A stretch of DNA of 64,000 nucleotides, taken from positions 1-64,000 of the forward strand of contig DAHUZH010000004.1 of assembly GCA_027306695.1 (NCBI GenBank), read 5' to 3'. This document shows, piece after piece, positions 1 to 64,000 of the stretch. Position 1 is the stretch's first letter; each line of letters opens with the position of its first letter. Position numbers and translations under genes: made by a program. The stretch is from Acidobacteriaceae bacterium. GTDB lineage: Bacteria > Acidobacteriota > Terriglobia > Terriglobales > Acidobacteriaceae. Under the pieces are notes generated by a model. That model saw only the letters and a list, made by a program, of their open reading frames with translations. It did no database searches and was not told the origin of the DNA.

Positions 1-1376
1 AGGCCAATGTCCTGTGCAGGCGCATGCAGCGCAAAGCTGTGGCTCTTGCGCCGCCACACCAGCAGCAGCGCGCTGGCCAGCACGATCAGCGCCAGACACA
101 GGCCCAGCCAGACGCCTCTTGCCCCCATTTGCCGATGGAAACAGAGATACCAGCCGAGCGGCAGCCCAAGCACCCAATAGCAAAGAAAATTCAGGGCCAT
201 GGCGCTGGCTGTGTCGCTGATGCCGCGCAATGCGCCCGTCGTCACCGTCTGGATGCCATCGAAAAGCTGAAAAAATGCCGCGATCAGAAGCAGGGAAGCG
301 CCCATCGCGATCACGGCTGGCTGCGTCGTGTAGATGCGCATGATCTGAGAGGGAAATATCAAAAACAAGACCGCGCCCGCGCTCATGCAGCTTGTTCCCA
401 GCCCAATGCCCAGCCAGCCCGCGCGGATGGCGCCAGCCTGGTCCTTTCGTCCCAGTGCGTGCCCGACGCTGATCGCCGTTGCCGAGCCGATACCGAGCGG
501 GACCATGTAGGTGACGCTGGCACAGTTCAGGGCGATCTGGTGCGCGGCCAGCGCCACTGGGGTCAATTTTCCGGCGATCACTGTGGCCGCACTGAATGCT
601 CCCACTTCCAACAAAATCTGCGAGGCGGCTGGGAAACCGATTTCCAGCATCTCGCGGATGCGCATGAAATCCAGACGCGGACGAAGGTGAAAAAGCCCGG
701 TCTTCTGCGTGCGCTCATGGTAAACGATGACAACGGCAAGAAAGCCCGCCATGTAAATGCGCGAAAGAATGGTGGACAATGCCGACCCAGCGATACCATA
801 CGCGCGAAAGCCAAGGTGGCCATAGATCAAGACCCAGTTTCCCAGCCAGTTCACCAGGTTCGCGCTGACCAGTGCAAACATCACAGGCCGCACCAGCTTC
901 ATCGCCTGCAGATAGCGGCGCAGACATGCATAGAGCAGCAGCGGCAGCGTACCCCACGACAGAATGCGGATAAAAGGGCCGGCGGCTGCGGCCGTGACCA
1001 GGTTCACGTCCCAGCGAAAGAGCAGACTGGGCAACGCATAGGTCAGCGCCATCAGAGGAATTGTCAGAACGATGGAGAGAAAAATCCCCTGGTGCAGCGT
1101 GTGGTGGCAGTCCTTCAGGTCGCCAGCGCCGAAGGACTTTGCCACCAGCGGGTCCATGGACAGCAGCAATCCGAAGCCAAACAGGACGATTGTGTAATAG
1201 AGAACGCTTCCCAGTCCGACCGCCCCGATGGCCACCGCGCTTAACCGTCCCACCATGGCCGTATCGACGACCGACATCATCATCCATCCCAGCTCCGCCA
1301 TGACGACTGGCAGCGCCAGGTGGATGAGCGCGCGCAACTCATTTTTCAAGACCGGAATGGGAACTCGCTCTGACAT
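1..1376 (-). CDS. MATE family multidrug/sodium antiporter (partial, 3' end off the left edge)
   Basis: This is an inner-membrane efflux pump of the MATE family, which expels cationic drugs or metabolites in exchange for Na+ or H+. Reading from an ATG at 1376 gives MSERVPIPVLK followed by a highly hydrophobic polytopic protein, with about 458 codons before the frame leaves the window. The family signature VVDTAMVGRL is near residue 37, and the two-lobe repeat pattern continues with AAHQIALNCAS in the second half. No stop codon is seen in the visible part. An in-frame GTG 14 codons upstream is a possible alternative start. It is divergent from galK, so the 260 bases between them hold both promoters. 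The family assignment is firm; the substrate is unknown. Confidence 0.9.
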   Translation of the reverse strand, partial: MSERVPIPVLKNELRALIHLALPVVMAELGWMMMSVVDTAMVGRLSAVAIGAVGLGSVLYYTIVLFGFGLLLSMDPLVAKSFGAGDLKDCHHTLHQGIFLSIVLTIPLMALTYALPSLLFRWDVNLVTAAAAGPFIRILSWGTLPLLLYACLRRYLQAMKLVRPVMFALVSANLVNWLGNWVLIYGHLGFRAYGIAGSALSTILSRIYMAGFLAVVIVYHERTQKTGLFHLRPRLDFMRIREMLEIGFPAASQILLEVGAFSAATVIAGKLTPVALAAHQIALNCASVTYMVPLGIGSATAISVGHALGRKDQAGAIRAGWLGIGLGTSCMSAGAVLFLIFPSQIMRIYTTQPAVIAMGASLLLIAAFFQLFDGIQTVTTGALRGISDTASAMALNFLCYWVLGLPLGWYLCFHRQMGARGVWLGLCLALIVLASALLLVWRRKSHSFALHAPAQDIG

Positions 1377-1500
1377 TTTTCTGGCTCGATCTGGTAGAGT
1401 GAGTCTTTCATTCACACCACAGATTTGTCATCCTGACCGCAGATCGTCGTGCTACCGGAATTGCTTGACAGTTAAAAACGGGCTGGAGACAATCAGAATC

Positions 1501-1512
1501 GAAACCGTTTAC
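1501..1512. promoter_or_regulatory. Possible LacI/GalR-type operator in the mate-galK divergent region
   Basis: The 12 bases GAAACCGTTTAC match their own reverse complement at 8 of 12 positions and carry the central CG and flanking AAA/TTT typical of LacI-family operators. The site is 124 bases upstream of galK, which fits a sugar-responsive regulator. One imperfect site is weak evidence, and no regulator gene is nearby. The rest of the gap (1377-1635) holds only part of a dispersed repeat near 1427 and no gene that I can see. Confidence 0.2.
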
Positions 1513-1635
1513 AAGGCACTCGTAGTTATGCCCAGACCACACCGTACAGTTTTTTCCATCACGACAGACTTCTTGGATCTCCTCGCGACGGAGCGCGCAT
1601 GGAACATAATGCTGCGCGAACTGGCGGGTTGAAAT

Positions 1636-2793
1636 ATGCCTCCACCTGTTTCGCTCATGGCATCTCATCAGGCCCGCTTTGGCGAGCAGGGACGCGCCTT
1701 TCAAGCGCCGGGGCGCGTCAACCTGATTGGAGAACACACGGACACCAGCGAAGGCTTCGTGCTGCCCGCAGCCCTCGATCTCCGAACTATTTCCGTCTTA
1801 AGCCCACGCACCGATTCCAAGGCAAATTTTTTTTCCGTCAATTTTGAGCAGCAGGCCACCTTCGATCTGCGGCAATTGCCAAATGGTCCGCGACGTCATT
1901 GGAGCGACTATCCGGCGAGCGTTCTATGGAGCCTGCAACAGCGCGGCATACGCTGCGATGGCTTCGACATGACGCTCTCAGGCAACGTGCCGGTCGGCTC
2001 CGGGTTGAGTTCGTCGGCATCGGTCGAGGTCGCTGTCGCTGTGGCCGTTCTCGCTCACGCGGGAATCGAACTGCCCAAACCTGAGGTCGCCAAAATCTGC
2101 CAGTCCGCCGAGAACAATTTTATCGGCGCGCAAAGCGGCATCATGGACCAGTTCACTTCCTGCTGTGGGGTGGAAGGCCATGCCATTTTGCTGGACTGCC
2201 GGTCGCTCGCGTACGAGCCATTGCCGCTGCCGGAACAAGTGCTGCTGGTGATCTGCAACACCATGGTGAAGCATTCGCTCTCCGACGGAGGCGAATACAA
2301 CGAGCGTCGCGCGGAAGTGCAAGAGGGCCTGCGAATCTTTCAGGCGCATCGCCCGGCAATCCACACACTCCGAGATGTAGGCGAAGAGGAGTTGCGTTCC
2401 CACGCCAGCGAAATGCCGAAGAACGTGTTTCTCCGCTGCCTGCATGTGGTGACGGAAAATAGCCGTGTATTGCAGGCTGCCGAGGCGCTGCGAACCCTCG
2501 ATTTCGCGAACTTTGGCCAACGCATGCACGAGGCCCACATCAGCATGCGCGACAACTACGCGGCCAGTTGCGCCGAGGCGGACACGCTGGTCGAACTGGC
2601 GGAAAAGCAGCCCGGCTGCTACGGCGCGCGCATCACCGGAGCCGGCTTTGGTGGCTGCACCGTAAACCTGGTGGCGACGGAGCATACAGATAAATTTGTT
2701 AAAAATGTACGCGCCGGATATCGGCAAGCCACAGGAATCCAAGCTGAGATTTATTTATCTCGCGCATCGGACGGCGCAGGGCCGTTAATGTAG
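1636..2793 (+). CDS. galK: Galactokinase
   Basis: Galactokinase phosphorylates alpha-D-galactose at C1 with ATP, the first committed step of the Leloir pathway. The 385-residue length is normal for the family. The galactokinase signature GRVNLIGEHTD lies at residues 26-36, the GHMP ATP-binding loop PVGSGLSSSAS at 119-129, the catalytic-base region GIMDQF at about 168-173 (Asp171), and the C-terminal GHMP motif GAGFGGCTV near residue 335. An in-frame Met8 is a possible alternative start. The partner galT is about 55 kb away at 57760, so the pathway genes are not in one operon here. The gene converges on the GH38 gene across a repeat hairpin. Confidence 0.96.
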   Translation: MPPPVSLMASHQARFGEQGRAFQAPGRVNLIGEHTDTSEGFVLPAALDLRTISVLSPRTDSKANFFSVNFEQQATFDLRQLPNGPRRHWSDYPASVLWSLQQRGIRCDGFDMTLSGNVPVGSGLSSSASVEVAVAVAVLAHAGIELPKPEVAKICQSAENNFIGAQSGIMDQFTSCCGVEGHAILLDCRSLAYEPLPLPEQVLLVICNTMVKHSLSDGGEYNERRAEVQEGLRIFQAHRPAIHTLRDVGEEELRSHASEMPKNVFLRCLHVVTENSRVLQAAEALRTLDFANFGQRMHEAHISMRDNYAASCAEADTLVELAEKQPGCYGARITGAGFGGCTVNLVATEHTDKFVKNVRAGYRQATGIQAEIYLSRASDGAGPLM

Positions 2794-2834
2794 ACAACAA
2801 GTTTTGCTCTATTGCATCCTTGAAGTTTAAGTAT

Positions 2835-2919
2835 GTCGTCCTGAGGTTGCCACGGTGACCGAAGGATCTTGTGGTTGGCCGGAAAGGCACAATATCCTTC
2901 ACTTCGTTCAGGGCGACAA
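2835..2919. repeat. Dispersed inverted-repeat element between convergent galK and GH38
   Basis: The left arm GTCGTCCTGAG is mirrored by TTCAGGGCGAC at the right end, and the inner segments GAAGGATCTTGTG and CACAATATCCTTC are also roughly complementary, so the 85 bases can fold into one long imperfect hairpin. It is a diverged copy of the GTCATCCTGA-type repeat found at several other junctions in this window. It has no T-run, so it is not a standard intrinsic terminator, although its position between convergent genes could give it that effect. Confidence 0.75.
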
Positions 2920-2939
2920 ATCAACTTCAACCTGCACTT

Positions 2940-5900
2940 TCACTTCTGCGCCTGCCAGAAATTCACCCCGCGATTCGCGTAATTGATTCTGACAGTGTTG
3001 ATCGAGTACGGACCGACCGGTACAGTGACATGATTGCCAGAAACAGTTAGCGGTGCGCCATCGCTGTGTTCCATCAGGTTCGTTGTGGTGGTCGTCGATG
3101 CGCCATCCGGAACGGTAATTTCCGCATTAGTCTTTTTTCCGGCCCATTCATAGAAGCGCAGAATTAGCGCGTCTCCGTCCTCACTCTTCTTCATCGCTGT
3201 CAGTACAAGATTTTCCGGATGAACCGCGACGAAGGAGTGCGTTGCAGGCAACTCGCCGGTGTGCGCGTCCACCTGCATGGCATGGAATTTGTAATTGAAT
3301 GCATAGCCATGCAGCACGGTGTCGGCCTGACGCCATGTGCCTGCGTGCGGATACAGCGAGTAGCGAAAGTGCTGACGTCCGCGGTCGGCGTTCGGATCCG
3401 GCCACACCGGCGAGCGCAGCAGCGAAAGCCGCAGCACGTTTCCCTTCACGTCGTAACCATACTTTGAATCGTTGATGAGGCTGAAGCCATGCGCGCCATC
3501 GCCCAGATCGGCCCAACGCTGGGCAGGCACTTCAAACTTGGCGTCTTCCACAGAGTTGTTACGTGTCGTGGGCCGTTCAATCGTTCCATAAGGAATTTCA
3601 AATGTGGCCGTCGGGCCGCTTGCGGCCAATGGAAACGCCGCCTTCAGCAGAATGTGCGCCTCGTGCCAGTCCACGTCATTCACGACATCGACGCGGCGCA
3701 GGCCCGCATAGAGGGTGATATTTTGCACGAACGTGGATTTGTCCCAGTGCCGCGTGACGCGGACCACGCTGCGCACCGGCCCTTGCTCCACCAAATGCAC
3801 GCTGTCCGCCATGGTCAGGTTGGTTGTATGTTTTTCAAAGTCCGAATCGATGTTCCACGCATCGTATTGCTTCGGCGTGTCCACGAACGCCTGGAGCATA
3901 TTGCCGCACTGCCCAGACGCAATGCTTTCAAAGTGCGACTGCTTGTCGTACAGGCTGTCGATGCAGCCATTTTTTGGATCGACGACCACGCGCAGCAGCG
4001 AATTTTCCATGGTGACGCCGTGCGCCTTCAAGTCCGTTGCAACTTTGCGCGCGCCGGGAACGGCATGCAATACCGTATAGCCAATGGAGGGAACGTCGCG
4101 CGGTTCCAGCAGCAGGCGATAGCTGTGCGTGCTGGCGTCCTGCGAAAGGATTTGCATCGCCACCGGCTGGCCATTCGCGTCGAGCACGGAAATTCCATTC
4201 GGCTCGGCCTGCGGCATTTGCACCTTAACTTCCACAATGTCGGTGCGGTTCCAACTCAGCGGGTTCCACAGTAGGATGGGAACGCCCGCGTGCGCGCTGG
4301 TATCGATATGACTGTCGATGTCCGCAAGCGCGTGGTGCGTGGCGTCGTTGGCGGTCCAATGCACGACGTTGAATTGCTTCTGCGCGTCCTGGTAAATCAC
4401 GCCGATGCCGGAGCCAGCGGCGAGATCGTGAAAGCCGTTAAATAGTTGCAGTTTCCACGCCGCCGTGAGAGGTGCATCGGGATAATTCGCTCCACCAAGC
4501 CACGCCAACGAGGAGTATTTCTCGGCATTCAACAGCCATTCGCTGCCGTGCCGCAGGTTCCATTTCTGCATGGTCTGGGTGGTGAACACACCGCGATGAA
4601 ATTCAAAATACAGTTCATCGTTCCAGACCGGCAGACTGATTTTCCCCCCTGGCGCCGGAGTAAGCTGCGTTTTGCCTGCGGCCAGTGTTCCATAATTCCA
4701 AACTGGGGCATCCGCAGTATCGGCGCGCTGCACCATGGTGTCGAAGAAGGTTTGCGAGACGCCAAACTCCAGGTGAGGAAAAACCTTGTTCGGTTCCATC
4801 CAGCGCATGCCGCTGTCGAGCATGTCGCGCGTTGGGCCACCGCCGTGGTCGCCGATGCCGTAAAGGTGCATCATTTCGGTCTGGCCCGGATTCAGTTTTA
4901 TGGCCGTCGCCAGATCGCTCGCCATACGCACCGGTTCAATCTGGTTCACATAATCATGCGGAAAATATGTCAGCACGCGGCTGCCGTCCGGCGATTGCCA
5001 CCAGAACAATTTCAGCGGAAGCTGGTTGGTGTCGTTCCACGCCATCTTTTGAGTGACGAAATAATCGATGCCGGATTTCTTATAAATTTGAGGCAACTGC
5101 CAGTTGTAGCCGAAGGAATCTGGGTTCCAGCCTACGCGAACGTCCACGCCGAAGTTTTTCTGGAAGTAGCGCTTGGCCACCAAAATCTGCCGTACGGTTG
5201 ACTCGCCATCCGGCAGGTTCAGGTCCGGCTCGACCCACATGCCGCCGACAATCTCCCAGCGGCCCTCCTTCACCCGCTGCTGGATCTCGCGAAACATGCT
5301 GGGATATTTCTGCTGCATCCACTCGTAATACTGCGCGGCGGACTGGGTGTAGGTGTAATCGGGATACTCGTTCATCAATTGCAGCGCGGTAGAAAATGTG
5401 CGCCGTACGACATCGACGGTCTCGGTCCACGGCCAAAGCCACGCCGCGTCGATGTGCGCGTTGCCGGTCATGTGTACGGTGTACTGCTGTAGAACGGGAC
5501 GCAGCGTTTCCAGTTTCGACTGTGCCTGTTCAAGCGAGGCATCGAAAGCGGACTGATTGCCCCGATCGAGCGCAGTAAGATTGACGGAAGCAGCCGCTCC
5601 ATCCAGAACTTTTTCCTGCAAAGCAAGAGTGGCGCTATCTTGCGCGATGGCAGGTAGCAGGTTCGCTGCGGAGATCAATTCTTTGCGAAGGTCTTCCGGG
5701 TTCGGTCGGTTGCCAGTGAAGACCACATGCACATCGGCATTGCGGAACTTCTTGTCATCCTGCGTGACCAGCATTTTCACAGCGACCAGCACCTTGTCGC
5801 CGGGCTTGGCGCTGTCGAAAAGCAATTGCTTTTCCAGGTCTTCTCCCAAGGCCACACGGCGGCCGTTGTAGTACAGGATCATCGGAATCGGGCCATTCGC

Positions 5901-6272
5901 GTCCACGCCCAGCTTGAACCAAATTTGTGCGCCGGTCAGGTCATAGCCGTGCAATGTCTTTGGCACTTCGATCCAACGACGCACCCAGACGGCCTCATGC
6001 GGCGCGGTGAAGGGAAGATGAATGGTCTGCCAGCCGCTGGTGTCCAAGTCGGGTCGCTCCCCGTGCGCGATGTCGCCCAGGTGATATTGCCAGGTCTTCG
6101 CTGACAGCGAATCGAAGGTCCCTAAACGCTGGACGACGGCCTGCGCATTTGGGGAAAAGGTGTACGGCTTGGGTGAAGGAGTTTGTGCGAAGAGTAAGTA
6201 TCCAAAACCGAAAAAAGCAGTCAGCAGGAAAAGAGTGGAAAGATTACCAAGGCGCTTCACAAAAGGCTCCAT
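2940..6272 (-). CDS. Secreted glycoside hydrolase family 38 alpha-mannosidase
   Basis: This is a GH38 enzyme predicted to release alpha-linked mannose from glycans, probably in the periplasm or outside the cell. An N-terminal hydrophobic segment (residues 12-29, ending near FAQ) looks like a signal peptide or anchor. The first 200 residues are a sugar-binding-like beta domain. The catalytic domain starts with GNAHIDAAWLW at 270-280 (metal-binding His and Asp), followed by MWVEPDLNLPDGES near 345 and GWNPDSFG at 381-388, where Asp385 is the expected nucleophile. The long C-terminal half, with large beta-sandwich regions, is normal for the family; 1110 residues is within its range. It stands alone next to galK. 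Substrate linkage cannot be read from the sequence. Confidence 0.93.
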   Translation of the reverse strand: MEPFVKRLGNLSTLFLLTAFFGFGYLLFAQTPSPKPYTFSPNAQAVVQRLGTFDSLSAKTWQYHLGDIAHGERPDLDTSGWQTIHLPFTAPHEAVWVRRWIEVPKTLHGYDLTGAQIWFKLGVDANGPIPMILYYNGRRVALGEDLEKQLLFDSAKPGDKVLVAVKMLVTQDDKKFRNADVHVVFTGNRPNPEDLRKELISAANLLPAIAQDSATLALQEKVLDGAAASVNLTALDRGNQSAFDASLEQAQSKLETLRPVLQQYTVHMTGNAHIDAAWLWPWTETVDVVRRTFSTALQLMNEYPDYTYTQSAAQYYEWMQQKYPSMFREIQQRVKEGRWEIVGGMWVEPDLNLPDGESTVRQILVAKRYFQKNFGVDVRVGWNPDSFGYNWQLPQIYKKSGIDYFVTQKMAWNDTNQLPLKLFWWQSPDGSRVLTYFPHDYVNQIEPVRMASDLATAIKLNPGQTEMMHLYGIGDHGGGPTRDMLDSGMRWMEPNKVFPHLEFGVSQTFFDTMVQRADTADAPVWNYGTLAAGKTQLTPAPGGKISLPVWNDELYFEFHRGVFTTQTMQKWNLRHGSEWLLNAEKYSSLAWLGGANYPDAPLTAAWKLQLFNGFHDLAAGSGIGVIYQDAQKQFNVVHWTANDATHHALADIDSHIDTSAHAGVPILLWNPLSWNRTDIVEVKVQMPQAEPNGISVLDANGQPVAMQILSQDASTHSYRLLLEPRDVPSIGYTVLHAVPGARKVATDLKAHGVTMENSLLRVVVDPKNGCIDSLYDKQSHFESIASGQCGNMLQAFVDTPKQYDAWNIDSDFEKHTTNLTMADSVHLVEQGPVRSVVRVTRHWDKSTFVQNITLYAGLRRVDVVNDVDWHEAHILLKAAFPLAASGPTATFEIPYGTIERPTTRNNSVEDAKFEVPAQRWADLGDGAHGFSLINDSKYGYDVKGNVLRLSLLRSPVWPDPNADRGRQHFRYSLYPHAGTWRQADTVLHGYAFNYKFHAMQVDAHTGELPATHSFVAVHPENLVLTAMKKSEDGDALILRFYEWAGKKTNAEITVPDGASTTTTTNLMEHSDGAPLTVSGNHVTVPVGPYSINTVRINYANRGVNFWQAQK

Positions 6273-6342
6273 CCAGAAAATTTTATCGTCGCGTTTTCAA
6301 ATTACACCAAAATGCAGTGTGGGGGCATTCTTACAATCCGCT

Positions 6343-7338
6343 TCACGACTGCGTTATGCGCTTTTTCACCAGGCAGTAGTTTGCCGTCAGCAGGACCAGA
6401 CAAATCCAGAAGATATCCGCGCCCAGCAGATGCAGGACTTGCAGCCATGTCGGCGCAAGCAGGACCACATCCAGAATGCCCAGACAGTATTGCGCGACCA
6501 GCGTGCAAAGTACTGCGATGCCCAGGGCGCGCATTCGTGAAGAAGCTTTATTGCGCAAGGACTGCACCAGCAGCCAAACGATGAACGCCCCCGCAACAAA
6601 TGCGCTTGCAGGATGGATCCAGCGCAGCCGCAGAAGCAGGGAAGCCGTGGGCGAAAAATCCTGATGGAAAGCGCCCGCCAGAGAAGTGGCGGGAAACAGC
6701 GTATCTCCCAGTGCCGCCAGAGAGCCGGTCACGCCTACAATCAGCGTGGCGAGAATTCCCAGGGACGGAAAGAGCAGCATTCCATGCCGCAGGGATGTTT
6801 GGGCGCGGGCGCGAGGCCGCGAGAGAAATTCCGCCGCCAGGGTGAGTGCCGCCAGCAGCAAAAGCGTGTTGGCGAAATGAAACGAGAGATACACGCCGCG
6901 CGCAGCCGACTGGTTGTGCGCGACCAGCCGCCGCAAAACCAGCAGCGCGCCCAGCAGCGCTTCATTCAGCGTAAGCACCATGGCAGCACCCGCCGCCCAT
7001 CGCGCCAGTTGTCCGCGCACCGTCGCGCGCCATGTCCAGACCAACAGCACGGCGGCCAGCGGCAACAACGCGCCGCTCATCAGCCGATGCGTAAATTCCA
7101 CGATGGTATGAAACTGCGGCGACTGCGGCAGCACGACGCCATTGCAGAGCGGCCAATGATCTCCACAGCCAGCCCCGGAGCCAGTAGCGCGCACGACCGC
7201 GCCCCATAGTACCACCAGCACGGTGTAGGCGAGCACCAACCACGCAAAATGTTGCAGCGCTGCAGGAATTGGCAGGGATGGTTCGTCTCGCTCGACAGGC
7301 GCGGGCGAGGCATTGGCAGAGAGGATGCTGCTGGTCAT
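6343..7338 (-). CDS. ctaA: Heme A synthase (CtaA/COX15 family)
   Basis: This integral membrane enzyme oxidises the C8 methyl group of heme O to give heme A for aa3-type oxidases. The 331-residue polytopic protein carries the conserved loop GSGAGCGDHWPLCNG at 53-67 with its cysteine pair, and haem- or substrate-ligating histidines in EFTHR (81-85), SFHFAN, AFHQDF and RWIHPAS. The frame is open upstream of 7338, but the ATG at 7338 starts a normal family-length protein preceded by CCCGGAG, so I chose it. No ctaB (heme O synthase) or oxidase subunits are in the window. It lies downstream of the DUF192 gene on the same strand, about 130 bases away. Confidence 0.93.
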   Translation of the reverse strand: MTSSILSANASPAPVERDEPSLPIPAALQHFAWLVLAYTVLVVLWGAVVRATGSGAGCGDHWPLCNGVVLPQSPQFHTIVEFTHRLMSGALLPLAAVLLVWTWRATVRGQLARWAAGAAMVLTLNEALLGALLVLRRLVAHNQSAARGVYLSFHFANTLLLLAALTLAAEFLSRPRARAQTSLRHGMLLFPSLGILATLIVGVTGSLAALGDTLFPATSLAGAFHQDFSPTASLLLRLRWIHPASAFVAGAFIVWLLVQSLRNKASSRMRALGIAVLCTLVAQYCLGILDVVLLAPTWLQVLHLLGADIFWICLVLLTANYCLVKKRITQS

Positions 7339-7466
7339 TGAGTCGCTCCGGGAGGCCGCTCCTGAGAATCGCGTCAAGGGGATTGCGCCGGGAACCATTC
7401 TTGAAATCGTTCCGGGCATTCCCCACCCAATATTGTAGGCCTTGTGCGGGACTGAAACGCGCCGGG

Positions 7467-7832
7467 TTACAGGGAAGAGTGCTCGACGACTTCCAACTGG
7501 TCGCCAGCTTCGAGAGCATTGTGCTGGATGTGGCCTGCGGGCAGCTCCAGTACGGCATGGGTCTTCCAGCTTACGTCGCTGGTGCGCCACGGACGGAGGC
7601 CATGCCAGATGGCGCGGACGCGAAGCTGTCGGTCCAGCGCGACGATGTCGATTGGGAAACGCATGCCAAAGGTATGCACGCCGGACGAGGGCTGGATCAG
7701 CAGCCCACAGTCCGCATCCAGCCCCTTCCGTCCCAAAAGGCCGACCAGGCGCGTAAGAAACGTGTCGGCGACAGAGATCCTGGTTGCGACGACAGCGCCC
7801 TTCGTTCGATTCACAATCGTTATCAGTTTCAT
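7467..7832 (-). CDS. DUF192 family protein
   Basis: This 121-residue protein matches the DUF192 (COG1430) family, whose molecular role is not established. Recognisable pieces are TRLVGLLGRKGL near residue 27, GVHTFGMRFPIDIVALD in the middle (the family hallmark TFGM..PID..F/ALD), and a C-terminal VLELPAGHIQHNALEAGDQL. I chose ATG 7832 over a TTG 18 codons upstream because homologues begin near the MKLITI stretch. DUF192 genes are known to occur beside tad pilus loci, and here it follows the tad operon on the same strand. No signal peptide is visible with this start. Confidence 0.85.
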   Translation of the reverse strand: MKLITIVNRTKGAVVATRISVADTFLTRLVGLLGRKGLDADCGLLIQPSSGVHTFGMRFPIDIVALDRQLRVRAIWHGLRPWRTSDVSWKTHAVLELPAGHIQHNALEAGDQLEVVEHSSL

Positions 7833-7897
7833 AGAGAGGAAATTCGTTGCTCGATTTTTAACGCGGTACGCACGTTGGAGGTGCAAGCCTGAACAGC

Positions 7898-8016
7898 GTC
7901 ATTTTGAGCGCAGCGAAGAACCCAGGCAAGAGTTGCGCCAGAGAATGGCCCATGGGCACTTCACTGCACGATGGGCCTCCCTGCTTCTTACTCCACTGGA
8001 AGAATGGCCCTGGCGC
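7898..8016. repeat. Repeat element and nested inverted repeats after the tad operon
   Basis: A copy of the dispersed repeat arm (GTCATTTTGAGCGCAGCG, 7898-7915) is followed by two perfect nested stems: GCGCCAG at 7935-7941 with CTGGCGC at 8010-8016, and GGCCCAT at 7947-7953 with ATGGGCC at 7971-7977. It sits between the last small tad-linked gene and the DUF192 gene. No T-run follows on either strand. It may slow transcription or protect an mRNA 3' end; that is inference. Confidence 0.6.
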
Positions 8017-8021
8017 GCTTC

Positions 8022-8117
8022 TTACGCGGACTTCTTTTTCCGGCGCATGATGAGCACGGCAAGAACCACGATAAACAAAACTCCTGCAACCACCCGAACT
8101 ACCATTGATGTGTCCAT
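8022..8117 (-). CDS. 31-residue single-span membrane protein, copy 2 (tad-linked)
   Basis: This is a tiny gene: ATG 8117 to TAA 8022-8024, preceded by AAGGAG eight bases before the start. The product begins MDTSMVVRVVAGVLF, continues as a hydrophobic helix of about 20 residues, and ends in RRKKKSA. This is the layout of a single-span inner-membrane protein with a basic cytoplasmic tail. It is a clear paralogue of the 31-residue protein just upstream (8166-8261): same length, same MDT start, same R(V/I)VAGVLF core and the same R-R/K-rich end. Two similar reading frames, each with its own ribosome-binding site and differing mostly conservatively, argue for real genes. I do not recognise the family. 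Confidence 0.72.
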   Translation of the reverse strand: MDTSMVVRVVAGVLFIVVLAVLIMRRKKKSA

Positions 8118-8165
8118 TGCATATTCTCCTTTCTTTGCAGTATCGGAACTTTGCTCCCCAGAGCG

Positions 8166-8261
8166 TTAACTCGATTTCTTCTTTCTACGCGCGATCAGCG
8201 CACCGAGAACCACTACAAAAAGTACTCCAGCAACAATACGAATCAACGTCGTTGTATCCAA
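8166..8261 (-). CDS. 31-residue single-span membrane protein, copy 1 (tad-linked)
   Basis: This gene reads from TTG 8261 to TAA 8166-8168. The ribosome-binding site AAGGAGG lies eight bases before the TTG, and no ATG is available in frame. The product starts MDTTTLIRIVAGVLF, has a hydrophobic span through VVVLGALI, and ends in ARRKKKSS. It lies 57 bases downstream of tadC and 48 bases upstream of its paralogue (8022-8117), on the same strand, so it is probably the distal part of the tad transcript. It could be a small accessory subunit of the TadB/TadC platform or an unrelated small membrane protein. The function is unknown. Confidence 0.72.
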   Translation of the reverse strand: MDTTTLIRIVAGVLFVVVLGALIARRKKKSS

Positions 8262-8318
8262 TATCTCGCCCTCCTTTCCTGCGGCGTACTGTTTGCGCGC
8301 AACGTTTCATGCCCACAC

Positions 8319-9221
8319 TTAATGTCCCAGCCCAGTCAGCCCGCGGCCAATGCTGAGAACGGCGGGAGCCAGCAGCACGATGAACATGCTGGGGAAAATA
8401 AAAAGGACCAAGGGAAAGATCATTTTGACGGTCGTCTTTGCCGCCATTTCTTCCGCGCGTTGCCGCCGCTTCTGGCGTATGCCGTCGGCGAACACGCTCA
8501 ATGCACGGGCAATCGGCGTCCCAAATTTCTCCGTCTGCATCAGCATGCCGGTAAAGGCCGCAACGTCAGGCAGCTTGGTCCGGTCCGCCATGCTTTGCCA
8601 GGCATCCATCCGTGGCTTGCCCGCCCGCTGCTCGCGATTGATCTGGAGGAACTCCTCGTTGATCTCCGGGTGGCTGATGCTCAACTCCACTCCTACCCGC
8701 AGCATCGCCTGATCCAGCCCCAGCCCGGCATCTACACAGATCACCAGCAGATCGACAGCGTCTGGAATACTGCGCCGGACCCGCTCCCGCCGCGCCTTGA
8801 TGGCCCGATCCAGCCAGAAGTCGGGCGACAGGTAGGCCACTGCCGCCAGCGCGATGGCCCAGAAAAAAGTATTCGACGGAATAAAACTTCCAATCAGGAT
8901 GCCGAGCATCGGACCCAGCATCCGCGCGGCAAAATATATTTCGACATGACCGGCCCCACGCAGCCCGGTACTGTGAAAGCGTTGCCGGAGACGTTCATCG
9001 TCGACCAGTCCGACCTTGGCACGTACCGTGCGGACCGCATGCAGCAGCATCTGCTGGACGCGCTTTTTACTCGTTGGACGCGGGCCGGTCGTGGAGACGC
9101 TCGCTGTGACCTCTCGAACACGACGGTTGGAACGCGATTGTTCTCCAAACGCGATCGACCACAGGAGGGTCACTCCACAGAACAGCGTGATGCCGAAGGC
9201 AAAATAAAAGATGTTCATCAT
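8319..9221 (-). CDS. tadC: Tad pilus inner-membrane platform protein TadC (type II secretion F family)
   Basis: TadC and TadB form the polytopic inner-membrane platform on which the TadA ATPase acts during Flp pilus assembly. The 300-residue protein has an N-terminal membrane segment, a central T2SSF domain with the typical IPDAVDLLVICVDAGLGLDQA stretch (about residues 150-170), and C-terminal membrane spans ending in VLSIGRGL. It starts at ATG 9221, seven bases after tadB, and is followed by two 31-residue membrane-protein genes. The TadB/TadC assignment relies on order and length: tadA, tadB, tadC. Confidence 0.92.
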   Translation of the reverse strand: MMNIFYFAFGITLFCGVTLLWSIAFGEQSRSNRRVREVTASVSTTGPRPTSKKRVQQMLLHAVRTVRAKVGLVDDERLRQRFHSTGLRGAGHVEIYFAARMLGPMLGILIGSFIPSNTFFWAIALAAVAYLSPDFWLDRAIKARRERVRRSIPDAVDLLVICVDAGLGLDQAMLRVGVELSISHPEINEEFLQINREQRAGKPRMDAWQSMADRTKLPDVAAFTGMLMQTEKFGTPIARALSVFADGIRQKRRQRAEEMAAKTTVKMIFPLVLFIFPSMFIVLLAPAVLSIGRGLTGLGH

Positions 9222-9227
9222 GATGGT

Positions 9228-10196
9228 CTATACCTGTATGTCGACGATTCTGCGGATGATGAAGCTGCCAAAGACGATGAGGCCCGCGCCCGCATACAAA
9301 AGTTTTTGCCCGACCGGGTCGTGCAGAAGAATATAGGAATAGCCGGGATTGATCAGATTCAGCAGAAACAACATCAGCACAGGCAGCATGCTCAATATCC
9401 AGCCGGTCAGCCGCCCTTGCGCGGTATGCACGCGGATCTCGCCTTCAATCCGCAGACGTTCGCGAATCACATATGCGGTGCGGTCCAGGATTTCCGTCAG
9501 GTTGCCGCCGGTTTCCTTCTGCACCAGCATTGCCGTCACCATGAACCGCAAATCTTTCGAGGGCACGCGTTCCGCCATGAGCAACAACGCATCGCGCAGC
9601 GGCAGGCCGAAATTCTGTTGCCGGGACACCGCCTGGAACTCTATGGCCACGGCCTCCGCGGCCTGCTCGGACAGGACCTCAATGGCGGAGTTCAACGAAT
9701 GTCCCGCACGCAGCGCGCGGGACATCAGATCGATGGCGTCCGGCAGGCCGTTGTTGAATGCCAGCAATCTGTGAGTGCGCATGTATCTGAGAAACACGTA
9801 GGGAGCGCACAAACCAACGATTCCGATGATTGCATTCAGCAACATGACGGGGAAGAAGAAATCGGCTGCCAGAAATGAGAGGGTGCCAGCACCAAGACTG
9901 TAGATGAAAAAAGTCCCGATGCTCCAGTTGCTGCCAGCCTGCATGGAGAGTCTTTTCAGCGTGGCTGCAAAACGAAATCGGCTAAGAAATGTGTCCAGCC
10001 ATGGAAAGTGGCCCGGCACATCCTGCTTCAATATCCTCTCGGCATCCTCCTGGCGGCTTTTGTCCGCCTGGCGCGCCAGTTGCAGGTCGCCGACGCGCTG
10101 CTGTACGGCCTTCTCCCACTGCGTCTTGCGCGTAAGCAGCGCGACCAGCGCGAAGCTGAGGACAAGCACGGCAAAAAAGACAAGAAAAAGAAGCAT
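9228..10196 (-). CDS. tadB: Tad pilus inner-membrane platform protein TadB (type II secretion F family)
   Basis: TadB is the second platform protein of the Flp pilus machine. The 322-residue product has an N-terminal membrane helix (MLLFLVFFAVLVLSF), a charged cytoplasmic region, a pair of membrane spans, the T2SSF domain with GLPDAIDLMSRALRAGHSLN, and C-terminal spans around GWILSMLPVLMLFLLNL. The frame is open far upstream, but the ATG at 10196 has AGGAG eight bases before it and begins just 11 bases after the tadA stop. The longer version would overlap tadA almost fully, so I rejected it. Confidence 0.92.
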   Translation of the reverse strand: MLLFLVFFAVLVLSFALVALLTRKTQWEKAVQQRVGDLQLARQADKSRQEDAERILKQDVPGHFPWLDTFLSRFRFAATLKRLSMQAGSNWSIGTFFIYSLGAGTLSFLAADFFFPVMLLNAIIGIVGLCAPYVFLRYMRTHRLLAFNNGLPDAIDLMSRALRAGHSLNSAIEVLSEQAAEAVAIEFQAVSRQQNFGLPLRDALLLMAERVPSKDLRFMVTAMLVQKETGGNLTEILDRTAYVIRERLRIEGEIRVHTAQGRLTGWILSMLPVLMLFLLNLINPGYSYILLHDPVGQKLLYAGAGLIVFGSFIIRRIVDIQV

Positions 10197-10207
10197 GCGC
10201 CAAACTC

Positions 10208-11560
10208 CTAAACTTCCAGTGAGTGGTCGAGCAGGTTCAGTGGCAACGGGATGCCGGAGGCCTTGAGCTTCTCGGCAAACTTGGGAATGATTCCTGTGGC
10301 GGCGAACCGTCCGCGTACTTTGCCATTCGCTCCGAGGCCCTGTTTCTCGAACAGGAAAATGTCCTGCATGCTGATGACTTCTCCGCTGGTGCCGGTAATC
10401 TCGCTGACATGGGTAATGCGCCGGGCCCCATCGCTCATACGGGACACTTGCACAATCACATGGACAGCGGCGGCAATCTGTTGCCGAATGGCCTTTTCCG
10501 GCAACGCGATGTTTCCCATCATGGCCATTGTTTCGATTCGCGAAATCGCCTCGCGCGGATTGTTGGCGTGGATCGTCGTAATGGAGCCATCGTGGCCCGT
10601 GTTCATCGCCTGCAACATGTCGAGCGCTTCTTCTCCGCGTACCTCGCCCAGGACAATGCGGTCGGGCCGCATTCTGAGAGCGTTGATGACCAGCTCGCGC
10701 TGCCGTATCGCGCCGCGCCCTTCCACATTCGGCGGTCTGCATTCCAGCCGAACCACATGGTCCTGCTTAAGCTGCAACTCGGCGGAATCTTCAATGGTCA
10801 CGATCCGCTCGCGTTCTGAAATAAAACTTGACAGCACATTCAGCAGTGTCGTTTTCCCCGCGCCGGTCCCGCCGGAAACCACAATGTTCAGCCGGGCGCG
10901 CACAGCGCCTTTCAGCGTCTCCAGCATCTGCGGCGTCAGCGCGCGGTTGCGTACCAGGTCGTCGGCATTCAGCGGGATGCTGCCGAAGCGCCGGATCGAC
11001 AGAATGGGGCCGTCCACGGCCAGCGGCGGAATGATGATGTTCACGCGGGAGCCGTCTTTCAGGCGCGCGTCGACCATCGGCGAGGACTCGTCGATACGCC
11101 GGCCAACGGCAGAGACGATCTTGTCGATGATGTGCATCAGGTGGGTGTCGTCTTTGAACACGACATTGGTTTTTTCCAGCATGCCCCGGCGCTCGACGTA
11201 GACGGTGTCAGAGGTGTTGACCAGGATGTCGCTGACGGTCGGGTCCTGCAACAATGGCTCCAGCGGGCCCAGCCCGAAGACTTCATCCATCACTTCCTTG
11301 GCCAGCCGGTCGCGTTCCACTGCGCTCAGCGGCACGCCCTGTTCGCCGATCAGTTGCTGGATCAGGCCCAGAAGCTGGAGCCGCGCAGCGCGGTTCTCCT
11401 GGATGAACGCCAGCTTTTCCAGGTCCATTCGCTTAAGCAGCTCATGATGTACCGCCGATTTAATTTCCTGCTGCGTATTCAGCGAGACAGATTTCGGCAA
11501 CGGTACGGCCGCAAGGGCCGTACGTTCCGGCAAACTCATAGAAATCAGGGCATCCGCCAC
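10208..11560 (-). CDS. tadA: Tad pilus secretion ATPase TadA/CpaF
   Basis: This is a hexameric ATPase of the GspE/VirB11 superfamily that powers Flp pilus extension. The 450-residue length is typical of CpaF. The protein has an N-terminal domain (1-150), Walker [11 protein letters not shown] at 229-238, an Asp box near [12 protein letters not shown], Walker [12 protein letters not shown] at 302-312, and the His box [11 protein letters not shown] at 324-334. All catalytic elements look intact. It starts with GTG at 11560, with GGAGG seven bases upstream. It is flanked by tadZ and tadB on the same strand. It is not to be confused with the tRNA deaminase gene of the same name at 33553. Confidence 0.96.
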
Positions 11561-11596
11561 GGTGCTACCTCCGAGTTACGTTGAGACGGTTAAAAT

Positions 11597-12829
11597 TCAT
11601 TTCCAGAAAGCAAAACGCTTGCGTTTCGGCGTTTCCGCATCCGGCGTGGAATGGGCCTGCACCAGCTTGTTGGCCCACTTGCTGATTTGGGTCGTGAACT
11701 CCGAGCGTCGCTGGGGAGAAATGGGTTCGCCCGCGTTGATGGCGCGCACCAGTTCCGCGTAATTGTTGGGGATAGTCACGGAAACAGGAAAGCGCACGGC
11801 GTTTTCCACCTGCTGCGAACTGACGGCATCGTTGGAGGAAGAACGATTGACGGCAATATGCAGCTTATTGGCTGCGGCCTCGTCGAGACCGAAGTTCTCC
11901 ACATGACGCGAAAGGTCGCGCAAGGCCGCCACATCGGGCGTGGAGACCAGGTAGACTTCATCGGAGCTTTCGACGATCGCCGAGTTCACATCCTGATATT
12001 CGAGCGAGGAATCCAGCAACACATAGTCGTACTGGCTGCGCAGAAATTCCAGCACCGTGTCCATTTCATGGGGATTGCCGTTGTATCGGACGGCACAGGT
12101 GTCGGGCGACGGAAGCACATCCAGGCCGCTGGGATGATGGGTTAGAAAACCGGCCAGCAGTTCCACATCGAGCCGGTCCACATTGCGCATCAGTTCATCG
12201 AAGTAGTACGGATTTTCTTTCAGCCCAAGATACAGACACACATGCCCGAGCTGATGGTGGTGGTCGATCAGCAGCGTCTTCTTGCGGTGCTGTCGGACCA
12301 GAAACGTGGACAGATAGACGGCCAGCGTAGTGGTCCCCACGCCTCCCTTTACCCCGAAAAATGAGATGATGTTGCCCGCGTTTTTCGGGGTGTCGGAGGA
12401 CATGGCGGCGAACCGCGCCTGCAGCCGGACGATGGTTTCGGTGTATTGAATCAGGTCGAAAGGCCGCGACAAAAATTCGGTGCAGCCCGCCCTCATCGCC
12501 TGCAACAGAAGATCGGAGTCGTTTCGCGTGGAGATGGCGACGGTGGCGATTTTTCCCGGGAAAAGCTGATGCAGAACCTCCGTCGTTACGATTGCCTGCT
12601 CCGGGTTGCGGTCGAAATCGATAATGGCGATGCAGGCCCCGCTGTCTTTGACCCGCTGGGAAAATTGCGGACGCTTGTTGCGGCCAATGTAGTCGTGAAA
12701 CTCTCCGGCAAATTCGGTGTCCGAGGCGTAGGCGCACCCATCCATGACATTGGCGACCGTTTCCTCGTCCGTGCAGACGGTGAAGACTGTGAATCTTGCC
12801 GGGCCCGTGTTGTGGTGCTTCATGATCAC
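11597..12829 (-). CDS. tadZ: TadZ/CpaE-like pilus localisation ATPase
   Basis: TadZ proteins are ParA/MinD-type ATPases with an N-terminal receiver-like domain that place the Tad machine in the cell. The first 145 residues form an atypical receiver (IAIIDFDR near 68-74, and AGCTEFLSRPFD at 114-125). A deviant Walker A, FGVKGGVGTTTLA, lies at 158-170 and is followed by LLIDHHHQLGHV. The usual Walker A' Asp is present, but the family's D-x-D-xxxG pattern is rewritten with a His triplet. The 410-residue length is typical. A GTG at 12829 (GGAG ten bases upstream) is preferred over ATG 12823. It lies between the secretin and tadA. Confidence 0.88.
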   Translation of the reverse strand: MIMKHHNTGPARFTVFTVCTDEETVANVMDGCAYASDTEFAGEFHDYIGRNKRPQFSQRVKDSGACIAIIDFDRNPEQAIVTTEVLHQLFPGKIATVAISTRNDSDLLLQAMRAGCTEFLSRPFDLIQYTETIVRLQARFAAMSSDTPKNAGNIISFFGVKGGVGTTTLAVYLSTFLVRQHRKKTLLIDHHHQLGHVCLYLGLKENPYYFDELMRNVDRLDVELLAGFLTHHPSGLDVLPSPDTCAVRYNGNPHEMDTVLEFLRSQYDYVLLDSSLEYQDVNSAIVESSDEVYLVSTPDVAALRDLSRHVENFGLDEAAANKLHIAVNRSSSNDAVSSQQVENAVRFPVSVTIPNNYAELVRAINAGEPISPQRRSEFTTQISKWANKLVQAHSTPDAETPKRKRFAFWK

Positions 12830-12866
12830 GAAAATTTTGCTCCTGCTGCGTGAAATGCCTGCTGTC

Positions 12867-14321
12867 TCACTTTTTCTTTGCCTTTGTGGAAATCGGATTC
12901 ACGGACTGGTCGAAAGGGGCCACTCGCATGTTGGGGATCGACATCTTCGGCGTCACAGGCTGCACATTTTCATGCAGCGGATCGACCACCGTGGCGGTCA
13001 CGATCACCACCAGTTCTTCCACCGAGTGCGAGTTGTTCTTGGACTTAAACAGTTCCCCCAGGACCGGAACATTTCCAATGCCTGGAACTTTGCTCAGCAG
13101 CACCGTGGTTCGGTGGTCGAGCAGCCCCGAGATACTGAAGCTCTCGCCGCTCTTCAATTCCACCTCCGTGTCCGCGCGCCGCGTGGAAATGGCTGGGACG
13201 GTGTACCCGGAGATAGTGACGGCATTGGTATAGTCGAGCGCGCTGACCTCTGGATTGACCTTCAACTGAATGCTGCCATCCGGGTTGACGGTCGGCGTGA
13301 ACTGGAGCTTGACGCCATAGGGCTGGAACATGATCGTGACCGAGGCGAAGTTTCCCGCGCCGCCCTGAATGACTGGATAAGGGAACTCGCCGCCGGAAAG
13401 AAAGCTGGCCTGATGCCCGCTCATCGCCGTAATGGTTGGCTCGGCAAGGATCTGCAGGATGTTCTTCGCTTCCAGATCGGCGATCGTCATGCCGATGTTC
13501 AGCTTGGAGTTGTACAGAAACAGGTTCAGGGGATTGCTGACCGCCATTATGGATTGCGATCCGTTCAACAGGGGACTGACGCTGCTATATTGACCGGTCG
13601 AAACACTGGACGTATTTCTGCCATTGCTGAAAAAATTGAAGCCATACTGGTCCAGTTTCGTACGGTCCACTTCAGCAATACGTACCTTCAACTGCACTTG
13701 CTTGCTGTGTAGCTGGGTCACGAACAAAGAATTGACCACGTCTTTCGAGTAAAATGCCGCCAGCTTCGCCGCCTGCTTGTATGCATCGTCGCCGAGCACT
13801 ATGCCGGACAGATATACGCGCCCTTCCTGGGACTGGATGCGAACATCCTCCCCAGGCAGCGCTTGCGCCATGGACTGGCGCAGCGCCTCCACGTCCAAGT
13901 CCGCCGACACTGTATACAGCACGGTGTGCCCGGCATTGTCCCACAACGCGAGGCTGCTCACTCCGGGGGCCTTCGCCGTCACCACCACCTCATTGGGGCT
14001 GGAGGTCAGCGATTGAAGCACTGTCGGGTCGCTGACATAGACCCTGCGCAGCCGGTCGGCGCTTTTCAAGAAAATGGAATGGCCGATGATCAGATGGAGG
14101 TTTGTTGCAGCGCCATTGCTCCGCACTGTATCGCCGGAGGGAAGGCTGGCGAGAAAAGGCGCTCCCGCCGCGGACAAAGAGGCTGTAGCCACATGGGCCT
14201 GCGCGCGGACCGGCCCCGCACTCGCCAGGCTCAGCGACAGCAGGAGAGCGGCGAAGTGGAGACCGCGACGAATTGGAGTGTTTGTCTTCAAGGTTGTCGA
14301 CCCAATAGCAAACCGGTTCAT
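12867..14321 (-). CDS. cpaC: Tad pilus outer-membrane secretin CpaC/RcpA
   Basis: CpaC forms the outer-membrane channel through which the Flp pilus emerges. The 484-residue protein has a signal peptide (hydrophobic AALLLSLSLASAGPVRAQ at about residues 25-42), an N-terminal secretin-like domain, a BON-like segment with GRVYLSGIVLGDDA near 165, and the secretin core. The core includes SFLSGGEFPYPVIQGG, YGVKLQFTPTV and the C-terminal SGLLDHRTTVLLSKVPGIGNVPVLGELF. It starts at ATG 14321, 12 bases after cpaB. An outer-membrane secretin implies a diderm cell. Confidence 0.95.
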   Translation of the reverse strand: MNRFAIGSTTLKTNTPIRRGLHFAALLLSLSLASAGPVRAQAHVATASLSAAGAPFLASLPSGDTVRSNGAATNLHLIIGHSIFLKSADRLRRVYVSDPTVLQSLTSSPNEVVVTAKAPGVSSLALWDNAGHTVLYTVSADLDVEALRQSMAQALPGEDVRIQSQEGRVYLSGIVLGDDAYKQAAKLAAFYSKDVVNSLFVTQLHSKQVQLKVRIAEVDRTKLDQYGFNFFSNGRNTSSVSTGQYSSVSPLLNGSQSIMAVSNPLNLFLYNSKLNIGMTIADLEAKNILQILAEPTITAMSGHQASFLSGGEFPYPVIQGGAGNFASVTIMFQPYGVKLQFTPTVNPDGSIQLKVNPEVSALDYTNAVTISGYTVPAISTRRADTEVELKSGESFSISGLLDHRTTVLLSKVPGIGNVPVLGELFKSKNNSHSVEELVVIVTATVVDPLHENVQPVTPKMSIPNMRVAPFDQSVNPISTKAKKK

Positions 14322-14333
14322 TCAAAAATCCCG

Positions 14334-15131
14334 CTAAAAGCTGGTAGCACTCTGTTTGGTCCCCATCACCGTTTCGACCACGTAGGGTTTGGCCCGCACC
14401 ATCCCCTTGTGTCCGGGGCCAAGACGCTTTACATCTCCGCCTGCGATGAGTTGAGAGAGTTCCACCGGCGGGTCCTGCACCTGGCTGCGGTCCGTACTGT
14501 TGCGCAGCACGAAATGAATGCTGCCCTGGGTGCTCGCCAGCACCACCCGCTCGGCATCGTCTGGCTTCACCAGCAGTGTGACGACATTCACTGTGGCCGG
14601 CTTGCCATCCGGGTCGGGTTCCACCTGATGTCCCGCCGCCAGCACTATGGCGTCCTGCAGGACCGTCGCCGTCGTCGGCTCGGGAGTTTTGTCGGAGCGA
14701 TACGTCACCAGTACATCCACATGGGAGCCGGGAAAAAGAAATCCAGCCACGCCGACCACTTCATCCGAGCGCAGCGCCAGCGCCCGCATTCCCTCGGGAA
14801 TCTTCACCGTCAGACCCATGCCGGGGATGGCCAGGTCGCGGTCTAGAATAGGTTCGTTCGCCGCCAGCGGATACATCACCGCGCGCCCGACCAGGTCCTG
14901 CGGCTTGAGAAACGCGCCTTGCAACGGGACCGACGCCGGCCAATCGACCAGCTTGAGACTTTCGGGCTTCAACACTTCTCCCGCCTGCAACGGCAACGCC
15001 GCGGCGAGGTATCTCTGTTTCCGCACTGGCTCCTGCCCATGCACATGCATTTTTTTGCTGAGCAGAAGTGTGCATACCCCAGAGATCACCAGGGCAATCA
15101 GAAAAGCGGTGGTCAACCTGCGTTTCGCCAT
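14334..15131 (-). CDS. cpaB: Flp pilus assembly protein CpaB/RcpC
   Basis: CpaB is a periplasmic, membrane-anchored assembly factor of the Tad system. The 265-residue protein begins with a basic stretch and one membrane segment (FLIALVISGVCTLLLS). A SAF-type domain follows, with AALPLQAGEVLKPESLKLVDWP and AANEPILDRDLA (about residues 43-105), then the CpaB/RcpC domain with ALRSDEVVGVAGFLFPGSHVD near 125-145. It is packed tightly between the peptidase gene (4 bases) and the secretin gene (12 bases), which indicates one operon. Confidence 0.94.
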   Translation of the reverse strand: MAKRRLTTAFLIALVISGVCTLLLSKKMHVHGQEPVRKQRYLAAALPLQAGEVLKPESLKLVDWPASVPLQGAFLKPQDLVGRAVMYPLAANEPILDRDLAIPGMGLTVKIPEGMRALALRSDEVVGVAGFLFPGSHVDVLVTYRSDKTPEPTTATVLQDAIVLAAGHQVEPDPDGKPATVNVVTLLVKPDDAERVVLASTQGSIHFVLRNSTDRSQVQDPPVELSQLIAGGDVKRLGPGHKGMVRAKPYVVETVMGTKQSATSF

Positions 15132-15135
15132 CGCT

Positions 15136-15678
15136 TTACCTCAGTACAGTCCGCGCCAGCAATGTGGTCCAGCATCCAGCGGTGATCGCCGTCGCATACG
15201 GCAGCCGCAGTGTATTGGAATTCAATACATGAAGTTCAGGATGCGGCCGCAAGCCAGCCATGGCATGGTGCTGCATCAGCGCACCCACATTCATCAGCGT
15301 GGCTTTCAGCCGCCCATGAGAGATTGCAAGTACAAGAGCGAACACTCCACCCATCAGCGCCGTGGCGACGAAAATCTCCATGAGATGCCCAAACCCCGCA
15401 ATGCAGGCGACGGCCGCCATCAACTTGATGTCTCCCGCGCCCATGCCGCCAATGACGAAGAAAATAAAAAAAACCGCGCCGCCCGCAAGCCCGGCAAGGG
15501 CCGCCATGCCCATCGGCTTCCATCCACCCACAGCGAGATGGAGCAGCAGGCCAAAGATCAGGGAGGAGGCCGTCAGAAGATTTGGAATACGCCGCGTCCG
15601 CAGGTCATACACCGCGCCGATCGTGGCGCACACTGACGCGCACGTCAGGTACATATACTCAGGGAACAAAAATTTCAT
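15136..15678 (-). CDS. cpaA: Prepilin peptidase TadV/CpaA (A24 family)
   Basis: This is a membrane aspartic protease that cleaves the leader of the Flp pilin and the pseudopilins. Both family motifs are present: GAVYDLRTRRIPN (first catalytic Asp near residue 24) and GGMGAGDIKLMAA (the GxGD motif with the second catalytic Asp). The frame is open for 40 codons upstream, but the ATG at 15678 gives a 180-residue protein of normal TadV size. The alternative long form would add an unrelated hydrophilic N-terminus. It lies 211 bases downstream of the pilin gene and 4 bases before cpaB. Confidence 0.92.
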   Translation of the reverse strand: MKFLFPEYMYLTCASVCATIGAVYDLRTRRIPNLLTASSLIFGLLLHLAVGGWKPMGMAALAGLAGGAVFFIFFVIGGMGAGDIKLMAAVACIAGFGHLMEIFVATALMGGVFALVLAISHGRLKATLMNVGALMQHHAMAGLRPHPELHVLNSNTLRLPYATAITAGCWTTLLARTVLR

Positions 15679-15889
15679 CGAGATCACCAAGGCAAAATAA
15701 GCGGGCAACTCAAAAAATGCGGTTATCGTGCTTGCAAGATTCTTCTTGTCTCTGCAACGTCTGCGCGTTTCCAGAGAAAATTCAGACCGTAAAAGCATGG
15801 AGACGGGTACATGGCTGTCGGACCGTTTTCCATGCCTCTACGGGTTGTCGGTGAAACTAGGGAGCCTGTTTTGTGCGAGGTGTCCCTGC

Positions 15890-16072
15890 TTACATCGCAC
15901 TGGTCAGGGTGCTTCCAACGGTGCTGAAGGCTGTGCCGATGATGCTGCCGAGGCTTTTCATGGTGCCAACGGCGCCCAGGCCGATCAAAGCCGCAACGAG
16001 TGCGTATTCGATCAAGTCCTGACCGGAATCTTCTTTCACCAGGCGGATAAGAATTTCTTTCAAGTTTGTCAT
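15890..16072 (-). CDS. flp: Flp-type major pilin
   Basis: This is the 60-residue structural subunit of the Tad pilus. The leader MTNLKEILIRLVKEDSG precedes the cleavage site G|QDLIEYALVAALIGLG, which has the Flp hallmark Glu at mature position 5 followed by Tyr, and then one hydrophobic helix. The short C-terminal part (GTAFSTVGSTLTSAM) is typical. The frame continues upstream, but the ATG at 16072 has AAAGGAG six bases before it and gives the canonical size. It has its own upstream region with a hairpin leader and is separated from the TadG-like gene by 441 bases, so it probably has its own strong promoter. Confidence 0.95.
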   Translation of the reverse strand: MTNLKEILIRLVKEDSGQDLIEYALVAALIGLGAVGTMKSLGSIIGTAFSTVGSTLTSAM

Positions 16073-16100
16073 TGTGTTTCTCCTTTGCTCTTGATAGTTT

Positions 16101-16162
16101 TTGCCAGACATGCCGTCATCCCGGAGGTAATTCCCGTGGGGAGAATGAAGGCCGTCTGGCAA
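16101..16162 (-). promoter_or_regulatory. Stable hairpin in the probable 5' leader of flp
   Basis: The arms TTGCCAGAC (16101-16109) and GTCTGGCAA (16154-16162) are perfectly complementary over nine bases, and inner pairs (TCAT-CCC with GGG-..-ATGA) extend the stem. On the minus strand the structure ends about 28 bases upstream of the flp start codon and about 15 bases from its ribosome-binding site. It could stabilise the pilin mRNA, tune translation or act as an attenuator. No T-run follows, so a plain terminator is unlikely. The transcription start is not known. Confidence 0.5.
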
Positions 16163-16513
16163 GTGTTCTGTGCAATGAATCCTACTCAGTTTCGTGTATT
16201 TCGTAACCGAATTCATAGTTACTGCCAGGTACGAAAGTAACGAATCTGAAGAGCTACTGGGTTCTCTCTTAAGGAAGTAATCGGCTGAATTCGCGAATAC
16301 TGTAATGGAAAAAAGGCAAGTGTTTTGCTGAGCGAAACGAAAGTTTCAGTTGTCGAACTAGATTGCGCAATTAACGAACCGTCATTCTGAGCGTAGCGAA
16401 GAATCTCTGTATTTCAATCGAAAAGCCAATGCCAAGATTCTTCGCTGCGCTCAGAATGACGAGCAGTTATTTTGGCGTCCCAACATCTGTACATCTGTCT
16501 TTGGCAACCGCCC
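16163..16513. other. Non-coding remainder of the flp to tadG-like gap
   Basis: No gene is visible in this stretch on either strand. It must hold the flp promoter on the minus strand, but I cannot single out convincing -35 and -10 boxes. The segment 16381-16460 is a large inverted repeat, listed separately. The area around 16200-16380 is clearly richer in A+T than the coding regions, as expected of a promoter region. Confidence 0.5.
16381..16460. repeat. Near-perfect inverted repeat inside the tad locus
   Basis: Two 26-base arms (16381-16406, beginning GTCATTCTGAGCGTAGCG, and 16435-16460, ending TGCGCTCAGAATGAC) are complementary at 25 of 26 positions, and the exception is a G-T type pair. 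The loop is 28 bases. It is the best-preserved copy of the dispersed repeat family of this window. It divides the tadE/tadG-like genes from flp, so it may end the upstream transcript, but no T-run is present. Confidence 0.85.
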
Positions 16514-18199
16514 CTATTGCAGCATGCCGACTTTCAGCAGATACACGGAGGGCGCCGGATTCAACGCCAGATTGAGGATTCCACTGCCTGTCAGGCTGAT
16601 CTGGTCGGCCACAACCTCGCCCAGCACGAACGTGCCGCTGCTGGAGCCGCCAGTCAAACTAAAGACATCGGAGTAGCTGGTGGAGTGGAAATAGAGCGCG
16701 CCAGAAAAAGACAAGGCCCCAGAACCGGTAAATGTGGGTTGGATGGTGTTCGCGTGGTCCTGATACATCAGGATTCCGCGACTGCCCGGACTGCCACGGG
16801 AATCGCTGGTGTCGCCGCCAGCGTCCCAATAGGTTCCATTGGTCGCACACTGCCCCCACAGTACATTCCCATTTAGAGTGTTGGGCATGTTCAGGGCCGT
16901 GCTCGGCGCGCTTCCATCGCAGGTCAAAGATGTGGACGGCACTGGAATCAATGAGTTGGAACAGCCGGAACATCCGTGGATATCGACCGATCCAGAATAG
17001 AAATAGAACATCACGCCGTCCGTCTGCTGGCCCACGCTGCTGGAAAGCGGACTGCAGCTCGGTTTGCAAGGTGTCGCCATCCGCAGCGTGGCGCTGCCGC
17101 CTGCATTCAGCGAATTACCCATGTAATAAATGCCGGGTAGAAAAATGTAGGTTTGATAGCCGTTGGTTCGGATGCCGTTGGGATAGTAGCCTGGCGACAT
17201 CTCAATGCAAGGATTGCTGGTGTCGGGGCAGCCATCTTGCCCCGCTATCGATAGGCTCTGGGCTTTTTGCACGGAAGCTCCATTCAATCCGCTGGCTGGT
17301 GTGATCGACTTCACGGACAACGGTGTGCTGACACCCGCATATGGATCGCTGATGGGAAATACCCCTCCTGCCCACGTTCCCGTTGTCCCGCCGTTAAAGC
17401 CGCCGCCCCAGCATTGCGTCGGTGCTTTCGTCGGTCCGCCCACGGTCGCCACGTCGGAGCCTGTGCCTTTCGGTCCTCCCGCACTGGTGTTAATGATGCC
17501 GGATGGCTGGCAGTCGATGGCAGTTGTGCTGCTGGAGTTGACCTGAAGCGCGCGTTGCGGTCCGCCCACAATGTTCAACGCTCCTCCTCCACTGTAGGTG
17601 AAGGCGCCATACGCCGTGGGACTCAGCACGAGCACCGGCGCGGCCTCTTTCTCCTGCACCAGCCCGCAGGTACACGAAGCGGCGACTTGCTGATATCGGG
17701 TCCCATTCAGCGTGAACAGGAAATGCGTCTTTACGTTTTCCGTCACTGTCACCTTTAGAAATGGGTAGCTGGTGATCGAGGACGGCGGCGCAGTTGTACC
17801 TGGAACGGAAGTAGGGAAGGTCCAGGCAACCGAGTTGGAGGTCGTGTTGGTGTTCAGACCGGCCCCATTGTACCCATTCGCATTCGCATAAAAGCAGATG
17901 GTCCCGTCGGGATTGGCGCTACAGCTTCCATTGGTTCCCGGAGTGAAACCCATGTTCGGCAGCGACAAACCGGCCACCAGCCCGGACATATCCAGCGCGC
18001 CCGCTTGGCAGGCCGCATCTGCGGCAGACTGCTCCGCCTGGCGATGGAACCAGAGGTTCGTCAAATCGACGGCGAAGCCAACGATGGCCAATAGAAACAG
18101 GGCCAGCATCAACAGCAGGGAGACGAGCATCTGTCCGGACTCGTGGCCTTCGGCAGTGCCAGCGCGCGGTAGCAGTCGGGTTTTTCTGTTTGGCTGCAT
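16514..18199 (-). CDS. TadG-like pilus-associated protein
   Basis: This is a membrane-anchored, mostly extracytoplasmic protein of the Tad locus. The N-terminus carries the TadE/G-type signature: a basic start, then QMLVSLLLMLALFLLAIVG and AVDLTNLWFHRQAEQSAADA (about residues 23-62), which matches the putative Flp-assembly TadG N-terminal domain. The following 500 residues are rich in Gly, Ser, Thr and Cys. The cysteine pairs (GCPDTSNPC, TPCKPSC, GCSGC) suggest disulfides. I see no clear von Willebrand A metal site (DxSxS), which many TadG proteins have. It is 3 bases downstream of tadE. The N-terminal assignment is good; the function of the long C-terminal region is unknown. Confidence 0.78.
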   Translation of the reverse strand: MQPNRKTRLLPRAGTAEGHESGQMLVSLLLMLALFLLAIVGFAVDLTNLWFHRQAEQSAADAACQAGALDMSGLVAGLSLPNMGFTPGTNGSCSANPDGTICFYANANGYNGAGLNTNTTSNSVAWTFPTSVPGTTAPPSSITSYPFLKVTVTENVKTHFLFTLNGTRYQQVAASCTCGLVQEKEAAPVLVLSPTAYGAFTYSGGGALNIVGGPQRALQVNSSSTTAIDCQPSGIINTSAGGPKGTGSDVATVGGPTKAPTQCWGGGFNGGTTGTWAGGVFPISDPYAGVSTPLSVKSITPASGLNGASVQKAQSLSIAGQDGCPDTSNPCIEMSPGYYPNGIRTNGYQTYIFLPGIYYMGNSLNAGGSATLRMATPCKPSCSPLSSSVGQQTDGVMFYFYSGSVDIHGCSGCSNSLIPVPSTSLTCDGSAPSTALNMPNTLNGNVLWGQCATNGTYWDAGGDTSDSRGSPGSRGILMYQDHANTIQPTFTGSGALSFSGALYFHSTSYSDVFSLTGGSSSGTFVLGEVVADQISLTGSGILNLALNPAPSVYLLKVGMLQ

Positions 18200-18202
18200 G
18201 TC

Positions 18203-18697
18203 CTAGTAAGTAATGCGTCCCTGCGCGCTGAGTTGAATGGTATGGACGATGCCGGGAAGCTGGATGTACGGCACATAGGTGTACGTAATTGCAATGTTCA
18301 CCCTGGAGGGCGGACTGGAGCTGGCGTCGGGATACGTCACCTGCACCGCCATTTGCGAGATGTTGTGAAACGAGTAAGAGGCCGCGCTTTTGACCACCGC
18401 CACCACGTTTGCGCCGGACGAGTCCGAGCAACCGCTGCTGGGTCCGCTGCAATTGGTGCTGTCCGTCCCATGCACAATGGCATACCGCACGCCCTGCCGC
18501 GCCGCGTCTCCCAGCACGCTGTAGGTATAAGTGAGCATGCACATTTCAAACAGCCAGAAGACCATGGGCAGCGCCACCAGCAACGCCAGCGCCGCTTCCA
18601 CGAGTAACGACCCGTCGTCGGAGCGTAGAAAGCGTCTTCGGCGCAGCAGGGACTGCGTGTGCAGTAACAGTCTTCGCGATGGATTGGAATGCCTCAT
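18203..18697 (-). CDS. tadE: TadE-family minor pilin-like protein
   Basis: This is a pseudopilin-like component of the Tad machine. The 164-residue protein has a basic N-terminus and the TadE motif DDGSLLVEAALALLVALP, with Glu five residues into the hydrophobic helix (about 27-50), then a soluble domain with one CSGPSSGCS cysteine pair. The segment before the helix is a plausible substrate for the TadV peptidase. It starts at ATG 18697, directly after the stop of the upstream tadE-like gene (18698-18700), and its own stop is 3 bases before the tadG-like gene, so the three genes form one tight unit. Confidence 0.88.
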   Translation of the reverse strand: MRHSNPSRRLLLHTQSLLRRRRFLRSDDGSLLVEAALALLVALPMVFWLFEMCMLTYTYSVLGDAARQGVRYAIVHGTDSTNCSGPSSGCSDSSGANVVAVVKSAASYSFHNISQMAVQVTYPDASSSPPSRVNIAITYTYVPYIQLPGIVHTIQLSAQGRITY

Positions 18698-19246
18698 TTA
18701 ATCCAACACCCGCATGGAAACCTGACGGTGGAATTTGAGCGACGGGACCAGCGAATAGGAAAAGAAGCTGAGTGGAATTGGCGGCTGCACGGTATAGGTC
18801 ACGTCCACGCGGTTCAACAGAAAAGTCGGCGCTTCCGGGTCCGTGCCCGGCGTGTACGAGGCCCCACTCGGCCCGTAGCTGTCGCATAGCGTCGTCATAT
18901 TGTTGCTGGTCACGCCGATCTCTTTGGAGCAGACCTGCACCGTCGTGGTCGTCGAGGAACTGGCCAGGCTGGAGAGATCGCTGACGGCCAGCGCCGCCAC
19001 CGAAGTAATGCTGGAGATTGGCCCGGCGGCGGGCAGGCTGCTCTGCCCCGGCGATTCATAGCCTTGTATGGAATACTCCGCGGCATTGCGCGCGGACGAA
19101 CTCAGGTTCGCGGCGACGATAAAAAAATAGCCGAAGTCCACGGCGGCGACGACCAGCAGAATTAGGAGCGGCAGGAACAATGCGGTCTCCAGCAGGCTTT
19201 GACCGCCGTCATTGCGAATGTCTTTTTGCCGCGTCCGTCGATTCAT
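18698..19246 (-). CDS. Second TadE-family minor pilin-like protein (TadE/TadF type)
   Basis: This 182-residue protein has the TadE/F layout: a basic start, then GGQSLLETALFLPLLILLVVAA, with the conserved Glu in the N-terminal helix, and a Ser/Thr-rich soluble part with two cysteines (QVCSKEIG, TLCDSYG). I chose ATG 19246 over an in-frame GTG at 19255 because AAGG lies about nine bases upstream of the ATG. It is the first gene of the minor-pilin unit and abuts tadE with no gap. It is divergent from the polytopic protein gene at 19411, so the promoter should lie in 19247-19410. Confidence 0.85.
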   Translation of the reverse strand: MNRRTRQKDIRNDGGQSLLETALFLPLLILLVVAAVDFGYFFIVAANLSSSARNAAEYSIQGYESPGQSSLPAAGPISSITSVAALAVSDLSSLASSSTTTTVQVCSKEIGVTSNNMTTLCDSYGPSGASYTPGTDPEAPTFLLNRVDVTYTVQPPIPLSFFSYSLVPSLKFHRQVSMRVLD

Positions 19247-19410
19247 TGTCCGCACCTTTTCTTCTTCTTCCGCTCCGCGAGGCCCCCAGAATTCTCTGAA
19301 TTTCTCACGGAAGCCATCGATTCCGGTAATGATTTTTTGTCCTGTTGCCGATAACTTCCGTAATAGCTTGCAACAGCGATCCCAGGCAAAACGAGGAATT
19401 CTCCACCCCG

Positions 19411-20916
19411 ATGGTTACTTGCGTAATTACAGTAAAGGACACGTATTCAAAGTATCGGCGTTCGCGGAAATTTCTTGAGAAGCTATCCAGCTTTCCCGCT
19501 CTACTTGCCGTTCTACTGGCCGCCATCGTCTTTCTCGTGCTTCCGAAAACCATTGCCGATCCCGATTTGGGCTGGCATCTGCGCAACGCCCAGTATCAAC
19601 TGCAGCATCACGCTTTTCTTCGCCAGGACCTTTATTCCTTCACCACCCACGGCAAGCCGTGGATGGACCATGAATGGCTGGCGGAGATTCCGTATTACCT
19701 TGCCTGGCGCTGGTTCGGTCCACGCGGAGTTTTCTTTGTCATGTATGCCGCCATCTCGGCCATACTGCTGGGTGTTTTCGGTCTGGCCACGATGCAGTCG
19801 CGGAATGTGAAGGCCGCGTTTCTGGTTTCCTTCCTTGCCATCTTTCTGGCGACGGTTTCCTTCGGCCCGCGCACGCTGCTGTTCGGCTGGATATTTCTTG
19901 TCGTGGAACTGGCCATTCTGTATCGCTTTTGCGAGGGGCGCGACTTCACCGTCGCACTCCCATTTATTTTTCTTTTGTGGGTCAACACCCACGGCTCCTG
20001 GCTCATTGGGCTGGTGCTGCTGGGACTGTTTGCGCTCTCTGGCTGCGTGGAAGGGACATGGGGGTCGATCGATGCCACGCGCTGGAGCGCACCTCAGATG
20101 CGCAAGCTGGCGTGGGTTGCAGCGCTCTCGCTACTCGCGCTGTTTGTGAATCCCTACGGCTGGCGGCTGGTGGCCTATCCGTTCGACCTGGCCTTCCATC
20201 AGAAACTGAACATTGCGAATGTCCTGGAATGGCGAAGTCTGGATTTTCATTCTGTCCGAGGAAAGATCGTGCTGGCCATGCTGGCCGGCGCCATCGTTCT
20301 GCAACTAGTCCGGCGAAGGCGATGGTGGCTGCATGAACTGACCTTCGTGCTGCTGGGAACCTATGCCAGTTTTACCTATTCACGCTTTTTGTTTCTGGCA
20401 GCCATTTTGATTCTTCCATTTCTTGCCAACGATCTGCGTGGGTGGGTCCCGCCGTACCGTGCCGAACGCGATAAGCCGTGGCTGAATGCTGGCGTCCTGC
20501 TGATATGCGTAGTTGCCGTCTGCCTGAAATTTCCCACTGACCGGAAATTGATCGCCGCCGAAGCCAGCCAGTACCCCGTCCATGCGCAGACATATCTACA
20601 TAATTTTCATCCCCAGGGAAATGTCTTGAACGACTTTCTCTGGGGCGGGTATTTGATATGGAATGTGCGGCAAATTCCCGTGTTCGTCGATTCCCGCATC
20701 GATGTTTTCGAGCGCAACGGCGTCTTCAAGGCTTATCTGGATCTGACGCAATTACGCGGCAGCCTGGGTGTGCTCGACAAGTATTCCATTCGCTATGTGC
20801 TGTTCAGAAAGAAGTCCCCGGTCAGTTATCTGCTGGAACACACTCCAGGATGGAAGATCGATTATGCAGACGACACCGCCATACTTTTTGAAAAGACAGG
20901 GAACGCAAAACAATGA
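19411..20916 (+). CDS. Polytopic membrane protein with GT-C-like motif
   Basis: This 501-residue integral membrane protein has about ten hydrophobic spans. After the first span it carries DPDLGWHLRNA (about 50-60) and KPWMDHEWLAE (82-92). This acidic motif in the first large extracytoplasmic loop resembles GT-C glycosyltransferases that use polyprenyl-linked sugars. The last 100 residues form a soluble tail with VFVDSRIDVFERNG. I chose ATG 19411 (MVTCVITVK) from several upstream in-frame ATGs because it leaves a normal-length N-terminus; no ribosome-binding site decides it. The stop overlaps the next start by four bases, so the two genes are translationally coupled. The glycosyltransferase role is inference. 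Confidence 0.7.
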   Translation: MVTCVITVKDTYSKYRRSRKFLEKLSSFPALLAVLLAAIVFLVLPKTIADPDLGWHLRNAQYQLQHHAFLRQDLYSFTTHGKPWMDHEWLAEIPYYLAWRWFGPRGVFFVMYAAISAILLGVFGLATMQSRNVKAAFLVSFLAIFLATVSFGPRTLLFGWIFLVVELAILYRFCEGRDFTVALPFIFLLWVNTHGSWLIGLVLLGLFALSGCVEGTWGSIDATRWSAPQMRKLAWVAALSLLALFVNPYGWRLVAYPFDLAFHQKLNIANVLEWRSLDFHSVRGKIVLAMLAGAIVLQLVRRRRWWLHELTFVLLGTYASFTYSRFLFLAAILILPFLANDLRGWVPPYRAERDKPWLNAGVLLICVVAVCLKFPTDRKLIAAEASQYPVHAQTYLHNFHPQGNVLNDFLWGGYLIWNVRQIPVFVDSRIDVFERNGVFKAYLDLTQLRGSLGVLDKYSIRYVLFRKKSPVSYLLEHTPGWKIDYADDTAILFEKTGNAKQ

Positions 20917-22046
20917 TGCCTCACGATGTGCAAACGAAACGCGAAAAATTTGGGCCGCTGGCAAAAGCCCTGTATTTTCTGGCGACGGTGCAGATCACCT
21001 GGTATTACCTGGGCCACGTCTCTTTATATATGTACCGATGGCGGTATGAACACGGCGTAGACCGCATGCCCTTTCAAGGTCGCCTGATGATGATGTTTCT
21101 GCTGCGCTGGTCGCATCATAGCGCCGCGTGCATCGCGATGGTGAATGCGATGAAAAAAATCGCGCCATGGGTCATGCCTTACGCCATTGCACCTGAAACC
21201 ATCCTGCAGATTTGCGTGGACATCGCTTGTGTCGTCCTAACTGGGGTCATCGCGACGCGAATCTACCAGGCCAGCTCGAAGGAGCGGCTGCTGGTTTTCT
21301 GGATCTATCCGCTGGTGCTGGCGATGTGTGTAACGACCTACATGCTGCATACGATGCAGAACCTGCGCTACTACTACGATTTCCCCAGCCTGCTGTTTTT
21401 TTCCGCCGGCCTGTATCTGATCTATTTTCGCCATCATCCAGCCCTGTTTGCCGCTTTATTCCTGGTGGGGACGATCAATCGTGAAACGACCCTTTTTCTC
21501 TTGCTGTTCTATGTTCTGGCATATCTGGCGCGAAATGGTCCGGCTAGCGATAGCAGTATCGATTGGCGGCGTCTGCGCGACCTGAGAATCTGGGTTGTGG
21601 TCGCGCCGCTTGCCGCTGCTTGGCTGGCTTGGCATGTATGGGTGGGCTGGGTCTTCCGGCAGAATTCGTCGGAGTTTTCCTGGCGTCTTTTCGTCAACCT
21701 GGGGCTGGTGCTGTTGCCGTTGTCGTGGCCGCAGATGCTGGGCGCGGGCTGCTATATGTTCCCAGTCATTTTTCTCTTTCGCCGCTCCATTCAGGACCCC
21801 ATACTTCGTATTTGGCTGTGGACGCTTCCAGCGTGGTTCGGCCTTATGTTCTTTTATGGCATCCTGATTGAAACCAGAATCTTCGGAGAACTGATCGCCT
21901 ATCTGGCGTGCTTGACCGCGCTCATCGCGGAGCAGGAGATATTGACGCGGCTCAAGGGGCAAGGCTGGTTAAAGATTCCCGAGGAGACACCGGACCCGAT
22001 GACGGAAGATTGTCAGGACGACAGCATGCTGTCAGTTTTGCGGTAG
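20913..22046 (+). CDS. Polytopic membrane protein of unknown function, coupled to upstream gene
   Basis: This 377-residue membrane protein has roughly eight to nine spans. Distinct pieces are WRYEHGVDRMPFQGRLMMMFLLRW near the N-terminus, TYMLHTMQNLRYYYDFPSLLFFS in the middle, and VGTINRETTLFLLLFYVL. The Arg-Glu pair in TINRET recalls integral-membrane sugar-transfer proteins, but I cannot assign a family. It starts at ATG 20913 inside the end of the upstream gene (a four-base ATGA overlap). Its last 15 bases overlap the 3' end of the convergent GT39 gene. It probably works with the upstream protein. Confidence 0.75.
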   Translation: MMPHDVQTKREKFGPLAKALYFLATVQITWYYLGHVSLYMYRWRYEHGVDRMPFQGRLMMMFLLRWSHHSAACIAMVNAMKKIAPWVMPYAIAPETILQICVDIACVVLTGVIATRIYQASSKERLLVFWIYPLVLAMCVTTYMLHTMQNLRYYYDFPSLLFFSAGLYLIYFRHHPALFAALFLVGTINRETTLFLLLFYVLAYLARNGPASDSSIDWRRLRDLRIWVVVAPLAAAWLAWHVWVGWVFRQNSSEFSWRLFVNLGLVLLPLSWPQMLGAGCYMFPVIFLFRRSIQDPILRIWLWTLPAWFGLMFFYGILIETRIFGELIAYLACLTALIAEQEILTRLKGQGWLKIPEETPDPMTEDCQDDSMLSVLR

Positions 22047-23978
22047 CGTAAGCGGTCGGTCGGTCAATAATTCTTTATCAGAAAGTTCCTGCACCAGATA
22101 GCTATGCTTGCCGAGTAAATTCTCGACGTGCTGGCGGTAATCCGGTGGAACGAAGAGAAATTTACGCGGCCCGTGTCCCCACATCGCCAAGATCTGCGCG
22201 TCATCCAGAAAAATGTGCGGAGCGTCGGGATAGTCCGATCCCCACAGCATGGATGTTGTCCGCCCATTCACCAGCAACGCGCGCCGCTGCGTATAAAAAA
22301 TAATCGATGAACCATAGGACTGATCTCCGTAAAGGACAAGCACATCGTTGGGGGCCGCGAGTTCGTTAATAGTATTGGCCATGGTGCGGGAGGAAAGCAT
22401 CGGCTCAAATCGCGCGTAGGCGATGTGCGCGGCGACCAGGAACATAGCGGCCGTCATCGCGGTGGTGAAGGTGGCGCGCAGGTGTTGTTGATGCACACGC
22501 ATCCACCAGGCCACGCTTGGGCCAATCAGAAACGTAATCGCAGCCAACGCCGCAGGCAGGCGGAGCGCGGCAAACGACGGCCCGGTCAGGTCGAAGAAAT
22601 GGGACATGGAAAGTGAATAGCCTCCGACATCGCGATGCGCCAGCAACGCCCCAATATCGAAAACATACGGCAGATGCCGCGAGGCCCACAGTCCGTATCC
22701 CAACGCAATCGCCGCGCCCAGGCCAACGAGCGCAAACAGGGCATGCGCGCCCGTAAGCCAGCGCATGTCAATACGCCGTTCTGTGGCCGGTTCGGTGCTC
22801 AGGTCCATTTCGAGCTTCGCCAGCGCCATGGCCGTCAAAAGCAGCAATGGGAAGTAGGCCGGATAGGTGTAGTACTCCTGGTTGGTCGAAAGTGAGAAGA
22901 AGAACAGGATAAACGCGGCGTACAACGCGAGCAGCAGGGTAGTCTTCCCGGCAAAGTCCAGGTCTCGGCATCGTTTCCATGCAAAGTCTTTGCCATCCGC
23001 CCGATGTTTGCGCCACGCGGCATAGAGAGTTGCGGGCCAGAAAAGGCTCCACGGAAAAAGCCACACCAGATGCAGTCCCCAGAACAGATAGCCGGGCAGC
23101 TTGTTGTAGTCGTGTGGGTAGCGCCTGCCGAGGAAGCGCAGGACGTGCTCGTTGATGAAGTAGAAATAAAAAAATCCGTGAACATTTCCTGGCGTTGGAA
23201 TGTTGCCGACGGGATGGCCGTGGTCGGGATTGTGCAGTCCGGCCAGAATGTGCCACGGCGCGGCAATCAACAGGAACAGCAGCGTCCCGGTCAGCAGACG
23301 AAATTCTCGCCAGCGTCGCCACTGGCCGGTGAGCAGCAAATAGGGGATAATTCCGCCTAGAAAAAACACTGGCGCAATCAAACCTTTGGCGAGCATGGCC
23401 AGCGCCAGCAAAGCGTAGGTGGCGTAGAGACGCGCGGGCTTGCGGTCTTCCAGCCCTGTGAGAAATAAATACAGGCCAAGTGCGACCAGCAGCGTCAGGA
23501 TCGACTCAGGAATGAAATAGCGGGTGAATAAAAATACGCCAATCGAGGTGAGAAACGCGAGCGCCGCGTAGAAGGCCGCGCGTTCACTGTACGCGCGCCG
23601 TCCCCACAGCAGCGCGAGGATGGCGCAGCCCAGGGCCGCCAGCGCCTCCGGCAGATGTGTCGCGAAGGAGTTGAAGCCGAAGATTTTGTAATCGACGGCG
23701 ACCAGCCAGTATGGCAGAGGCGGCTTTTCCAGATAGCGAATGCCATCGACTCTCAGCGTGACCCAGTGGCCGGTGAGCGCGATATGTTGCGCGGCCTGCG
23801 CGTGGGTCGCGTCGGCGTCGTCCAGCAGGGAGGGCGCAAACAGCGCCGCGAAGTATACGGCCAAAAAAATGGTGAGGATCAGCAGCCACTCCGCACGTCG
23901 CGAGAGAGGGAAGTCGCCGGATGCGCGCGGCGCATCTGGATCGAAAACTACAGGAGCGTGCGGAGGTCTCATGCGCAT
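22032..23978 (-). CDS. GT39/ArnT-like glycosyltransferase
   Basis: This is a polytopic inner-membrane glycosyltransferase of the dolichyl-phosphate-mannose/ArnT type, which transfers a sugar from a polyprenyl-phosphate donor to lipid or protein on the periplasmic face. The first loop has DDADATHAQAAQHI (the acidic catalytic motif) and YLEKPPLPYW, typical of ArnT relatives. About eleven more spans follow, and then a 130-residue soluble domain with LYGDQSYGSSIIFYT. I set the start at ATG 23978, since the frame upstream begins with a TTG lacking a ribosome-binding site; ATG 23972 is also possible. With 648 residues it is slightly long for the family. Its target is unknown; the tad locus is close by. 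Confidence 0.85.
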   Translation of the reverse strand: MRMRPPHAPVVFDPDAPRASGDFPLSRRAEWLLILTIFLAVYFAALFAPSLLDDADATHAQAAQHIALTGHWVTLRVDGIRYLEKPPLPYWLVAVDYKIFGFNSFATHLPEALAALGCAILALLWGRRAYSERAAFYAALAFLTSIGVFLFTRYFIPESILTLLVALGLYLFLTGLEDRKPARLYATYALLALAMLAKGLIAPVFFLGGIIPYLLLTGQWRRWREFRLLTGTLLFLLIAAPWHILAGLHNPDHGHPVGNIPTPGNVHGFFYFYFINEHVLRFLGRRYPHDYNKLPGYLFWGLHLVWLFPWSLFWPATLYAAWRKHRADGKDFAWKRCRDLDFAGKTTLLLALYAAFILFFFSLSTNQEYYTYPAYFPLLLLTAMALAKLEMDLSTEPATERRIDMRWLTGAHALFALVGLGAAIALGYGLWASRHLPYVFDIGALLAHRDVGGYSLSMSHFFDLTGPSFAALRLPAALAAITFLIGPSVAWWMRVHQQHLRATFTTAMTAAMFLVAAHIAYARFEPMLSSRTMANTINELAAPNDVLVLYGDQSYGSSIIFYTQRRALLVNGRTTSMLWGSDYPDAPHIFLDDAQILAMWGHGPRKFLFVPPDYRQHVENLLGKHSYLVQELSDKELLTDRPLTLPQN

Positions 23979-24076
23979 AAAAAACAAACAAAGTTAGGAT
24001 AGCAGTCCATTCTTCGCCCACTTTGCGGCGGCGTTCGTGTAAGTTTGCATTCGTGGGCACTGTTCGAGTTCCTGAG

Positions 24077-25633
24077 ATGACGACCTACGCCGCTGTCGAT
24101 ATCGGCTCCAATTCCGTCCGGCTGAAGATTGCCGCCGTGCGCAATCACCGCCTGCGGACGTTGCACGAAGATCGCGAGATCACGCGGTTGGGCGAAAGCG
24201 TGTTTGAAAGCGGAGTGGTATCGCCGGAGTCGATGGCGAACACAATCCGCGCGCTGCGGCGTTTTCATCGCGCGGTGCAGGCGCACGCCGTGGATAAGCT
24301 GCGCGTGGTGGCGACCAGCGCGCTTCGCGATGCGCGCAATCAGCATGCCTTTCATGCCTGGGTCAAATCCGCGACGGGATGGAAGGTGGAGATTATTTCC
24401 GGCCTTGAAGAAGGCCGCCTGATCCATCTGGGAGTGGTCTCGAACGAGCCGACCGCGCGGGGACGCTGCTTTCTGGTGGACCTCGGCGGCGGCAGTTGCG
24501 AGATTATTTTTTCCGAGCATGCGGCGATCCGCGAGATGGTCAGCCTTCCCTTAGGTGCGGTCCGGCTGACGCGGGAATTTCTTCGTCGCGATCCGCCGAC
24601 ACCGGAAGAAGTGACGCGCATGCAGGACTTCATCCGTCGCGAGCTACGGCGCGCCGAGCAGAGAATCGGCGGCGAGCGCGTGGCGACCGTAATCGCAACG
24701 TCGGGCACGGCGGCCGCATTGTCCGCAGCCGCGCAGGCCATCACCAAGGCCGGTGACAAGACAGGCGCGAAGGCAGTGCCCAGCAACAAATTAGGCGTAC
24801 GCACACCGACGACCGCAGTCCGCAAACTGGCCGATAAATTGAAGCGGATGTCGGTGACACAGCGCAATGCGGTCCCAGGGATCGGGCCCAAGCGTTCGGA
24901 GATCATCGTTGCGGGCGCGCACGTCTATGCGGAGTTGCTGGAGCGGCTGCATCTGCCCGGCTTTCGCTATTCTCCGATGGGCCTGCGCGACGGCGTTCTG
25001 GCGCTGATGCTTGCCGAAGGCGACACACACACCTCCGCCCACCAGCATTTTGAGCAGGAGCGATGGGCCAGCGTGCTGGAACTGTGCCGCCACTACGGTG
25101 TCGATCCGAAACGTCAGGAACCGGTCGTGCAACACGTCGGGCAGTTTTTCGATGATTTGAAAAAAGTGCATCAGTTGCCAGCGGAGTACAAGCTGTGGCT
25201 CAAAGCAGCGGCCATGATGCACTCCGTCGGAAAATTCATGAACTATCAAGGGCATCATCGCCACACCCAGTACATTGTCGCCAACTCGGAACTGTATGGA
25301 TTTACTCCGGAGCAGCGGCTGATTGTTTCCGCGATTACACGCTACCTGGGAAAATCGAGGCCTGCGCCGGGGGACCGCGTAATGCGCAGCATTCCTCTGG
25401 AGCAGCATGCGTATGTGCGCCGCGCCGCGGTGTTGCTGCGCATGGCCGTGGCGCTGCACCAGGACAAATCCACAGACCTGTTACGCGTCCGCATCCATGT
25501 CACGCCCAAGAGCGTAACCATCGAATTGAGACCGGGAAAGATCCGCGCGGACCTGGAATTGTGGTCGCTGCGAAAAGAAGCCAGCTACTTTCGAGAGGTT
25601 TTCGCGCGCGATTTTTTGGTTGCGTTGGCTTGA
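24077..25633 (+). CDS. ppx: Exopolyphosphatase/guanosine pentaphosphate phosphatase (Ppx/GppA)
   Basis: This enzyme of the ASKHA phosphotransfer fold removes phosphate from polyphosphate or pppGpp. The 518-residue protein has the first phosphate loop AAVDIGSNSVRLKI at 5-18 and the second, FLVDLGGGSCEIIFSE, near 135-150. Its C-terminal half contains an HD-type helical domain (AAMMHSVGKFMNYQGHHRH and FTPEQRLIVSAITRYLG), as in GppA. I chose ATG 24077 rather than the ATG 18 codons upstream because the family starts a few residues before the phosphate loop. Its 3' end overlaps the convergent sixA gene by 49 bases, and ppk1 lies 2.5 kb away. Ppx and GppA cannot be told apart with confidence. Confidence 0.92.
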   Translation: MTTYAAVDIGSNSVRLKIAAVRNHRLRTLHEDREITRLGESVFESGVVSPESMANTIRALRRFHRAVQAHAVDKLRVVATSALRDARNQHAFHAWVKSATGWKVEIISGLEEGRLIHLGVVSNEPTARGRCFLVDLGGGSCEIIFSEHAAIREMVSLPLGAVRLTREFLRRDPPTPEEVTRMQDFIRRELRRAEQRIGGERVATVIATSGTAAALSAAAQAITKAGDKTGAKAVPSNKLGVRTPTTAVRKLADKLKRMSVTQRNAVPGIGPKRSEIIVAGAHVYAELLERLHLPGFRYSPMGLRDGVLALMLAEGDTHTSAHQHFEQERWASVLELCRHYGVDPKRQEPVVQHVGQFFDDLKKVHQLPAEYKLWLKAAAMMHSVGKFMNYQGHHRHTQYIVANSELYGFTPEQRLIVSAITRYLGKSRPAPGDRVMRSIPLEQHAYVRRAAVLLRMAVALHQDKSTDLLRVRIHVTPKSVTIELRPGKIRADLELWSLRKEASYFREVFARDFLVALA

Positions 25634-26115
25634 ACGGCGCGCAGCACGCGCGGATCTAGCACCCATTGGAGCCTGGCTGGCCCGCGTTGCAAATCGAGCG
25701 CGGCGATGGCGCCTTTGCGAAGTCGTAAGATCGACCCCGAAGCTGCGGGGCAGAGCAGACGATTCAAAAACTCCGGTAGGTTCGGGTTGTGGCCGACGAT
25801 CAGGACCTCTTCAAACCCGGCCAGCCCATCGAGAAGATGTTGAAAATCGCTCCATGTGCCATCAGGGGCCAGGGCCTTGGAAAGCTGAATCTTCTTTTCG
25901 TATCCGGTTTCCGTCCCTACCAGCGCAGCAGTTTGCAGAGCGCGTTTCAGCGGACTGGAAATCACGCAGTCGAATTGCAGCTTGAGGCTGTTGAGCACCT
26001 GGCCTAGCAGGATGCATTGCTGCTTGCCTTCTTTATCGAGGGGACGCTTGTGGTCTAGTAGAGGGTTTGACTTGCGCTGCCCTGCGCTCGCATGGCGCAG
26101 TATGTAGACATTCAT
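25585..26115 (-). CDS. sixA: Phosphohistidine phosphatase SixA
   Basis: SixA is a small histidine phosphatase that dephosphorylates phosphohistidine on signalling or phosphotransferase proteins. The 176-residue protein begins MNVYILRHASAG, where the RHA/G motif supplies the nucleophilic His at residue 8. It continues with DHKRPLDKEGKQQ, VISSPLKRALQTA and the second catalytic His in VLIVGHNPNLPEF. ATG 26115 is preferred over an upstream in-frame ATG because the RHG motif normally lies within ten residues of the start. The C-terminal 16 codons overlap the end of ppx on the other strand. The basic tail (ATKKSRAKTSRK) is outside the conserved fold. Confidence 0.92.
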   Translation of the reverse strand: MNVYILRHASAGQRKSNPLLDHKRPLDKEGKQQCILLGQVLNSLKLQFDCVISSPLKRALQTAALVGTETGYEKKIQLSKALAPDGTWSDFQHLLDGLAGFEEVLIVGHNPNLPEFLNRLLCPAASGSILRLRKGAIAALDLQRGPARLQWVLDPRVLRAVQANATKKSRAKTSRK

Positions 26116-26241
26116 AATCCATCCAAAGAATTCCAAAATATCATTCAGCGCAGCCGTTGTTCGGCGATTGCACCTATTGCAAGTTTAGATGCAAGAGGGG
26201 AAGGCCCACCGCCGATGGCAGTTCCGGACAATCTTAAAATC

Positions 26242-26258
26242 ATAATGTTAGACATTAT
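26242..26258. promoter_or_regulatory. Perfect palindrome overlapping a -10 box upstream of sixA
   Basis: ATAATGT-TAG-ACATTAT is a perfect inverted repeat with seven-base arms and a three-base spacer. On the minus strand a consensus TATAAT box (26259 down to 26254) overlaps its edge, about 140 bases upstream of sixA and just after the methyltransferase stop. A TTGAAA lies 21 bases further upstream, too far for an ideal -35. This could be an operator over the sixA promoter. The local sequence is strikingly A+T rich. Confidence 0.35.
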
Positions 26259-26265
26259 ATAATTT

Positions 26266-26946
26266 CTATAAATTATTTATTTTCAATAGTTCTGCGGTCA
26301 AAATTCTGGCCAGAAATTGGCCTTGCTCGCTGCGATAAAAACCATGACGGCCCAACGCAGCACCGTAGTCGGAAATTTGTTGTACGCGCAGGCCCGTTAT
26401 CCGTGAAAAAGCGAAATATAAGAAGCGAATCAGAAGCCGGGCAACGGGACGCTGCCAGCCTTTGCCGGGAATTGTAAATTCCGAGATGAGCCAGGTTGCG
26501 TCTGCGGTGAGATGCGGTGCGATGCGCTCGATCAAACCGTCAACTTCTTCGTCAGTAAGGCAGTCGAGAAAGAAGTGGGAAACAACCAGATCGTATGGAC
26601 CCTCGATGGGAGTGAATCTCCGCAGATCGGCGTGGATGGTCTGAAGTCGCGCACTGGCTTGCGGGCTGATGCGCTCGACGCGGCAACGCAACGTCGCCAG
26701 CATGGCTGCGCTGGCATCGACGGCAGTGACTTGGACACCAGGATTTGCCGCGAACAGGCGCGCAGTGAAACGGCCATCTCCATCGCCAAGAATGAGGGCG
26801 TGGCGTGCATGAACGCATTGCTGCAGAAAATGAAATCGGCAACGCTCCAGCATGGGGCCGAAGCTGAGGTATTCCATCCAGCGATAGGCGCGGGCCAGCG
26901 GATCGAAATTCGGCGCGTCAGTATTGGAAGATTTTGTACGCGCCAT
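26266..26946 (-). CDS. Class I SAM-dependent methyltransferase
   Basis: This 226-residue protein has the Rossmann-type methyltransferase fold. Motif I is present as ALILGDGDGRFTARLF (about residues 50-65), motif II as VTAVDASAAML, and a later segment reads YDLVVSHFFLDCLTDEEV. It lacks a recognisable substrate domain. Its start codon directly abuts the stop of the upstream membrane protein (26947), so the two are co-transcribed and probably work together. If the membrane partner is indeed UbiA-like, a role in methylating a prenylated quinone or lipid is plausible, but this is inference. Confidence 0.85.
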   Translation of the reverse strand: MARTKSSNTDAPNFDPLARAYRWMEYLSFGPMLERCRFHFLQQCVHARHALILGDGDGRFTARLFAANPGVQVTAVDASAAMLATLRCRVERISPQASARLQTIHADLRRFTPIEGPYDLVVSHFFLDCLTDEEVDGLIERIAPHLTADATWLISEFTIPGKGWQRPVARLLIRFLYFAFSRITGLRVQQISDYGAALGRHGFYRSEQGQFLARILTAELLKINNL

Positions 26947-27921
26947 TTACCGCACACGCAGAAAAAATAACAGCGGCGTCAGCAGCGCAGCATCGGCAGC
27001 AATGCGCAAGGTCAGCGCGCGGAAGCGATGGCTGTTTTGGATCAATAAAAGGAACAGAACAGCGCTCAGCGTGACTGCGGCAAACGGCGGCCACAGGCCA
27101 CGCTTCGCAGTGGCGCATGTCAGGCAGAGGCCGAGCGAGCCGACCGCGAGCGCGAAACCTGTCAAATGCCTGCCCAGAAATGCGGTGAGTTTCGACTGGG
27201 CTGCGTTTTGCTGGTGCCCAGCGTTCGACAGGATTGCGTACGTTTCTTCATGCCTGGCTTCGGCGTCCTCCCAGACCTGAATGGCCACGCAGTTGAGCCA
27301 GCAGGCCGCGCCGAAGGTGAAGACGGCGGCGGCGAGAATTCCTCGGTCTACGCTTAGGTCTGCCACTGAATCTGCGCGGAGCCGCGTCCATGTCGGCACG
27401 GCCGTGGCAATAGCGAACAGAAAACCGACCGCCAATTCTTTTGAAAACCAGCGCGACGGATTTCGTGCGCTCAATTCGTTGTTCCGTCCATGAATCAACA
27501 GAAAATACGCCACGCCGATCAGGCAGAGGAGAATGTCATCGTTCCGCACGGAAGGGTGCACGCGCAGCAGAACCAGATAGGCCAGCGGGATGGCCGCGAG
27601 CGCCCACGCAACCAGGAACGCTCTACGATGTTGCAGATAAAACCAGTGGCGATCACGCAGCAGTGTGGTTTCCGCGGAGCGCCAGCCGTCCAGCAGGCGG
27701 TCCGCGACATAGACGCACCAGGTGCCGAGGGCCAGCGCCGGCAAGGCCACCCAGCGCAGACTCAGCCCGAATGTGGCGGCGAAAAACCAGCACCACAGCA
27801 CGGCAACCGTGGGCGCGTCCAGACTGAAAAAGTGCCACCAGACCCAGAGCGGACGCGTCGAGCGGGCAGCGGCGGCACGATCTGTAGTAGATGAAATGGC
27901 GGGTGAAACGGTCGTCGGCAC
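26947..27921 (-). CDS. Polytopic membrane protein, weakly UbiA-like
   Basis: This 324-residue protein has about eight membrane spans. The segment WCVYVADRLLDGWRS after the second span resembles the first Asp-rich motif of UbiA prenyltransferases (N/D-D-x-x-D), and WEDAEARHEETYA, later, could be the second acidic region. The similarity is weak, and the Asn of the first motif is replaced. The start is GTG 27921 with AGGAAA seven bases upstream; no ATG is available nearby. It abuts the methyltransferase gene. If it is UbiA-like, it would attach a prenyl chain to an aromatic or lipid acceptor. It may instead be an unrelated membrane protein. Confidence 0.6.
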   Translation of the reverse strand: MPTTVSPAISSTTDRAAAARSTRPLWVWWHFFSLDAPTVAVLWCWFFAATFGLSLRWVALPALALGTWCVYVADRLLDGWRSAETTLLRDRHWFYLQHRRAFLVAWALAAIPLAYLVLLRVHPSVRNDDILLCLIGVAYFLLIHGRNNELSARNPSRWFSKELAVGFLFAIATAVPTWTRLRADSVADLSVDRGILAAAVFTFGAACWLNCVAIQVWEDAEARHEETYAILSNAGHQQNAAQSKLTAFLGRHLTGFALAVGSLGLCLTCATAKRGLWPPFAAVTLSAVLFLLLIQNSHRFRALTLRIAADAALLTPLLFFLRVR

Positions 27922-28005
27922 GCTTGTTTCCTGTGGGCGGTGATTTTATTTGCCGCGGAAATCGATTGGAACTATTCTCTGCTTCATTTCACTTTATGGC
28001 TGCAA

Positions 28006-28035
28006 CGCAGGTCCCTCCACTGCGGTCGGGATGAC
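28006..28035. repeat. Dispersed repeat, right half only
   Basis: CGCAGGTCCCTCCACTGCGG followed by TCGGGATGAC is the right half of the dispersed element that is seen nearly whole at 33427-33536. It lies between the UbiA-like gene and ppk1. No left arm is evident nearby, so this copy is truncated or diverged. Confidence 0.75.
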
Positions 28036-28099
28036 AACTTTGCTGGATCAATGGTGATTCACCACGCTCTCTTACAATATTCGACGCAGCGATGAAGGT

Positions 28100-30361
28100 T
28101 CAGGCTTCCGCATTTTGCGATTGTTTTCCAGAAAATGCATCTTTTCGTTCCGCTTCATTCAGAAGAGTATTTTTCGCAGGCTTGCGACGGTCCGCCAATG
28201 CGATGGCAGCTTTCTTTCCTATGGGCTTCGTCGGGGAGATTACTTCCTGCGGTGCGGGGATCTCCTGGCTGGTGACCTTGCCTTCGGCCAGACGAATCAG
28301 AAATTCCTGCGCCTGGAATGCGGGCTGCGTTTTTCCGGGCTGCTGGCTGGCGTGGACATACTCGCCGGAGGGCAGCAGGAAGCGGGCCTGCGCATTGTCG
28401 GCCAGATACGCTGCCAGAATTTCATCGCGAATGCGCTGCCGCAACTGCGGGTCGAGCACCGGGAAGACTACCTCGCAGCGCTCGAACAGGTTGCGCGGCA
28501 TCCAGTCGGCGCTACCCGAAAAGATTTCTTCGTCGCCGCCATTCTGGAAATAAAAGATGCGGCTGTGTTCGAGAAACCGCCCGACGATCGACCGCACACG
28601 GATATTTTCGCTCAGCCCTTTTACACAGGGCCGCAGCGCGCAGATGCCGCGAACGATCAGGTCAATCTGCACGCCGGATTGCGAGGCTGCATATAGGGCG
28701 TCGATGATGCTTTGATCGAGCAGGGAATTCATCTTCGCGATGATGTGCGCTGGACGCCCTTCGGCGGCATGCTGCGCTTCGCGATGGATGTGTTGCGCAA
28801 AGCCCTCGGCCAGGTTCAACGGCGCGACCAGCAGTGGATGGTACTCGTCGGATTCCGCGTGGGCCGTCAAATAATTGAAGACGCTGTGGACGGCGCTGGT
28901 CAGGATTGGGTTCGCCGTCAGCAGGCTGAGGTCGGTGTAGAAGAGCGCAGTCTCCGCGTTGTAGTTGCCCGTGCCGAGATGCGCATATTGCCGCACCGCT
29001 CCATTTTCCGGGTCACGGCGCACAAGTAGGGCCAGCTTGCAGTGGGTTTTCAGGCCGACGATGCCGTGGAAGACCTGAACGCCGGCGTCTTCCAGATCGC
29101 GCGCCCAACGGATGTTCGACGCCTCATCGAAGCGCGCCATCAATTCGACGACGACCGTGACCTCTTTGCTTTGCGCGGCCTCGCGCAGCGCCTGAAAAAT
29201 GGGCGAATTGGCGCTGGTGCGATAGAGCGTCTGCTTGATGGAAAGCACCGCCGGGTCTTCGGCGGCGGCGCGGATAAACTCTACGACTGTGTCATAGGAA
29301 TCGTAGGGATGGTGAAGCAGGATATCTCCACGGCGAATTTCATCGAAGAGGTTGGCGGATTCGCGATGCAGCCGCAGTCCGCGCGCCACGAACGGCGGAT
29401 ATTGGAGTTCTGGCCGCGCCGACTTTGTATAGAGATTCATCAGGCGCGAAAGGTTTACCGGTCCGTCGGTGTAGAAGACCTGAAAATCGTCGAGTTCAAA
29501 GTTCGCGCGCAGTCGTTCGACAATCTCCGGCGCGGCGTCGCTTTCAATCTCCAGCCGCACGGCATCGCCTTTGCGGCGATTGTGCAGCTCAGTTCGCACG
29601 CTCTCCAGCAGGCTGCGTGTTTCTTCCTCCTGCAGATAAAGGTTGCTGTTGCGGGTGACGCGAAAGGCGGCGCGCGACAAAATCTCGTGACCGCGAAACA
29701 TGGCCGCCGCCTGCGACTCGATCAGGTCATGCAAAAAAATATAGTCCGTATGGCCGTTGGTGGCGGGCAAGGAAACCAGCCGGGGCAACGCGCGCGGAAC
29801 AGTCACTACGCCTAGCACCGGGCTGGCGGCCGTCTTGCGTTTGCGGTGCAGCAGCAGCGCCAGACAGAGCGCTTTATTCAACACGCGCGGGAACGGGTGC
29901 GCTGGGTCAATTGTGATCGGCGTGAGCAGCGGATCGACTTCGCTCTGATAGAAGCGAATCGCATACTCGCGCTGTTCGTCGGTCAGGTCCTTCCACGCCC
30001 GCATGCGAATTCCGGCGTGTGCCAGCGCGGGCAAAAGTTGCCGGTTCCAGCAGGTGTACTGGTCGGACACAAAGGCATGCGTTTCTTTGGCTAGGCGGTC
30101 CAGAGTCTGCTGCGGCGTCAGCAGGTCCGGTCCCGGCTCGTTGTAACCATCTTCAATGCGCTGCAGGATGCCAGCGACGCGAATCTCGAAGAACTCATCC
30201 AGATTGCTAGCGGTAATGGCGAGAAATTTGACGCGCTCCAGCAGCGGGTTGGAGTCCTTCTCCGCTTCTTCCAGGACCCTCCGGTTAAAGTCGAGCCAGG
30301 ACTCATCGCGGCTGAAATATCGAGTATTTTTGGGTGGGGATTGCCGACTTGTTAGCGCCAT
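28100..30361 (-). CDS. ppk1: Polyphosphate kinase 1
   Basis: Ppk1 reversibly polymerises the ATP gamma-phosphate into polyphosphate at the inner membrane. The 753-residue protein has the N-terminal domain with SWLDFNRRVLEEAEKDSNPLLERVKFLAI (21-49), then EFFEIRVAG. The catalytic histidines sit in KTHCK (His440, equivalent to the autophosphorylated His435 of E. coli) and YAHLGTGNYN (His461). EIRRGDILLHHPYDSY and IKQTLYRT are also family hallmarks. The C-terminal 60 residues (a Lys/Ala-rich tail after LIRLAEGKVTSQ) go beyond the usual end. It is close to ppx and sixA, so phosphate-storage genes cluster here. No Pho-box-like repeat was identified upstream. Confidence 0.97.
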   Translation of the reverse strand: MALTSRQSPPKNTRYFSRDESWLDFNRRVLEEAEKDSNPLLERVKFLAITASNLDEFFEIRVAGILQRIEDGYNEPGPDLLTPQQTLDRLAKETHAFVSDQYTCWNRQLLPALAHAGIRMRAWKDLTDEQREYAIRFYQSEVDPLLTPITIDPAHPFPRVLNKALCLALLLHRKRKTAASPVLGVVTVPRALPRLVSLPATNGHTDYIFLHDLIESQAAAMFRGHEILSRAAFRVTRNSNLYLQEEETRSLLESVRTELHNRRKGDAVRLEIESDAAPEIVERLRANFELDDFQVFYTDGPVNLSRLMNLYTKSARPELQYPPFVARGLRLHRESANLFDEIRRGDILLHHPYDSYDTVVEFIRAAAEDPAVLSIKQTLYRTSANSPIFQALREAAQSKEVTVVVELMARFDEASNIRWARDLEDAGVQVFHGIVGLKTHCKLALLVRRDPENGAVRQYAHLGTGNYNAETALFYTDLSLLTANPILTSAVHSVFNYLTAHAESDEYHPLLVAPLNLAEGFAQHIHREAQHAAEGRPAHIIAKMNSLLDQSIIDALYAASQSGVQIDLIVRGICALRPCVKGLSENIRVRSIVGRFLEHSRIFYFQNGGDEEIFSGSADWMPRNLFERCEVVFPVLDPQLRQRIRDEILAAYLADNAQARFLLPSGEYVHASQQPGKTQPAFQAQEFLIRLAEGKVTSQEIPAPQEVISPTKPIGKKAAIALADRRKPAKNTLLNEAERKDAFSGKQSQNAEA

Positions 30362-30676
30362 GCGTACCAGCTCATCTTCCCGTGCTCCCTGTCAGTGTCT
30401 CAAATCTCGACGACTGAGGGTAGCAGACATGCCATGAGCGGAATGTAAAAAGCGGTTGCAGGAATTCGATCCGGTATCATGGACGAAGCCCCTTCGCGCA
30501 TTTGCTCGACGCCGAATTTTCAGGCTGGGCATCCCATGGGCGGTACTGAAGATGAGAGGGAAAAGGATTTTGCAAGAAATCTGAAAAGTTTTTCAACTCT
30601 TGGCTTCAGTGCATCATCTACTGTTTCATATATATATGTCAGCACGCGGCTAAGTCCGCAATCGATCTGGGAAAGA
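30362..30676. other. Intergenic region between divergent ppk1 and the TolC-type gene
   Basis: No gene is seen in these 315 bases. In the plus direction the frame of the downstream gene stays open across much of the region, but codons there give an unlikely hydrophilic leader before a clear signal peptide. A short palindrome, CATATATATATG (30628-30639), lies about 40 bases upstream of the TolC-type start and could be part of the promoter. Both promoters must be here. Confidence 0.4.
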
Positions 30677-32086
30677 ATGCGAATGTTTCTCAAAAGACCT
30701 TTGCGCCATGGCCTGTTTTTTTCTGTGATATTTGCCGCGGCGATGCCGATTGTCCCCACTGTTGCCTTCGGGCAGACATCGTCGGCCAATTCCTATCACG
30801 GCAGCGTGGTCGAGCGGAAAGCTACGCCTGGCGTGATGCCGCTTTCGCTCGACGATGCCATCCGCATGGGATTGAAGAACAATCTTGGCGCGATTCTGCA
30901 AAATACCGGTGTGCAGAGCGCCGGGGGCGCAAAGTTACAGGAACTGCAGGCCCTGCTGCCGACCGTGACCGGCACGGTGCAGGACTCTGTTGCACAAGTG
31001 AACCTGCAGGCCGAAGGCTTGCGGATTCCCGGTTTTCCGGCAGTGATCGGGCCGTATGGATATACGGATTTTCGCGCGCGGCTGGACCAGTCGGTGCTGA
31101 ACGTTTCGTCGCTGCAAAACTATCTGGCGGCCAAGCACAATTTTGCGGCCAGCAAGCTCTCGGCAAAGGATTCCGCAGACCTGGTGGTGCTGACGGTCGG
31201 CAATGCGTACCTGTTATGCCTGGCGGATGCGGCGCGGGTCGCCTCGGTGGAGGCGCAGGTAAAGACCTCCAGCGTTTCCCTGAATCAGGCGATCGAAAAT
31301 CATCGCAATGGAGTGTCGCCCAGGCTGGACGAACTGCGCGCCCGCGTGGACTATCAAACACAGGAGCAGTCGTTGATTGCCACCAGAAACGAGTATCAAA
31401 AAGACCGCATCGCCCTGGCGCGCGTGATTGGCCTGCCGCTAGACCAGAAATTTGAATTGACGGACGCCACCCCCTATTCGCAAACGGCCACACCAAGTGT
31501 GGAGCAGGCCATGGCGGAAGCGCTGAAAAATCGTAGCGATCTAAAGGCCATGCAGGAGCAGGTGCAGGCGGCGGAGAAATCTTTGTCCGCTGCGCATGCG
31601 GAAAGGCTGCCCGCGCTGACGGCGGAAGTGGACTATGGAGAGATCGGCGTGAATCCGTCCAACTCCTACGCCACGCTGGATGCGACCGGCGAGGCCAGTG
31701 GCCCAATTTTTGAAGAAGGAAAACTACGTGGCGATGCACGCATTGCGGATGCCCAGCTCCGGCAAAAACGCGCGCAGTTGAACGATATGGAAGGCCAGAT
31801 CCGGGCCGACGTGAAGGACGCGATCCTGGACATTCAGGCGGCGGAGCAACTGGTGACCGTCTCGCGCAGCAACGTAGACTTGGCGAATGAGACGTTAAAG
31901 GAGGCGCAGGACCGCTTCCAGGCTGGCGTTTCGGACAATCTGGCGGTTTCGCAGGCGCAGTCCTCCGTCGCGCAGGCGGACGACCAATACGTCAGCAGCC
32001 TGTATCAGTTGAACGTGGCCCGGCTTTCATTGGCGCGCGCGGTTGGCGTGGCGCAGACACAGTACAAGGCATATCTCGGAGGATAG
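30677..32086 (+). CDS. TolC-family outer-membrane efflux protein
   Basis: This is a trimeric outer-membrane channel of the TolC/OEP type used by efflux or type I export systems. It starts at ATG 30677 or 30683 (MRMFLKRPLRH) with GGGA just upstream. It has a signal peptide (hydrophobic FFSVIFAAAMPIVPTVAFGQ) and two OEP repeats, seen in paired stretches such as SLDDAIRMGLKNNLGA (about 55) and SVEQAMAEALKNRSDLKAMQEQVQAAEKS (about 280), with long helical coiled-coil segments. The 469-residue length is normal. The stop is six bases before the HlyD adaptor GTG, so the two form an operon. No inner-membrane transporter follows. Confidence 0.92.
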   Translation: MRMFLKRPLRHGLFFSVIFAAAMPIVPTVAFGQTSSANSYHGSVVERKATPGVMPLSLDDAIRMGLKNNLGAILQNTGVQSAGGAKLQELQALLPTVTGTVQDSVAQVNLQAEGLRIPGFPAVIGPYGYTDFRARLDQSVLNVSSLQNYLAAKHNFAASKLSAKDSADLVVLTVGNAYLLCLADAARVASVEAQVKTSSVSLNQAIENHRNGVSPRLDELRARVDYQTQEQSLIATRNEYQKDRIALARVIGLPLDQKFELTDATPYSQTATPSVEQAMAEALKNRSDLKAMQEQVQAAEKSLSAAHAERLPALTAEVDYGEIGVNPSNSYATLDATGEASGPIFEEGKLRGDARIADAQLRQKRAQLNDMEGQIRADVKDAILDIQAAEQLVTVSRSNVDLANETLKEAQDRFQAGVSDNLAVSQAQSSVAQADDQYVSSLYQLNVARLSLARAVGVAQTQYKAYLGG

Positions 32087-32091
32087 AAACC

Positions 32092-33390
32092 GTGGCGGAA
32101 TTGAGACCGGAAGAAACACAACAACAGCCCGAAACGACGAGGACGGATTTGGACGAAACCAAGAAACCTTTAGGCAGGAATGGCGAGCACGCCGACGAAA
32201 CCGAGCTGCGCCACGCCACGCCGCCGGAGCGCAAGCGCTTCATCATTATCGGCGCGGTGGTGCTGGTGGTGATCGCTGTGGCGTTGTTCTGGTGGCACTC
32301 GACGTATTACGAGGACACAGATGATGCGCAGGTCGATGGCAACCTGGTGCAGATCAGCGCGCGCGTCAAGGGCTATATCGTCAAGGTGAATGTCGAGGAC
32401 AATCAGCAGGTGCAAAAAGGGCAGGTGTTGGTGGACATCGACCCGCGAGATGCGCAGGCGGCGCTCGACCAGGGAGAAGCGAACCTGGCGACTGCCAAGG
32501 CCAACTATGAGGCCGCGCTGGCCAATGTGCCGATCACGACCATCTCGACCGGAGCGATGCTGAGTTCCACGAGCGCAGATGTTCGTGGCGCGCTGGCCAC
32601 AATTGCGCAGTCGGAAAAGCAGTTGGATGCGGCGCAGGCGCAGGTCCTGGCAGCGGAGGCGAATAATACCAAGGCCCAGCTCGATCTGGAACGCTACACG
32701 CCGCTGGTCAAGCGCGATGTCGTCTCCAAACAACAATTCGACGCTGTCGTGGCCACTGCGGCGAGCATGAAGGCGCAACTGGCGGAAGCGCAGGCGAACC
32801 TGCTGGGCGCGCAGGACCAGGTTCGCGTGGCGAACGATAAGCTGGCCACGGCGCGTGCCAATTACAACTCCGCCGGGACTGGGCCGAAGCAGGTGGCCGC
32901 GCAGAGAGCGAAGGCCGATGCTGCGGCGGCGCAGGTGCAGCAGGCCGAGGCATCGCTGGAAACAGACCGGCTCAACCTGAGCTATACCAAAATCATTGCG
33001 CCGGACACCGGCATCGTGAACAAGAAGACGGCGCAGGTGGGACAGAACGTCAGCTCCGGGCAGACTTTGATGACGCTGGTTCCGCTGCGCAACGTGTGGA
33101 TCACGGCCAACTTTAAGGAGACGCAACTGGACCACATGCGCGTCGGCCAGTTGGTGACGGTGAAGGTGGATGCTTACGGGGGCCGCACGTATCACGCGAA
33201 GGTGACGCAGATTGGCGGCGCGACCGGCTCCATGCTGAGCCTGTTTCCACCGGAAAATGCGACCGGCAACTACGTCAAGGTCGTGCAGAGGATTCCGGTC
33301 CGTCTGGACTTTACCAACCTGAAGGAAAACAGCGACCACTTACTGCGTCCGGGCATGTCGGTCACGCCCACGGTGCGAGTGAAGGATTAG
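32092..33390 (+). CDS. HlyD/EmrA-family membrane fusion protein
   Basis: This periplasmic adaptor links an inner-membrane exporter to the TolC-type channel. The 432-residue protein has a charged cytoplasmic N-terminus, one anchor span (FIIIGAVVLVVIAVALFWW at about 47-65), the first lipoyl half DDAQVDGNLVQISARVKGYI, a long alpha-helical hairpin with AQA/AAA repeats, and the second lipoyl half SYTKIIAPDTGIVNKK with VGQNVSSGQTLMTLVP. This order is typical of EmrA. It starts with GTG 32092, preceded by GGAGGA. The usual EmrB-type MFS partner is not found downstream: a repeat and the tRNA deaminase gene come next. Confidence 0.92.
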   Translation: MAELRPEETQQQPETTRTDLDETKKPLGRNGEHADETELRHATPPERKRFIIIGAVVLVVIAVALFWWHSTYYEDTDDAQVDGNLVQISARVKGYIVKVNVEDNQQVQKGQVLVDIDPRDAQAALDQGEANLATAKANYEAALANVPITTISTGAMLSSTSADVRGALATIAQSEKQLDAAQAQVLAAEANNTKAQLDLERYTPLVKRDVVSKQQFDAVVATAASMKAQLAEAQANLLGAQDQVRVANDKLATARANYNSAGTGPKQVAAQRAKADAAAAQVQQAEASLETDRLNLSYTKIIAPDTGIVNKKTAQVGQNVSSGQTLMTLVPLRNVWITANFKETQLDHMRVGQLVTVKVDAYGGRTYHAKVTQIGGATGSMLSLFPPENATGNYVKVVQRIPVRLDFTNLKENSDHLLRPGMSVTPTVRVKD

Positions 33391-33426
33391 GGCAGATTGA
33401 TGGATTGCCGTACTGCAAAAAGATAT

Positions 33427-33536
33427 GTCATTTCGAGCGAGCAGCCGTAGGATGCGAGTCGAGAAACCTGCGGTTTGTCTATTGATCCATAAAACAATCG
33501 CAGGTCCCTCCACTGCGGCCCTTCGGTCGGGATGAC
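33427..33536. repeat. Full-length dispersed inverted-repeat element
   Basis: The element begins GTCATTTCGAGCG and ends GGTCGGGATGAC, with inner complementary pieces GAGAAACCTGCG and CGCAGGTCCCTC. It is the most complete copy of the version whose right half recurs at 28006, 42365 and 45871. It lies between convergent hlyD and the tRNA deaminase gene. Confidence 0.8.
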
Positions 33537-33552
33537 AAACTTTGGTAAATAA

Positions 33553-34023
33553 TTACCTGCGGTCTTGAAAAAAGCGGCGCAGCAGGTCGCCGCATTCTTC
33601 GGCCAGAACGCCGCTGGTGACTTCCATTCGATGGTTCAGGCGCGAATGATTCAGGACATCGAGCACGCTGCCGACTGCGCCCGCCTTGGGATCAAAGGTG
33701 CCGAAGACCAGTCGTGCGATCCGCGCGTGCATCATCGACCCGGCACACATGGCACAAGGTTCCAGCGTGACATAGAGCGTGCAGCCTTCCAACCGATAGT
33801 TGCCGAGGGCCTCTCCGGCGGCACGCAGCGCGACAATCTCAGCATGCGCGGTGGGATCATGGTCGCGGATTACGCGGTTCTGGCCACGCGCCAGGACGTT
33901 GCCTTCGGGACCGAGAATCAGCGCGCCGACCGGCACTTCTCCGGCAGCCTGCGCCAACTGCGCCTGGTCGAGTGCAGCGCGCAGCCATAGTACGTCTTGA
34001 GAAGCGGGGAAAGAAGAGTTCAT
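33553..34023 (-). CDS. tadA: tRNA-specific adenosine deaminase
   Basis: This enzyme deaminates A34 of tRNA-Arg(ACG) to inosine and is usually essential. The 156-residue protein has the cytidine-deaminase-fold zinc site: HAE at 60-62 (His ligand and proton-shuttling Glu) and EPCAMCAG at 88-95 with Cys90 and Cys93. The VPVGALIL segment and a C-terminal GDLLRRFFQDRR tail fit the family. I chose ATG 34023 because the open frame further upstream overlaps the c-di-GMP protein and encodes no family sequence. It shares the symbol tadA, by naming coincidence, with the pilus ATPase at 10208. Confidence 0.95.
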   Translation of the reverse strand: MNSSFPASQDVLWLRAALDQAQLAQAAGEVPVGALILGPEGNVLARGQNRVIRDHDPTAHAEIVALRAAGEALGNYRLEGCTLYVTLEPCAMCAGSMMHARIARLVFGTFDPKAGAVGSVLDVLNHSRLNHRMEVTSGVLAEECGDLLRRFFQDRR

Positions 34024-34063
34024 TCCAGTCAGTGTATGCAATCGCGTCGGCGGGACAGAAAAA

Positions 34064-37000
34064 TTATTCCTGTGATGGAGGAGCATCCAGCACAGCCTGG
34101 AACAGTTCTTCTTCATACGCGATGCGGGCCGTCTCAAAGTCGGCGGGAGTGACGATTCCGCCGGATTGGCGGCAGGCGGAAGCCAGAGTTGCGTGCCAGG
34201 CGCGATGCGCCTCTGCCATCCGTGAGGCGGGCGCACCCAATGCATTCATTTGTGTTCCGATCAGGCAATCTTTGTCCGCATCGCAGTCCGGCATGTAATT
34301 CAAATAGGCTGGGCGCTGCGGCAGGATTCTCGCGACGGCGTCCAGACCGCTCAACTGGAGCGCAACTGCCCCGAGTAGGGACGTGGGTTTTGTCCATGGC
34401 ACAGGCTTATGCTGTTTTAGCCACTGGAGCAGTCCGGCCAAATCCATGGGCCTGCCGATGCAATACCCCTGGGCGAAGCGCGCGCCAAAAGCGGCCAACG
34501 CATCGCTGGTTGCGTTGGATTCCACCCCTTCCACCACCAGATCGAGTCCCAGGGACTGCACCATGTGCACCAGGTTCATGAGGAAACGAAGTTGTCTGGG
34601 GTGTTGCTCCAGGCCAGTTACGAACGAGCGGTCCAGTTTGATGACATCCACAGGCAATTCTTTTACTCGCAGCAAGGAGGAATATGCACTCCCGACGTCA
34701 TCGAGGGCGATGCGCGCACCGCTTGCTTTCAAATCCCGGAGCGCCTGCTTCGTACCGGCCACAGACAACGTATCGGCGCGCTCCAGCAATTCCAGGACGA
34801 TGCGGCTGGGCCCGAGCCCGCTGCTTTCAATCTGGCGGCTGAGATCATCGATTGCTTTGGGGTCTGCCAGCGTGCTCGGTTCTAAATTGATGCCTACGTT
34901 CAGGCAAAAACCGATCTTGTCGATAAGTTGCAGGTCCTGAATGCTCTGCGCCAACACCCGATGCGTCAGAGTCGTCAGATCGGAGGCGCTCAGTTGCGGA
35001 AGAAATTCCCCCGGCATTAAAAGGTTGTTGTCCTTGTCCGCCAGCCGCGCCAGTGCTTCGACGCCGGCGACCTTTCCGGTCTGCAGGTTGATGACAGGCT
35101 GGTAATGGACCCGGATGCTGCCCGCGCGGAAGAGCGCAAGGATGGCCTTCTGCCGGAAGGATTTTCGTTCGTCCGCCTGCGCCTGAAACAACATCCAGCG
35201 CTGCTCCGGTTCTTCTTTGTCTTCCTTGAGCGAATAGAGCGCGCGATCGGCATGGCGCAGCAGTTGCTCCGGGGGAGCATCGTCCTGCGGAAAAATGGTC
35301 ACGCCGATGCTGGTACGCACGGCCGTGGTGCGTCCGTTGGAGAGTTGGATCGGGCTTTCCACCGCTGCCTGCACCCGGGCCAGCATAATGGCGAGATCTT
35401 CCTCCTGCTCCAGGTCTTCCAGGATCAGGACGAACTCGTCGCCGCCCATACGGCCCACTGCATCGGTCTGGCGCAAGCTGGACTGGAGACGTTCGGCGAT
35501 GGTCCGCAGCACCAGGTCGCCGGCTGGATGACCGTGCAGATCGTTGACGACCTTAAATCCATCCAGGTCCATCGCAGCGACAGCCAGCAGGCTTTTATGA
35601 CGGCGCGTGCGCGCGACGGACTCTTCCAGCCGCTCCATCAGGCCGCGGCGATTCAAAATGTCGGTCAGAGAATCATGCCGCGCCAGCCACGCCTGATGCT
35701 GACGCTCCTCGTCCAAAATTTGCCGCAGATCGAGGGAATCCAGGCCATGACCGACCAGACGTCCAATCTGTTCGAGCAGTTCGAGCAGTTCCGTATTGAA
35801 GATGTTCGCTTCATGCGACAGCAGCGTGAGCAACGCCCAAAGTTCGCCATCGCGGTACAAGGGGACCACCGCTGTGGCGTGCAACCCATGTTCACGATAA
35901 AAATTCTGGATGACAGGATATTCAGGATCGGTCAGCCGATCGTTGGTGTACTGCAACTGGGAACGACGCCATGCGCGGACGGTAAGGATGCGATTTTCAT
36001 CGTCCGTGTGTACGTTGGGCCGATACCAGTATTCCGTGGATTGGATCGTACTGAATAGTGAGAGTACTTCTATGTCCCCCGATGCATTCGGCTTGCCGAT
36101 CCAGACGTAGGGGAACAAGGCGCTTTCCACCAGCAGATGGCAGAGATCGTCCAGCAGTTCGCGCTCGTTCTGGGCGCGGACCACCAGCTCCGCCGTACCC
36201 ATCAAAGCGCGGTACAGCGCGTTGGTGCGTGCGTCCCTGGCCAGGGCGGTCTTGAGGTTTGTGATGTCGTTCTGAATGCCGATAAAATGCGCGATGCTGC
36301 CAGCATCGTCGCGGACCGGAGCAATGGTGAGAGAGTTCCAGAACATACTGCCGTTCTTGCGATAATTCTTTACCTCCACGGCACATGGTTCACCCTTGCG
36401 CAAAGCCTCGCGGAGAACGTCGAGTTGCGGCTGGGCTGTGTCCGTGCCCTGCAGAAAGCGGCAGTTCTTTCCTAAGGACTCTTCCTGGGTATAGCCAGTG
36501 ATACGTTCAAAAGCGGGGTTGACGTATAGGATGGGAAGATCGCTGACCGTTGCGTCCGCGATGAGAATGCCGTTGGCGGAGGCGTCCATCGCGGTCTTAT
36601 AAAGCGACAGAGTCTGCTGTTTTTGTTGCAGAGACTCCATCAGGCGAAGCCGCTCCAGCGCAATGCTGAGCAATGCATGCAGATGGGCGACAAGCTGGCG
36701 CATCTCCGGCTGTGCAAAGAAATTTATCCGCTTGCTGTACAGAACGAGGATGTCGCGCTGGCCCGCGCTGCCGGTGACAGGTACCGCGCAGGAGGAGCGC
36801 CAGCCGAAACGCAGGCCGCGCTCCCGCCAGAACGCTGTTAGACCGGGATCGTCGGGATCGGCCCAGTTGTTTGTATATTCAGGTTCTCCTGTTTTCCAAC
36901 TGCGCAATAAAGGGCTGTGCAAATTTTCGCGCAAGTGGATCACGTTCCCAGCCAGATATTCGGTGACACCATCGCCACAGACAAATGCGTGATGTATCGT

Positions 37001-37624
37001 CCCATCCTGGCTGGGAGTTCCCAGCCAGAGGCCATCGATGGCGACCGTTTTAAGGAGAAATTCCGCCAGGCAGGGATAAAGCATATCGATAGAAGTCACC
37101 AATAACAGCAGACGATCGAGCTGGAATGGCAGTTCGCGCAGACGGTGCGCAGATTCCTGTTCCTGGGAATACGCGGCCGTCTGCATGGAAAGATCGTGAA
37201 GCAGGCGGCCTATCATCAGCGACAACAACTGCCAGCGTTCCTCCGCGGAAAGGTGCAGAGTATCCAGGTGCCAGACCAAATGACACGCATACGATTGATA
37301 GATTTTGGAGGGCCAATCGGGAAGGACATGATGCCGATATTGCTCCCGGCCCATGTGATGCGCAGCTTCCTGCCACTGCTTTGGGTCCAGGTGGGGACTT
37401 AGAAGGTACTGAAGATGGTTTTTCTGCGCCTGTTGCAGAAGACGGAGTTGGTGGGTTGAAAGAGCGCGCGCCGCTGCGCCGTGCCTGGGGTCCTGCTCCA
37501 GCGACGCATACAATTCCGTCGTGAATGCGTCAATTGTGCCTGTCAACTGCTCCGGATGAAAGTTGATGGGCAATCTCCAGCGACTGAGGGGTTCAATTTG
37601 AGATGCTATTGGCTCGCGCAACAC
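34064..37624 (-). CDS. Globin-like/GAF/LOV/GAF/GGDEF/EAL c-di-GMP signalling protein
   Basis: This 1186-residue soluble multidomain protein is predicted to make and/or degrade c-di-GMP. In order it has a helical globin-like region (about 25-155), a GAF-like domain (165-330), and a PAS domain (345-460) with the LOV signature GKNCRFLQ (385-392, Cys388). A second GAF-like domain follows (475-635), then GGDEF (650-810) with an intact GGDEF at 727-731 and I-site RQTD at 718-721, and EAL (825-1070) with EAL at 856-858, DDVG at 975-978 and EGVES at 1032-1036. A 110-residue helical tail follows. No membrane span is seen. The start is GTG 37624 or the adjacent TTG; neither has a clear ribosome-binding site. 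Confidence 0.9.
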   Translation of the reverse strand: MLREPIASQIEPLSRWRLPINFHPEQLTGTIDAFTTELYASLEQDPRHGAAARALSTHQLRLLQQAQKNHLQYLLSPHLDPKQWQEAAHHMGREQYRHHVLPDWPSKIYQSYACHLVWHLDTLHLSAEERWQLLSLMIGRLLHDLSMQTAAYSQEQESAHRLRELPFQLDRLLLLVTSIDMLYPCLAEFLLKTVAIDGLWLGTPSQDGTIHHAFVCGDGVTEYLAGNVIHLRENLHSPLLRSWKTGEPEYTNNWADPDDPGLTAFWRERGLRFGWRSSCAVPVTGSAGQRDILVLYSKRINFFAQPEMRQLVAHLHALLSIALERLRLMESLQQKQQTLSLYKTAMDASANGILIADATVSDLPILYVNPAFERITGYTQEESLGKNCRFLQGTDTAQPQLDVLREALRKGEPCAVEVKNYRKNGSMFWNSLTIAPVRDDAGSIAHFIGIQNDITNLKTALARDARTNALYRALMGTAELVVRAQNERELLDDLCHLLVESALFPYVWIGKPNASGDIEVLSLFSTIQSTEYWYRPNVHTDDENRILTVRAWRRSQLQYTNDRLTDPEYPVIQNFYREHGLHATAVVPLYRDGELWALLTLLSHEANIFNTELLELLEQIGRLVGHGLDSLDLRQILDEERQHQAWLARHDSLTDILNRRGLMERLEESVARTRRHKSLLAVAAMDLDGFKVVNDLHGHPAGDLVLRTIAERLQSSLRQTDAVGRMGGDEFVLILEDLEQEEDLAIMLARVQAAVESPIQLSNGRTTAVRTSIGVTIFPQDDAPPEQLLRHADRALYSLKEDKEEPEQRWMLFQAQADERKSFRQKAILALFRAGSIRVHYQPVINLQTGKVAGVEALARLADKDNNLLMPGEFLPQLSASDLTTLTHRVLAQSIQDLQLIDKIGFCLNVGINLEPSTLADPKAIDDLSRQIESSGLGPSRIVLELLERADTLSVAGTKQALRDLKASGARIALDDVGSAYSSLLRVKELPVDVIKLDRSFVTGLEQHPRQLRFLMNLVHMVQSLGLDLVVEGVESNATSDALAAFGARFAQGYCIGRPMDLAGLLQWLKQHKPVPWTKPTSLLGAVALQLSGLDAVARILPQRPAYLNYMPDCDADKDCLIGTQMNALGAPASRMAEAHRAWHATLASACRQSGGIVTPADFETARIAYEEELFQAVLDAPPSQE

Positions 37625-37907
37625 ATATTGAGTCTACTGCCAGAGCGGGCCAGAAACGCAGTGTATTCCGGCTTCCTTGGCACCATTCCACGATCCATTG
37701 CAACAGTAAATCAAACAATTTTTAAATTTTATACACTTTGCATCCGAAGTGGTCTCTCAAACGGGAAACAGGCGTTTCAAAATGGGATTGCGTTCGCCGG
37801 TTTCTTGTTGGCATATTGCCACGAACCTCGCGGGTTGGAATGCGCAGCCAATTTTTTGTAGTTAATTACAGCGGATTGATGGTTCGTGTAGCTCGATGAC
37901 AAGCAGA
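37625..37907. other. Non-coding region upstream of the c-di-GMP protein
   Basis: I see no gene in these 283 bases. They should contain the minus-strand promoter of the 1186-residue signalling protein. An A+T-rich stretch near 37708-37740 (AAACAATTTTTAAATTTTATAC) is the likeliest promoter area, but no boxes are convincing. The right part of the gap is a dispersed inverted repeat (37908-38030). Confidence 0.45.
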
Positions 37908-38030
37908 GTCATTCTGAACCCTTCGACTCCGCTCAGGGCAGGCTCCGCGTAGCGAGTGAAGAATCTAGACAATACTGGCCTGGGCTGCGTCGCCATCACC
38001 CTCTGGATTCTTCGCTGCGCTCAGAATGAC
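37908..38030. repeat. Dispersed inverted-repeat element
   Basis: The left arm GTCATTCTGAACCCTTCGAC (with GAGTGAAGAATCTAGAC further in) is mirrored by a right arm GGATTCTTCGCTGCGCTCAG ending AATGAC at 38030. The arms match closely at their outer 10-12 bases and around GAAGAATC/GATTCTTC. It is the same family as the element at 16381-16460, with a longer middle. It follows the stop of the glycoside-hydrolase-like gene on the minus strand. Confidence 0.8.
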
Positions 38031-38079
38031 TCACCCTATTTTTGAAATCAGTATCTGTAAATCTGCTTTCATACATCGA

Positions 38080-40281
38080 CTACTGAGGTACATTTTGTAC
38101 TACGCCGCGTACCACAACAATGGAGGCCGGAGGCAGGTCATACCGCGTGGTGCTGTTGGCGGTTTGGGTTGCGTGCAAAATGGGGCCGTCTGGCCTGGCC
38201 ACGCCAACGGGATAAGCGGGTTGCATCGCCAGATTGGTTGAATCGCCGTGCGCCATGGGCAAAAGACCCACAGGATGCCACGCATACTGCGCCTTTCCAA
38301 AAATGGAGATTTGGACCGGCCCGGAAAAAGATTCTTGTGTCTGGCCCTGACCGGCGAAGACGATGCGGACTTTGTGGGCATTCTCCTGATCTTTATTGAC
38401 AATCATCAGTGCCCACTGCCCGTCGGGGCGATGCAGTGCATAGGCCGTCACTAAAGTATTTCCCGCCCCGTCCTGAATGTCGCTGGTCGCGGCATACGCG
38501 CGATTCACCTTGTCGCCCGGCTGCACCCACTCCCGATTGATGAGTTGGCTGGCAAAGAACTGCGCCAGCAGTTGTTGAATTTTGTAATTCGCATCCACGG
38601 TGAACATGCCGAAGGTTCCCAGCGAGCCATTGCAGCCGCGCTCGATTTGCAAAGGCAGGTCATGGAAGTAATACACGGCGTTGCCTCCGGCATTCAGAAA
38701 GGAGCCGATATAGTCCGCGAGCCACAGGCCGGAGAAGATGTCCATGTATGTCTCGGTGGCTGCGGCGGACAGGTTCGACTCGGTAATGAACATGGGGGTC
38801 TTGGCGGGCAGGCCGTCCTCTCGCCAGACTTGGACAATGTGGCTGACCAACGCAGGCTCTTCGTACAGGCTGCTCCATGGAATTTGGCAGGGCGTGTAGG
38901 GGTAATGCTCAAACGAAAAAAACGCAAGGTCATCGAGCCGGTGATGACTGCGCAGATAGTTCAGAAAGCGAGTGAACCAGGAAGCGTTACCATTGGCGTC
39001 CGGCCAGGTGAGGATGTCGGCATTTGTCCCCTGGAACGATGGCCCGCCGAGCTTCAGCGCGGGGTCCACCTTATGCAGCGCCGTTGCCCATTGGAGGTAT
39101 AACGCTGCATAATCTTCTGGCGACATGTACTGGCCATCCGCCTCCTCACCCATCTCCACATAGGAGATGGGATATTTTCGCGCTTCGAGATAAGCGATCT
39201 CGGCGGCAGCGTTGTCGGGCGTGTCGTAGATCATTGCCACCGGAACCATCGCGGGCAATCCACGGGTGACTCCGCTGGTAAAGAAGAGGTCGAACCCCAT
39301 CTGCGCCTGGCGAGTATTTTTCAGGTCCGATGGTGCATGCCATGGGTCGACCGAGGAGCAGAGGGTCGCTGTCTGCTCCTGGTCCGGCGTGTGGCGAACG
39401 ATGTCGTGAAATTCTCCGTCCGGCGTTACCGTGCCGAAGTACAGTTCGCGAATCGCGTAGCCGACGCAATTGCGCGGATCGGCAGCGCCGTGCGAGTCGC
39501 AGGTGTTGGAAGATTTTGTCATCCATATCCGTACGAAGCGGACAGGGAAGGGCGCATCGGCGACACGAATCGTCTGCGTGCCGCCACTGCCCTCCTGCAC
39601 GACGCCGTGAGGAAAGGTCTGCCAGATGCCGAGCGTCGGATAGCGAATCGGGTCGAGGCCGGTCCAGTATTGGATGGCAAAATTCTTTGCGTAGGGCTCG
39701 GCCCATGCAACACGGATGGCATCGGCGCGCTGCAACGAAGCGAGATCGAGCAGGATCCATTGCGGATGGAGCACGTCCTCTTCGCCGGTAAAACGGCGGG
39801 TCAGGTAGGGATTGCTCTTCCAGTACGTGCTCCGGTCGCCGTCGGTGAGTCGGGAATATCCACTGATGTCCACGCCGTCATTGCGTGTAAAGCCGCGATG
39901 GGGCAATTCGTACCCATACGAGTGACGAATCATCGTGGCAGACGTGGACGAGCCGGTGAAGTAGCCTTTGCCGCGGGGATCGCTCCATGCGCCGTTCGGG
40001 TTCCAGTGCCACGCCTCGACGGACAGTTCCGTATTCTGCCGATAGGTGATGGGCTGCCAGCCTGCTGCCAGCACCTGTTGGATCGTGGCGGGATCGATGT
40101 CCTTGTCGATGGCCGCAACGGGAATACGGTCGATGCCTGCGCCCAGCGTTTGATTGGGTATGAAGCGGTTGGTTGCGTGTCCCGGCATGATATCGACGCG
40201 GATGGTCTGCGCCGCCGCGGACATGGTCAGCAGCACGCTGGAAAAAAAGAGCAGCAACAGAAGTCGGCTTACCAGGCGCAA
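38080..40281 (-). CDS. Secreted glycoside-hydrolase-like protein (clan GH-A-type barrel with discoidin-like domain)
   Basis: This is a predicted exported carbohydrate-active enzyme of 733 residues. TTG 40281 with AAGGAAG six bases upstream yields a classic signal peptide (MRLVSRLLLLLFFSSVLLT..SAAAQ); no nearby ATG fits. A discoidin-like beta domain (about residues 150-260: SGYSRLTDGDRSTYW, WILLDLASLQRADAIRVAWA) is followed by a barrel-like domain with ISYVEMGEEADG as the probable acid/base strand and MFITESNLSA as the probable nucleophile strand. A C-terminal beta-sandwich with WALMIVNKDQENAH follows. I cannot name the family. The substrate is unknown, but alpha-L-arabinofuranosidase or GH39/GH51-like activities are reasonable guesses. 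Confidence 0.7.
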   Translation of the reverse strand: MRLVSRLLLLLFFSSVLLTMSAAAQTIRVDIMPGHATNRFIPNQTLGAGIDRIPVAAIDKDIDPATIQQVLAAGWQPITYRQNTELSVEAWHWNPNGAWSDPRGKGYFTGSSTSATMIRHSYGYELPHRGFTRNDGVDISGYSRLTDGDRSTYWKSNPYLTRRFTGEEDVLHPQWILLDLASLQRADAIRVAWAEPYAKNFAIQYWTGLDPIRYPTLGIWQTFPHGVVQEGSGGTQTIRVADAPFPVRFVRIWMTKSSNTCDSHGAADPRNCVGYAIRELYFGTVTPDGEFHDIVRHTPDQEQTATLCSSVDPWHAPSDLKNTRQAQMGFDLFFTSGVTRGLPAMVPVAMIYDTPDNAAAEIAYLEARKYPISYVEMGEEADGQYMSPEDYAALYLQWATALHKVDPALKLGGPSFQGTNADILTWPDANGNASWFTRFLNYLRSHHRLDDLAFFSFEHYPYTPCQIPWSSLYEEPALVSHIVQVWREDGLPAKTPMFITESNLSAAATETYMDIFSGLWLADYIGSFLNAGGNAVYYFHDLPLQIERGCNGSLGTFGMFTVDANYKIQQLLAQFFASQLINREWVQPGDKVNRAYAATSDIQDGAGNTLVTAYALHRPDGQWALMIVNKDQENAHKVRIVFAGQGQTQESFSGPVQISIFGKAQYAWHPVGLLPMAHGDSTNLAMQPAYPVGVARPDGPILHATQTANSTTRYDLPPASIVVVRGVVQNVPQ

Positions 40282-40464
40282 CGTTTCTTCCTTAAAAAAA
40301 CATGCATCCAGACTTGTTCCAAACCATAGCAGACTCAACAACTTTTTTGTTCGCGTCGCACATGCACTTGACGGCTCGCTGGCCAACGCGCCATAGTATC
40401 CGTACACGGGAAAGGAGGGCGATCCAAAGAATGAAAAATATTGAAGGAAGTTGTAGCAGCTTAC

Positions 40465-40617
40465 GTGAGGTGACTGGGGCTTAGCGGGCGTCCAACGCCA
40501 GTCCTGACGGTCGCAAGCAATACGTCGAGGCCCACCTGCGGGGACGCCTCCAGTCAATCCAACCACTCACCGGCCACGGCCTGTCGTCTTATTGAAGACG
40601 GCAGGCCGTTGGTTTTT
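40465..40617 (+). ncRNA. Candidate structured small RNA with intrinsic terminator
   Basis: Nested complementary pairs form a rod: GTGAG (40465-40469) with CTCAC (40566-40570), TGACTGG (40471-40477) with CCAGTCA (40550-40556), GGCGTCC (40487-40493) with GGACGCC (40542-40548), and CCTGACG (40503-40509) with CGTCGAGG (40523-40530, one bulge). A very strong terminator follows. No open reading frame fits. The flanking genes both point away from a plus-strand start here or converge on it, so the RNA cannot be a leader of a known gene. A 6S-like role is possible but unproven. The 5' end is uncertain. Confidence 0.55.
40577..40617 (+). terminator. Strong intrinsic terminator of the candidate small RNA
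   Basis: CGGCCTGTCGTCTT (40577-40590), loop ATTG, and AAGACGGCAGGCCG (40595-40608) make a 14-pair stem with one G-T pair, followed by TTGGTTTTT. This is the clearest terminator in the window and is oriented on the plus strand. It ends seven bases before the stop of the convergent gene at 40624. Confidence 0.88.
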
Positions 40618-40623
40618 GCAAAG

Positions 40624-41433
40624 TCATCGCGAATTCTCAAGGGCATTCAGTATCTCGATGAATTTCGGACCCAGTTCCGTCAATTTAACGCTCGGAATCT
40701 GAAACCCAAACATTGCGTACCTAACCACGCAGTAGAGATCTACACAAAGGGGAAGAAAGCATTTGCGTGCTGTTGCATCTTCTTGCTGGGAGGGTTGTGC
40801 GACGCAGAATTGAACGCCGGTCTCGTGCATGTAATTTGCAAGAGACGGTTCCGTGCAATGCACAAAGGCGGAGGGTCCATGGTAGTGAATTGCATAATGA
40901 TGCTCGCGTCGTTGAGGGGTATTGGTATCGCCATCTAACGGATGGTCGCAAGTTGCGGCCTTGTAAGTGAGTGAACTACGTCCCAATTCACGGGCCCATC
41001 GGCCGTCTGCCTTTTTAGAATCAGTCTCAGCAAGATCAATTCCGGCTTCTCTGAGGAACTTTTCTGCCTCCTCTTTTAGCGCGGGGTCTAATATTTTCTC
41101 GAACCAATACGCTTTCTCATATTTGCCATAAATCAAAAACCCTCTCGCACGTTCGTCACGCTTCTCAGGATCGGCTGTGATAAAGCGCATCGTAAAGCTA
41201 CATTCGACAAGAGAACGAGAGAGACCGAATGCTTCGTCGGGGAACCCATTTTCCATGAGCACCAAAATCGCCCGCGAAAGTGCGAAGGCTTTGGAAATCA
41301 TTAACAATGCGACCCAGTCGTAAGGCTCATTTTTTCTCGGGTAAATCTTCAGCGCAGAAACTTCTATTTCCATTTCAGAAATACGTGTGCGAGTTAGCTC
41401 AGTCGCCTGAATAATCTGGGCATCATCAAACAT
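40624..41433 (-). CDS. DUF5677-like protein of low G+C content
   Basis: This 269-residue soluble, mostly helical protein has the look of the DUF5677 family (helices with ALSRAILVLMENGFPDEAFGLSRSLVECSFTMRFI), whose function is unknown. It starts at ATG 41433. Its base composition differs from its neighbours: two sampled 60-base lines (41041 and 41101) have 29 and 26 G+C, against 44 of 60 in thiG at 41641. This suggests acquisition by transfer. It is flanked by the small-RNA terminator and by thiG on the opposite strand. No mobile-element gene is adjacent. Confidence 0.7.
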   Translation of the reverse strand: MFDDAQIIQATELTRTRISEMEIEVSALKIYPRKNEPYDWVALLMISKAFALSRAILVLMENGFPDEAFGLSRSLVECSFTMRFITADPEKRDERARGFLIYGKYEKAYWFEKILDPALKEEAEKFLREAGIDLAETDSKKADGRWARELGRSSLTYKAATCDHPLDGDTNTPQRREHHYAIHYHGPSAFVHCTEPSLANYMHETGVQFCVAQPSQQEDATARKCFLPLCVDLYCVVRYAMFGFQIPSVKLTELGPKFIEILNALENSR

Positions 41434-41544
41434 TCTTTGTCCTCGCGTTTATCACGTATGAGAATCGAATGTAAAAACTCAAAGGGCCATCCTGCTAGCT
41501 GAATTGTAGATGCGAAGATATTTAGCGCGGAACCACAGGCGCAC

Positions 41545-41550
41545 TACAAT
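41545..41550 (+). promoter_or_regulatory. Possible -10 box placing the thiG transcript start at its ATG
   Basis: TACAAT lies only six bases before the thiG ATG (41557). If it is the -10 box, transcription would begin at or next to the start codon and the mRNA would have no leader. This agrees with the lack of a ribosome-binding site. No good -35 is visible, and no TPP riboswitch (THI box) is present in 41434-41556. Confidence 0.3.
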
Positions 41551-41556
41551 ACATAT

Positions 41557-42327
41557 ATGGAACCTCTTGTCATTGCGGGGAAGGCCTTTCAGTCGCGCCT
41601 GATTGTCGGCACAGGAAAGTATAAGGACGGGGCGGAGATGCAGCGGGCCATCGAGGCCTCCGGTGCGGAGATGGTGACGGTCGCGGTGCGGCGCGTGAAC
41701 CTGGACCGCAGCAAGGAGAGCCTGCTCGACTTTATCGATCCGCAGCGCTATTTTTTGCTCCCCAACACCGCCGGATGTTACACCGCTGAGGAGGCCATCC
41801 GCGCCGCGCGATTGGGCAGGGAAGTCGGCCTGTCGAATTGGGTGAAGATCGAGGTGATAGGGGATCAGCGGACGCTCTATCCCGATGTTCTGGCGACCGT
41901 GGAAGCGACCAGCGTACTGGTGAAAGAAGGCTTTACCGTTCTTCCCTATACGTCGGATGACATTGTAGTTGCAAAGAAATTGATTGACGCTGGCGCGGCT
42001 GCGGTGATGCCTCTCGGCGCGCCGATTGGCAGCGGTCTGGGGATTCAAAATGTGGCGAATTTGCGGATTCTGCGAGAACTCATTACGGAGGTCCCGCTGA
42101 TCGTGGATGCGGGCGTGGGGACGGCTTCCGATGCGGCTCTGGCGATGGAGCTGGGCGCGGACGCGGTGCTGATGAACTCTGGCATTGCGCTGGCCGACGA
42201 CCCGGTACTGATGGCCGAAGCCATGCAGCACGCCATCCTGGCGGGCCGACAGGCATATTGCGCCGGACGCATGCCGCGCAAACTTTACGCCACGGCGTCA
42301 TCCCCCTTGGAAGGGATTTCCCGCTGA
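41557..42327 (+). CDS. thiG: Thiazole synthase
   Basis: ThiG forms the thiazole phosphate moiety of thiamine from deoxyxylulose 5-phosphate, dehydroglycine and ThiS-thiocarboxylate. The 256-residue (beta/alpha)8 protein has the Schiff-base lysine in [10 protein letters not shown] (Lys97), the phosphate-binding region [13 protein letters not shown] and [29 protein letters not shown], all matching the family. It stands without thiS, thiF, thiH or thiO in this window, so the rest of the pathway must be elsewhere. It lacks a visible ribosome-binding site. Confidence 0.97.
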
Positions 42328-42364
42328 TGTCCTGTTTCATGAATTTGTTCGAGATTTGCTGAAA

Positions 42365-42394
42365 CGCAGGTCCCTCCATTGCGGTTGGGATGAC
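42365..42394. repeat. Dispersed repeat, right half only (thiG-ruvC gap)
   Basis: CGCAGGTCCCTCCATTGCGG then TTGGGATGAC differs at only two or three positions from the copy at 28006. It lies 38 bases after the thiG stop and 31 bases before the ruvC start. Confidence 0.75.
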
Positions 42395-42425
42395 AAGCCG
42401 ATTCAGGTAAACGCGCAAGGAAGCC

Positions 42426-42995
42426 ATGAGAGTTCTGGGGATCGACTGCGGCACCGAGTGGACCGGTTACGGCGTGGTGCAAACAGACGCTCGGAGCGAA
42501 CTGCAAGCCGTGGCGCATGGCGCAATCCATCTTTTGAAGCGGGACAGCCTCCCGCATCGCCTGACCATTGTGTATACGCGACTGATGGAGTTGATGGCGG
42601 AGCACCAGCCAGACGTGGTGGCCGTCGAAGAAGTCTTTCATGCGGCCAATACGAAGACCGCATTGAAGCTGGGGCAGGTGCGCGGCGTGGCGCTGCTGGC
42701 AGCCGCCACCTGCAAGCTGCCTATTGCGGAATACGCTCCGCTGGCCGTCAAGTCCGCCGTTTCCGGCTATGGGATGGCCGACAAACAGCAGGTGCAGTTT
42801 ATGGTCACGCGGCTCCTGCATTTGTCCGCGCCGCCAGAGTCGATGGACGCCTCCGATGCGCTGGCCATCGCAATTTGCCATCTTCACCACGCGCAGACGG
42901 CGTTGGCCCAGGGAGTACCGGCAAAACCATTTTCATCCGCCGCAAAAAAACTGCGAAAGCCATCTAACGAAAGTGACCCGCTCGTGGTCAAATGA
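42426..42995 (+). CDS. ruvC: Holliday junction resolvase RuvC
   Basis: RuvC cleaves four-way DNA junctions made by recombination, together with RuvAB. The 189-residue protein has all four acidic catalytic positions: Asp7 in MRVLGIDCGT, Glu69 in VVAVEEVFHA, and Asp141/Asp144 in MDASDALAIAI. The GYGMADKQQVQ loop is typical. The C-terminal 25 residues (PAKPFSSAAKKLRKPS) form a basic tail. It starts at ATG 42426 with AAGGA just upstream. ruvA and ruvB are not in the window. It lies 19 bases before the FecR-type gene. Confidence 0.96.
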   Translation: MRVLGIDCGTEWTGYGVVQTDARSELQAVAHGAIHLLKRDSLPHRLTIVYTRLMELMAEHQPDVVAVEEVFHAANTKTALKLGQVRGVALLAAATCKLPIAEYAPLAVKSAVSGYGMADKQQVQFMVTRLLHLSAPPESMDASDALAIAICHLHHAQTALAQGVPAKPFSSAAKKLRKPSNESDPLVVK

Positions 42996-43014
42996 TGTTT
43001 GCAAGGAGTTCGCC

Positions 43015-44934
43015 ATGCGGAAGATTCAGTATGGGACCATTCATCTACGGGACGTTATAACCAGCCCAGTTGCTCAATCCCCAATACGTTCAGGATTTTT
43101 TCAACGTATGACCGGGACCGCACTGCTGGCCATGGCTGCCAGCTTTTTTGTTTTTACCGCGCTTGCCCACGCGCAGAATACAACGCCGGACAATGGTGGG
43201 TCCGTGGTGACTCCTCCGCAACCACAATCCCCATCCCAATCTTCCGTGCAAGCTCAGCCCAATGCCGGTGGGCCTACACCTCTGGCCATCCGCACCGTGC
43301 GTTTGAGCGATGTCGAAGGGGACGTGGAAATTTTGCGTGGAAACCAGACAGTGTTTTCCCACGCAGTGATGAATATGCCTATCATTCAAGGTTCGCGCAT
43401 CAATACTGGGACCGACGGCAGAGCGGAGATTGAATTTGAAGATGGCAGCGTGACCCGGATCACACCGAATAGTTCGCTGAATATCGACAAGCTGGAAACC
43501 ACAGCGGACGGGACGCTGAAGACCACCATTGACCAGCTTTCTGGATTGATCTATTACGAACTCCGCAGCGATCCGAGCACGCCATACAAGGTCTTGTTTC
43601 AGAATCGGACGGTTCAACCGGCGGTCAACAGCACCTTTCGGATTGATATGACGGCCAATCCGGCGAACCTGGCAGTGATCGACGGTGGAGTGAACGTCCA
43701 TGGGAGCGCGAACGATTATCTTGCCGACGTTAAGCAGGGGCAGACGATCCAGTTTCAACCTTCTGGCAGCACGAAATACACCCTTGCCGATGGAATCATT
43801 CCCAATGGATTCGACCAGTGGAACGACCAGCGCGACGAGGAAGCCGCAAAAGAGGCTGAAAACCAGACCCCCGCTCGCACGCAGCAGGGCGGCGGCGGAG
43901 CGCCCATGGGCAGTCTGCTTGGGTATGGCTGGGGCGACCTGGATGCCTACGGTGGCTGGTATCCGTTGCCGGGCTACGGCATGGTCTGGCAGCCGGGCGG
44001 CATGGGCCCAGGGTTTGATCCTTACGGCTATGGCGGCTGGGCGAACATGGGCATGGGGATGGGATATTCGTGGGTCTCCGGCTATCCGTGGGGATGGTTG
44101 CCCTTTCATTATGGGATGTGGTCCTACATCGGCGGATTTGGCTGGGGATGGATGCCGGGCGCGTACGGCTTTGGCGGACTCGGCTATGGCTACGGCGGTG
44201 GTTACGGGTACGGTTATGGGGGTGGCGGTTATTACCCCTACACCAACGTGTATGGTGGCCCAGCCGGTTACCGCGCGCCTGCTCCTCCCAGAAACTTTCA
44301 GACTGGTGTAAAAGGTGGCCAGCCATCCAGGTCTTTTGTACCGGTTGGACATCCGCCAGCTTCCATGCTGAATGCGGCCAATCGAACTGGCGTGGTGGGG
44401 CATGGTGCTGTCTTTACTCCGCACTCCATCACATTCAATGGCACGAAGATCGCACCACTTCGGTCTGACATGGCTGGCGTGCATGTGCCGGTGCGGAATG
44501 CAGCACTTTATAACAACTATCCCACGCATGCATTCCCAGGCGGTGTTCGTTCTGCCATCCTGAGCCGCAACGCTGGGATTGGCGGCGTGCGCAGTACTGG
44601 CATGCGGGGCACGGGCGGAGTACAGTCGCGGACGGGCGGGTCGGTCGGCACGATGCGCGGCCCCTATTCCGGTGCGCGCGGCGGGGCATTTACCGTGGCC
44701 CGCAACGGTTCCTTTAATGGGCATGCATTTGGAACGATGAATCGCGGGGCCTTCGGCCAACACACTTCCTTTGGCTCACGCGGTAGCTTTGGCGGCGCGC
44801 ATTCGTCCTTCCATAGCGCTGGGGGTAGTTTCCATGGTGGCAGTATGGGCGGCGGTGGTGGTGGGTTCCACGGCGGAGGCGGTGGCGGCGGTCATGGTGG
44901 CGGCGGCGGTGGTGGACACGGCGGTGGCCACTAG
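43015..44934 (+). CDS. FecR-domain/DUF6600-type exported glycine-rich protein
   Basis: This exported protein of 639 residues has no recognised enzymatic motif. A long basic leader with an internal signal peptide (MTGTALLAMAASFFVFTALAHAQ) is followed by a FecR-like domain (about 95-250: GDVEILRGNQTVFSHAV, EIEFEDGSVTRITPNSSL). Next come Trp/Gly/Tyr repeats, such as GYGWGDLDAYGGWYPLPGYG and YPWGWLPFHYGMW, which match the DUF6600 pattern. The end is a Gly/Ser/His-rich tail of runs of G with H. ATG 43015 has AAGGAG six bases upstream. FecR-type domains sit in sensing or surface assemblies; here no sigma-factor gene is adjacent. A role in the cell envelope is inference. Confidence 0.78.
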   Translation: MRKIQYGTIHLRDVITSPVAQSPIRSGFFQRMTGTALLAMAASFFVFTALAHAQNTTPDNGGSVVTPPQPQSPSQSSVQAQPNAGGPTPLAIRTVRLSDVEGDVEILRGNQTVFSHAVMNMPIIQGSRINTGTDGRAEIEFEDGSVTRITPNSSLNIDKLETTADGTLKTTIDQLSGLIYYELRSDPSTPYKVLFQNRTVQPAVNSTFRIDMTANPANLAVIDGGVNVHGSANDYLADVKQGQTIQFQPSGSTKYTLADGIIPNGFDQWNDQRDEEAAKEAENQTPARTQQGGGGAPMGSLLGYGWGDLDAYGGWYPLPGYGMVWQPGGMGPGFDPYGYGGWANMGMGMGYSWVSGYPWGWLPFHYGMWSYIGGFGWGWMPGAYGFGGLGYGYGGGYGYGYGGGGYYPYTNVYGGPAGYRAPAPPRNFQTGVKGGQPSRSFVPVGHPPASMLNAANRTGVVGHGAVFTPHSITFNGTKIAPLRSDMAGVHVPVRNAALYNNYPTHAFPGGVRSAILSRNAGIGGVRSTGMRGTGGVQSRTGGSVGTMRGPYSGARGGAFTVARNGSFNGHAFGTMNRGAFGQHTSFGSRGSFGGAHSSFHSAGGSFHGGSMGGGGGGFHGGGGGGGHGGGGGGGHGGGH

Positions 44935-44968
44935 ATTTGCAAGCTTCAACCTCGAATGCGACATGCAG

Positions 44969-45001
44969 AAGCCGATGGGCAGCCACCGGCTTTTGCTTTT
45001 T
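44969..45001 (+). terminator. Intrinsic terminator after the FecR-type gene
   Basis: AAGCCG (44969-44974) and CGGCTT (44987-44992) form the stem, extended inward by TGG/CCA after one mismatch, and TTTTGCTTTTT follows. It is 35 bases after the stop of the plus-strand gene. On the minus strand the T-run is missing, so it serves the plus strand only. Confidence 0.75.
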
Positions 45002-45024
45002 CGTGGTGAAAACGTCTTAAGGTC

Positions 45025-45840
45025 TCAGCTTGACATGTGCAGTGCGCGGTAAAGCTGCGCCATGGCTTCGAGCGGAACGGCCTCTGCGCGAATTGCCGGG
45101 TTGATCCGCGCTCTTTCCAGCGCAGCCAGAATCGCTGAAGGCTCCCAAATACCGGCGCTCTTCAAATTGTTGAGGAGCATTTTCCGTTTTTGACGAAAAC
45201 AGATTTGCAGGAAGCGTAGGAAGGCGCTGCGCTCGACGTACATTTCCTCAAAGCGCGGGCGCATCTCCAGGCGGACGACTGCGGAGTTGACCCCCGGCGG
45301 CGGCGAGAAGGCCTCTGGCGGCAATACGAAGAGTTTCTCCACCCGCGCATGCATCTGCGCGGTTGCGGAGAGCAGGCCATATTCGCTGACGCCGCATTTG
45401 GCCGCGAGGCGGTCCGCGACCTCATCCTGCACCATCACTACCGCCCGCGCAATCGATGCCACCTGCGCAAACAGGCGCAGCAGAATGTCGGATGTGATGT
45501 AGTAGGGAAGGTTTCCGACGACAATCAGTGGGCCTGTAAAGGACAAATCCACTGCGCTCGACAGGCTGGCGAGTTCAAGTTCCAGAATGTCTGCTTGCAG
45601 GATGCGTACGTGGCTGGCGTGCTTCCATGTTTCCGTCAAGCGTGGGGCCAGAGCGCGGTCCAGCTCGACCGCGATGAGATGGCGTGCGCGTTTCACCAAC
45701 AAGTCGGTGAGCGCGCCGCGCCCCGGGCCTATTTCGAGCACGGTGCTGACGGAGATGTCGCCGAGCGCCTCCACGATGCGCTGGCGGGCATTGGGATCGG
45801 TAAGAAAATTCTGGCCGAGCTTAGGTTTTCTCTGGGACAT
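45025..45840 (-). CDS. rsmA: 16S rRNA dimethyladenosine transferase RsmA/KsgA
   Basis: RsmA dimethylates two adjacent adenosines near the 3' end of 16S rRNA during ribosome maturation. The 271-residue protein has GQNFLTDPNA at the N-terminus, SAM motif I VLEIGPGRGALTDLL, motif IV IVVGNLPYYITSDIL, and FSPPPGVNSAVVRLEMRP in the C-terminal domain. ATG 45840 (MSQRKPKLGQNF) is the family's usual start. The frame stays open upstream through a dispersed repeat, which is not coding sequence. It converges with the FecR-type gene and is divergent from the glycogen-synthase-type gene. Confidence 0.96.
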   Translation of the reverse strand: MSQRKPKLGQNFLTDPNARQRIVEALGDISVSTVLEIGPGRGALTDLLVKRARHLIAVELDRALAPRLTETWKHASHVRILQADILELELASLSSAVDLSFTGPLIVVGNLPYYITSDILLRLFAQVASIARAVVMVQDEVADRLAAKCGVSEYGLLSATAQMHARVEKLFVLPPEAFSPPPGVNSAVVRLEMRPRFEEMYVERSAFLRFLQICFRQKRKMLLNNLKSAGIWEPSAILAALERARINPAIRAEAVPLEAMAQLYRALHMSS

Positions 45841-45870
45841 CTGTCGAGAATAATTTTGTTTGAAACAAAA

Positions 45871-45928
45871 CGCAGGTCCCTCCACTTTGCCCGCTCGCCT
45901 CTGCGAAGCGAACTTCGGTCGGGATGAC
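45871..45928. repeat. Dispersed repeat, right half with an insertion
   Basis: CGCAGGTCCCTCCACTTTGC leads to TTCGGTCGGGATGAC, as in the other copies, but about 25 extra bases (CCCGCTCGCCTCTGCGAAGC and more) sit in between. The element lies upstream of rsmA and downstream of nothing, in the divergent rsmA/glgA-like gap. Confidence 0.7.
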
Positions 45929-46018
45929 CCAATCATGCAAGGGGCTACGGTGTAGGATACCTGTGTTTGCCGCGCGCGCAGGCTGTGACTAGAATAACGC
46001 TTCCAGAGGAGAACAGCA

Positions 46019-47236
46019 TTGCGAGTAGGACTGATGACGCGCGAGTATCCGCCCCACGTCTACGGCGGTGCTGGAGTACATGTCGAATATCTGAGCCGCG
46101 AACTGGCGAAGAAGATTGAAGTGGAAGTCCATTGCTGGGGCAATCAAAAGCTCGACGAGGGCAACCTGCATGTGCGCGGCGCTGAACCCTGGGCGGAACT
46201 GCTACAGGGAACGCAGGAGAAGTTTGCGACCGCGCTGGAAGCGATGAGCCTGAATCTGGCGCAGGTCAAGACACTTTCTGCGATCGACATCGTGCATACG
46301 CATACCTGGTATGTCTCGATGGCGGGATTTCTTGCCAAGAAACTCTTCAACATTCCATTTGTTCTGACGACCCACAGCCTGGAGCCGCTGCGTGCCTGGA
46401 AAGCCGAGCAGCTTGGCAGCGGCTACGCGATGAGTTCGTGGATGGAGCGGACGGCGATCCTCGACGCGGACGCGGTGATCGCAGTTTCCAAAGGGACGAA
46501 GGCCGACATTCTGCGCGCGTACCCGGAAGTTGCTCCGGAAAAAATTCATGTCATCTACAACGGTATCGATCTTGCCGAGTATCAAAAAACGAGCGACACA
46601 GCCGCGCTGACAGAATATGGCGTTGATCCGGCAGTGCCGTATGTGCTGTTTGTGGGTCGCATCACTCGGCAGAAGGGCGTCACGCATCTGGTTGAGGCCA
46701 TCCGCTATTTGCCACGCAATACGCAGGTGGTGCTGTGTGCGGGCGCGCCGGACACGCCGGAGATTGCCACCGAGATGCGGCAGAAAGTGGCGGAGGCGCG
46801 GCGCGTGAATCCGCGCGTGGTGTGGATCGAAAAGATGGTGACGAAGGCGGAGGCGATTCAACTCTACAGCCATGCGCGCGTCTTCTGCTGCCCGTCGGTG
46901 TATGAGCCGTTCGGCATCATCAACCTGGAGGCGATGGCGTGTCAGGCCCCTGTAGTCGCTAGCGCCACTGGTGGCATTCTGGAGGTGGTGATCGAAGGCG
47001 AGACCGGCCACCTCGTACCCTTCGAGCCGGATCCGGTGACGGGGTTTCCGTCGAATCCGGAGCGGTTTGCGCGGGACCTTGCGGCGAGGATCTCCAGTCT
47101 ACTGGCGAACCCGGAAAAATGCAGACAATTTGGGGCGGCTGGCCGCAGGCGCGTGGAAGAGAAATTTTCCTGGTCCGCGATTGCCGATCAGACCGTCGAA
47201 CTGTATCGCAAGCTCATCAAACCCTGGCGAGGATAG
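46019..47236 (+). CDS. Glycogen synthase-type GT4 glycosyltransferase
   Basis: This GT-B fold glycosyltransferase resembles the actinobacterial-type glycogen synthases, which use ADP- or UDP-glucose to extend alpha-1,4-glucan or to make maltose-1-phosphate. The 405-residue protein has MTREYPPHVYGGAGVHVEYL near the N-terminus, THSLEPLRAWK and MERTAILDADAVIAVSKG. The C-terminal nucleotide-binding part has VGRITRQKGV and PSVYEPFGIINLEAMACQAPV with the conserved Glu pair of retaining GT4 enzymes. It starts with TTG 46019 and has GAGGAG seven bases upstream. No glgB, glgC or glgE is nearby, so acceptor and donor remain unproven. Confidence 0.88.
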   Translation: MRVGLMTREYPPHVYGGAGVHVEYLSRELAKKIEVEVHCWGNQKLDEGNLHVRGAEPWAELLQGTQEKFATALEAMSLNLAQVKTLSAIDIVHTHTWYVSMAGFLAKKLFNIPFVLTTHSLEPLRAWKAEQLGSGYAMSSWMERTAILDADAVIAVSKGTKADILRAYPEVAPEKIHVIYNGIDLAEYQKTSDTAALTEYGVDPAVPYVLFVGRITRQKGVTHLVEAIRYLPRNTQVVLCAGAPDTPEIATEMRQKVAEARRVNPRVVWIEKMVTKAEAIQLYSHARVFCCPSVYEPFGIINLEAMACQAPVVASATGGILEVVIEGETGHLVPFEPDPVTGFPSNPERFARDLAARISSLLANPEKCRQFGAAGRRRVEEKFSWSAIADQTVELYRKLIKPWRG

Positions 47237-47372
47237 TACGCGCTTGGTTGCAGAGTGCGATTCGCGAGCATGGCTCGGCACGATTCGAGAAGGTGCGAAC
47301 CAGATGCCAGCCCGATTACCGAGCTGATCGCTTGAGACGAGCTTATAGCACGAGAACCGACGGGGAGCAATC

Positions 47373-47612
47373 ATGCCGTACATTTACATCGACAAAGTTC
47401 TGAATGAACTGCGGGAAGAACTGCTTTCCGCCATGCATGCTGCGGTGGAGCGGGAACTGCGCAAGGGCAAGGTGGACGTCAGTAAGCTGTATCGCGCGTT
47501 CACGCGGGCGGCTGCCGGGCAGTGCTCCAACCCCGTGCGCATCTCCGACCGCTGCATGCATACCACGGTCGGGAAACCCTCCAAACCACGCGCGAACTTT
47601 GCGGGGGAGTGA
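47373..47612 (+). CDS. 79-residue conserved-looking hypothetical protein
   Basis: This is a small soluble protein starting MPYIYIDKVLNELREELL at ATG 47373, with GGGGAG six bases upstream. A helical N-terminus is followed by YRAFTRAAAGQCSNPVRISDRCMH, with two cysteines. I do not recognise the family, although the spacing of the aromatic/RA and CS pieces looks constrained rather than random. It lies 137 bases after the glycogen-synthase-type gene and converges with the APC permease gene. The base composition and ribosome-binding site support a real gene. The function is unknown. Confidence 0.6.
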   Translation: MPYIYIDKVLNELREELLSAMHAAVERELRKGKVDVSKLYRAFTRAAAGQCSNPVRISDRCMHTTVGKPSKPRANFAGE

Positions 47613-47631
47613 GTGCGGATCATGCGGAGAG

Positions 47632-49032
47632 TTATGCATTCCTCTGTCGGCGACGCATCCATAGATACATTGGCAGACCGAGCGCAATCACCAGCAGACC
47701 GCCGAGGGAATTGCGCAGATTGCTCTGCAAAATATAGGCGATGACAAGCACAGAAACTGCGATGAAGGCCGCAGGCAGCCATGGATAGGCGGGCACGCGG
47801 TAAGGGCGCGGACGCTCTGGTTCGCGCTTGCGAAAGACAAAGAGCGTCGTCGCAGTAAGCATGTAGAAGATCCATTCAGCCAGCAGCGCCAGCTCAAACA
47901 GCGCCTGAAATTTTCCTACCAGAAGTAAAAGAGCCGTCGACATTCCAGCCTGCACGCCGAGCGAAACCGAAGGGCTTTCAAAGCGCGGATGAATGCGCGC
48001 CATGGAGCGGAAAAACATTCCATCGCGCGCGGCGGCGAAGGGAATGCGCGCGCCCGAAAGAATGGTCCCGTTCAGCGAGACGAGAATGCTGACCGCCATG
48101 CCGATCGAGACCAGGCCCGCTCCCCAGTCGCCAACCGCGAGGCGCATGGCGTCCGCCGCTGGACGTGGTGAGTTTGCGATGGCATCTGCGGGCAGCATGT
48201 ATTGCACGGCGGCGTTCGTCGCCATGTAGAGTACGGCCACCAGGCCCACACCGACGATGAGCGCAATAGGAATGCTGCGTTCCGGTCTCTGGATTTCCCC
48301 CGCGACCATGTTGAGGTCGTTCCAGCCGTCGTAGGCCCACAGCGCTGCAATCATGGCCACAGTGAATCCAGCCACGCCGCCCTGGCCTCCGGTAAAGATC
48401 GTAGAGAAATTGCTGTTGTGGCCAAGCACGCTGCTGAAGCAGAAAAATACTATTCCCTCGATCAGGACCACTTTGAGAATGGTGAAGACAAGTTGAAATT
48501 CTCCGGCGCGGCGCAGGCCAAGATAATTCAATCCAGTAACCAGCCACGCGATGGCGATGGCGACGATCTGTCCCCACTCCAAACGCAGCGGATGGAGCAG
48601 CAAAGGTTGGCCCAGCCAGCGCAGCGCGGAAAATGTTCCCAGCACGCGCACCACGCCGATGGCGCTGCTGGCGATGGAGGCGGGCTTGGCCACAGCGAAC
48701 CAGGTCCACATATAGAGGAAAGACGGCAGCTCGCCGTAGGCATCGCGGAGATAGACATATTCACCGCCCGCAAAGGGGCGCATGGCGGCGAGTTCGGCGT
48801 ACGTCATTGCACCGAAGAGGGAGAGCAGCCCGGCTGTGATCCACGCCAGATAAACCAGATTTGACGAGCCTGCCGCACGCATCATCTCCTGGGGAACAAG
48901 AAAAATGCCGCTGCCGATAATCGTCCCGGCGACGATGGCGGTCGCCTGCCACACGCCGAGTACGCGCGGAAGATTGTGCGCGTACTGGTTCGCATTGCGA
49001 ATCGGAAAATTACGCGGCTTCGCTGGCTGCAT
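47632..49032 (-). CDS. APC superfamily amino acid permease
   Basis: This is an inner-membrane transporter of the amino acid-polyamine-organocation superfamily. The 466-residue protein has twelve predicted spans and the family's first-helix motif TAIVAGTIIGSGIFLVPQE (about 30-48). The middle segments AALWAYDGWNDLNMVAGEI (residues near 230) and RPERSIPIAL match the LAT-type branch of the family. The start is ATG 49032. It could import or exchange amino acids; the substrate cannot be read. It is 16 bases after the stop of the upstream GT39 gene, so co-transcription is possible. Confidence 0.9.
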   Translation of the reverse strand: MQPAKPRNFPIRNANQYAHNLPRVLGVWQATAIVAGTIIGSGIFLVPQEMMRAAGSSNLVYLAWITAGLLSLFGAMTYAELAAMRPFAGGEYVYLRDAYGELPSFLYMWTWFAVAKPASIASSAIGVVRVLGTFSALRWLGQPLLLHPLRLEWGQIVAIAIAWLVTGLNYLGLRRAGEFQLVFTILKVVLIEGIVFFCFSSVLGHNSNFSTIFTGGQGGVAGFTVAMIAALWAYDGWNDLNMVAGEIQRPERSIPIALIVGVGLVAVLYMATNAAVQYMLPADAIANSPRPAADAMRLAVGDWGAGLVSIGMAVSILVSLNGTILSGARIPFAAARDGMFFRSMARIHPRFESPSVSLGVQAGMSTALLLLVGKFQALFELALLAEWIFYMLTATTLFVFRKREPERPRPYRVPAYPWLPAAFIAVSVLVIAYILQSNLRNSLGGLLVIALGLPMYLWMRRRQRNA

Positions 49033-49047
49033 GAACGTTACTGTATC

Positions 49048-50655
49048 TCACATCCAGTTTTTTACATGTGGCCAAAATGTCGACAGTTGAATCTTTCCTC
49101 CGCGACAAAGATAGATGGGGCCATTTTCGTGAGGCATGGCCAGCGGATTGTAGGTGCGCCCCACTTTTTCGACGGAGGTGAAATATCGTTCCAGTTTTTT
49201 TCTGGATTCTCCGACGACGATGAGGGTTTCTCCACTGTAGCCGCGCGGCCCCCAGAAAAAATAATTTTGATGGCCGCTGATGGCAGGCGGCAAGCCGTAC
49301 TTCGGCCCGTAAATGTTGATGGCGCTGGCCTCGCCGTAGTTGTCGCAGAAGATGCCAACTTTGGCGCGGTCGGCTGGCGGCAGCGAATTATAGATGCGCG
49401 CGACTTCGCCGACCATAGCGTGCCAGCCAAAGCGGTCGGCATAGAACTGGGGCAGCAAGCCAGTCGAAGCGGTCTCGGTGTTGGCGCTGGTCAGGTGCAT
49501 GGCGGTTGTGTAGCGAACCCATGTGGCGGGCGGAAGCACGGGAATTCCCATAGGCAAAGTGATTGCGCCGAAGATCACCAGCACCACACACCATGCGGAC
49601 AGCAGCCATGCTGTTTTACGCGAAGCGGAAAATGCGCCCTGCCATGCCAGCGCTCCAGCGGCAAACAGCACAGGATAAATTGGCGCGACGTAATAATCCT
49701 TGGCGTAAAGATGGATCATAATTGCGAGCAGCAGAATATAGGTCGTGCCGATCCAGCGGAAGCCTCGAGCGTGCTTCGACACGAAGATCCAGAGCAGGCC
49801 GGGCAAGAGCAGAAAGATGCTCAGCGGGTGCAGCATCATGATTTGCTGTCCGACGAAAGCGACCGGGCCAAGCTTCACATTTTTATGGCTATGGTTCACG
49901 TTCTGGAGCCATTCCAGCGTGGGCCACTGGTGATGGATTTGCCATAACAGATACGGCAGCGCGATCAACACAATCAGCGCGACGGCGGCCAGCATCCAGC
50001 GGCTCCATAGAATGCGGCGTTCAGGAGTGAGCATCAGACCAACGAGCAGCGCCACCAGAAAGAACGCCATGGAAGGCTTATTCAACAGGCCGAGGCCGCC
50101 GAGCACGCCGAAGAGAATCCACCAGCGCGGGCTGGCTCCACGGACGATCCAGAGGACGGTAAGCAGGCAGCCCATCCAGAAGACCGGCTCGAAGGCGTTC
50201 ATCGAAAGAAAGCTGTCGATGCCGAGATAGACGGGTGCAATCAGCACGCCGATCATCGCGAGTGCCTGCGCCATGCGCCTGCCGCCGAGAGACCACGCGA
50301 GCAGCCCGGTAAGCAGGACCTTTGCGGCTCCGGCCAGCGCCGAGAAAAGCCGAAACAGTGCCAGGTGATGCAAGCCAAATAACGCCTCTGCCACGCGCGC
50401 CTGCAACGCCACCATGGGGGCCTGATCGACATAACCCCACGCAAGGTGGCGTCCACAAACGACGTAGTACATCTCATCGCGAAAAATTCCGTAGCCGAAG
50501 TGCTGCGCAACAAGATTGCCTACGAATTCCACAGCGAGCTTGATGGCGGCGAAGAGCAGGGCGAGTTGAAGCGCCGGCTTCCAATTGGGTGACTCTGCGG
50601 AAAAACTGACTACTGAACCGGAGATAGTAGAAGGAGATGGCCGATGCTGCATCAA
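49048..50655 (-). CDS. GT39-family membrane glycosyltransferase
   Basis: This 535-residue polytopic protein belongs to the dolichyl-phosphate-mannose/ArnT-like group. After the first span it has GIFRDEMYYVVCGRHLAWGYVDQAP (around 55-79), which carries the acidic catalytic pair and the aromatic stretch of bacterial GT39 proteins. About ten spans follow, and then a soluble C-terminal domain with GIFCDNYGEASAINIYGPKYG. The start is one of two adjacent ATGs at 50655/50652. It is separate in sequence from the GT39 gene at 22032. The acceptor is unknown. Confidence 0.85.
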   Translation of the reverse strand: MMQHRPSPSTISGSVVSFSAESPNWKPALQLALLFAAIKLAVEFVGNLVAQHFGYGIFRDEMYYVVCGRHLAWGYVDQAPMVALQARVAEALFGLHHLALFRLFSALAGAAKVLLTGLLAWSLGGRRMAQALAMIGVLIAPVYLGIDSFLSMNAFEPVFWMGCLLTVLWIVRGASPRWWILFGVLGGLGLLNKPSMAFFLVALLVGLMLTPERRILWSRWMLAAVALIVLIALPYLLWQIHHQWPTLEWLQNVNHSHKNVKLGPVAFVGQQIMMLHPLSIFLLLPGLLWIFVSKHARGFRWIGTTYILLLAIMIHLYAKDYYVAPIYPVLFAAGALAWQGAFSASRKTAWLLSAWCVVLVIFGAITLPMGIPVLPPATWVRYTTAMHLTSANTETASTGLLPQFYADRFGWHAMVGEVARIYNSLPPADRAKVGIFCDNYGEASAINIYGPKYGLPPAISGHQNYFFWGPRGYSGETLIVVGESRKKLERYFTSVEKVGRTYNPLAMPHENGPIYLCRGGKIQLSTFWPHVKNWM

Positions 50656-50758
50656 TGGGACGCTCCCTGGAGTGGAAACTCTCGCTTACGATACGCTGCA
50701 GAGGACGGAGAAGTTCCACACCTGGGGTTGCTGCGCAGCGAACCCCAGATGCTCAGTT

Positions 50759-52048
50759 TCAAGCACTCAATCGGGGTTGCTGAGGTTCCCAACCTTTGTA
50801 CCAGTCTTCGCGGCAGATGGGCGTCGACTGGCTGGACTGGGAGTTCGGGCGGCTGAGAAGAATTTGGTGGACCGCGATGTCTCCTTTGTGAAATGCCGCA
50901 GCCGAACCAGCCACATATAAAAGCCAGGTACGGTAAATGTGATCGGGGACGGTCTTCAAAATGGTTGCGGCATGCTCTTTCAGATTTTCAAACCACAGTC
51001 GAAGCGTGCGCTCATAATGTTCCCGTAGATTTTCCATGTCCCGGATCTCGAACCCAACAGATTCGGCAATCTCCAGTGCATGGGAGACAGGAACCAGCTC
51101 TCCATCCGGAAAAACATTTCTATGGATGAAGGAGTTTTTGCGCGGCGGGGAAGATGCTGAGCGCGCAATTCCATGGTTGAGAAACAGGCCGCCGGGCTTT
51201 AACAGTTGGTAGGCAATGGAAAAATATTCGCGCAGGTTTTTCTCTCCTACATGCTCGAACATTCCTACGCTGGCGATTTTTTCAAAGCGCATGGGAAGGT
51301 TCAGCGCTTTCCGATAATCGCGCAACTCAACCGTGCATTTTTGACCGAGTCTGGCTTTCGATATTCGCCGGGCAGCAACGTCGGCCTGCGTGTGACTCAG
51401 GGTGATGCCATGGGCTTCCGATCCATGTTCGGTTGCGGCGTGCAGGATCAGGCTGCCCCAGCCGCAGCCAATGTCCAGAAAGTGGTCGCCCGGCTCCAGG
51501 TTCAATCTGCGGCAGATGAGCTCCAGTTTGTTGATTTGCGCGTCGGTCAGGCCCTCGGTGCAGTTCCTGAAATATGCGCAGGAATACGCCAGCGAGGGGC
51601 CCAGCCATGTCTTGTAAAAATCTACCGGCAAGTCGTAGTGTTGTGAGATCGAAGCTGCGTCCCTGTTCAAAGAGTGCCGATGACCTGTGCGCAACAACTG
51701 GGCCGATTCATGGGCCAGAGAGAGGGTTCGGCAGCGGATTTTATTTTTCAGACCGCTTGTCCGTTGAAAAATGTAATCCGCAATTGAAAAGGCGGCAAAA
51801 ATATCTCCTTCAACCTCAAGGTCACCACGGACAAACGCTTCCGCAAGCGTGGTCTCATCGGGTTTTTCAAAAAGATTGCACAGCGCCTGAGGCGTGCGAA
51901 AAACGAGCGTGCAGGCTGGATGGTCGCGATCGGAGGAGTACCAGCACCATCGGTCTGCGCTGCGCACGGAAAAAGGCGTTTCGCGATAACTGCGGAACAG
52001 GTTGTTCAAAAGTTCGGTAGGTTGTGTGTGGATGAATGTAGAAGACAT
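50759..52048 (-). CDS. cfa: Cyclopropane-fatty-acyl-phospholipid synthase family methyltransferase
   Basis: This enzyme adds a methylene group from SAM across the double bond of unsaturated acyl chains in membrane phospholipids, usually on entry to stationary phase or under acid stress. The 429-residue protein has an N-terminal lipid-binding domain (AEAFVRGDLEVEGDIFAAF), YDLPVDFYKTWLGPSLAYSCAYF, and the SAM motif FLDIGCGWGSLILHAA (about 190). GITLSHTQ, VGMFEHVGEKN and a C-terminal WYLYVAGSAAAFHKG-like stretch are also typical. The start ATG 52048 is clear. The symbol is by family; cfa-like proteins also include mycolic-acid-type methyltransferases. Confidence 0.92.
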   Translation of the reverse strand: MSSTFIHTQPTELLNNLFRSYRETPFSVRSADRWCWYSSDRDHPACTLVFRTPQALCNLFEKPDETTLAEAFVRGDLEVEGDIFAAFSIADYIFQRTSGLKNKIRCRTLSLAHESAQLLRTGHRHSLNRDAASISQHYDLPVDFYKTWLGPSLAYSCAYFRNCTEGLTDAQINKLELICRRLNLEPGDHFLDIGCGWGSLILHAATEHGSEAHGITLSHTQADVAARRISKARLGQKCTVELRDYRKALNLPMRFEKIASVGMFEHVGEKNLREYFSIAYQLLKPGGLFLNHGIARSASSPPRKNSFIHRNVFPDGELVPVSHALEIAESVGFEIRDMENLREHYERTLRLWFENLKEHAATILKTVPDHIYRTWLLYVAGSAAAFHKGDIAVHQILLSRPNSQSSQSTPICREDWYKGWEPQQPRLSA

Positions 52049-52305
52049 GGTCGTCCGCCTCTATGGTTCTTGCCGGTGAATACAGATTTGGCGGATACGG
52101 CTGAATGCCCGCTCGCCAGCTGGTTTGCGACTGTCTACAGATTGCAGCACATCCTTAAGATTTTCCCAGATGCGTCCTGGTTGTTTGGGAACAAAAATAA
52201 ATGTCGCATTACGATACAAATCGCTTGTTCATTCGTGCCTTCTCCAACTCAAACTGGGAAGACCGGTTATATTAGCCGAAAAGCCGAACGATTTCCACAT
52301 CGATA

Positions 52306-54186
52306 TCAGGTTTGATCGAGCGGTGGATTTCCAGCGCGGTAGCGTCCATGGATAGCCTCCGCCACCCTTTGCGGGACGACGGCCAGCAGCGCTTCCAGAG
52401 ACGCGGACCGCACAGCACGCAGGCTTCCGAAGTGGGCGATCAAACGGGTGCGAGTCTGGGCGCCGACGCCGGGGACCTCCATGAGTTCGGAGTCGCGGTC
52501 GCGCATCTCGCGGCGTTTGCGATGATAGGTGACGGCGAAGCGATGCGACTCATCGCGAATGCGCTGAATGAAATGTAAGACGGGGGAGCGGCGATCCAGC
52601 ACGACCGGCTCATCCTCCTGGCCGTAGACGTAGATGATCTCCTCGCGTTTGGCGATGGAGGCAAGCGGCTGGCTGGTGAAGCTCAATTCCTCCAGCGCCG
52701 CTGCAGCGGCGTGCAACTGGCCGAGACCGCCGTCGATCAGAATCAGGCTGGGCATCGGGCGATGCTCTTCCTGCAAGCGGCGATAGCGGCGCGCGACCAC
52801 CTCGCGCATGCTGGCGAAATCGTCCACGCCTTCGACAGTCTTTACCTGGAATTTGCGATACTCCGATTTATTCATCGCGCCTTTTTCCCACACCACCATG
52901 GAAGCGACGGTCTCCGCTCCCTGAATGTGTGAAATGTCGAAGCACTCGATCCGCTCCGGCGGATCGGGCAGGTTCAGCGCATCCTGCAATGCGGCTTGAA
53001 TGGCTTCCGTGCTGGGTTTGAGCACACGGAAACGTTGGTCGTAGGACTGCTTGGCGTTCTGTCCAGCCAGGTCGAGCAGCGAACGTTTCTCCCCGCGCTG
53101 CGGCACGGCAATCTCCACCTTGTGGCCGCTGCGTTCGCAGAGCAGTTCACTGAGCGTGGCGCGGTCTGGGAAATCCACCGGGACATAGATGTTGCGGGGC
53201 ACATAATGCTGGTCGATATAAAGCTGCTTGAGCAGTGCGGAGAAAAAGATTGCCGGATGGAAACCCTCACTGACTGCGATCTGTTCGGCAGCCTCTTCTG
53301 TCGCGACTTGCGTTTCTGGAAACTCCGGCAGCTCTTCCCAGAAAAATTCGCGCCGGTCTACAATCCGGCCTGTGCGAATGTGAAAAAGATTGGCCGCCAG
53401 CATCCCATTTTCGTAATGGAATCCGAAGACATCGGCATCATCATCGGAGGCGGCGGCAATCCGCTGCTTCTCCTGCAACTGATGCAGCGTGATGGAGAGA
53501 TCGCGATAGCGCGCGGCAAGTTCGAACTGCTCGACGGCGGCGGCGGCCTGCATGCGCTGCTCCAGAGATTTTTCCAACTCCGCCGCATGGCCTTCCAGCA
53601 TCAGGCGAACATCGCGGATGGCCTCGGCGTAGATGTCGGGGGTGGTGAGTCCCTCGACGCACGGGCCGAGACAACGATGAATGTAGTACTGGAGACAGGG
53701 CCGGGGATGGTAGCGTGATAGGTCTACCTTGCAACTGGGAACCAGGAAGGTGCGGTGGATCAAATCGACGATGCGGTACGCGAGGTTGCCCGGAAAATAT
53801 GGGCCGTAGTAGGCGCTGCCATCCTTGCGTACCCGCCGCGTGACGACCACCTTGGGATAACGGTCGCCCAGCGTCAGCTTGACGTACGGGTAGGTCTTGT
53901 CGTCGCGCAGCAGGATGTTGAAGCGAGGCTTGCGCTGTTTGATGAGGTTATTTTCCAGCGCCAGCGCTTCGTGCTCATTATCGACCAAAATGTAGTCGAG
54001 ATCGACGGCTTCTCGCATCAGCGAGCCGGTCTTGGCGTTGGCCTGCGCCGCTTCCAGAAAATAGGAGCGGACCCGCGAGCGCAGGTTCTTCGCCTTGCCG
54101 ACGTAAATGACCACGCCCTCCGCATTGCGGTACAGATAGACGCCAGGCCCGGTCGGCAAGGTACGGATTTTCTCGTGTAGATCCAT
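52306..54186 (-). CDS. uvrC: UvrABC nucleotide excision repair endonuclease subunit C
   Basis: UvrC makes the 3' and 5' incisions next to DNA lesions handed over by UvrAB. The 626-residue protein has an N-terminal GIY-YIG nuclease (GPGVYLYRNAEGVVIYVGKA and VRSYF, 13-43), a UVR domain near 205-240 that binds UvrB, and an RNase-H-like 5' nuclease. That nuclease begins with RIECFDISHIQG (the catalytic Asp) and includes LILIDGGLGQLHAA. The two helix-hairpin-helix motifs lie at the end (LMEVPGVGAQTRTRL). All key residues look intact. It starts at ATG 54186 and is divergent from the OmpA gene. Confidence 0.97.
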   Translation of the reverse strand: MDLHEKIRTLPTGPGVYLYRNAEGVVIYVGKAKNLRSRVRSYFLEAAQANAKTGSLMREAVDLDYILVDNEHEALALENNLIKQRKPRFNILLRDDKTYPYVKLTLGDRYPKVVVTRRVRKDGSAYYGPYFPGNLAYRIVDLIHRTFLVPSCKVDLSRYHPRPCLQYYIHRCLGPCVEGLTTPDIYAEAIRDVRLMLEGHAAELEKSLEQRMQAAAAVEQFELAARYRDLSITLHQLQEKQRIAAASDDDADVFGFHYENGMLAANLFHIRTGRIVDRREFFWEELPEFPETQVATEEAAEQIAVSEGFHPAIFFSALLKQLYIDQHYVPRNIYVPVDFPDRATLSELLCERSGHKVEIAVPQRGEKRSLLDLAGQNAKQSYDQRFRVLKPSTEAIQAALQDALNLPDPPERIECFDISHIQGAETVASMVVWEKGAMNKSEYRKFQVKTVEGVDDFASMREVVARRYRRLQEEHRPMPSLILIDGGLGQLHAAAAALEELSFTSQPLASIAKREEIIYVYGQEDEPVVLDRRSPVLHFIQRIRDESHRFAVTYHRKRREMRDRDSELMEVPGVGAQTRTRLIAHFGSLRAVRSASLEALLAVVPQRVAEAIHGRYRAGNPPLDQT

Positions 54187-54431
54187 GAGAGCAAGCGGAA
54201 AGCAGACGCAGTATTCAGTCTAGCGCTAGCCTCGTGCGCCGCGGGCTGCATTGCAGGCGTGTAAAAAATGCCTGTTTTTCCGGTTAAGACGCTTAATTCT
54301 TGTAGTCCATAGAATAGGTAATTATTTGATAAATAAGGGGATACATTGGACGCTGCGATTGGCTTATGAATTGCTCGTACCGTGTTGAAGCTGGCGCAAG
54401 GTGCTGAGCCGCCAGAGAGGGAAGGCAAGAT

Positions 54432-55229
54432 ATGGGAAAAAACTCTATGCGCAGACGAACTGTTTTGGGGGGTGCATCGCTTCTGCTGATGCTGACCGCA
54501 GGTTGCGCGACGAAAAATTATGTTCGCAACCAGACCACGCCATTGATCCAGCAGACCAATGAGCTGGAAGACCAGACGGCAGCCAACCACCGCAATCTGC
54601 AGGATGTGGACAACCGCTCGACGCAGGGCATTCAGCAGGCGCAGAGTGCGGCCCAGACAGCCGACCAGAAGGCCGTGGCCGCTGGACAGAGCGCCACGCA
54701 GGCGCAGTCGTCTGCACAGGAGGCGCTCAACCACGCCGACTCTCTGGAGAGTGTGGTCAGCAATCTCGACACTTACCATCAGGTAGCGGACGCACAGGTG
54801 CACTTCGCGTTTAACAGCGATGTCCTGACGCGGCAGGACAAGGCTGACCTGGATAATTTTGCCGGCCAGCTCGGCAACACGAAATCCTACATTCTTGAGA
54901 TCACCGGTGGCACGGATTCGACCGGGAATAAGGACTACAACTATCAGTTGAGCGAACGCCGGGCAGAAAACGTCGCGCAATATCTCGCCACAAATTACAA
55001 CGTTGCGCCGCACAAGTTTTATTTGATCGGCATTGGCAAAGACGTTGAAGTGGCCAGCAACCGCAGCGCCAGCGGCCGCGCCAAGAACCGTCGCGTGGAG
55101 ATCCAACTGCTTTCAAACAGCCAGCAAAATGCAAACCAGGCACCCAACACGAGCGGACAGCAGGGCATGGTGCATCCCAACCAGCCGCCTGCTCCAACTG
55201 CAACGCAGACGAGTGTGCAGCAACAATAG
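54432..55229 (+). CDS. OmpA-family outer-membrane lipoprotein
   Basis: This 265-residue lipoprotein is predicted to tether the outer membrane to peptidoglycan. The lipobox LTAGC lies at 21-25 (acylated Cys25), after a short basic, twin-arginine-like leader. The region 35-110 is a Gln/Ala-rich coiled coil (AQTADQKAVAAGQSATQAQ). The OmpA C-terminal domain follows (about 115-225: VHFAFNSDVLTRQDKADLDNF, TGGTDSTGNKDYNYQLSERRAENV, SASGRAKNRRVEI), with the Asp and Arg residues that bind diaminopimelate. The last 40 residues are Pro/Gln/Asn-rich and probably flexible. It differs from Pal in its coiled-coil spacer. Confidence 0.92.
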   Translation: MGKNSMRRRTVLGGASLLLMLTAGCATKNYVRNQTTPLIQQTNELEDQTAANHRNLQDVDNRSTQGIQQAQSAAQTADQKAVAAGQSATQAQSSAQEALNHADSLESVVSNLDTYHQVADAQVHFAFNSDVLTRQDKADLDNFAGQLGNTKSYILEITGGTDSTGNKDYNYQLSERRAENVAQYLATNYNVAPHKFYLIGIGKDVEVASNRSASGRAKNRRVEIQLLSNSQQNANQAPNTSGQQGMVHPNQPPAPTATQTSVQQQ

Positions 55230-55249
55230 GTTCAAGCCAAGGGCAACGC

Positions 55250-55283
55250 AAGGCCGGGAGCGAATCAGCTTCCGGCCTTTTTT
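55250..55283 (+). terminator. Intrinsic terminator after the OmpA-family gene
   Basis: AAGGCCGGGAGC (55250-55261) pairs with GCTTCCGGCCTT at the 3' side with one mismatch across a six-base loop, and TTTTTT follows. It is about 20 bases after the OmpA stop. The next gene's start region begins just after it. Confidence 0.9.
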
Positions 55284-55343
55284 ATGAAATCTTCATCATC
55301 GACGTTGAGGCAGGCGCATCTTAAGAAGCAAGGAGAGAATTTT

Positions 55344-55757
55344 ATGCCTACTGCTGAGATCGCAAAAACAAAAGGAGAAAACTTGATGTCCGCTGCGGAG
55401 ATCGCGAATGGTTTGGTCGATCTGTGCCGCAAAGGCAAATACATGGAAGCCCTCTCAAAATATTATTCAGACGCAATCGTGAGCGTTGAATCCGCCAGCC
55501 CTCCCGGTACGCCTGCGGAAATGAAGGGCATCGAGGCAATCCGGGGCAAGACGCAATGGTGGATCGACAACCATGAAGTGCATAGCCAAGAGGTGAACGG
55601 CCCTTATATCGGCGAGAAGCAGTTTGCCGTGGAGTTCAAGATGGACATCACGCAAAAAAGGTCTGGGAAGCGCGTTCAGATGGACGAGATGGGGCTTTAT
55701 ACGGTCGAGGGCGGAAAGATCGTCCACGAACATTTTTTCTACAACGCGCAGATGTAG
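55344..55757 (+). CDS. NTF2/SnoaL-like protein with duplicated start region
   Basis: This is a small alpha+beta cone-fold protein of the NTF2/SnoaL superfamily, seen from GLVDLCRKGKYMEALSKYYS, GTPAEMKGIEAIRGKTQWW and MDEMGLYTVEGGKIVHEHFFYNAQM. Such proteins are enzymes or binding domains of varied role. There are two in-frame starts 42 bases apart, ATG 55344 and ATG 55386, each with its own ribosome-binding site (AAGGAG, AAAGGAG) and a similar peptide (MPTAEIA, MSAAEIA). The family core begins after the second, so the true start is uncertain; 55344 gives 137 residues and 55386 gives 123. Confidence 0.85.
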   Translation: MPTAEIAKTKGENLMSAAEIANGLVDLCRKGKYMEALSKYYSDAIVSVESASPPGTPAEMKGIEAIRGKTQWWIDNHEVHSQEVNGPYIGEKQFAVEFKMDITQKRSGKRVQMDEMGLYTVEGGKIVHEHFFYNAQM

Positions 55758-55793
55758 CTGTGTTGTAGACCGTGGTGATCGGGTGTTCTTTCT

Positions 55794-56420
55794 TCAAACC
55801 TTTTCCTTGTTTCGATACAGGATGGGGTTCAGGTCCGGGTCGTTGTACATCTTGAGTTGGCGATAGAGCTGGAAACGGCTTTCCCCGCGAAGCACTCGCT
55901 GCCACAGCCGGTCGAGGCACGCGGCCAAGTCGTTACGTTGCGAGTTGAGGATTTGCAGGCGCTCGCGATTGCGTTCCTTGTGTCCGGGCGGAGCGTCTTG
56001 GCGCGTCAATTCTTCCAGGGTGTGATACCGCTTCAGGGTGAGGATGGATAGCCGGTCCAGTATCAGGCCTGGAGTTTCCGAGTGCAGTTCCGCACTGGGA
56101 TTGGGCAGCCCCTGTGCGCCAAGCTCTTCCAGCAGCAGCGCATCGCAGCGTTCCATCTGGTCGTTACGCCACTGATTGGTTCCGTCAATGGCGCGTTTGG
56201 CTGCTGCGATGGCCGCATCTTGCGCGCTTGTATCCCGCGTCTTGTCCTCCTCATGCCACAGTTCAAAGTTGGCCCGGTGCAGCGCTTCCAGCGTCGCCTC
56301 CAGGCCGGTGTCGCCGAACTGGACGAAATCCTCGTCATGCCAGCGCGCGGTCCACGCATCGTAAAGCCCAAGAATGCGCGCTACATCCAGTCTGTCTGCG
56401 GAAAGCATATCAAATATCAT
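55794..56420 (-). CDS. DUF4254 family protein
   Basis: This 208-residue soluble helical protein matches DUF4254, a family of unknown function often found near envelope or sugar genes. Recognisable pieces are NFELWHEEDKTRD (about 55-67), QWRNDQMERCDALLLEEL, and NPSAELHSETPGLILDRLSILTLKRYH (about 110-136), the family's hallmark. The C-terminus is Lys/Asn-rich (YNDPDLNPILYRNKEKV). I chose ATG 56420, with a GTG two codons upstream as the alternative. It is divergent from the ATP-grasp gene, with only 48 bases between starts. Confidence 0.88.
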   Translation of the reverse strand: MIFDMLSADRLDVARILGLYDAWTARWHDEDFVQFGDTGLEATLEALHRANFELWHEEDKTRDTSAQDAAIAAAKRAIDGTNQWRNDQMERCDALLLEELGAQGLPNPSAELHSETPGLILDRLSILTLKRYHTLEELTRQDAPPGHKERNRERLQILNSQRNDLAACLDRLWQRVLRGESRFQLYRQLKMYNDPDLNPILYRNKEKV

Positions 56421-56468
56421 ACGCACAAAACGTTTCTGTCCGCGCTAGCGGGGGCTATACTGGCGGCC

Positions 56469-57686
56469 ATGAAGACCCACGAAGAAGCCAGCGGTGAAAT
56501 GATTCTGTGCATTTCGACGTATGAAAAAGGTCAGGCGCTATTGCGGGAACTGGCGTGCCTCCGCTGCCGCGTCGTACTGCTCACCGTAGACAAACTGCAC
56601 GATGCGGACTGGCCGCGCGAAGCACTCCATGAACTGCACACAATGCCAAGCGGCATGACCCAGGAGCAGATCACCAATACCGTGACGTATTTGGCACGCA
56701 CGCGCAAGTTCGCGCGTATCCTCGCACTGGATGAGTTCGATATGGAGGTTGTGGCCGGGCTCCGCGAACACATGCGTGTCCCCGGGATGGGGACCACGAC
56801 GACGCAGTATTTTCGCGACAAGCTGGCCATGCGTACCAAGGCCGCGCATCTGGGTGTCCGCGTGCCGGAGTTTACCTCCGTGGTGAACTATGACGATCTG
56901 CGCGTCTACATGGAAAATGTTCCCGCACCGTGGCTGCTGAAACCGCGCAGCGAGGCCTCCGCGATAGGCATAAGAAAATTGCATGGAGCCGAGCAGGTGT
57001 GGCGCGCTCTGGACGAACTGTGCGACCGGCAAAGTTATTTCCTGTTGGAACGATTCGTTCCCGGAGATATTTTTCATGTGGATGGAATCGTCGCGGACAG
57101 TAAGGTGGTGTTTGCCGCTGTGCATCAGTACGGGCAACCTCCCATGCAGGTGATGCACGAAGGGGGCGTCTTTACAACACGCGCCGTGACCCGCCATTCT
57201 CGCGAAGATCGTGAAATGAAAACCATCCACGCCAGCTTAGTTATAGGGCTTGGGCTGGTGCGCGGCGTGACCCATACGGAATTTATTCGTTCACACGAAA
57301 CCGGAGAATTTTATTTTCTGGAGACGGCGGCGAGAGTGGGCGGCGCGTTTATTGCCGACGTCATCGAACACACGTACGGCATCAACCCGTGGGTGGAGTG
57401 GGCGCGGCTGGAAGTGGCTGCGATGCGCGGCCAGCCCTATGTGCTGCCACCGATACGCAACGACTACGCGGGCAGCGTGCTGTGCCTGGCGCGAGTGCCG
57501 GAACCCGATACGTCGCATTATGATGCGGTGGAAATCGTCTATCGCATGCAGAAGCATCATCATGCCGGCTTGATTGTGCGCTCCGCAGATGCGGACCGTG
57601 TGGCGGAACTGCTGGATAGCTACAGTCAGCGATTTCTGGAGGAATTCTGCGCATCGCAGCCAGTGCCGGATAAACCCACAGCGTAA
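56469..57686 (+). CDS. ATP-grasp ligase-like protein
   Basis: This 405-residue protein has the ATP-grasp fold. Typical pieces are DKLAMRTKAAHLGVRVPEF (about 118-136), WLLKPRSEASAIGIRKLHG with the ATP-binding Lys (about 156), and LLERFVPGDIFHVDGI. The metal-binding stretch FYFLETAARVGGAFIADVIE (about 280-299) and the last Glu/Asn area are present. ATP-grasp enzymes form acyl-phosphate intermediates to join a carboxylate to an amine or thiol; the substrates here are unknown. It starts at ATG 56469 and is divergent from the DUF4254 gene. It may be linked in function to that gene or to galT downstream (73 bases). Confidence 0.88.
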   Translation: MKTHEEASGEMILCISTYEKGQALLRELACLRCRVVLLTVDKLHDADWPREALHELHTMPSGMTQEQITNTVTYLARTRKFARILALDEFDMEVVAGLREHMRVPGMGTTTTQYFRDKLAMRTKAAHLGVRVPEFTSVVNYDDLRVYMENVPAPWLLKPRSEASAIGIRKLHGAEQVWRALDELCDRQSYFLLERFVPGDIFHVDGIVADSKVVFAAVHQYGQPPMQVMHEGGVFTTRAVTRHSREDREMKTIHASLVIGLGLVRGVTHTEFIRSHETGEFYFLETAARVGGAFIADVIEHTYGINPWVEWARLEVAAMRGQPYVLPPIRNDYAGSVLCLARVPEPDTSHYDAVEIVYRMQKHHHAGLIVRSADADRVAELLDSYSQRFLEEFCASQPVPDKPTA

Positions 57687-57759
57687 TCCAGGACCGATAG
57701 ACCTCGGGCCCACCTATATCAATTAGCATGGGGAGTGGCCTTTCCGCCGCTACTCGCTT

Positions 57760-58812
57760 ATGACACCATCGACCTGGAATCAAGTTCCGCACCGCCGCTA
57801 CAATCCTTTGCGCCGCCAATGGATGCTGGTGTCGCCGCATCGCACGCAGCGCCCTTGGCAGGGTGAAGTCGCCAAGACGGAAGCAGTTTCGGCAATTCAC
57901 TACGATCCAAATTGTTATCTATGCCCCGGCAATACACGCGCTGGCGGCAATAAAAATCCCGATTACAAAAGCGTCTTCGTTTTCGATAACGACTACGCCG
58001 CGCTGCTGCCGGATGTGCCCGCATTCGACGATGCGCCGCACGACGATCTGCTGTGCGCGGAGCCGGAGCGCGGGACCTGTCGCGTGGTCTGCTTTCATCC
58101 CGACCACGATTTGACGTTGGCCCGCATGCAGCCGGAGGACATTGCCAATGTTGTGCAGGCCTGGAGCGAGCAATATATCGAGCTAGGCGCGCAGCCGAAC
58201 ACGAGCTACGTACAGATTTTTGAAAATCGTGGCACCATGATGGGGGCGAGCAACCCACATCCGCATTGCCAGGTGTGGGCCATCGAACATGTTCCAGATG
58301 AGCCGCAGGCCGAACTGATCGCACAGCAGGAATATCGCAGATCGCATGGCAGTTGCTTGCTCTGCGATTATCTGGCGCGTGAGGTTCAACTGGCGCAGCG
58401 CATCGTTTGCGAGAATGAGGAGTTTGTCGCGCTGGTCCCGTTCTGGGCAGTGTGGCCATTTGAAACGTTGGTGTTGAGCCGCTGTCATGCCGGGGCATTG
58501 ACGGAAATGGACAGCGCGCAGAAGATCGCCTTTGCACATATTTTGAAGCGGCTGACGACGCGCTACGACAACCTGTTTGAAACCAGATTTCCCTATACGA
58601 TGGGGCTGCACCAGAGTCCGACAGATGGGCAGCCTCACCCGGAATGGCATTTCCACGCGCATTTTTATCCGCCGCTTCTGCGCTCCGCGACGGTACGCAA
58701 ATTTATGGTTGGCTTTGAGATGCTGGGCATGCCGCAACGCGATATCACGCCGGAGAGTGCGGCGCAACGACTTCGCGCACTAAGCGAAGTTCACTATACT
58801 TTTGGGAAATAG
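57760..58812 (+). CDS. galT: Galactose-1-phosphate uridylyltransferase
   Basis: GalT exchanges UMP between UDP-glucose and galactose 1-phosphate in the Leloir pathway. The 350-residue length is normal. The zinc-binding pair CYLCPGN (Cys52, Cys55), the nucleotide-binding NENRG-like [21 protein letters not shown] (about 154-173) with nucleophile His169 in HPHC, and a C-terminal [13 protein letters not shown] are visible. The usual HPHGQ motif has Cys instead of Gly, a known variant. No good ribosome-binding site is seen before ATG 57760. galK lies at 1636, so the two are unlinked. Possible co-transcription with hutH (37 bases) looks accidental. Confidence 0.95.
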
Positions 58813-58849
58813 CTAAAGTGTTACCTGAAGAAGTTGAAATGGGTGTCAT

Positions 58850-60394
58850 TTGAGTTCTGCTGTTCTTACATTAAACGGCCAAGCGCTTACGCTAGAAGAG
58901 CTGGCGGCTGTTGCCGACGGAAAGGCAGCCGTTGTGTTGCATGCAGAGGCGTGCCAGCGTATGACGGCCTCTCGTGCTGTAGTCGAGCGCCTGCTCGCCG
59001 AAGGCGCAACCGTCTACGGCATCAATACCGGCTTCGGCAAATTGTCTGAGGTAAGCATTCCAGCCGAGCAATTGGTCGATCTCCAGGTAAATCTTGTGCG
59101 CAGCCACGCTTGCGGAGTGGGAGATTCTCTGACCGAGGCTGAGATTCGCGGCATGTTGCTCCTGCGGGCGAACGTGCTAGCGAAGGGGACCAGCGGCACG
59201 CGCGTTCTGGTCGCGAAGCAATTGCTGGCCATGCTGGAAAAGCGCGTGCATCCGGTGATTCCGGCGCGCGGCTCGGTGGGCGCGAGTGGCGACCTGGCCC
59301 CATTGGCCCACCTGGCGCTGGGTTTGATCGGTGAAGGCGAGGTCTTCTACCGCGGGCAGCGGGTGTCCGCGAAGGAAGCTCTGCATGCAGCCGGACTTCA
59401 ACCGCTGACGCTTGCAGCCAAAGAAGGGCTGGCGCTGCTGAATGGAACACAGGCCATGGCTGCCGTGGGAGGTCTATCTCTGCTGCGGGCCGAGCGCGTC
59501 GCGCGGCTGGCAAATTTGGCCGGAGCCATGACGCTCGAAGCCTTGAAGGGAACACCGGTCGCGTTCGATGCGCGGATTCATGCGGCGCGTCCGCACCCCG
59601 GCCAGCAGGAGGTAGCGCGTCATCTGCGGACATTATTGGCAGACAGCGAAATTCGCGAATCGCATCGCGAGCACGATCCGCGTGTGCAGGATGCGTACTG
59701 CCTGCGCTGCATGCCGCAGGTGCACGGAGCTGTGCTGGATGGTCTGGCCCACGGACGGCGTGTGTTGGAAATTGAAATGGGTTCGGCGACGGACAATCCG
59801 CTGGTGTTTGTTTCGGAGGACAATGCGGATGGCGCGACACCGGATGAAATTCTCTCTGGTGGAAATTTTCATGGCGCTCCGCTGGCGCATGCGTTCGATT
59901 ACGCCGCCATTGTGTTAACGGACCTGATGAGCATCTGTGAGCGGCGCATCGACCGGCTCGTGAATCCAGATTTGAATGAAGGCCTGCCGCCGTTTCTTAC
60001 TCCGCAGGCCGGAGTTTCTTCGGGCTATATGATCGCGCATGTGGCCGCAGCCGCATTGCTGACGGAGGCCCGAGTGCTCTCGCACCCAGCCTCGGTCGAT
60101 AGCGTTCCAACCTCCGGCGGGAAGGAAGACCATGTGTCGATGGGCATGACGGCCGCGTGGAAGCTGCGGCAGATCGTAGAAAATGCCGAAGCAGTTCTGG
60201 CGATTGAGTTGATGGCGGCCGCCGAGGGCCTGGAATATCGCAGACCTCTGAAGCCAGCAGTCCGCGTGGGGGAAGCGTGGATGCAAGTGCGTCAAGTTGT
60301 AGCTCGACTGGAACGCGACCGCGCGTTGCAACCGGACATTGAGCATCTTCGAGCGGCGATTCTTGCGGGAGACTTTGACGACTGGGTGCGTTGA
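58850..60394 (+). CDS. hutH: Histidine ammonia-lyase
   Basis: HutH deaminates L-histidine to urocanate, the first step of histidine degradation. The 514-residue protein has TVYGINTGFGKL at 55-66, and GSVGASGDLAPLAHLAL with the MIO-forming triad Ala145-Ser146-Gly147. Later come NGTQAMAAV, ATDNPLVF, GNFHGAPLAHAFDYAA and EDHVSMG, all canonical. It starts with TTG 58850, since the ATG shortly before (58838) runs into a stop. The rest of the hut operon (hutU, hutI, hutG) is not here. An A+T-rich stretch follows the stop. Confidence 0.96.
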   Translation: MSSAVLTLNGQALTLEELAAVADGKAAVVLHAEACQRMTASRAVVERLLAEGATVYGINTGFGKLSEVSIPAEQLVDLQVNLVRSHACGVGDSLTEAEIRGMLLLRANVLAKGTSGTRVLVAKQLLAMLEKRVHPVIPARGSVGASGDLAPLAHLALGLIGEGEVFYRGQRVSAKEALHAAGLQPLTLAAKEGLALLNGTQAMAAVGGLSLLRAERVARLANLAGAMTLEALKGTPVAFDARIHAARPHPGQQEVARHLRTLLADSEIRESHREHDPRVQDAYCLRCMPQVHGAVLDGLAHGRRVLEIEMGSATDNPLVFVSEDNADGATPDEILSGGNFHGAPLAHAFDYAAIVLTDLMSICERRIDRLVNPDLNEGLPPFLTPQAGVSSGYMIAHVAAAALLTEARVLSHPASVDSVPTSGGKEDHVSMGMTAAWKLRQIVENAEAVLAIELMAAAEGLEYRRPLKPAVRVGEAWMQVRQVVARLERDRALQPDIEHLRAAILAGDFDDWVR

Positions 60395-60531
60395 AGTTAA
60401 AAAAAATTAATCAGTTAAAAAACTTTAATTGGCAGAAAGGCTGACGGTACTTCTCTATAAAAGGTTCGTAGGATCAAATAGATGCTGCAGATTATTTTTT
60501 ATTTCTTACATAGTCTGTAACACCTTTTTGC
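60395..60531. other. A+T-rich gap between hutH and the ferric-reductase-like gene
   Basis: No gene is visible in these 137 bases. TTGGCA (60429-60434) and TATAAA (60456-60461) occur, but 21 bases apart, which is long for a sigma-70 promoter. A second A+T-rich patch (60489-60515) precedes the next start. No hairpin with a T-run follows hutH. Confidence 0.35.
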
Positions 60532-61116
60532 ATGAATGCAATTGATCTCAGTGCGGACTTAGGGCTGGGCGCTGTTTTCCTTGCCACGGCCAATATTTGT
60601 ATTGGCTTGTTGATTGCGGTGCGCTACAGCCCTGTGCGGTATTGGCCACATCGTCGTATCAATATATTTTTTCTGCATAACCTGACTGCTTATGGAGTAT
60701 TGGGTGCAGTGTTATTGCATCCGGCCATTCTCCTTTTTTCGCATCGGGTACGGTTCCGTGTTTTCGATGTTTTGCTGCCCATTCACTCCCCATTGCAACC
60801 GATCGAGAACACTCTTGGAGCGGTTGCGCTCTATCTTTTACTGTCCGTTTTGATTACATCTTTTTACCGGATTGCTCTTGGCAGAAAGTTCTGGAAATTG
60901 CTGCACTACCTTGTTTATCCGGCAGCGGTATTACTTTTTATTCACGGTATTCTCGCCGATCCAAACTTGAAAACCGGTCATGCCGATTTACTCGACGGGG
61001 GGAAAGTCTTCGTCGAAATATGCTTTTTGATCATCACATTGGCGAGCGGCGCGGCTTTCCTCTACCGCCGCAAACGTTCTCGATCTATCGTTGTTCCAAT
61101 CCCGCCCACCACTTAA
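60532..61116 (+). CDS. Ferric-reductase-like haem membrane protein
   Basis: This 194-residue polytopic protein has five to six spans. The haem-ligand histidine pattern is clear: His49 and His63 in FFLHNLTAYGVLGAVLLHP, and His125 and His138 in KLLHYLVYPAAVLLFIHG, matching the ferric-reductase-like transmembrane component (cytochrome b fold). No FAD or NAD domain is attached, as in MsrQ or YedZ-type subunits. Its sequence is A+T-richer in parts than its neighbours (21 of 60 G+C in the line at 60661), with the composition changing at its borders. No redox partner is adjacent. Its role may be electron transfer to a periplasmic reductase. Confidence 0.78.
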   Translation: MNAIDLSADLGLGAVFLATANICIGLLIAVRYSPVRYWPHRRINIFFLHNLTAYGVLGAVLLHPAILLFSHRVRFRVFDVLLPIHSPLQPIENTLGAVALYLLLSVLITSFYRIALGRKFWKLLHYLVYPAAVLLFIHGILADPNLKTGHADLLDGGKVFVEICFLIITLASGAAFLYRRKRSRSIVVPIPPTT

Positions 61117-61166
61117 AATCGAAGCACTGTCGCTGCTGCAATCGTAGGCGTCATTTCATTTCGCTC

Positions 61167-62702
61167 ATGCGGACCTATACTCACGCATTTTTCGCGTTGC
61201 ATCCGCGCATCCATTGGCTGGACCTGATTGTCATTGCCACATATCTGGTTGGCATCACATGGTTCGGCCTGCGTTTCCGCAAACCTGGCCGCACGTTGCA
61301 GAGTTACTTTCTAGCGGACCGCAGCGTACCCTGGTGGGCCATCATGCTCTCCATCGTTTCGGCGGAGACCAGCACGCTGACCATCATTAGCGTCCCTGGC
61401 CTTGCTTTTGCGGGAAACTTCGGCTTTCTGCAATTGGTCTTCGGCTATCTTTTAGGGCGCGTGGTGGTGTGCATTGCATTTCTTCCACGTTACTTCCGTG
61501 GAGAATTGCTGACCGCATATCAATTGATTGGGCAGCGCTTCGGGCCGCGACTCCATCGTGTGACGGCGCTGTTGTTTTTGCTGACGCGCGCAGCGGCGGA
61601 GGGCGTCCGCGTGTTTGCCGTGGCGATTGTCGTTCACATGGCGCTGGGCACGGGAGACATCGCTTCGATCGCCATCATCTCGCTGCTGACGCTGATTTAC
61701 ACGTTTGAAGGCGGACTGGCGGCCGTCATCTGGACCGATGTTGTGCAGATGGGGATTTACGCCGCAGGAATTCTTCTGGCGCTTTGGATTCTGCTGGGCC
61801 GCGTGCCCGGCGGCTGGCCGGTAATCCATAGCGTGGCCGCTGCGGCAGGGAAGTTCACCCTGTGGGATTTTTCTCTGAACCTGACGACCACGTATACCTT
61901 CTGGGCTGGCCTGATTGGCGGATGTTTCCTGACCATGGCCAGCCATGGCACAGACCAACTGATGGTGCAGCGACTTCTCGCGGCGCGAAACCTGCGCGAT
62001 TCGCAGCGGGCCTTATTGTCGAGCGGGGTGTTGATCTTCGTGCAGTTTTCTCTCTTTCTACTGATTGGCGCGGGCCTGTTTGTTTATTACGCGCAGGCCG
62101 CTTCCGGCGCGCATTTCGCGAGCGCCGACCAGGTGTTTCCAGCCTTTATCGTTTCAAAATTTCCCACCGGATTTGCCGGTCTGATGATTGCAGCGATTCT
62201 GGCCGCCGCCATGTCGAACCTGAGTGCGGCACTCAATTCCTTGTCGTCCACGAGTGTCATCGATCTCTATCTGCGCTATCGTCCCGCAGCCAATGCGGCG
62301 AGACGTAACGTTGTTGCCCGCGTCAGCACCATCGCGTGGGCGATAGTGCTGTTTTTACTGGCAATTTTGTCGCGCAGCGGTGGACATGTCGTCGAACTTG
62401 GATTGTCGATTGCGTCGGTCGCATACGGCTCGCTGCTGGGTGTCTTTCTGCTCGGAGTGCTGACGAGCAAAGCCAACGAATCCGGCACGATTGTTGGTAT
62501 GCTGTTCGGGTTCATTCTGAACGTGATGCTATGGCTGCAACCGCACGCACTTCATATTTTGCTTGCGGGTCATTCCATGACGATTACGAAGATCGCGTGG
62601 ACCTGGTATGTCGTCTTCGGCGCCGTGTTTACATTTGTTACGGGATATCTGGCAAGCTGTTTCTTCCAGCCTGCGCTTGCGGAACCGAAGGTTCCAGTAT
62701 GA
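61167..62702 (+). CDS. Sodium:solute symporter family transporter
   Basis: This is an inner-membrane importer of the SSS family. The 511-residue protein has thirteen spans, with the family's AETSTLTIISVPGLAFAG (about 70-87) near the Na+ site, IWTDVVQMGIYAAGI and SNLSAALNSLSSTSVIDLY. The start is ATG 61167, and no ribosome-binding site is visible. The gene is followed, 42 bases later, by a secreted serine hydrolase on the same strand. In other bacteria such pairs can serve uptake of cell-wall sugars or peptides; the substrate here is not shown by sequence. Confidence 0.88.
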   Translation: MRTYTHAFFALHPRIHWLDLIVIATYLVGITWFGLRFRKPGRTLQSYFLADRSVPWWAIMLSIVSAETSTLTIISVPGLAFAGNFGFLQLVFGYLLGRVVVCIAFLPRYFRGELLTAYQLIGQRFGPRLHRVTALLFLLTRAAAEGVRVFAVAIVVHMALGTGDIASIAIISLLTLIYTFEGGLAAVIWTDVVQMGIYAAGILLALWILLGRVPGGWPVIHSVAAAAGKFTLWDFSLNLTTTYTFWAGLIGGCFLTMASHGTDQLMVQRLLAARNLRDSQRALLSSGVLIFVQFSLFLLIGAGLFVYYAQAASGAHFASADQVFPAFIVSKFPTGFAGLMIAAILAAAMSNLSAALNSLSSTSVIDLYLRYRPAANAARRNVVARVSTIAWAIVLFLLAILSRSGGHVVELGLSIASVAYGSLLGVFLLGVLTSKANESGTIVGMLFGFILNVMLWLQPHALHILLAGHSMTITKIAWTWYVVFGAVFTFVTGYLASCFFQPALAEPKVPV

Positions 62703-62744
62703 GAGAATTCTTTGTTTCAAAGAGCAGACAATTCTGATCCACGC

Positions 62745-64000
62745 ATGCCAACGATCGAAAATAATTCGATGACTACAGCGCAATCTTCTTTGCAGTACGA
62801 GCGAAGGGTTTCGCTTGTACTATGCGTCTGGCTTGCCTTGATTTGTTGCGTCGCCAGCGCACAAACGTACCGGCGACAGCAGACGCCAAACTTCACCAAC
62901 ATCGACAGCATCATGGCGCAGGCGCTCGACGAACACCTGTTGCCAGGAGCGGTGATTGTAATCGGCCATGATGGCAAGGTCGTCTTTCACAAGGCGTATG
63001 GAGAGCGTTCTCTGGAGCCCACCAAAGCGCCGATGACCGAAGACACAGTTTTCGACATGGCCTCGATGACGAAGATTCTGGCGACCTCGACGGCTGCGAT
63101 GGAGTTGTACCAGCAGGGCCGTTTTCGCCTGAACGATCCGGTCGCGAAGTATCTGCCCGCATTTGCCGCGAACGGAAAACAAGACATCACGATTCGGCAA
63201 TTGATGACGCATTACTCGGGATTGCCTCCCGATCTCGATCTGACGCAGCTGTGGTCTGGCAAGCAAACGGGATTCGATATGGCCTTCGCGGTAGAGCCGG
63301 ACCGCCCGCCGGGAGCTGGATTTCGATACAGCGACATTAACTTTATTGTGATGGGCGCGCTGGTGGAGAAGCTGACCGGCATGACGCTCGACGCCTATAC
63401 GGCGAAAAATGTTTTTGCTCCGCTGAGGATGGAGTACACGCGCTTTCTGCCGCCTGCGGCGTGGCGCAGCAAGATCGCCCCCACGCAATACGACGAACAG
63501 CGCCGCATGCTGTTGGGTGTGGTGCATGATCCGACGGCGCGGCGCATGGGCGGAGTGGCTGGACATGCGGGTTTGTTCAGCACTGCCAGCGATGTTGCAA
63601 TCTACGCGCAGAATTTACTGGACCAGTTGCAAGGCAGAGCTAGTAAATTTCCCGTGAACCAGCTCACGCTGGAAAAGATGACGACTCCGCAACAGCCCGC
63701 GACAGGCGCGTCCTTGCGCGGCCTTGGCTGGGACATTGAAAGCCCGTTCTCCGGCAATCGCGGAGAACTGTTTCCCGTTGGCGGTTTTGGCCATACAGGT
63801 TTTACCGGCACGTCGATCTGGATCGACCCGTGGAGCGACACTTACGTCATCTTTCTCAGCAACCGCGTCCATCCGAACGGCGGAGCCAATACGGTTCCGC
63901 TGGAGGGAAAAATTGCCAACGCCGCCGCGGAAGATGTCGGCATTCAAATTTCCCAACGCGGCAGAGAAATCGCGCGGCTGACCGGCTACAACGAATCGTT
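62745..64000 (+). CDS. Exported serine hydrolase, beta-lactamase class C type (partial, 3' end off the right edge)
   Basis: This is a serine hydrolase of the penicillin-binding-protein-like/beta-lactamase class C superfamily. The start is ATG 62745 or 62769, both in frame. A signal peptide (LVLCVWLALICCVASAQ) precedes the catalytic domain, which has the SxxK motif SMTK at 107-110, the tyrosine motif YSD at 195-197 in FRYSDINF, and GHTGF in the final motif. The frame is open to the window's end, and the domain is nearly complete, so a further C-terminal domain is likely. In this group that is sometimes a peptidoglycan-sugar hydrolase (DUF1343/NamZ type), which cannot be seen here. Confidence 0.88.
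   Translation, partial: MPTIENNSMTTAQSSLQYERRVSLVLCVWLALICCVASAQTYRRQQTPNFTNIDSIMAQALDEHLLPGAVIVIGHDGKVVFHKAYGERSLEPTKAPMTEDTVFDMASMTKILATSTAAMELYQQGRFRLNDPVAKYLPAFAANGKQDITIRQLMTHYSGLPPDLDLTQLWSGKQTGFDMAFAVEPDRPPGAGFRYSDINFIVMGALVEKLTGMTLDAYTAKNVFAPLRMEYTRFLPPAAWRSKIAPTQYDEQRRMLLGVVHDPTARRMGGVAGHAGLFSTASDVAIYAQNLLDQLQGRASKFPVNQLTLEKMTTPQQPATGASLRGLGWDIESPFSGNRGELFPVGGFGHTGFTGTSIWIDPWSDTYVIFLSNRVHPNGGANTVPLEGKIANAAAEDVGIQISQRGREIARLTGYNES

Follow-up and report, generated by a model that had tools for sequence, protein, structure and literature searches.

The 64,000-nucleotide stretch of Acidobacteriaceae DNA analysed here (the window) carries, directly 3′ of tadC, two tandem genes of 31 codons plus a stop apiece, referred to below as copies A and B. 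Both are real protein-coding genes, and the small protein that they encode represents a new microprotein family, which spans the lineage and belongs to the Tad system. We consider it fairly probable that the two products are paralogous bitopic inner-membrane accessory subunits of the Acidobacteriota Tad machine, which would stabilise or tune the TadB/TadC platform; this reading is supported by tad linkage and protein architecture. Tad pili, one kind of type IV filament, are widespread. How TadB and TadC convert ATP hydrolysis to pilus extension and retraction is treated as an open question in PMC11300603. An additional conserved platform subunit, encoded next to tadC in a phylum prominent in soil, would offer a handle on the TadB/TadC mechanism, and also on the biology of the poorly studied Acidobacteriota pili.

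Two small genes in a complete tad operon

Both genes are located on the minus strand. Copy B (8166..8261), which adjoins tadC, encodes MDTTTLIRIVAGVLFVVVLGALIARRKKKSS, and copy A (8022..8117) encodes MDTSMVVRVVAGVLFIVVLAVLIMRRKKKSA. Each has a Shine-Dalgarno sequence 8 nt before its start codon: AGGAGG (8270..8275, minus strand) in copy B and AAGGAG (8126..8131, minus strand) in copy A. The original prediction of two 31-residue frames with such sequences eight bases upstream was thus confirmed at these positions, and the common MDT start, core, hydrophobic span and KKK-S tail that it described are present in both copies. An ATG start codon holds for copy A but not for copy B, next to tadC, which begins with TTG. 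In both proteins a short N-terminus leads into a single membrane span, and the tail is basic (RRKKK). Their sequence identity is 68%, with differences at 10 of the 31 residues (32%), so that the earlier estimate of nearly half of the positions is too high for the protein, and the substitutions are, as had been noted, mostly conservative. At the DNA level, 33 of the 96 bases differ, with a pS of 0.74 (18.2/24.5) and a pN of 0.21 (13.8/65.5).

The host operon is a complete tad operon, encoded entirely on the minus strand in the following order: two TadE-like genes and a TadG-like gene (together 16514..19255; Pfam Tad and TadE), the Flp pilin gene (15890..16072; GQDLIEYALV motif; Pfam Flp_Fap, E=3.4e-6, below cut-off), the prepilin peptidase gene tadV/cpaA (15136..15798; Pfam Peptidase_A24), rcpC/cpaB (14334..15131; Pfam RcpC), the secretin gene rcpA/cpaC (12867..14321; Pfam Secretin), a tadZ-like ATPase gene (11597..12829; Pfam AAA_31), the ATPase gene tadA (10208..11560; Pfam PF00437), the T2SSF platform gene tadB (9228..10196; Pfam PF00482), the T2SSF/GspF-like platform gene tadC (8319..9221; Pfam PF00482, E=1.2e-18; EpsF/PilC fold), copy B, copy A, and a DUF192 (COG1430) gene (7467..7832; Pfam PF02643, E=3.7e-18). 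The small genes had been placed at the end of the operon. They do lie 3′ of tadC in the same direction, but the run of same-strand genes continues past copy A with the DUF192 gene. A simple consensus scan of the small-gene region found no promoter-like site.

The same genome contains, on another contig, a second, diverged tad locus (L003; contig C370, positions 1-2191), whose TadC is 44% identical. This locus has its own tadB and tadC, and between tadC and its own DUF192 gene lies the small gene once more, as the third copy in this genome.

Distribution and linkage to tadC

The genome-wide searches were queried with the small protein alone, and tadC played no part in finding the copies. A single-sequence search at the family level gave matches in 100 of 300 genomes (26 of 79 genera), while a 34-row profile matched 137 of 299 genomes (65 of 106 genera) of the class Terriglobia. 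The profile also matched a few genomes from other classes of Acidobacteriota, in several of which the small gene is again found directly 3′ of tadC (loci L062, L070, L071, L073, L076 and L077). Weak phylum-level matches (L078-L080) were set aside as chance, and the plasmids searched for the small protein gave no match. A scan of 84,980 genomes of named species with one narrow motif, [AS]GVLFV[VI]VL, which says little on other phyla, revealed 43 loci, all titled Acidobacteriota and including Granulicella, Terracidiphilus, Occallatibacter, Bryobacterales and isolate KBS 96. Conservation of the frames beside tadC in relatives, on which the original prediction depended, was therefore found across the family, the class and the phylum; frame-disrupting changes were also looked for, and the matches are free of internal stops. 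The original interpretation is, for the most part, supported.

Linkage was assessed in the first 180 fetched loci, which yielded 151 distinct copies scoring at least 20 bits. In 143 of these copies the stop codon of a same-strand tadC precedes the start by 14-433 nt (median 48 nt). Counted by locus, tadC is present at 118 of 125 and DUF192 at 102 of 125. In the independent named collection, tadC is immediately upstream at all 43 loci and DUF192 is downstream at 42. One to three copies follow tadC in Acidobacteriota; tandem sets of two or three recur across many lineages and at about half of the 43 named loci, and the description of the window genes as tandem paralogues is correct.

Every genome of the Terriglobia sample with the small gene also has tadC (137/137), and the gene occurs in none of the 133 tadC-less genomes (Fisher p 2e-56, phylogeny ignored). 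The genetic linkage of the small gene to tadC is near-obligate, and its occurrence is nested within tadC-bearing genomes. It is encoded in tad loci and co-occurs with the core tad genes, as is expected of a Tad component. The small protein was never found without a Tad machine in the sampled genomes, which makes it very probable that it is a small component of that machine.

The same sample includes 29 genomes with tadC but no profile match. We fetched 18 profile-negative tadC loci from 17 of these genomes, and 11 of them have, just 3′ of tadC, an ORF that is diverged in sequence but shares this architecture, e.g. MSPAGWAKLALFVIFLILLVIVIKRRSSKS or the tandem pair MDQNVVQSIFWIATLAVLVLFLQRRRKRKASF / MNGTVMQAVLWIVAGLFLALLIVRRSKRKARS. 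The background of this architecture scan is 0.5% at random window positions, 0.7% after tadB genes and 1.1% after DUF192 genes; together with the 151 homologous copies found genome-wide, this low background rules out chance ORFs. No recognisable small ORF was seen at approximately 7 of the 18 loci, and the gene is thus not indispensable everywhere. In L129 and L132, tadC is followed directly by DUF192. At L133 the usual small gene is missing, and a different 27-residue single-span ORF, MINLTQLVILLVIIAIVIAAYGLRERT (approximately 2397-2480, plus strand), overlaps the tadC stop.

At some loci the gene has moved. In genome G430 (L106/L126) it is located about 5 kb downstream of tadC, beyond a TadG-like gene, and DUF192 lies directly 3′ of tadC; the spacing in G106 is similar. 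In G263 (L074) it is found amid Flp pilin-like sequence, between tadC and DUF192. Locus L155 (1589-4114, minus strand) contains a TadZ-like gene (recognised by inspection), the small gene and DUF192, with tadABC gone, and is apparently a decayed remnant of a tad locus that retained these three genes. The moved copies (L106, L074) and the tadABC-less copy (L155) are all still beside other tad genes. Orphans away from tad genes were found in L087 (3019-3105), L088 (3060-3134), L100 (591-659) and L156 (2597-2686); those of L087, L088 and L100 have an acidic end (DDEEF, DDF) that is absent from the window copies.

In these genomes a DUF192 gene usually lies downstream next to tadC, also at loci from which the small gene is absent or has moved (L129, L132, L126 and L127), and DUF192 may itself be Tad-associated; only one paper in the literature searched brings DUF192, tad and pilus together.

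Selection, protein architecture and naming

The 151 copies start with ATG (128), GTG (21) or TTG (2), match the Shine-Dalgarno consensus at 4/5 positions or better in 146 cases, and are mostly 30-33 residues long. In bins of 75-97% nucleotide identity, dN/dS is 0.14-0.24 (the pairs being non-independent and in part ascertained by protein similarity), and pN/pS among homologous copies is 0.18-0.33; the selection on protein that had been claimed is thereby borne out. At five loci of the same genus, the coding blocks and Shine-Dalgarno sequences are conserved against diverged spacers, and in most of them the tandem copies constitute two separately conserved groups.

The conserved positions include arginine at positions 25 (99%) and 26 (88%), G12 (79%) and R8 (79%). 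Residues 1-8 carry a net charge of 0 in 142 of the 151 copies, whereas the charge of the C-terminal tail is usually +4 or +5, and at least +3 in nearly all copies. Given this neutral N-terminus and basic tail, an N-out/C-in topology is expected by the positive-inside rule. The small protein combines the features of a bitopic accessory subunit, i.e. a single span, a length below about 50 aa, a gene encoded with those of the partner complex, and purifying selection. In several families, an N-terminal extension of approximately 16 residues (...LWLLQATPEGG...) precedes the conserved part (L108-L110, L113-L115, L070, L071 and L073), and the tail of these extended proteins ends in DDW or EEW.

Pfam, PHROGs and NCBIfam contain no family describing the small protein, and the matches obtained are generic span-plus-basic-tail models. 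The NCBI LPXTG_anchor model TIGR01167 exceeds its cut-off of 15.9 bits, with scores of 17.9 and 18.0. This model and Gram_pos_anchor (PF00746) score weakly because of their likeness to the small protein, a hydrophobic span followed by a basic tail; the small protein differs in being only 31 residues in all, in lacking LPxTG and in falling below the Pfam cut-off. The LPxTG sorting motif is present in none of the 151 copies, so that identity as an LPXTG cell-wall anchor is a false positive; a PEP-CTERM/LPXTG sorting tail was likewise rejected. Since the model exceeds its cut-off although the motif is missing from all copies, annotated members of the family are probably misnamed. It had been proposed that annotation pipelines skip genes this short; where such a gene is called, the LPXTG-anchor model would probably misname it rather than skip it. 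The family appears to be a group of microproteins hidden by short-ORF cut-offs, overlooked or mislabelled in gene catalogues.

A profile search of solved chains found no convincing relative, and the literature searched, which mostly excludes subscription papers, contains no description of the small protein. Five annotated Proteobacterial plasmid Tad loci have tadC followed by tadD or another gene, with no such ORF. The earlier statement that no such component is known in described Tad systems agrees with these loci and with the accessible portion of the literature searched.

Proposed role in the Tad machine

For copies A and B as accessory subunits we infer translation, insertion topology, TadB/TadC binding and an effect on pilus assembly. 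The small proteins would be made straight after TadC from the same operon, and each would insert with its short N-terminus on the periplasmic side and its basic tail on the cytoplasmic side, as predicted by the positive-inside rule. They may then pack against the membrane-embedded region of TadB/TadC, and this packing could stabilise the platform or tune its coupling to the TadA motor.

This most economical interpretation would have the small protein act in the manner of CydX, KdpF or AcrZ. KdpF is a small bitopic subunit of KdpFABC which modulates or stabilises a large inner-membrane complex, one that differs from Tad. AcrZ, the small subunit of AcrB (PMC7267776), is likewise bitopic and modulates or stabilises a large inner-membrane complex, again a different one. 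CydX (37 aa) of cytochrome bd oxidase (PMC4325964, PMC6005532) resembles the small protein in being single-span, encoded with the genes of its complex, tolerant of sequence change and prone to be missed by annotation; its partner is an oxidase and not a pilus platform, the partnership is proven for CydX alone, and no sequence relationship has been shown. The likely machine of the small protein is the Tad/Flp platform TadB/TadC (CpaG/CpaH), with which it shares an operon; TadB and TadC are GspF-like proteins of approximately 300 residues, unlike the 31-residue small protein. In the accessible parts of PMC11300603 and PMC12307814, the Tad platform is modelled as TadA6:TadB3:TadC3, with no mention of a small subunit.

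Copy B is in frame with tadC, and for the read-through product of the two (37 paired rows) AlphaFold2 predicted a helix at model residues 323-350 with a pLDDT of about 70-80; in this model, which does not address docking, TadC is confident, the linker is of low confidence and the helix is separate (pTM 0.69). A fold search with TadC returned only cytoplasmic domains of EpsF, OutF, PilC and TcpE, none at E ≤ 0.001.

A more ambitious form of the accessory-subunit reading is possible but doubtful. According to this proposal, the small protein is a nearly universal subunit of Acidobacteriota Tad, absent from Proteobacterial Tad, and the two or three separately conserved paralogues of a locus form a hetero-oligomeric helix collar around TadB/TadC, determining the way in which the single TadA motor powers extension or retraction. 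If true, the Acidobacteriota Tad system has a lineage-specific extra part that is missing from its Proteobacterial counterparts.

There is a minor yet appreciable probability that the small protein is a Tad-dedicated factor and not a stable subunit, i.e. a helper in TadC assembly, insertion or quality control, or a small regulator of extension and retraction. Its position directly 3′ of tadC and its sequence plasticity outside the span fit a subunit or a helper alike, and its absence at some loci fits a dispensable helper. Nothing in the analysis separates the two, but the occurrence within one genus of tandem paralogues that are each conserved separately speaks slightly more for a hetero-oligomeric subunit.

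That the small protein acts chiefly as a partner of the adjacent DUF192 protein, within a side pathway linked to Tad, is improbable. The frequency with which DUF192 follows it, in the linkage set and in the named collection, agrees with such a partnership, as does the L155 remnant, in which the two genes persist with a tadZ-like gene but without tadABC. However, at many loci in family f6 and in other classes the small gene accompanies tadC with no DUF192 nearby, and L126, L127, L129 and L132 have tadC and DUF192 with no small gene between them.

Small size, hydrophobicity, location in a pilus operon and, in L074, proximity to Flp pilins would suit a minor pilin or a secreted pilus-associated peptide. 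We nevertheless regard this as quite unlikely: no prepilin leader or cleavage site precedes the span, there is no Flp_Fap match, the neutral N-terminus and strongly basic C-terminus predict an orientation opposite to that of a prepilin, and the operon has its own Flp pilin. Type I toxin-like membrane peptides (as DinQ, TimP, Fst and Ldr) also come as tandem small hydrophobic peptides with basic tails, but such an identity is very improbable in view of the strict co-occurrence with tadC, the strong in-operon Shine-Dalgarno sequences and the Rfam search, in which no toxin or antitoxin RNA was matched up to E=1; moreover, spacers and synonymous sites are unconserved, and thus give no sign of an antisense RNA.

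The location of the ORFs between two same-strand genes could suggest leader peptides or cis-regulatory decoys coupling tadC to DUF192 translation, which is hardly credible given the amino-acid conservation (dN/dS of about 0.15) and the occurrence of the small gene without DUF192 and displaced within the cluster (L106, L074). It is equally hard to credit that the small protein represents the last transmembrane helix of TadC in detached form, supplying in trans a counterpart of the C-terminal hairpin of TadB: a terminal helix plus IR[RK] is present in TadB, and such a helix is missing from TadC, but no natural TadC fusion was found, and in a sliding profile comparison with controls the best match was another basic-ended TadB span (probability 49%), the TadB C-terminal helix reaching 10%.
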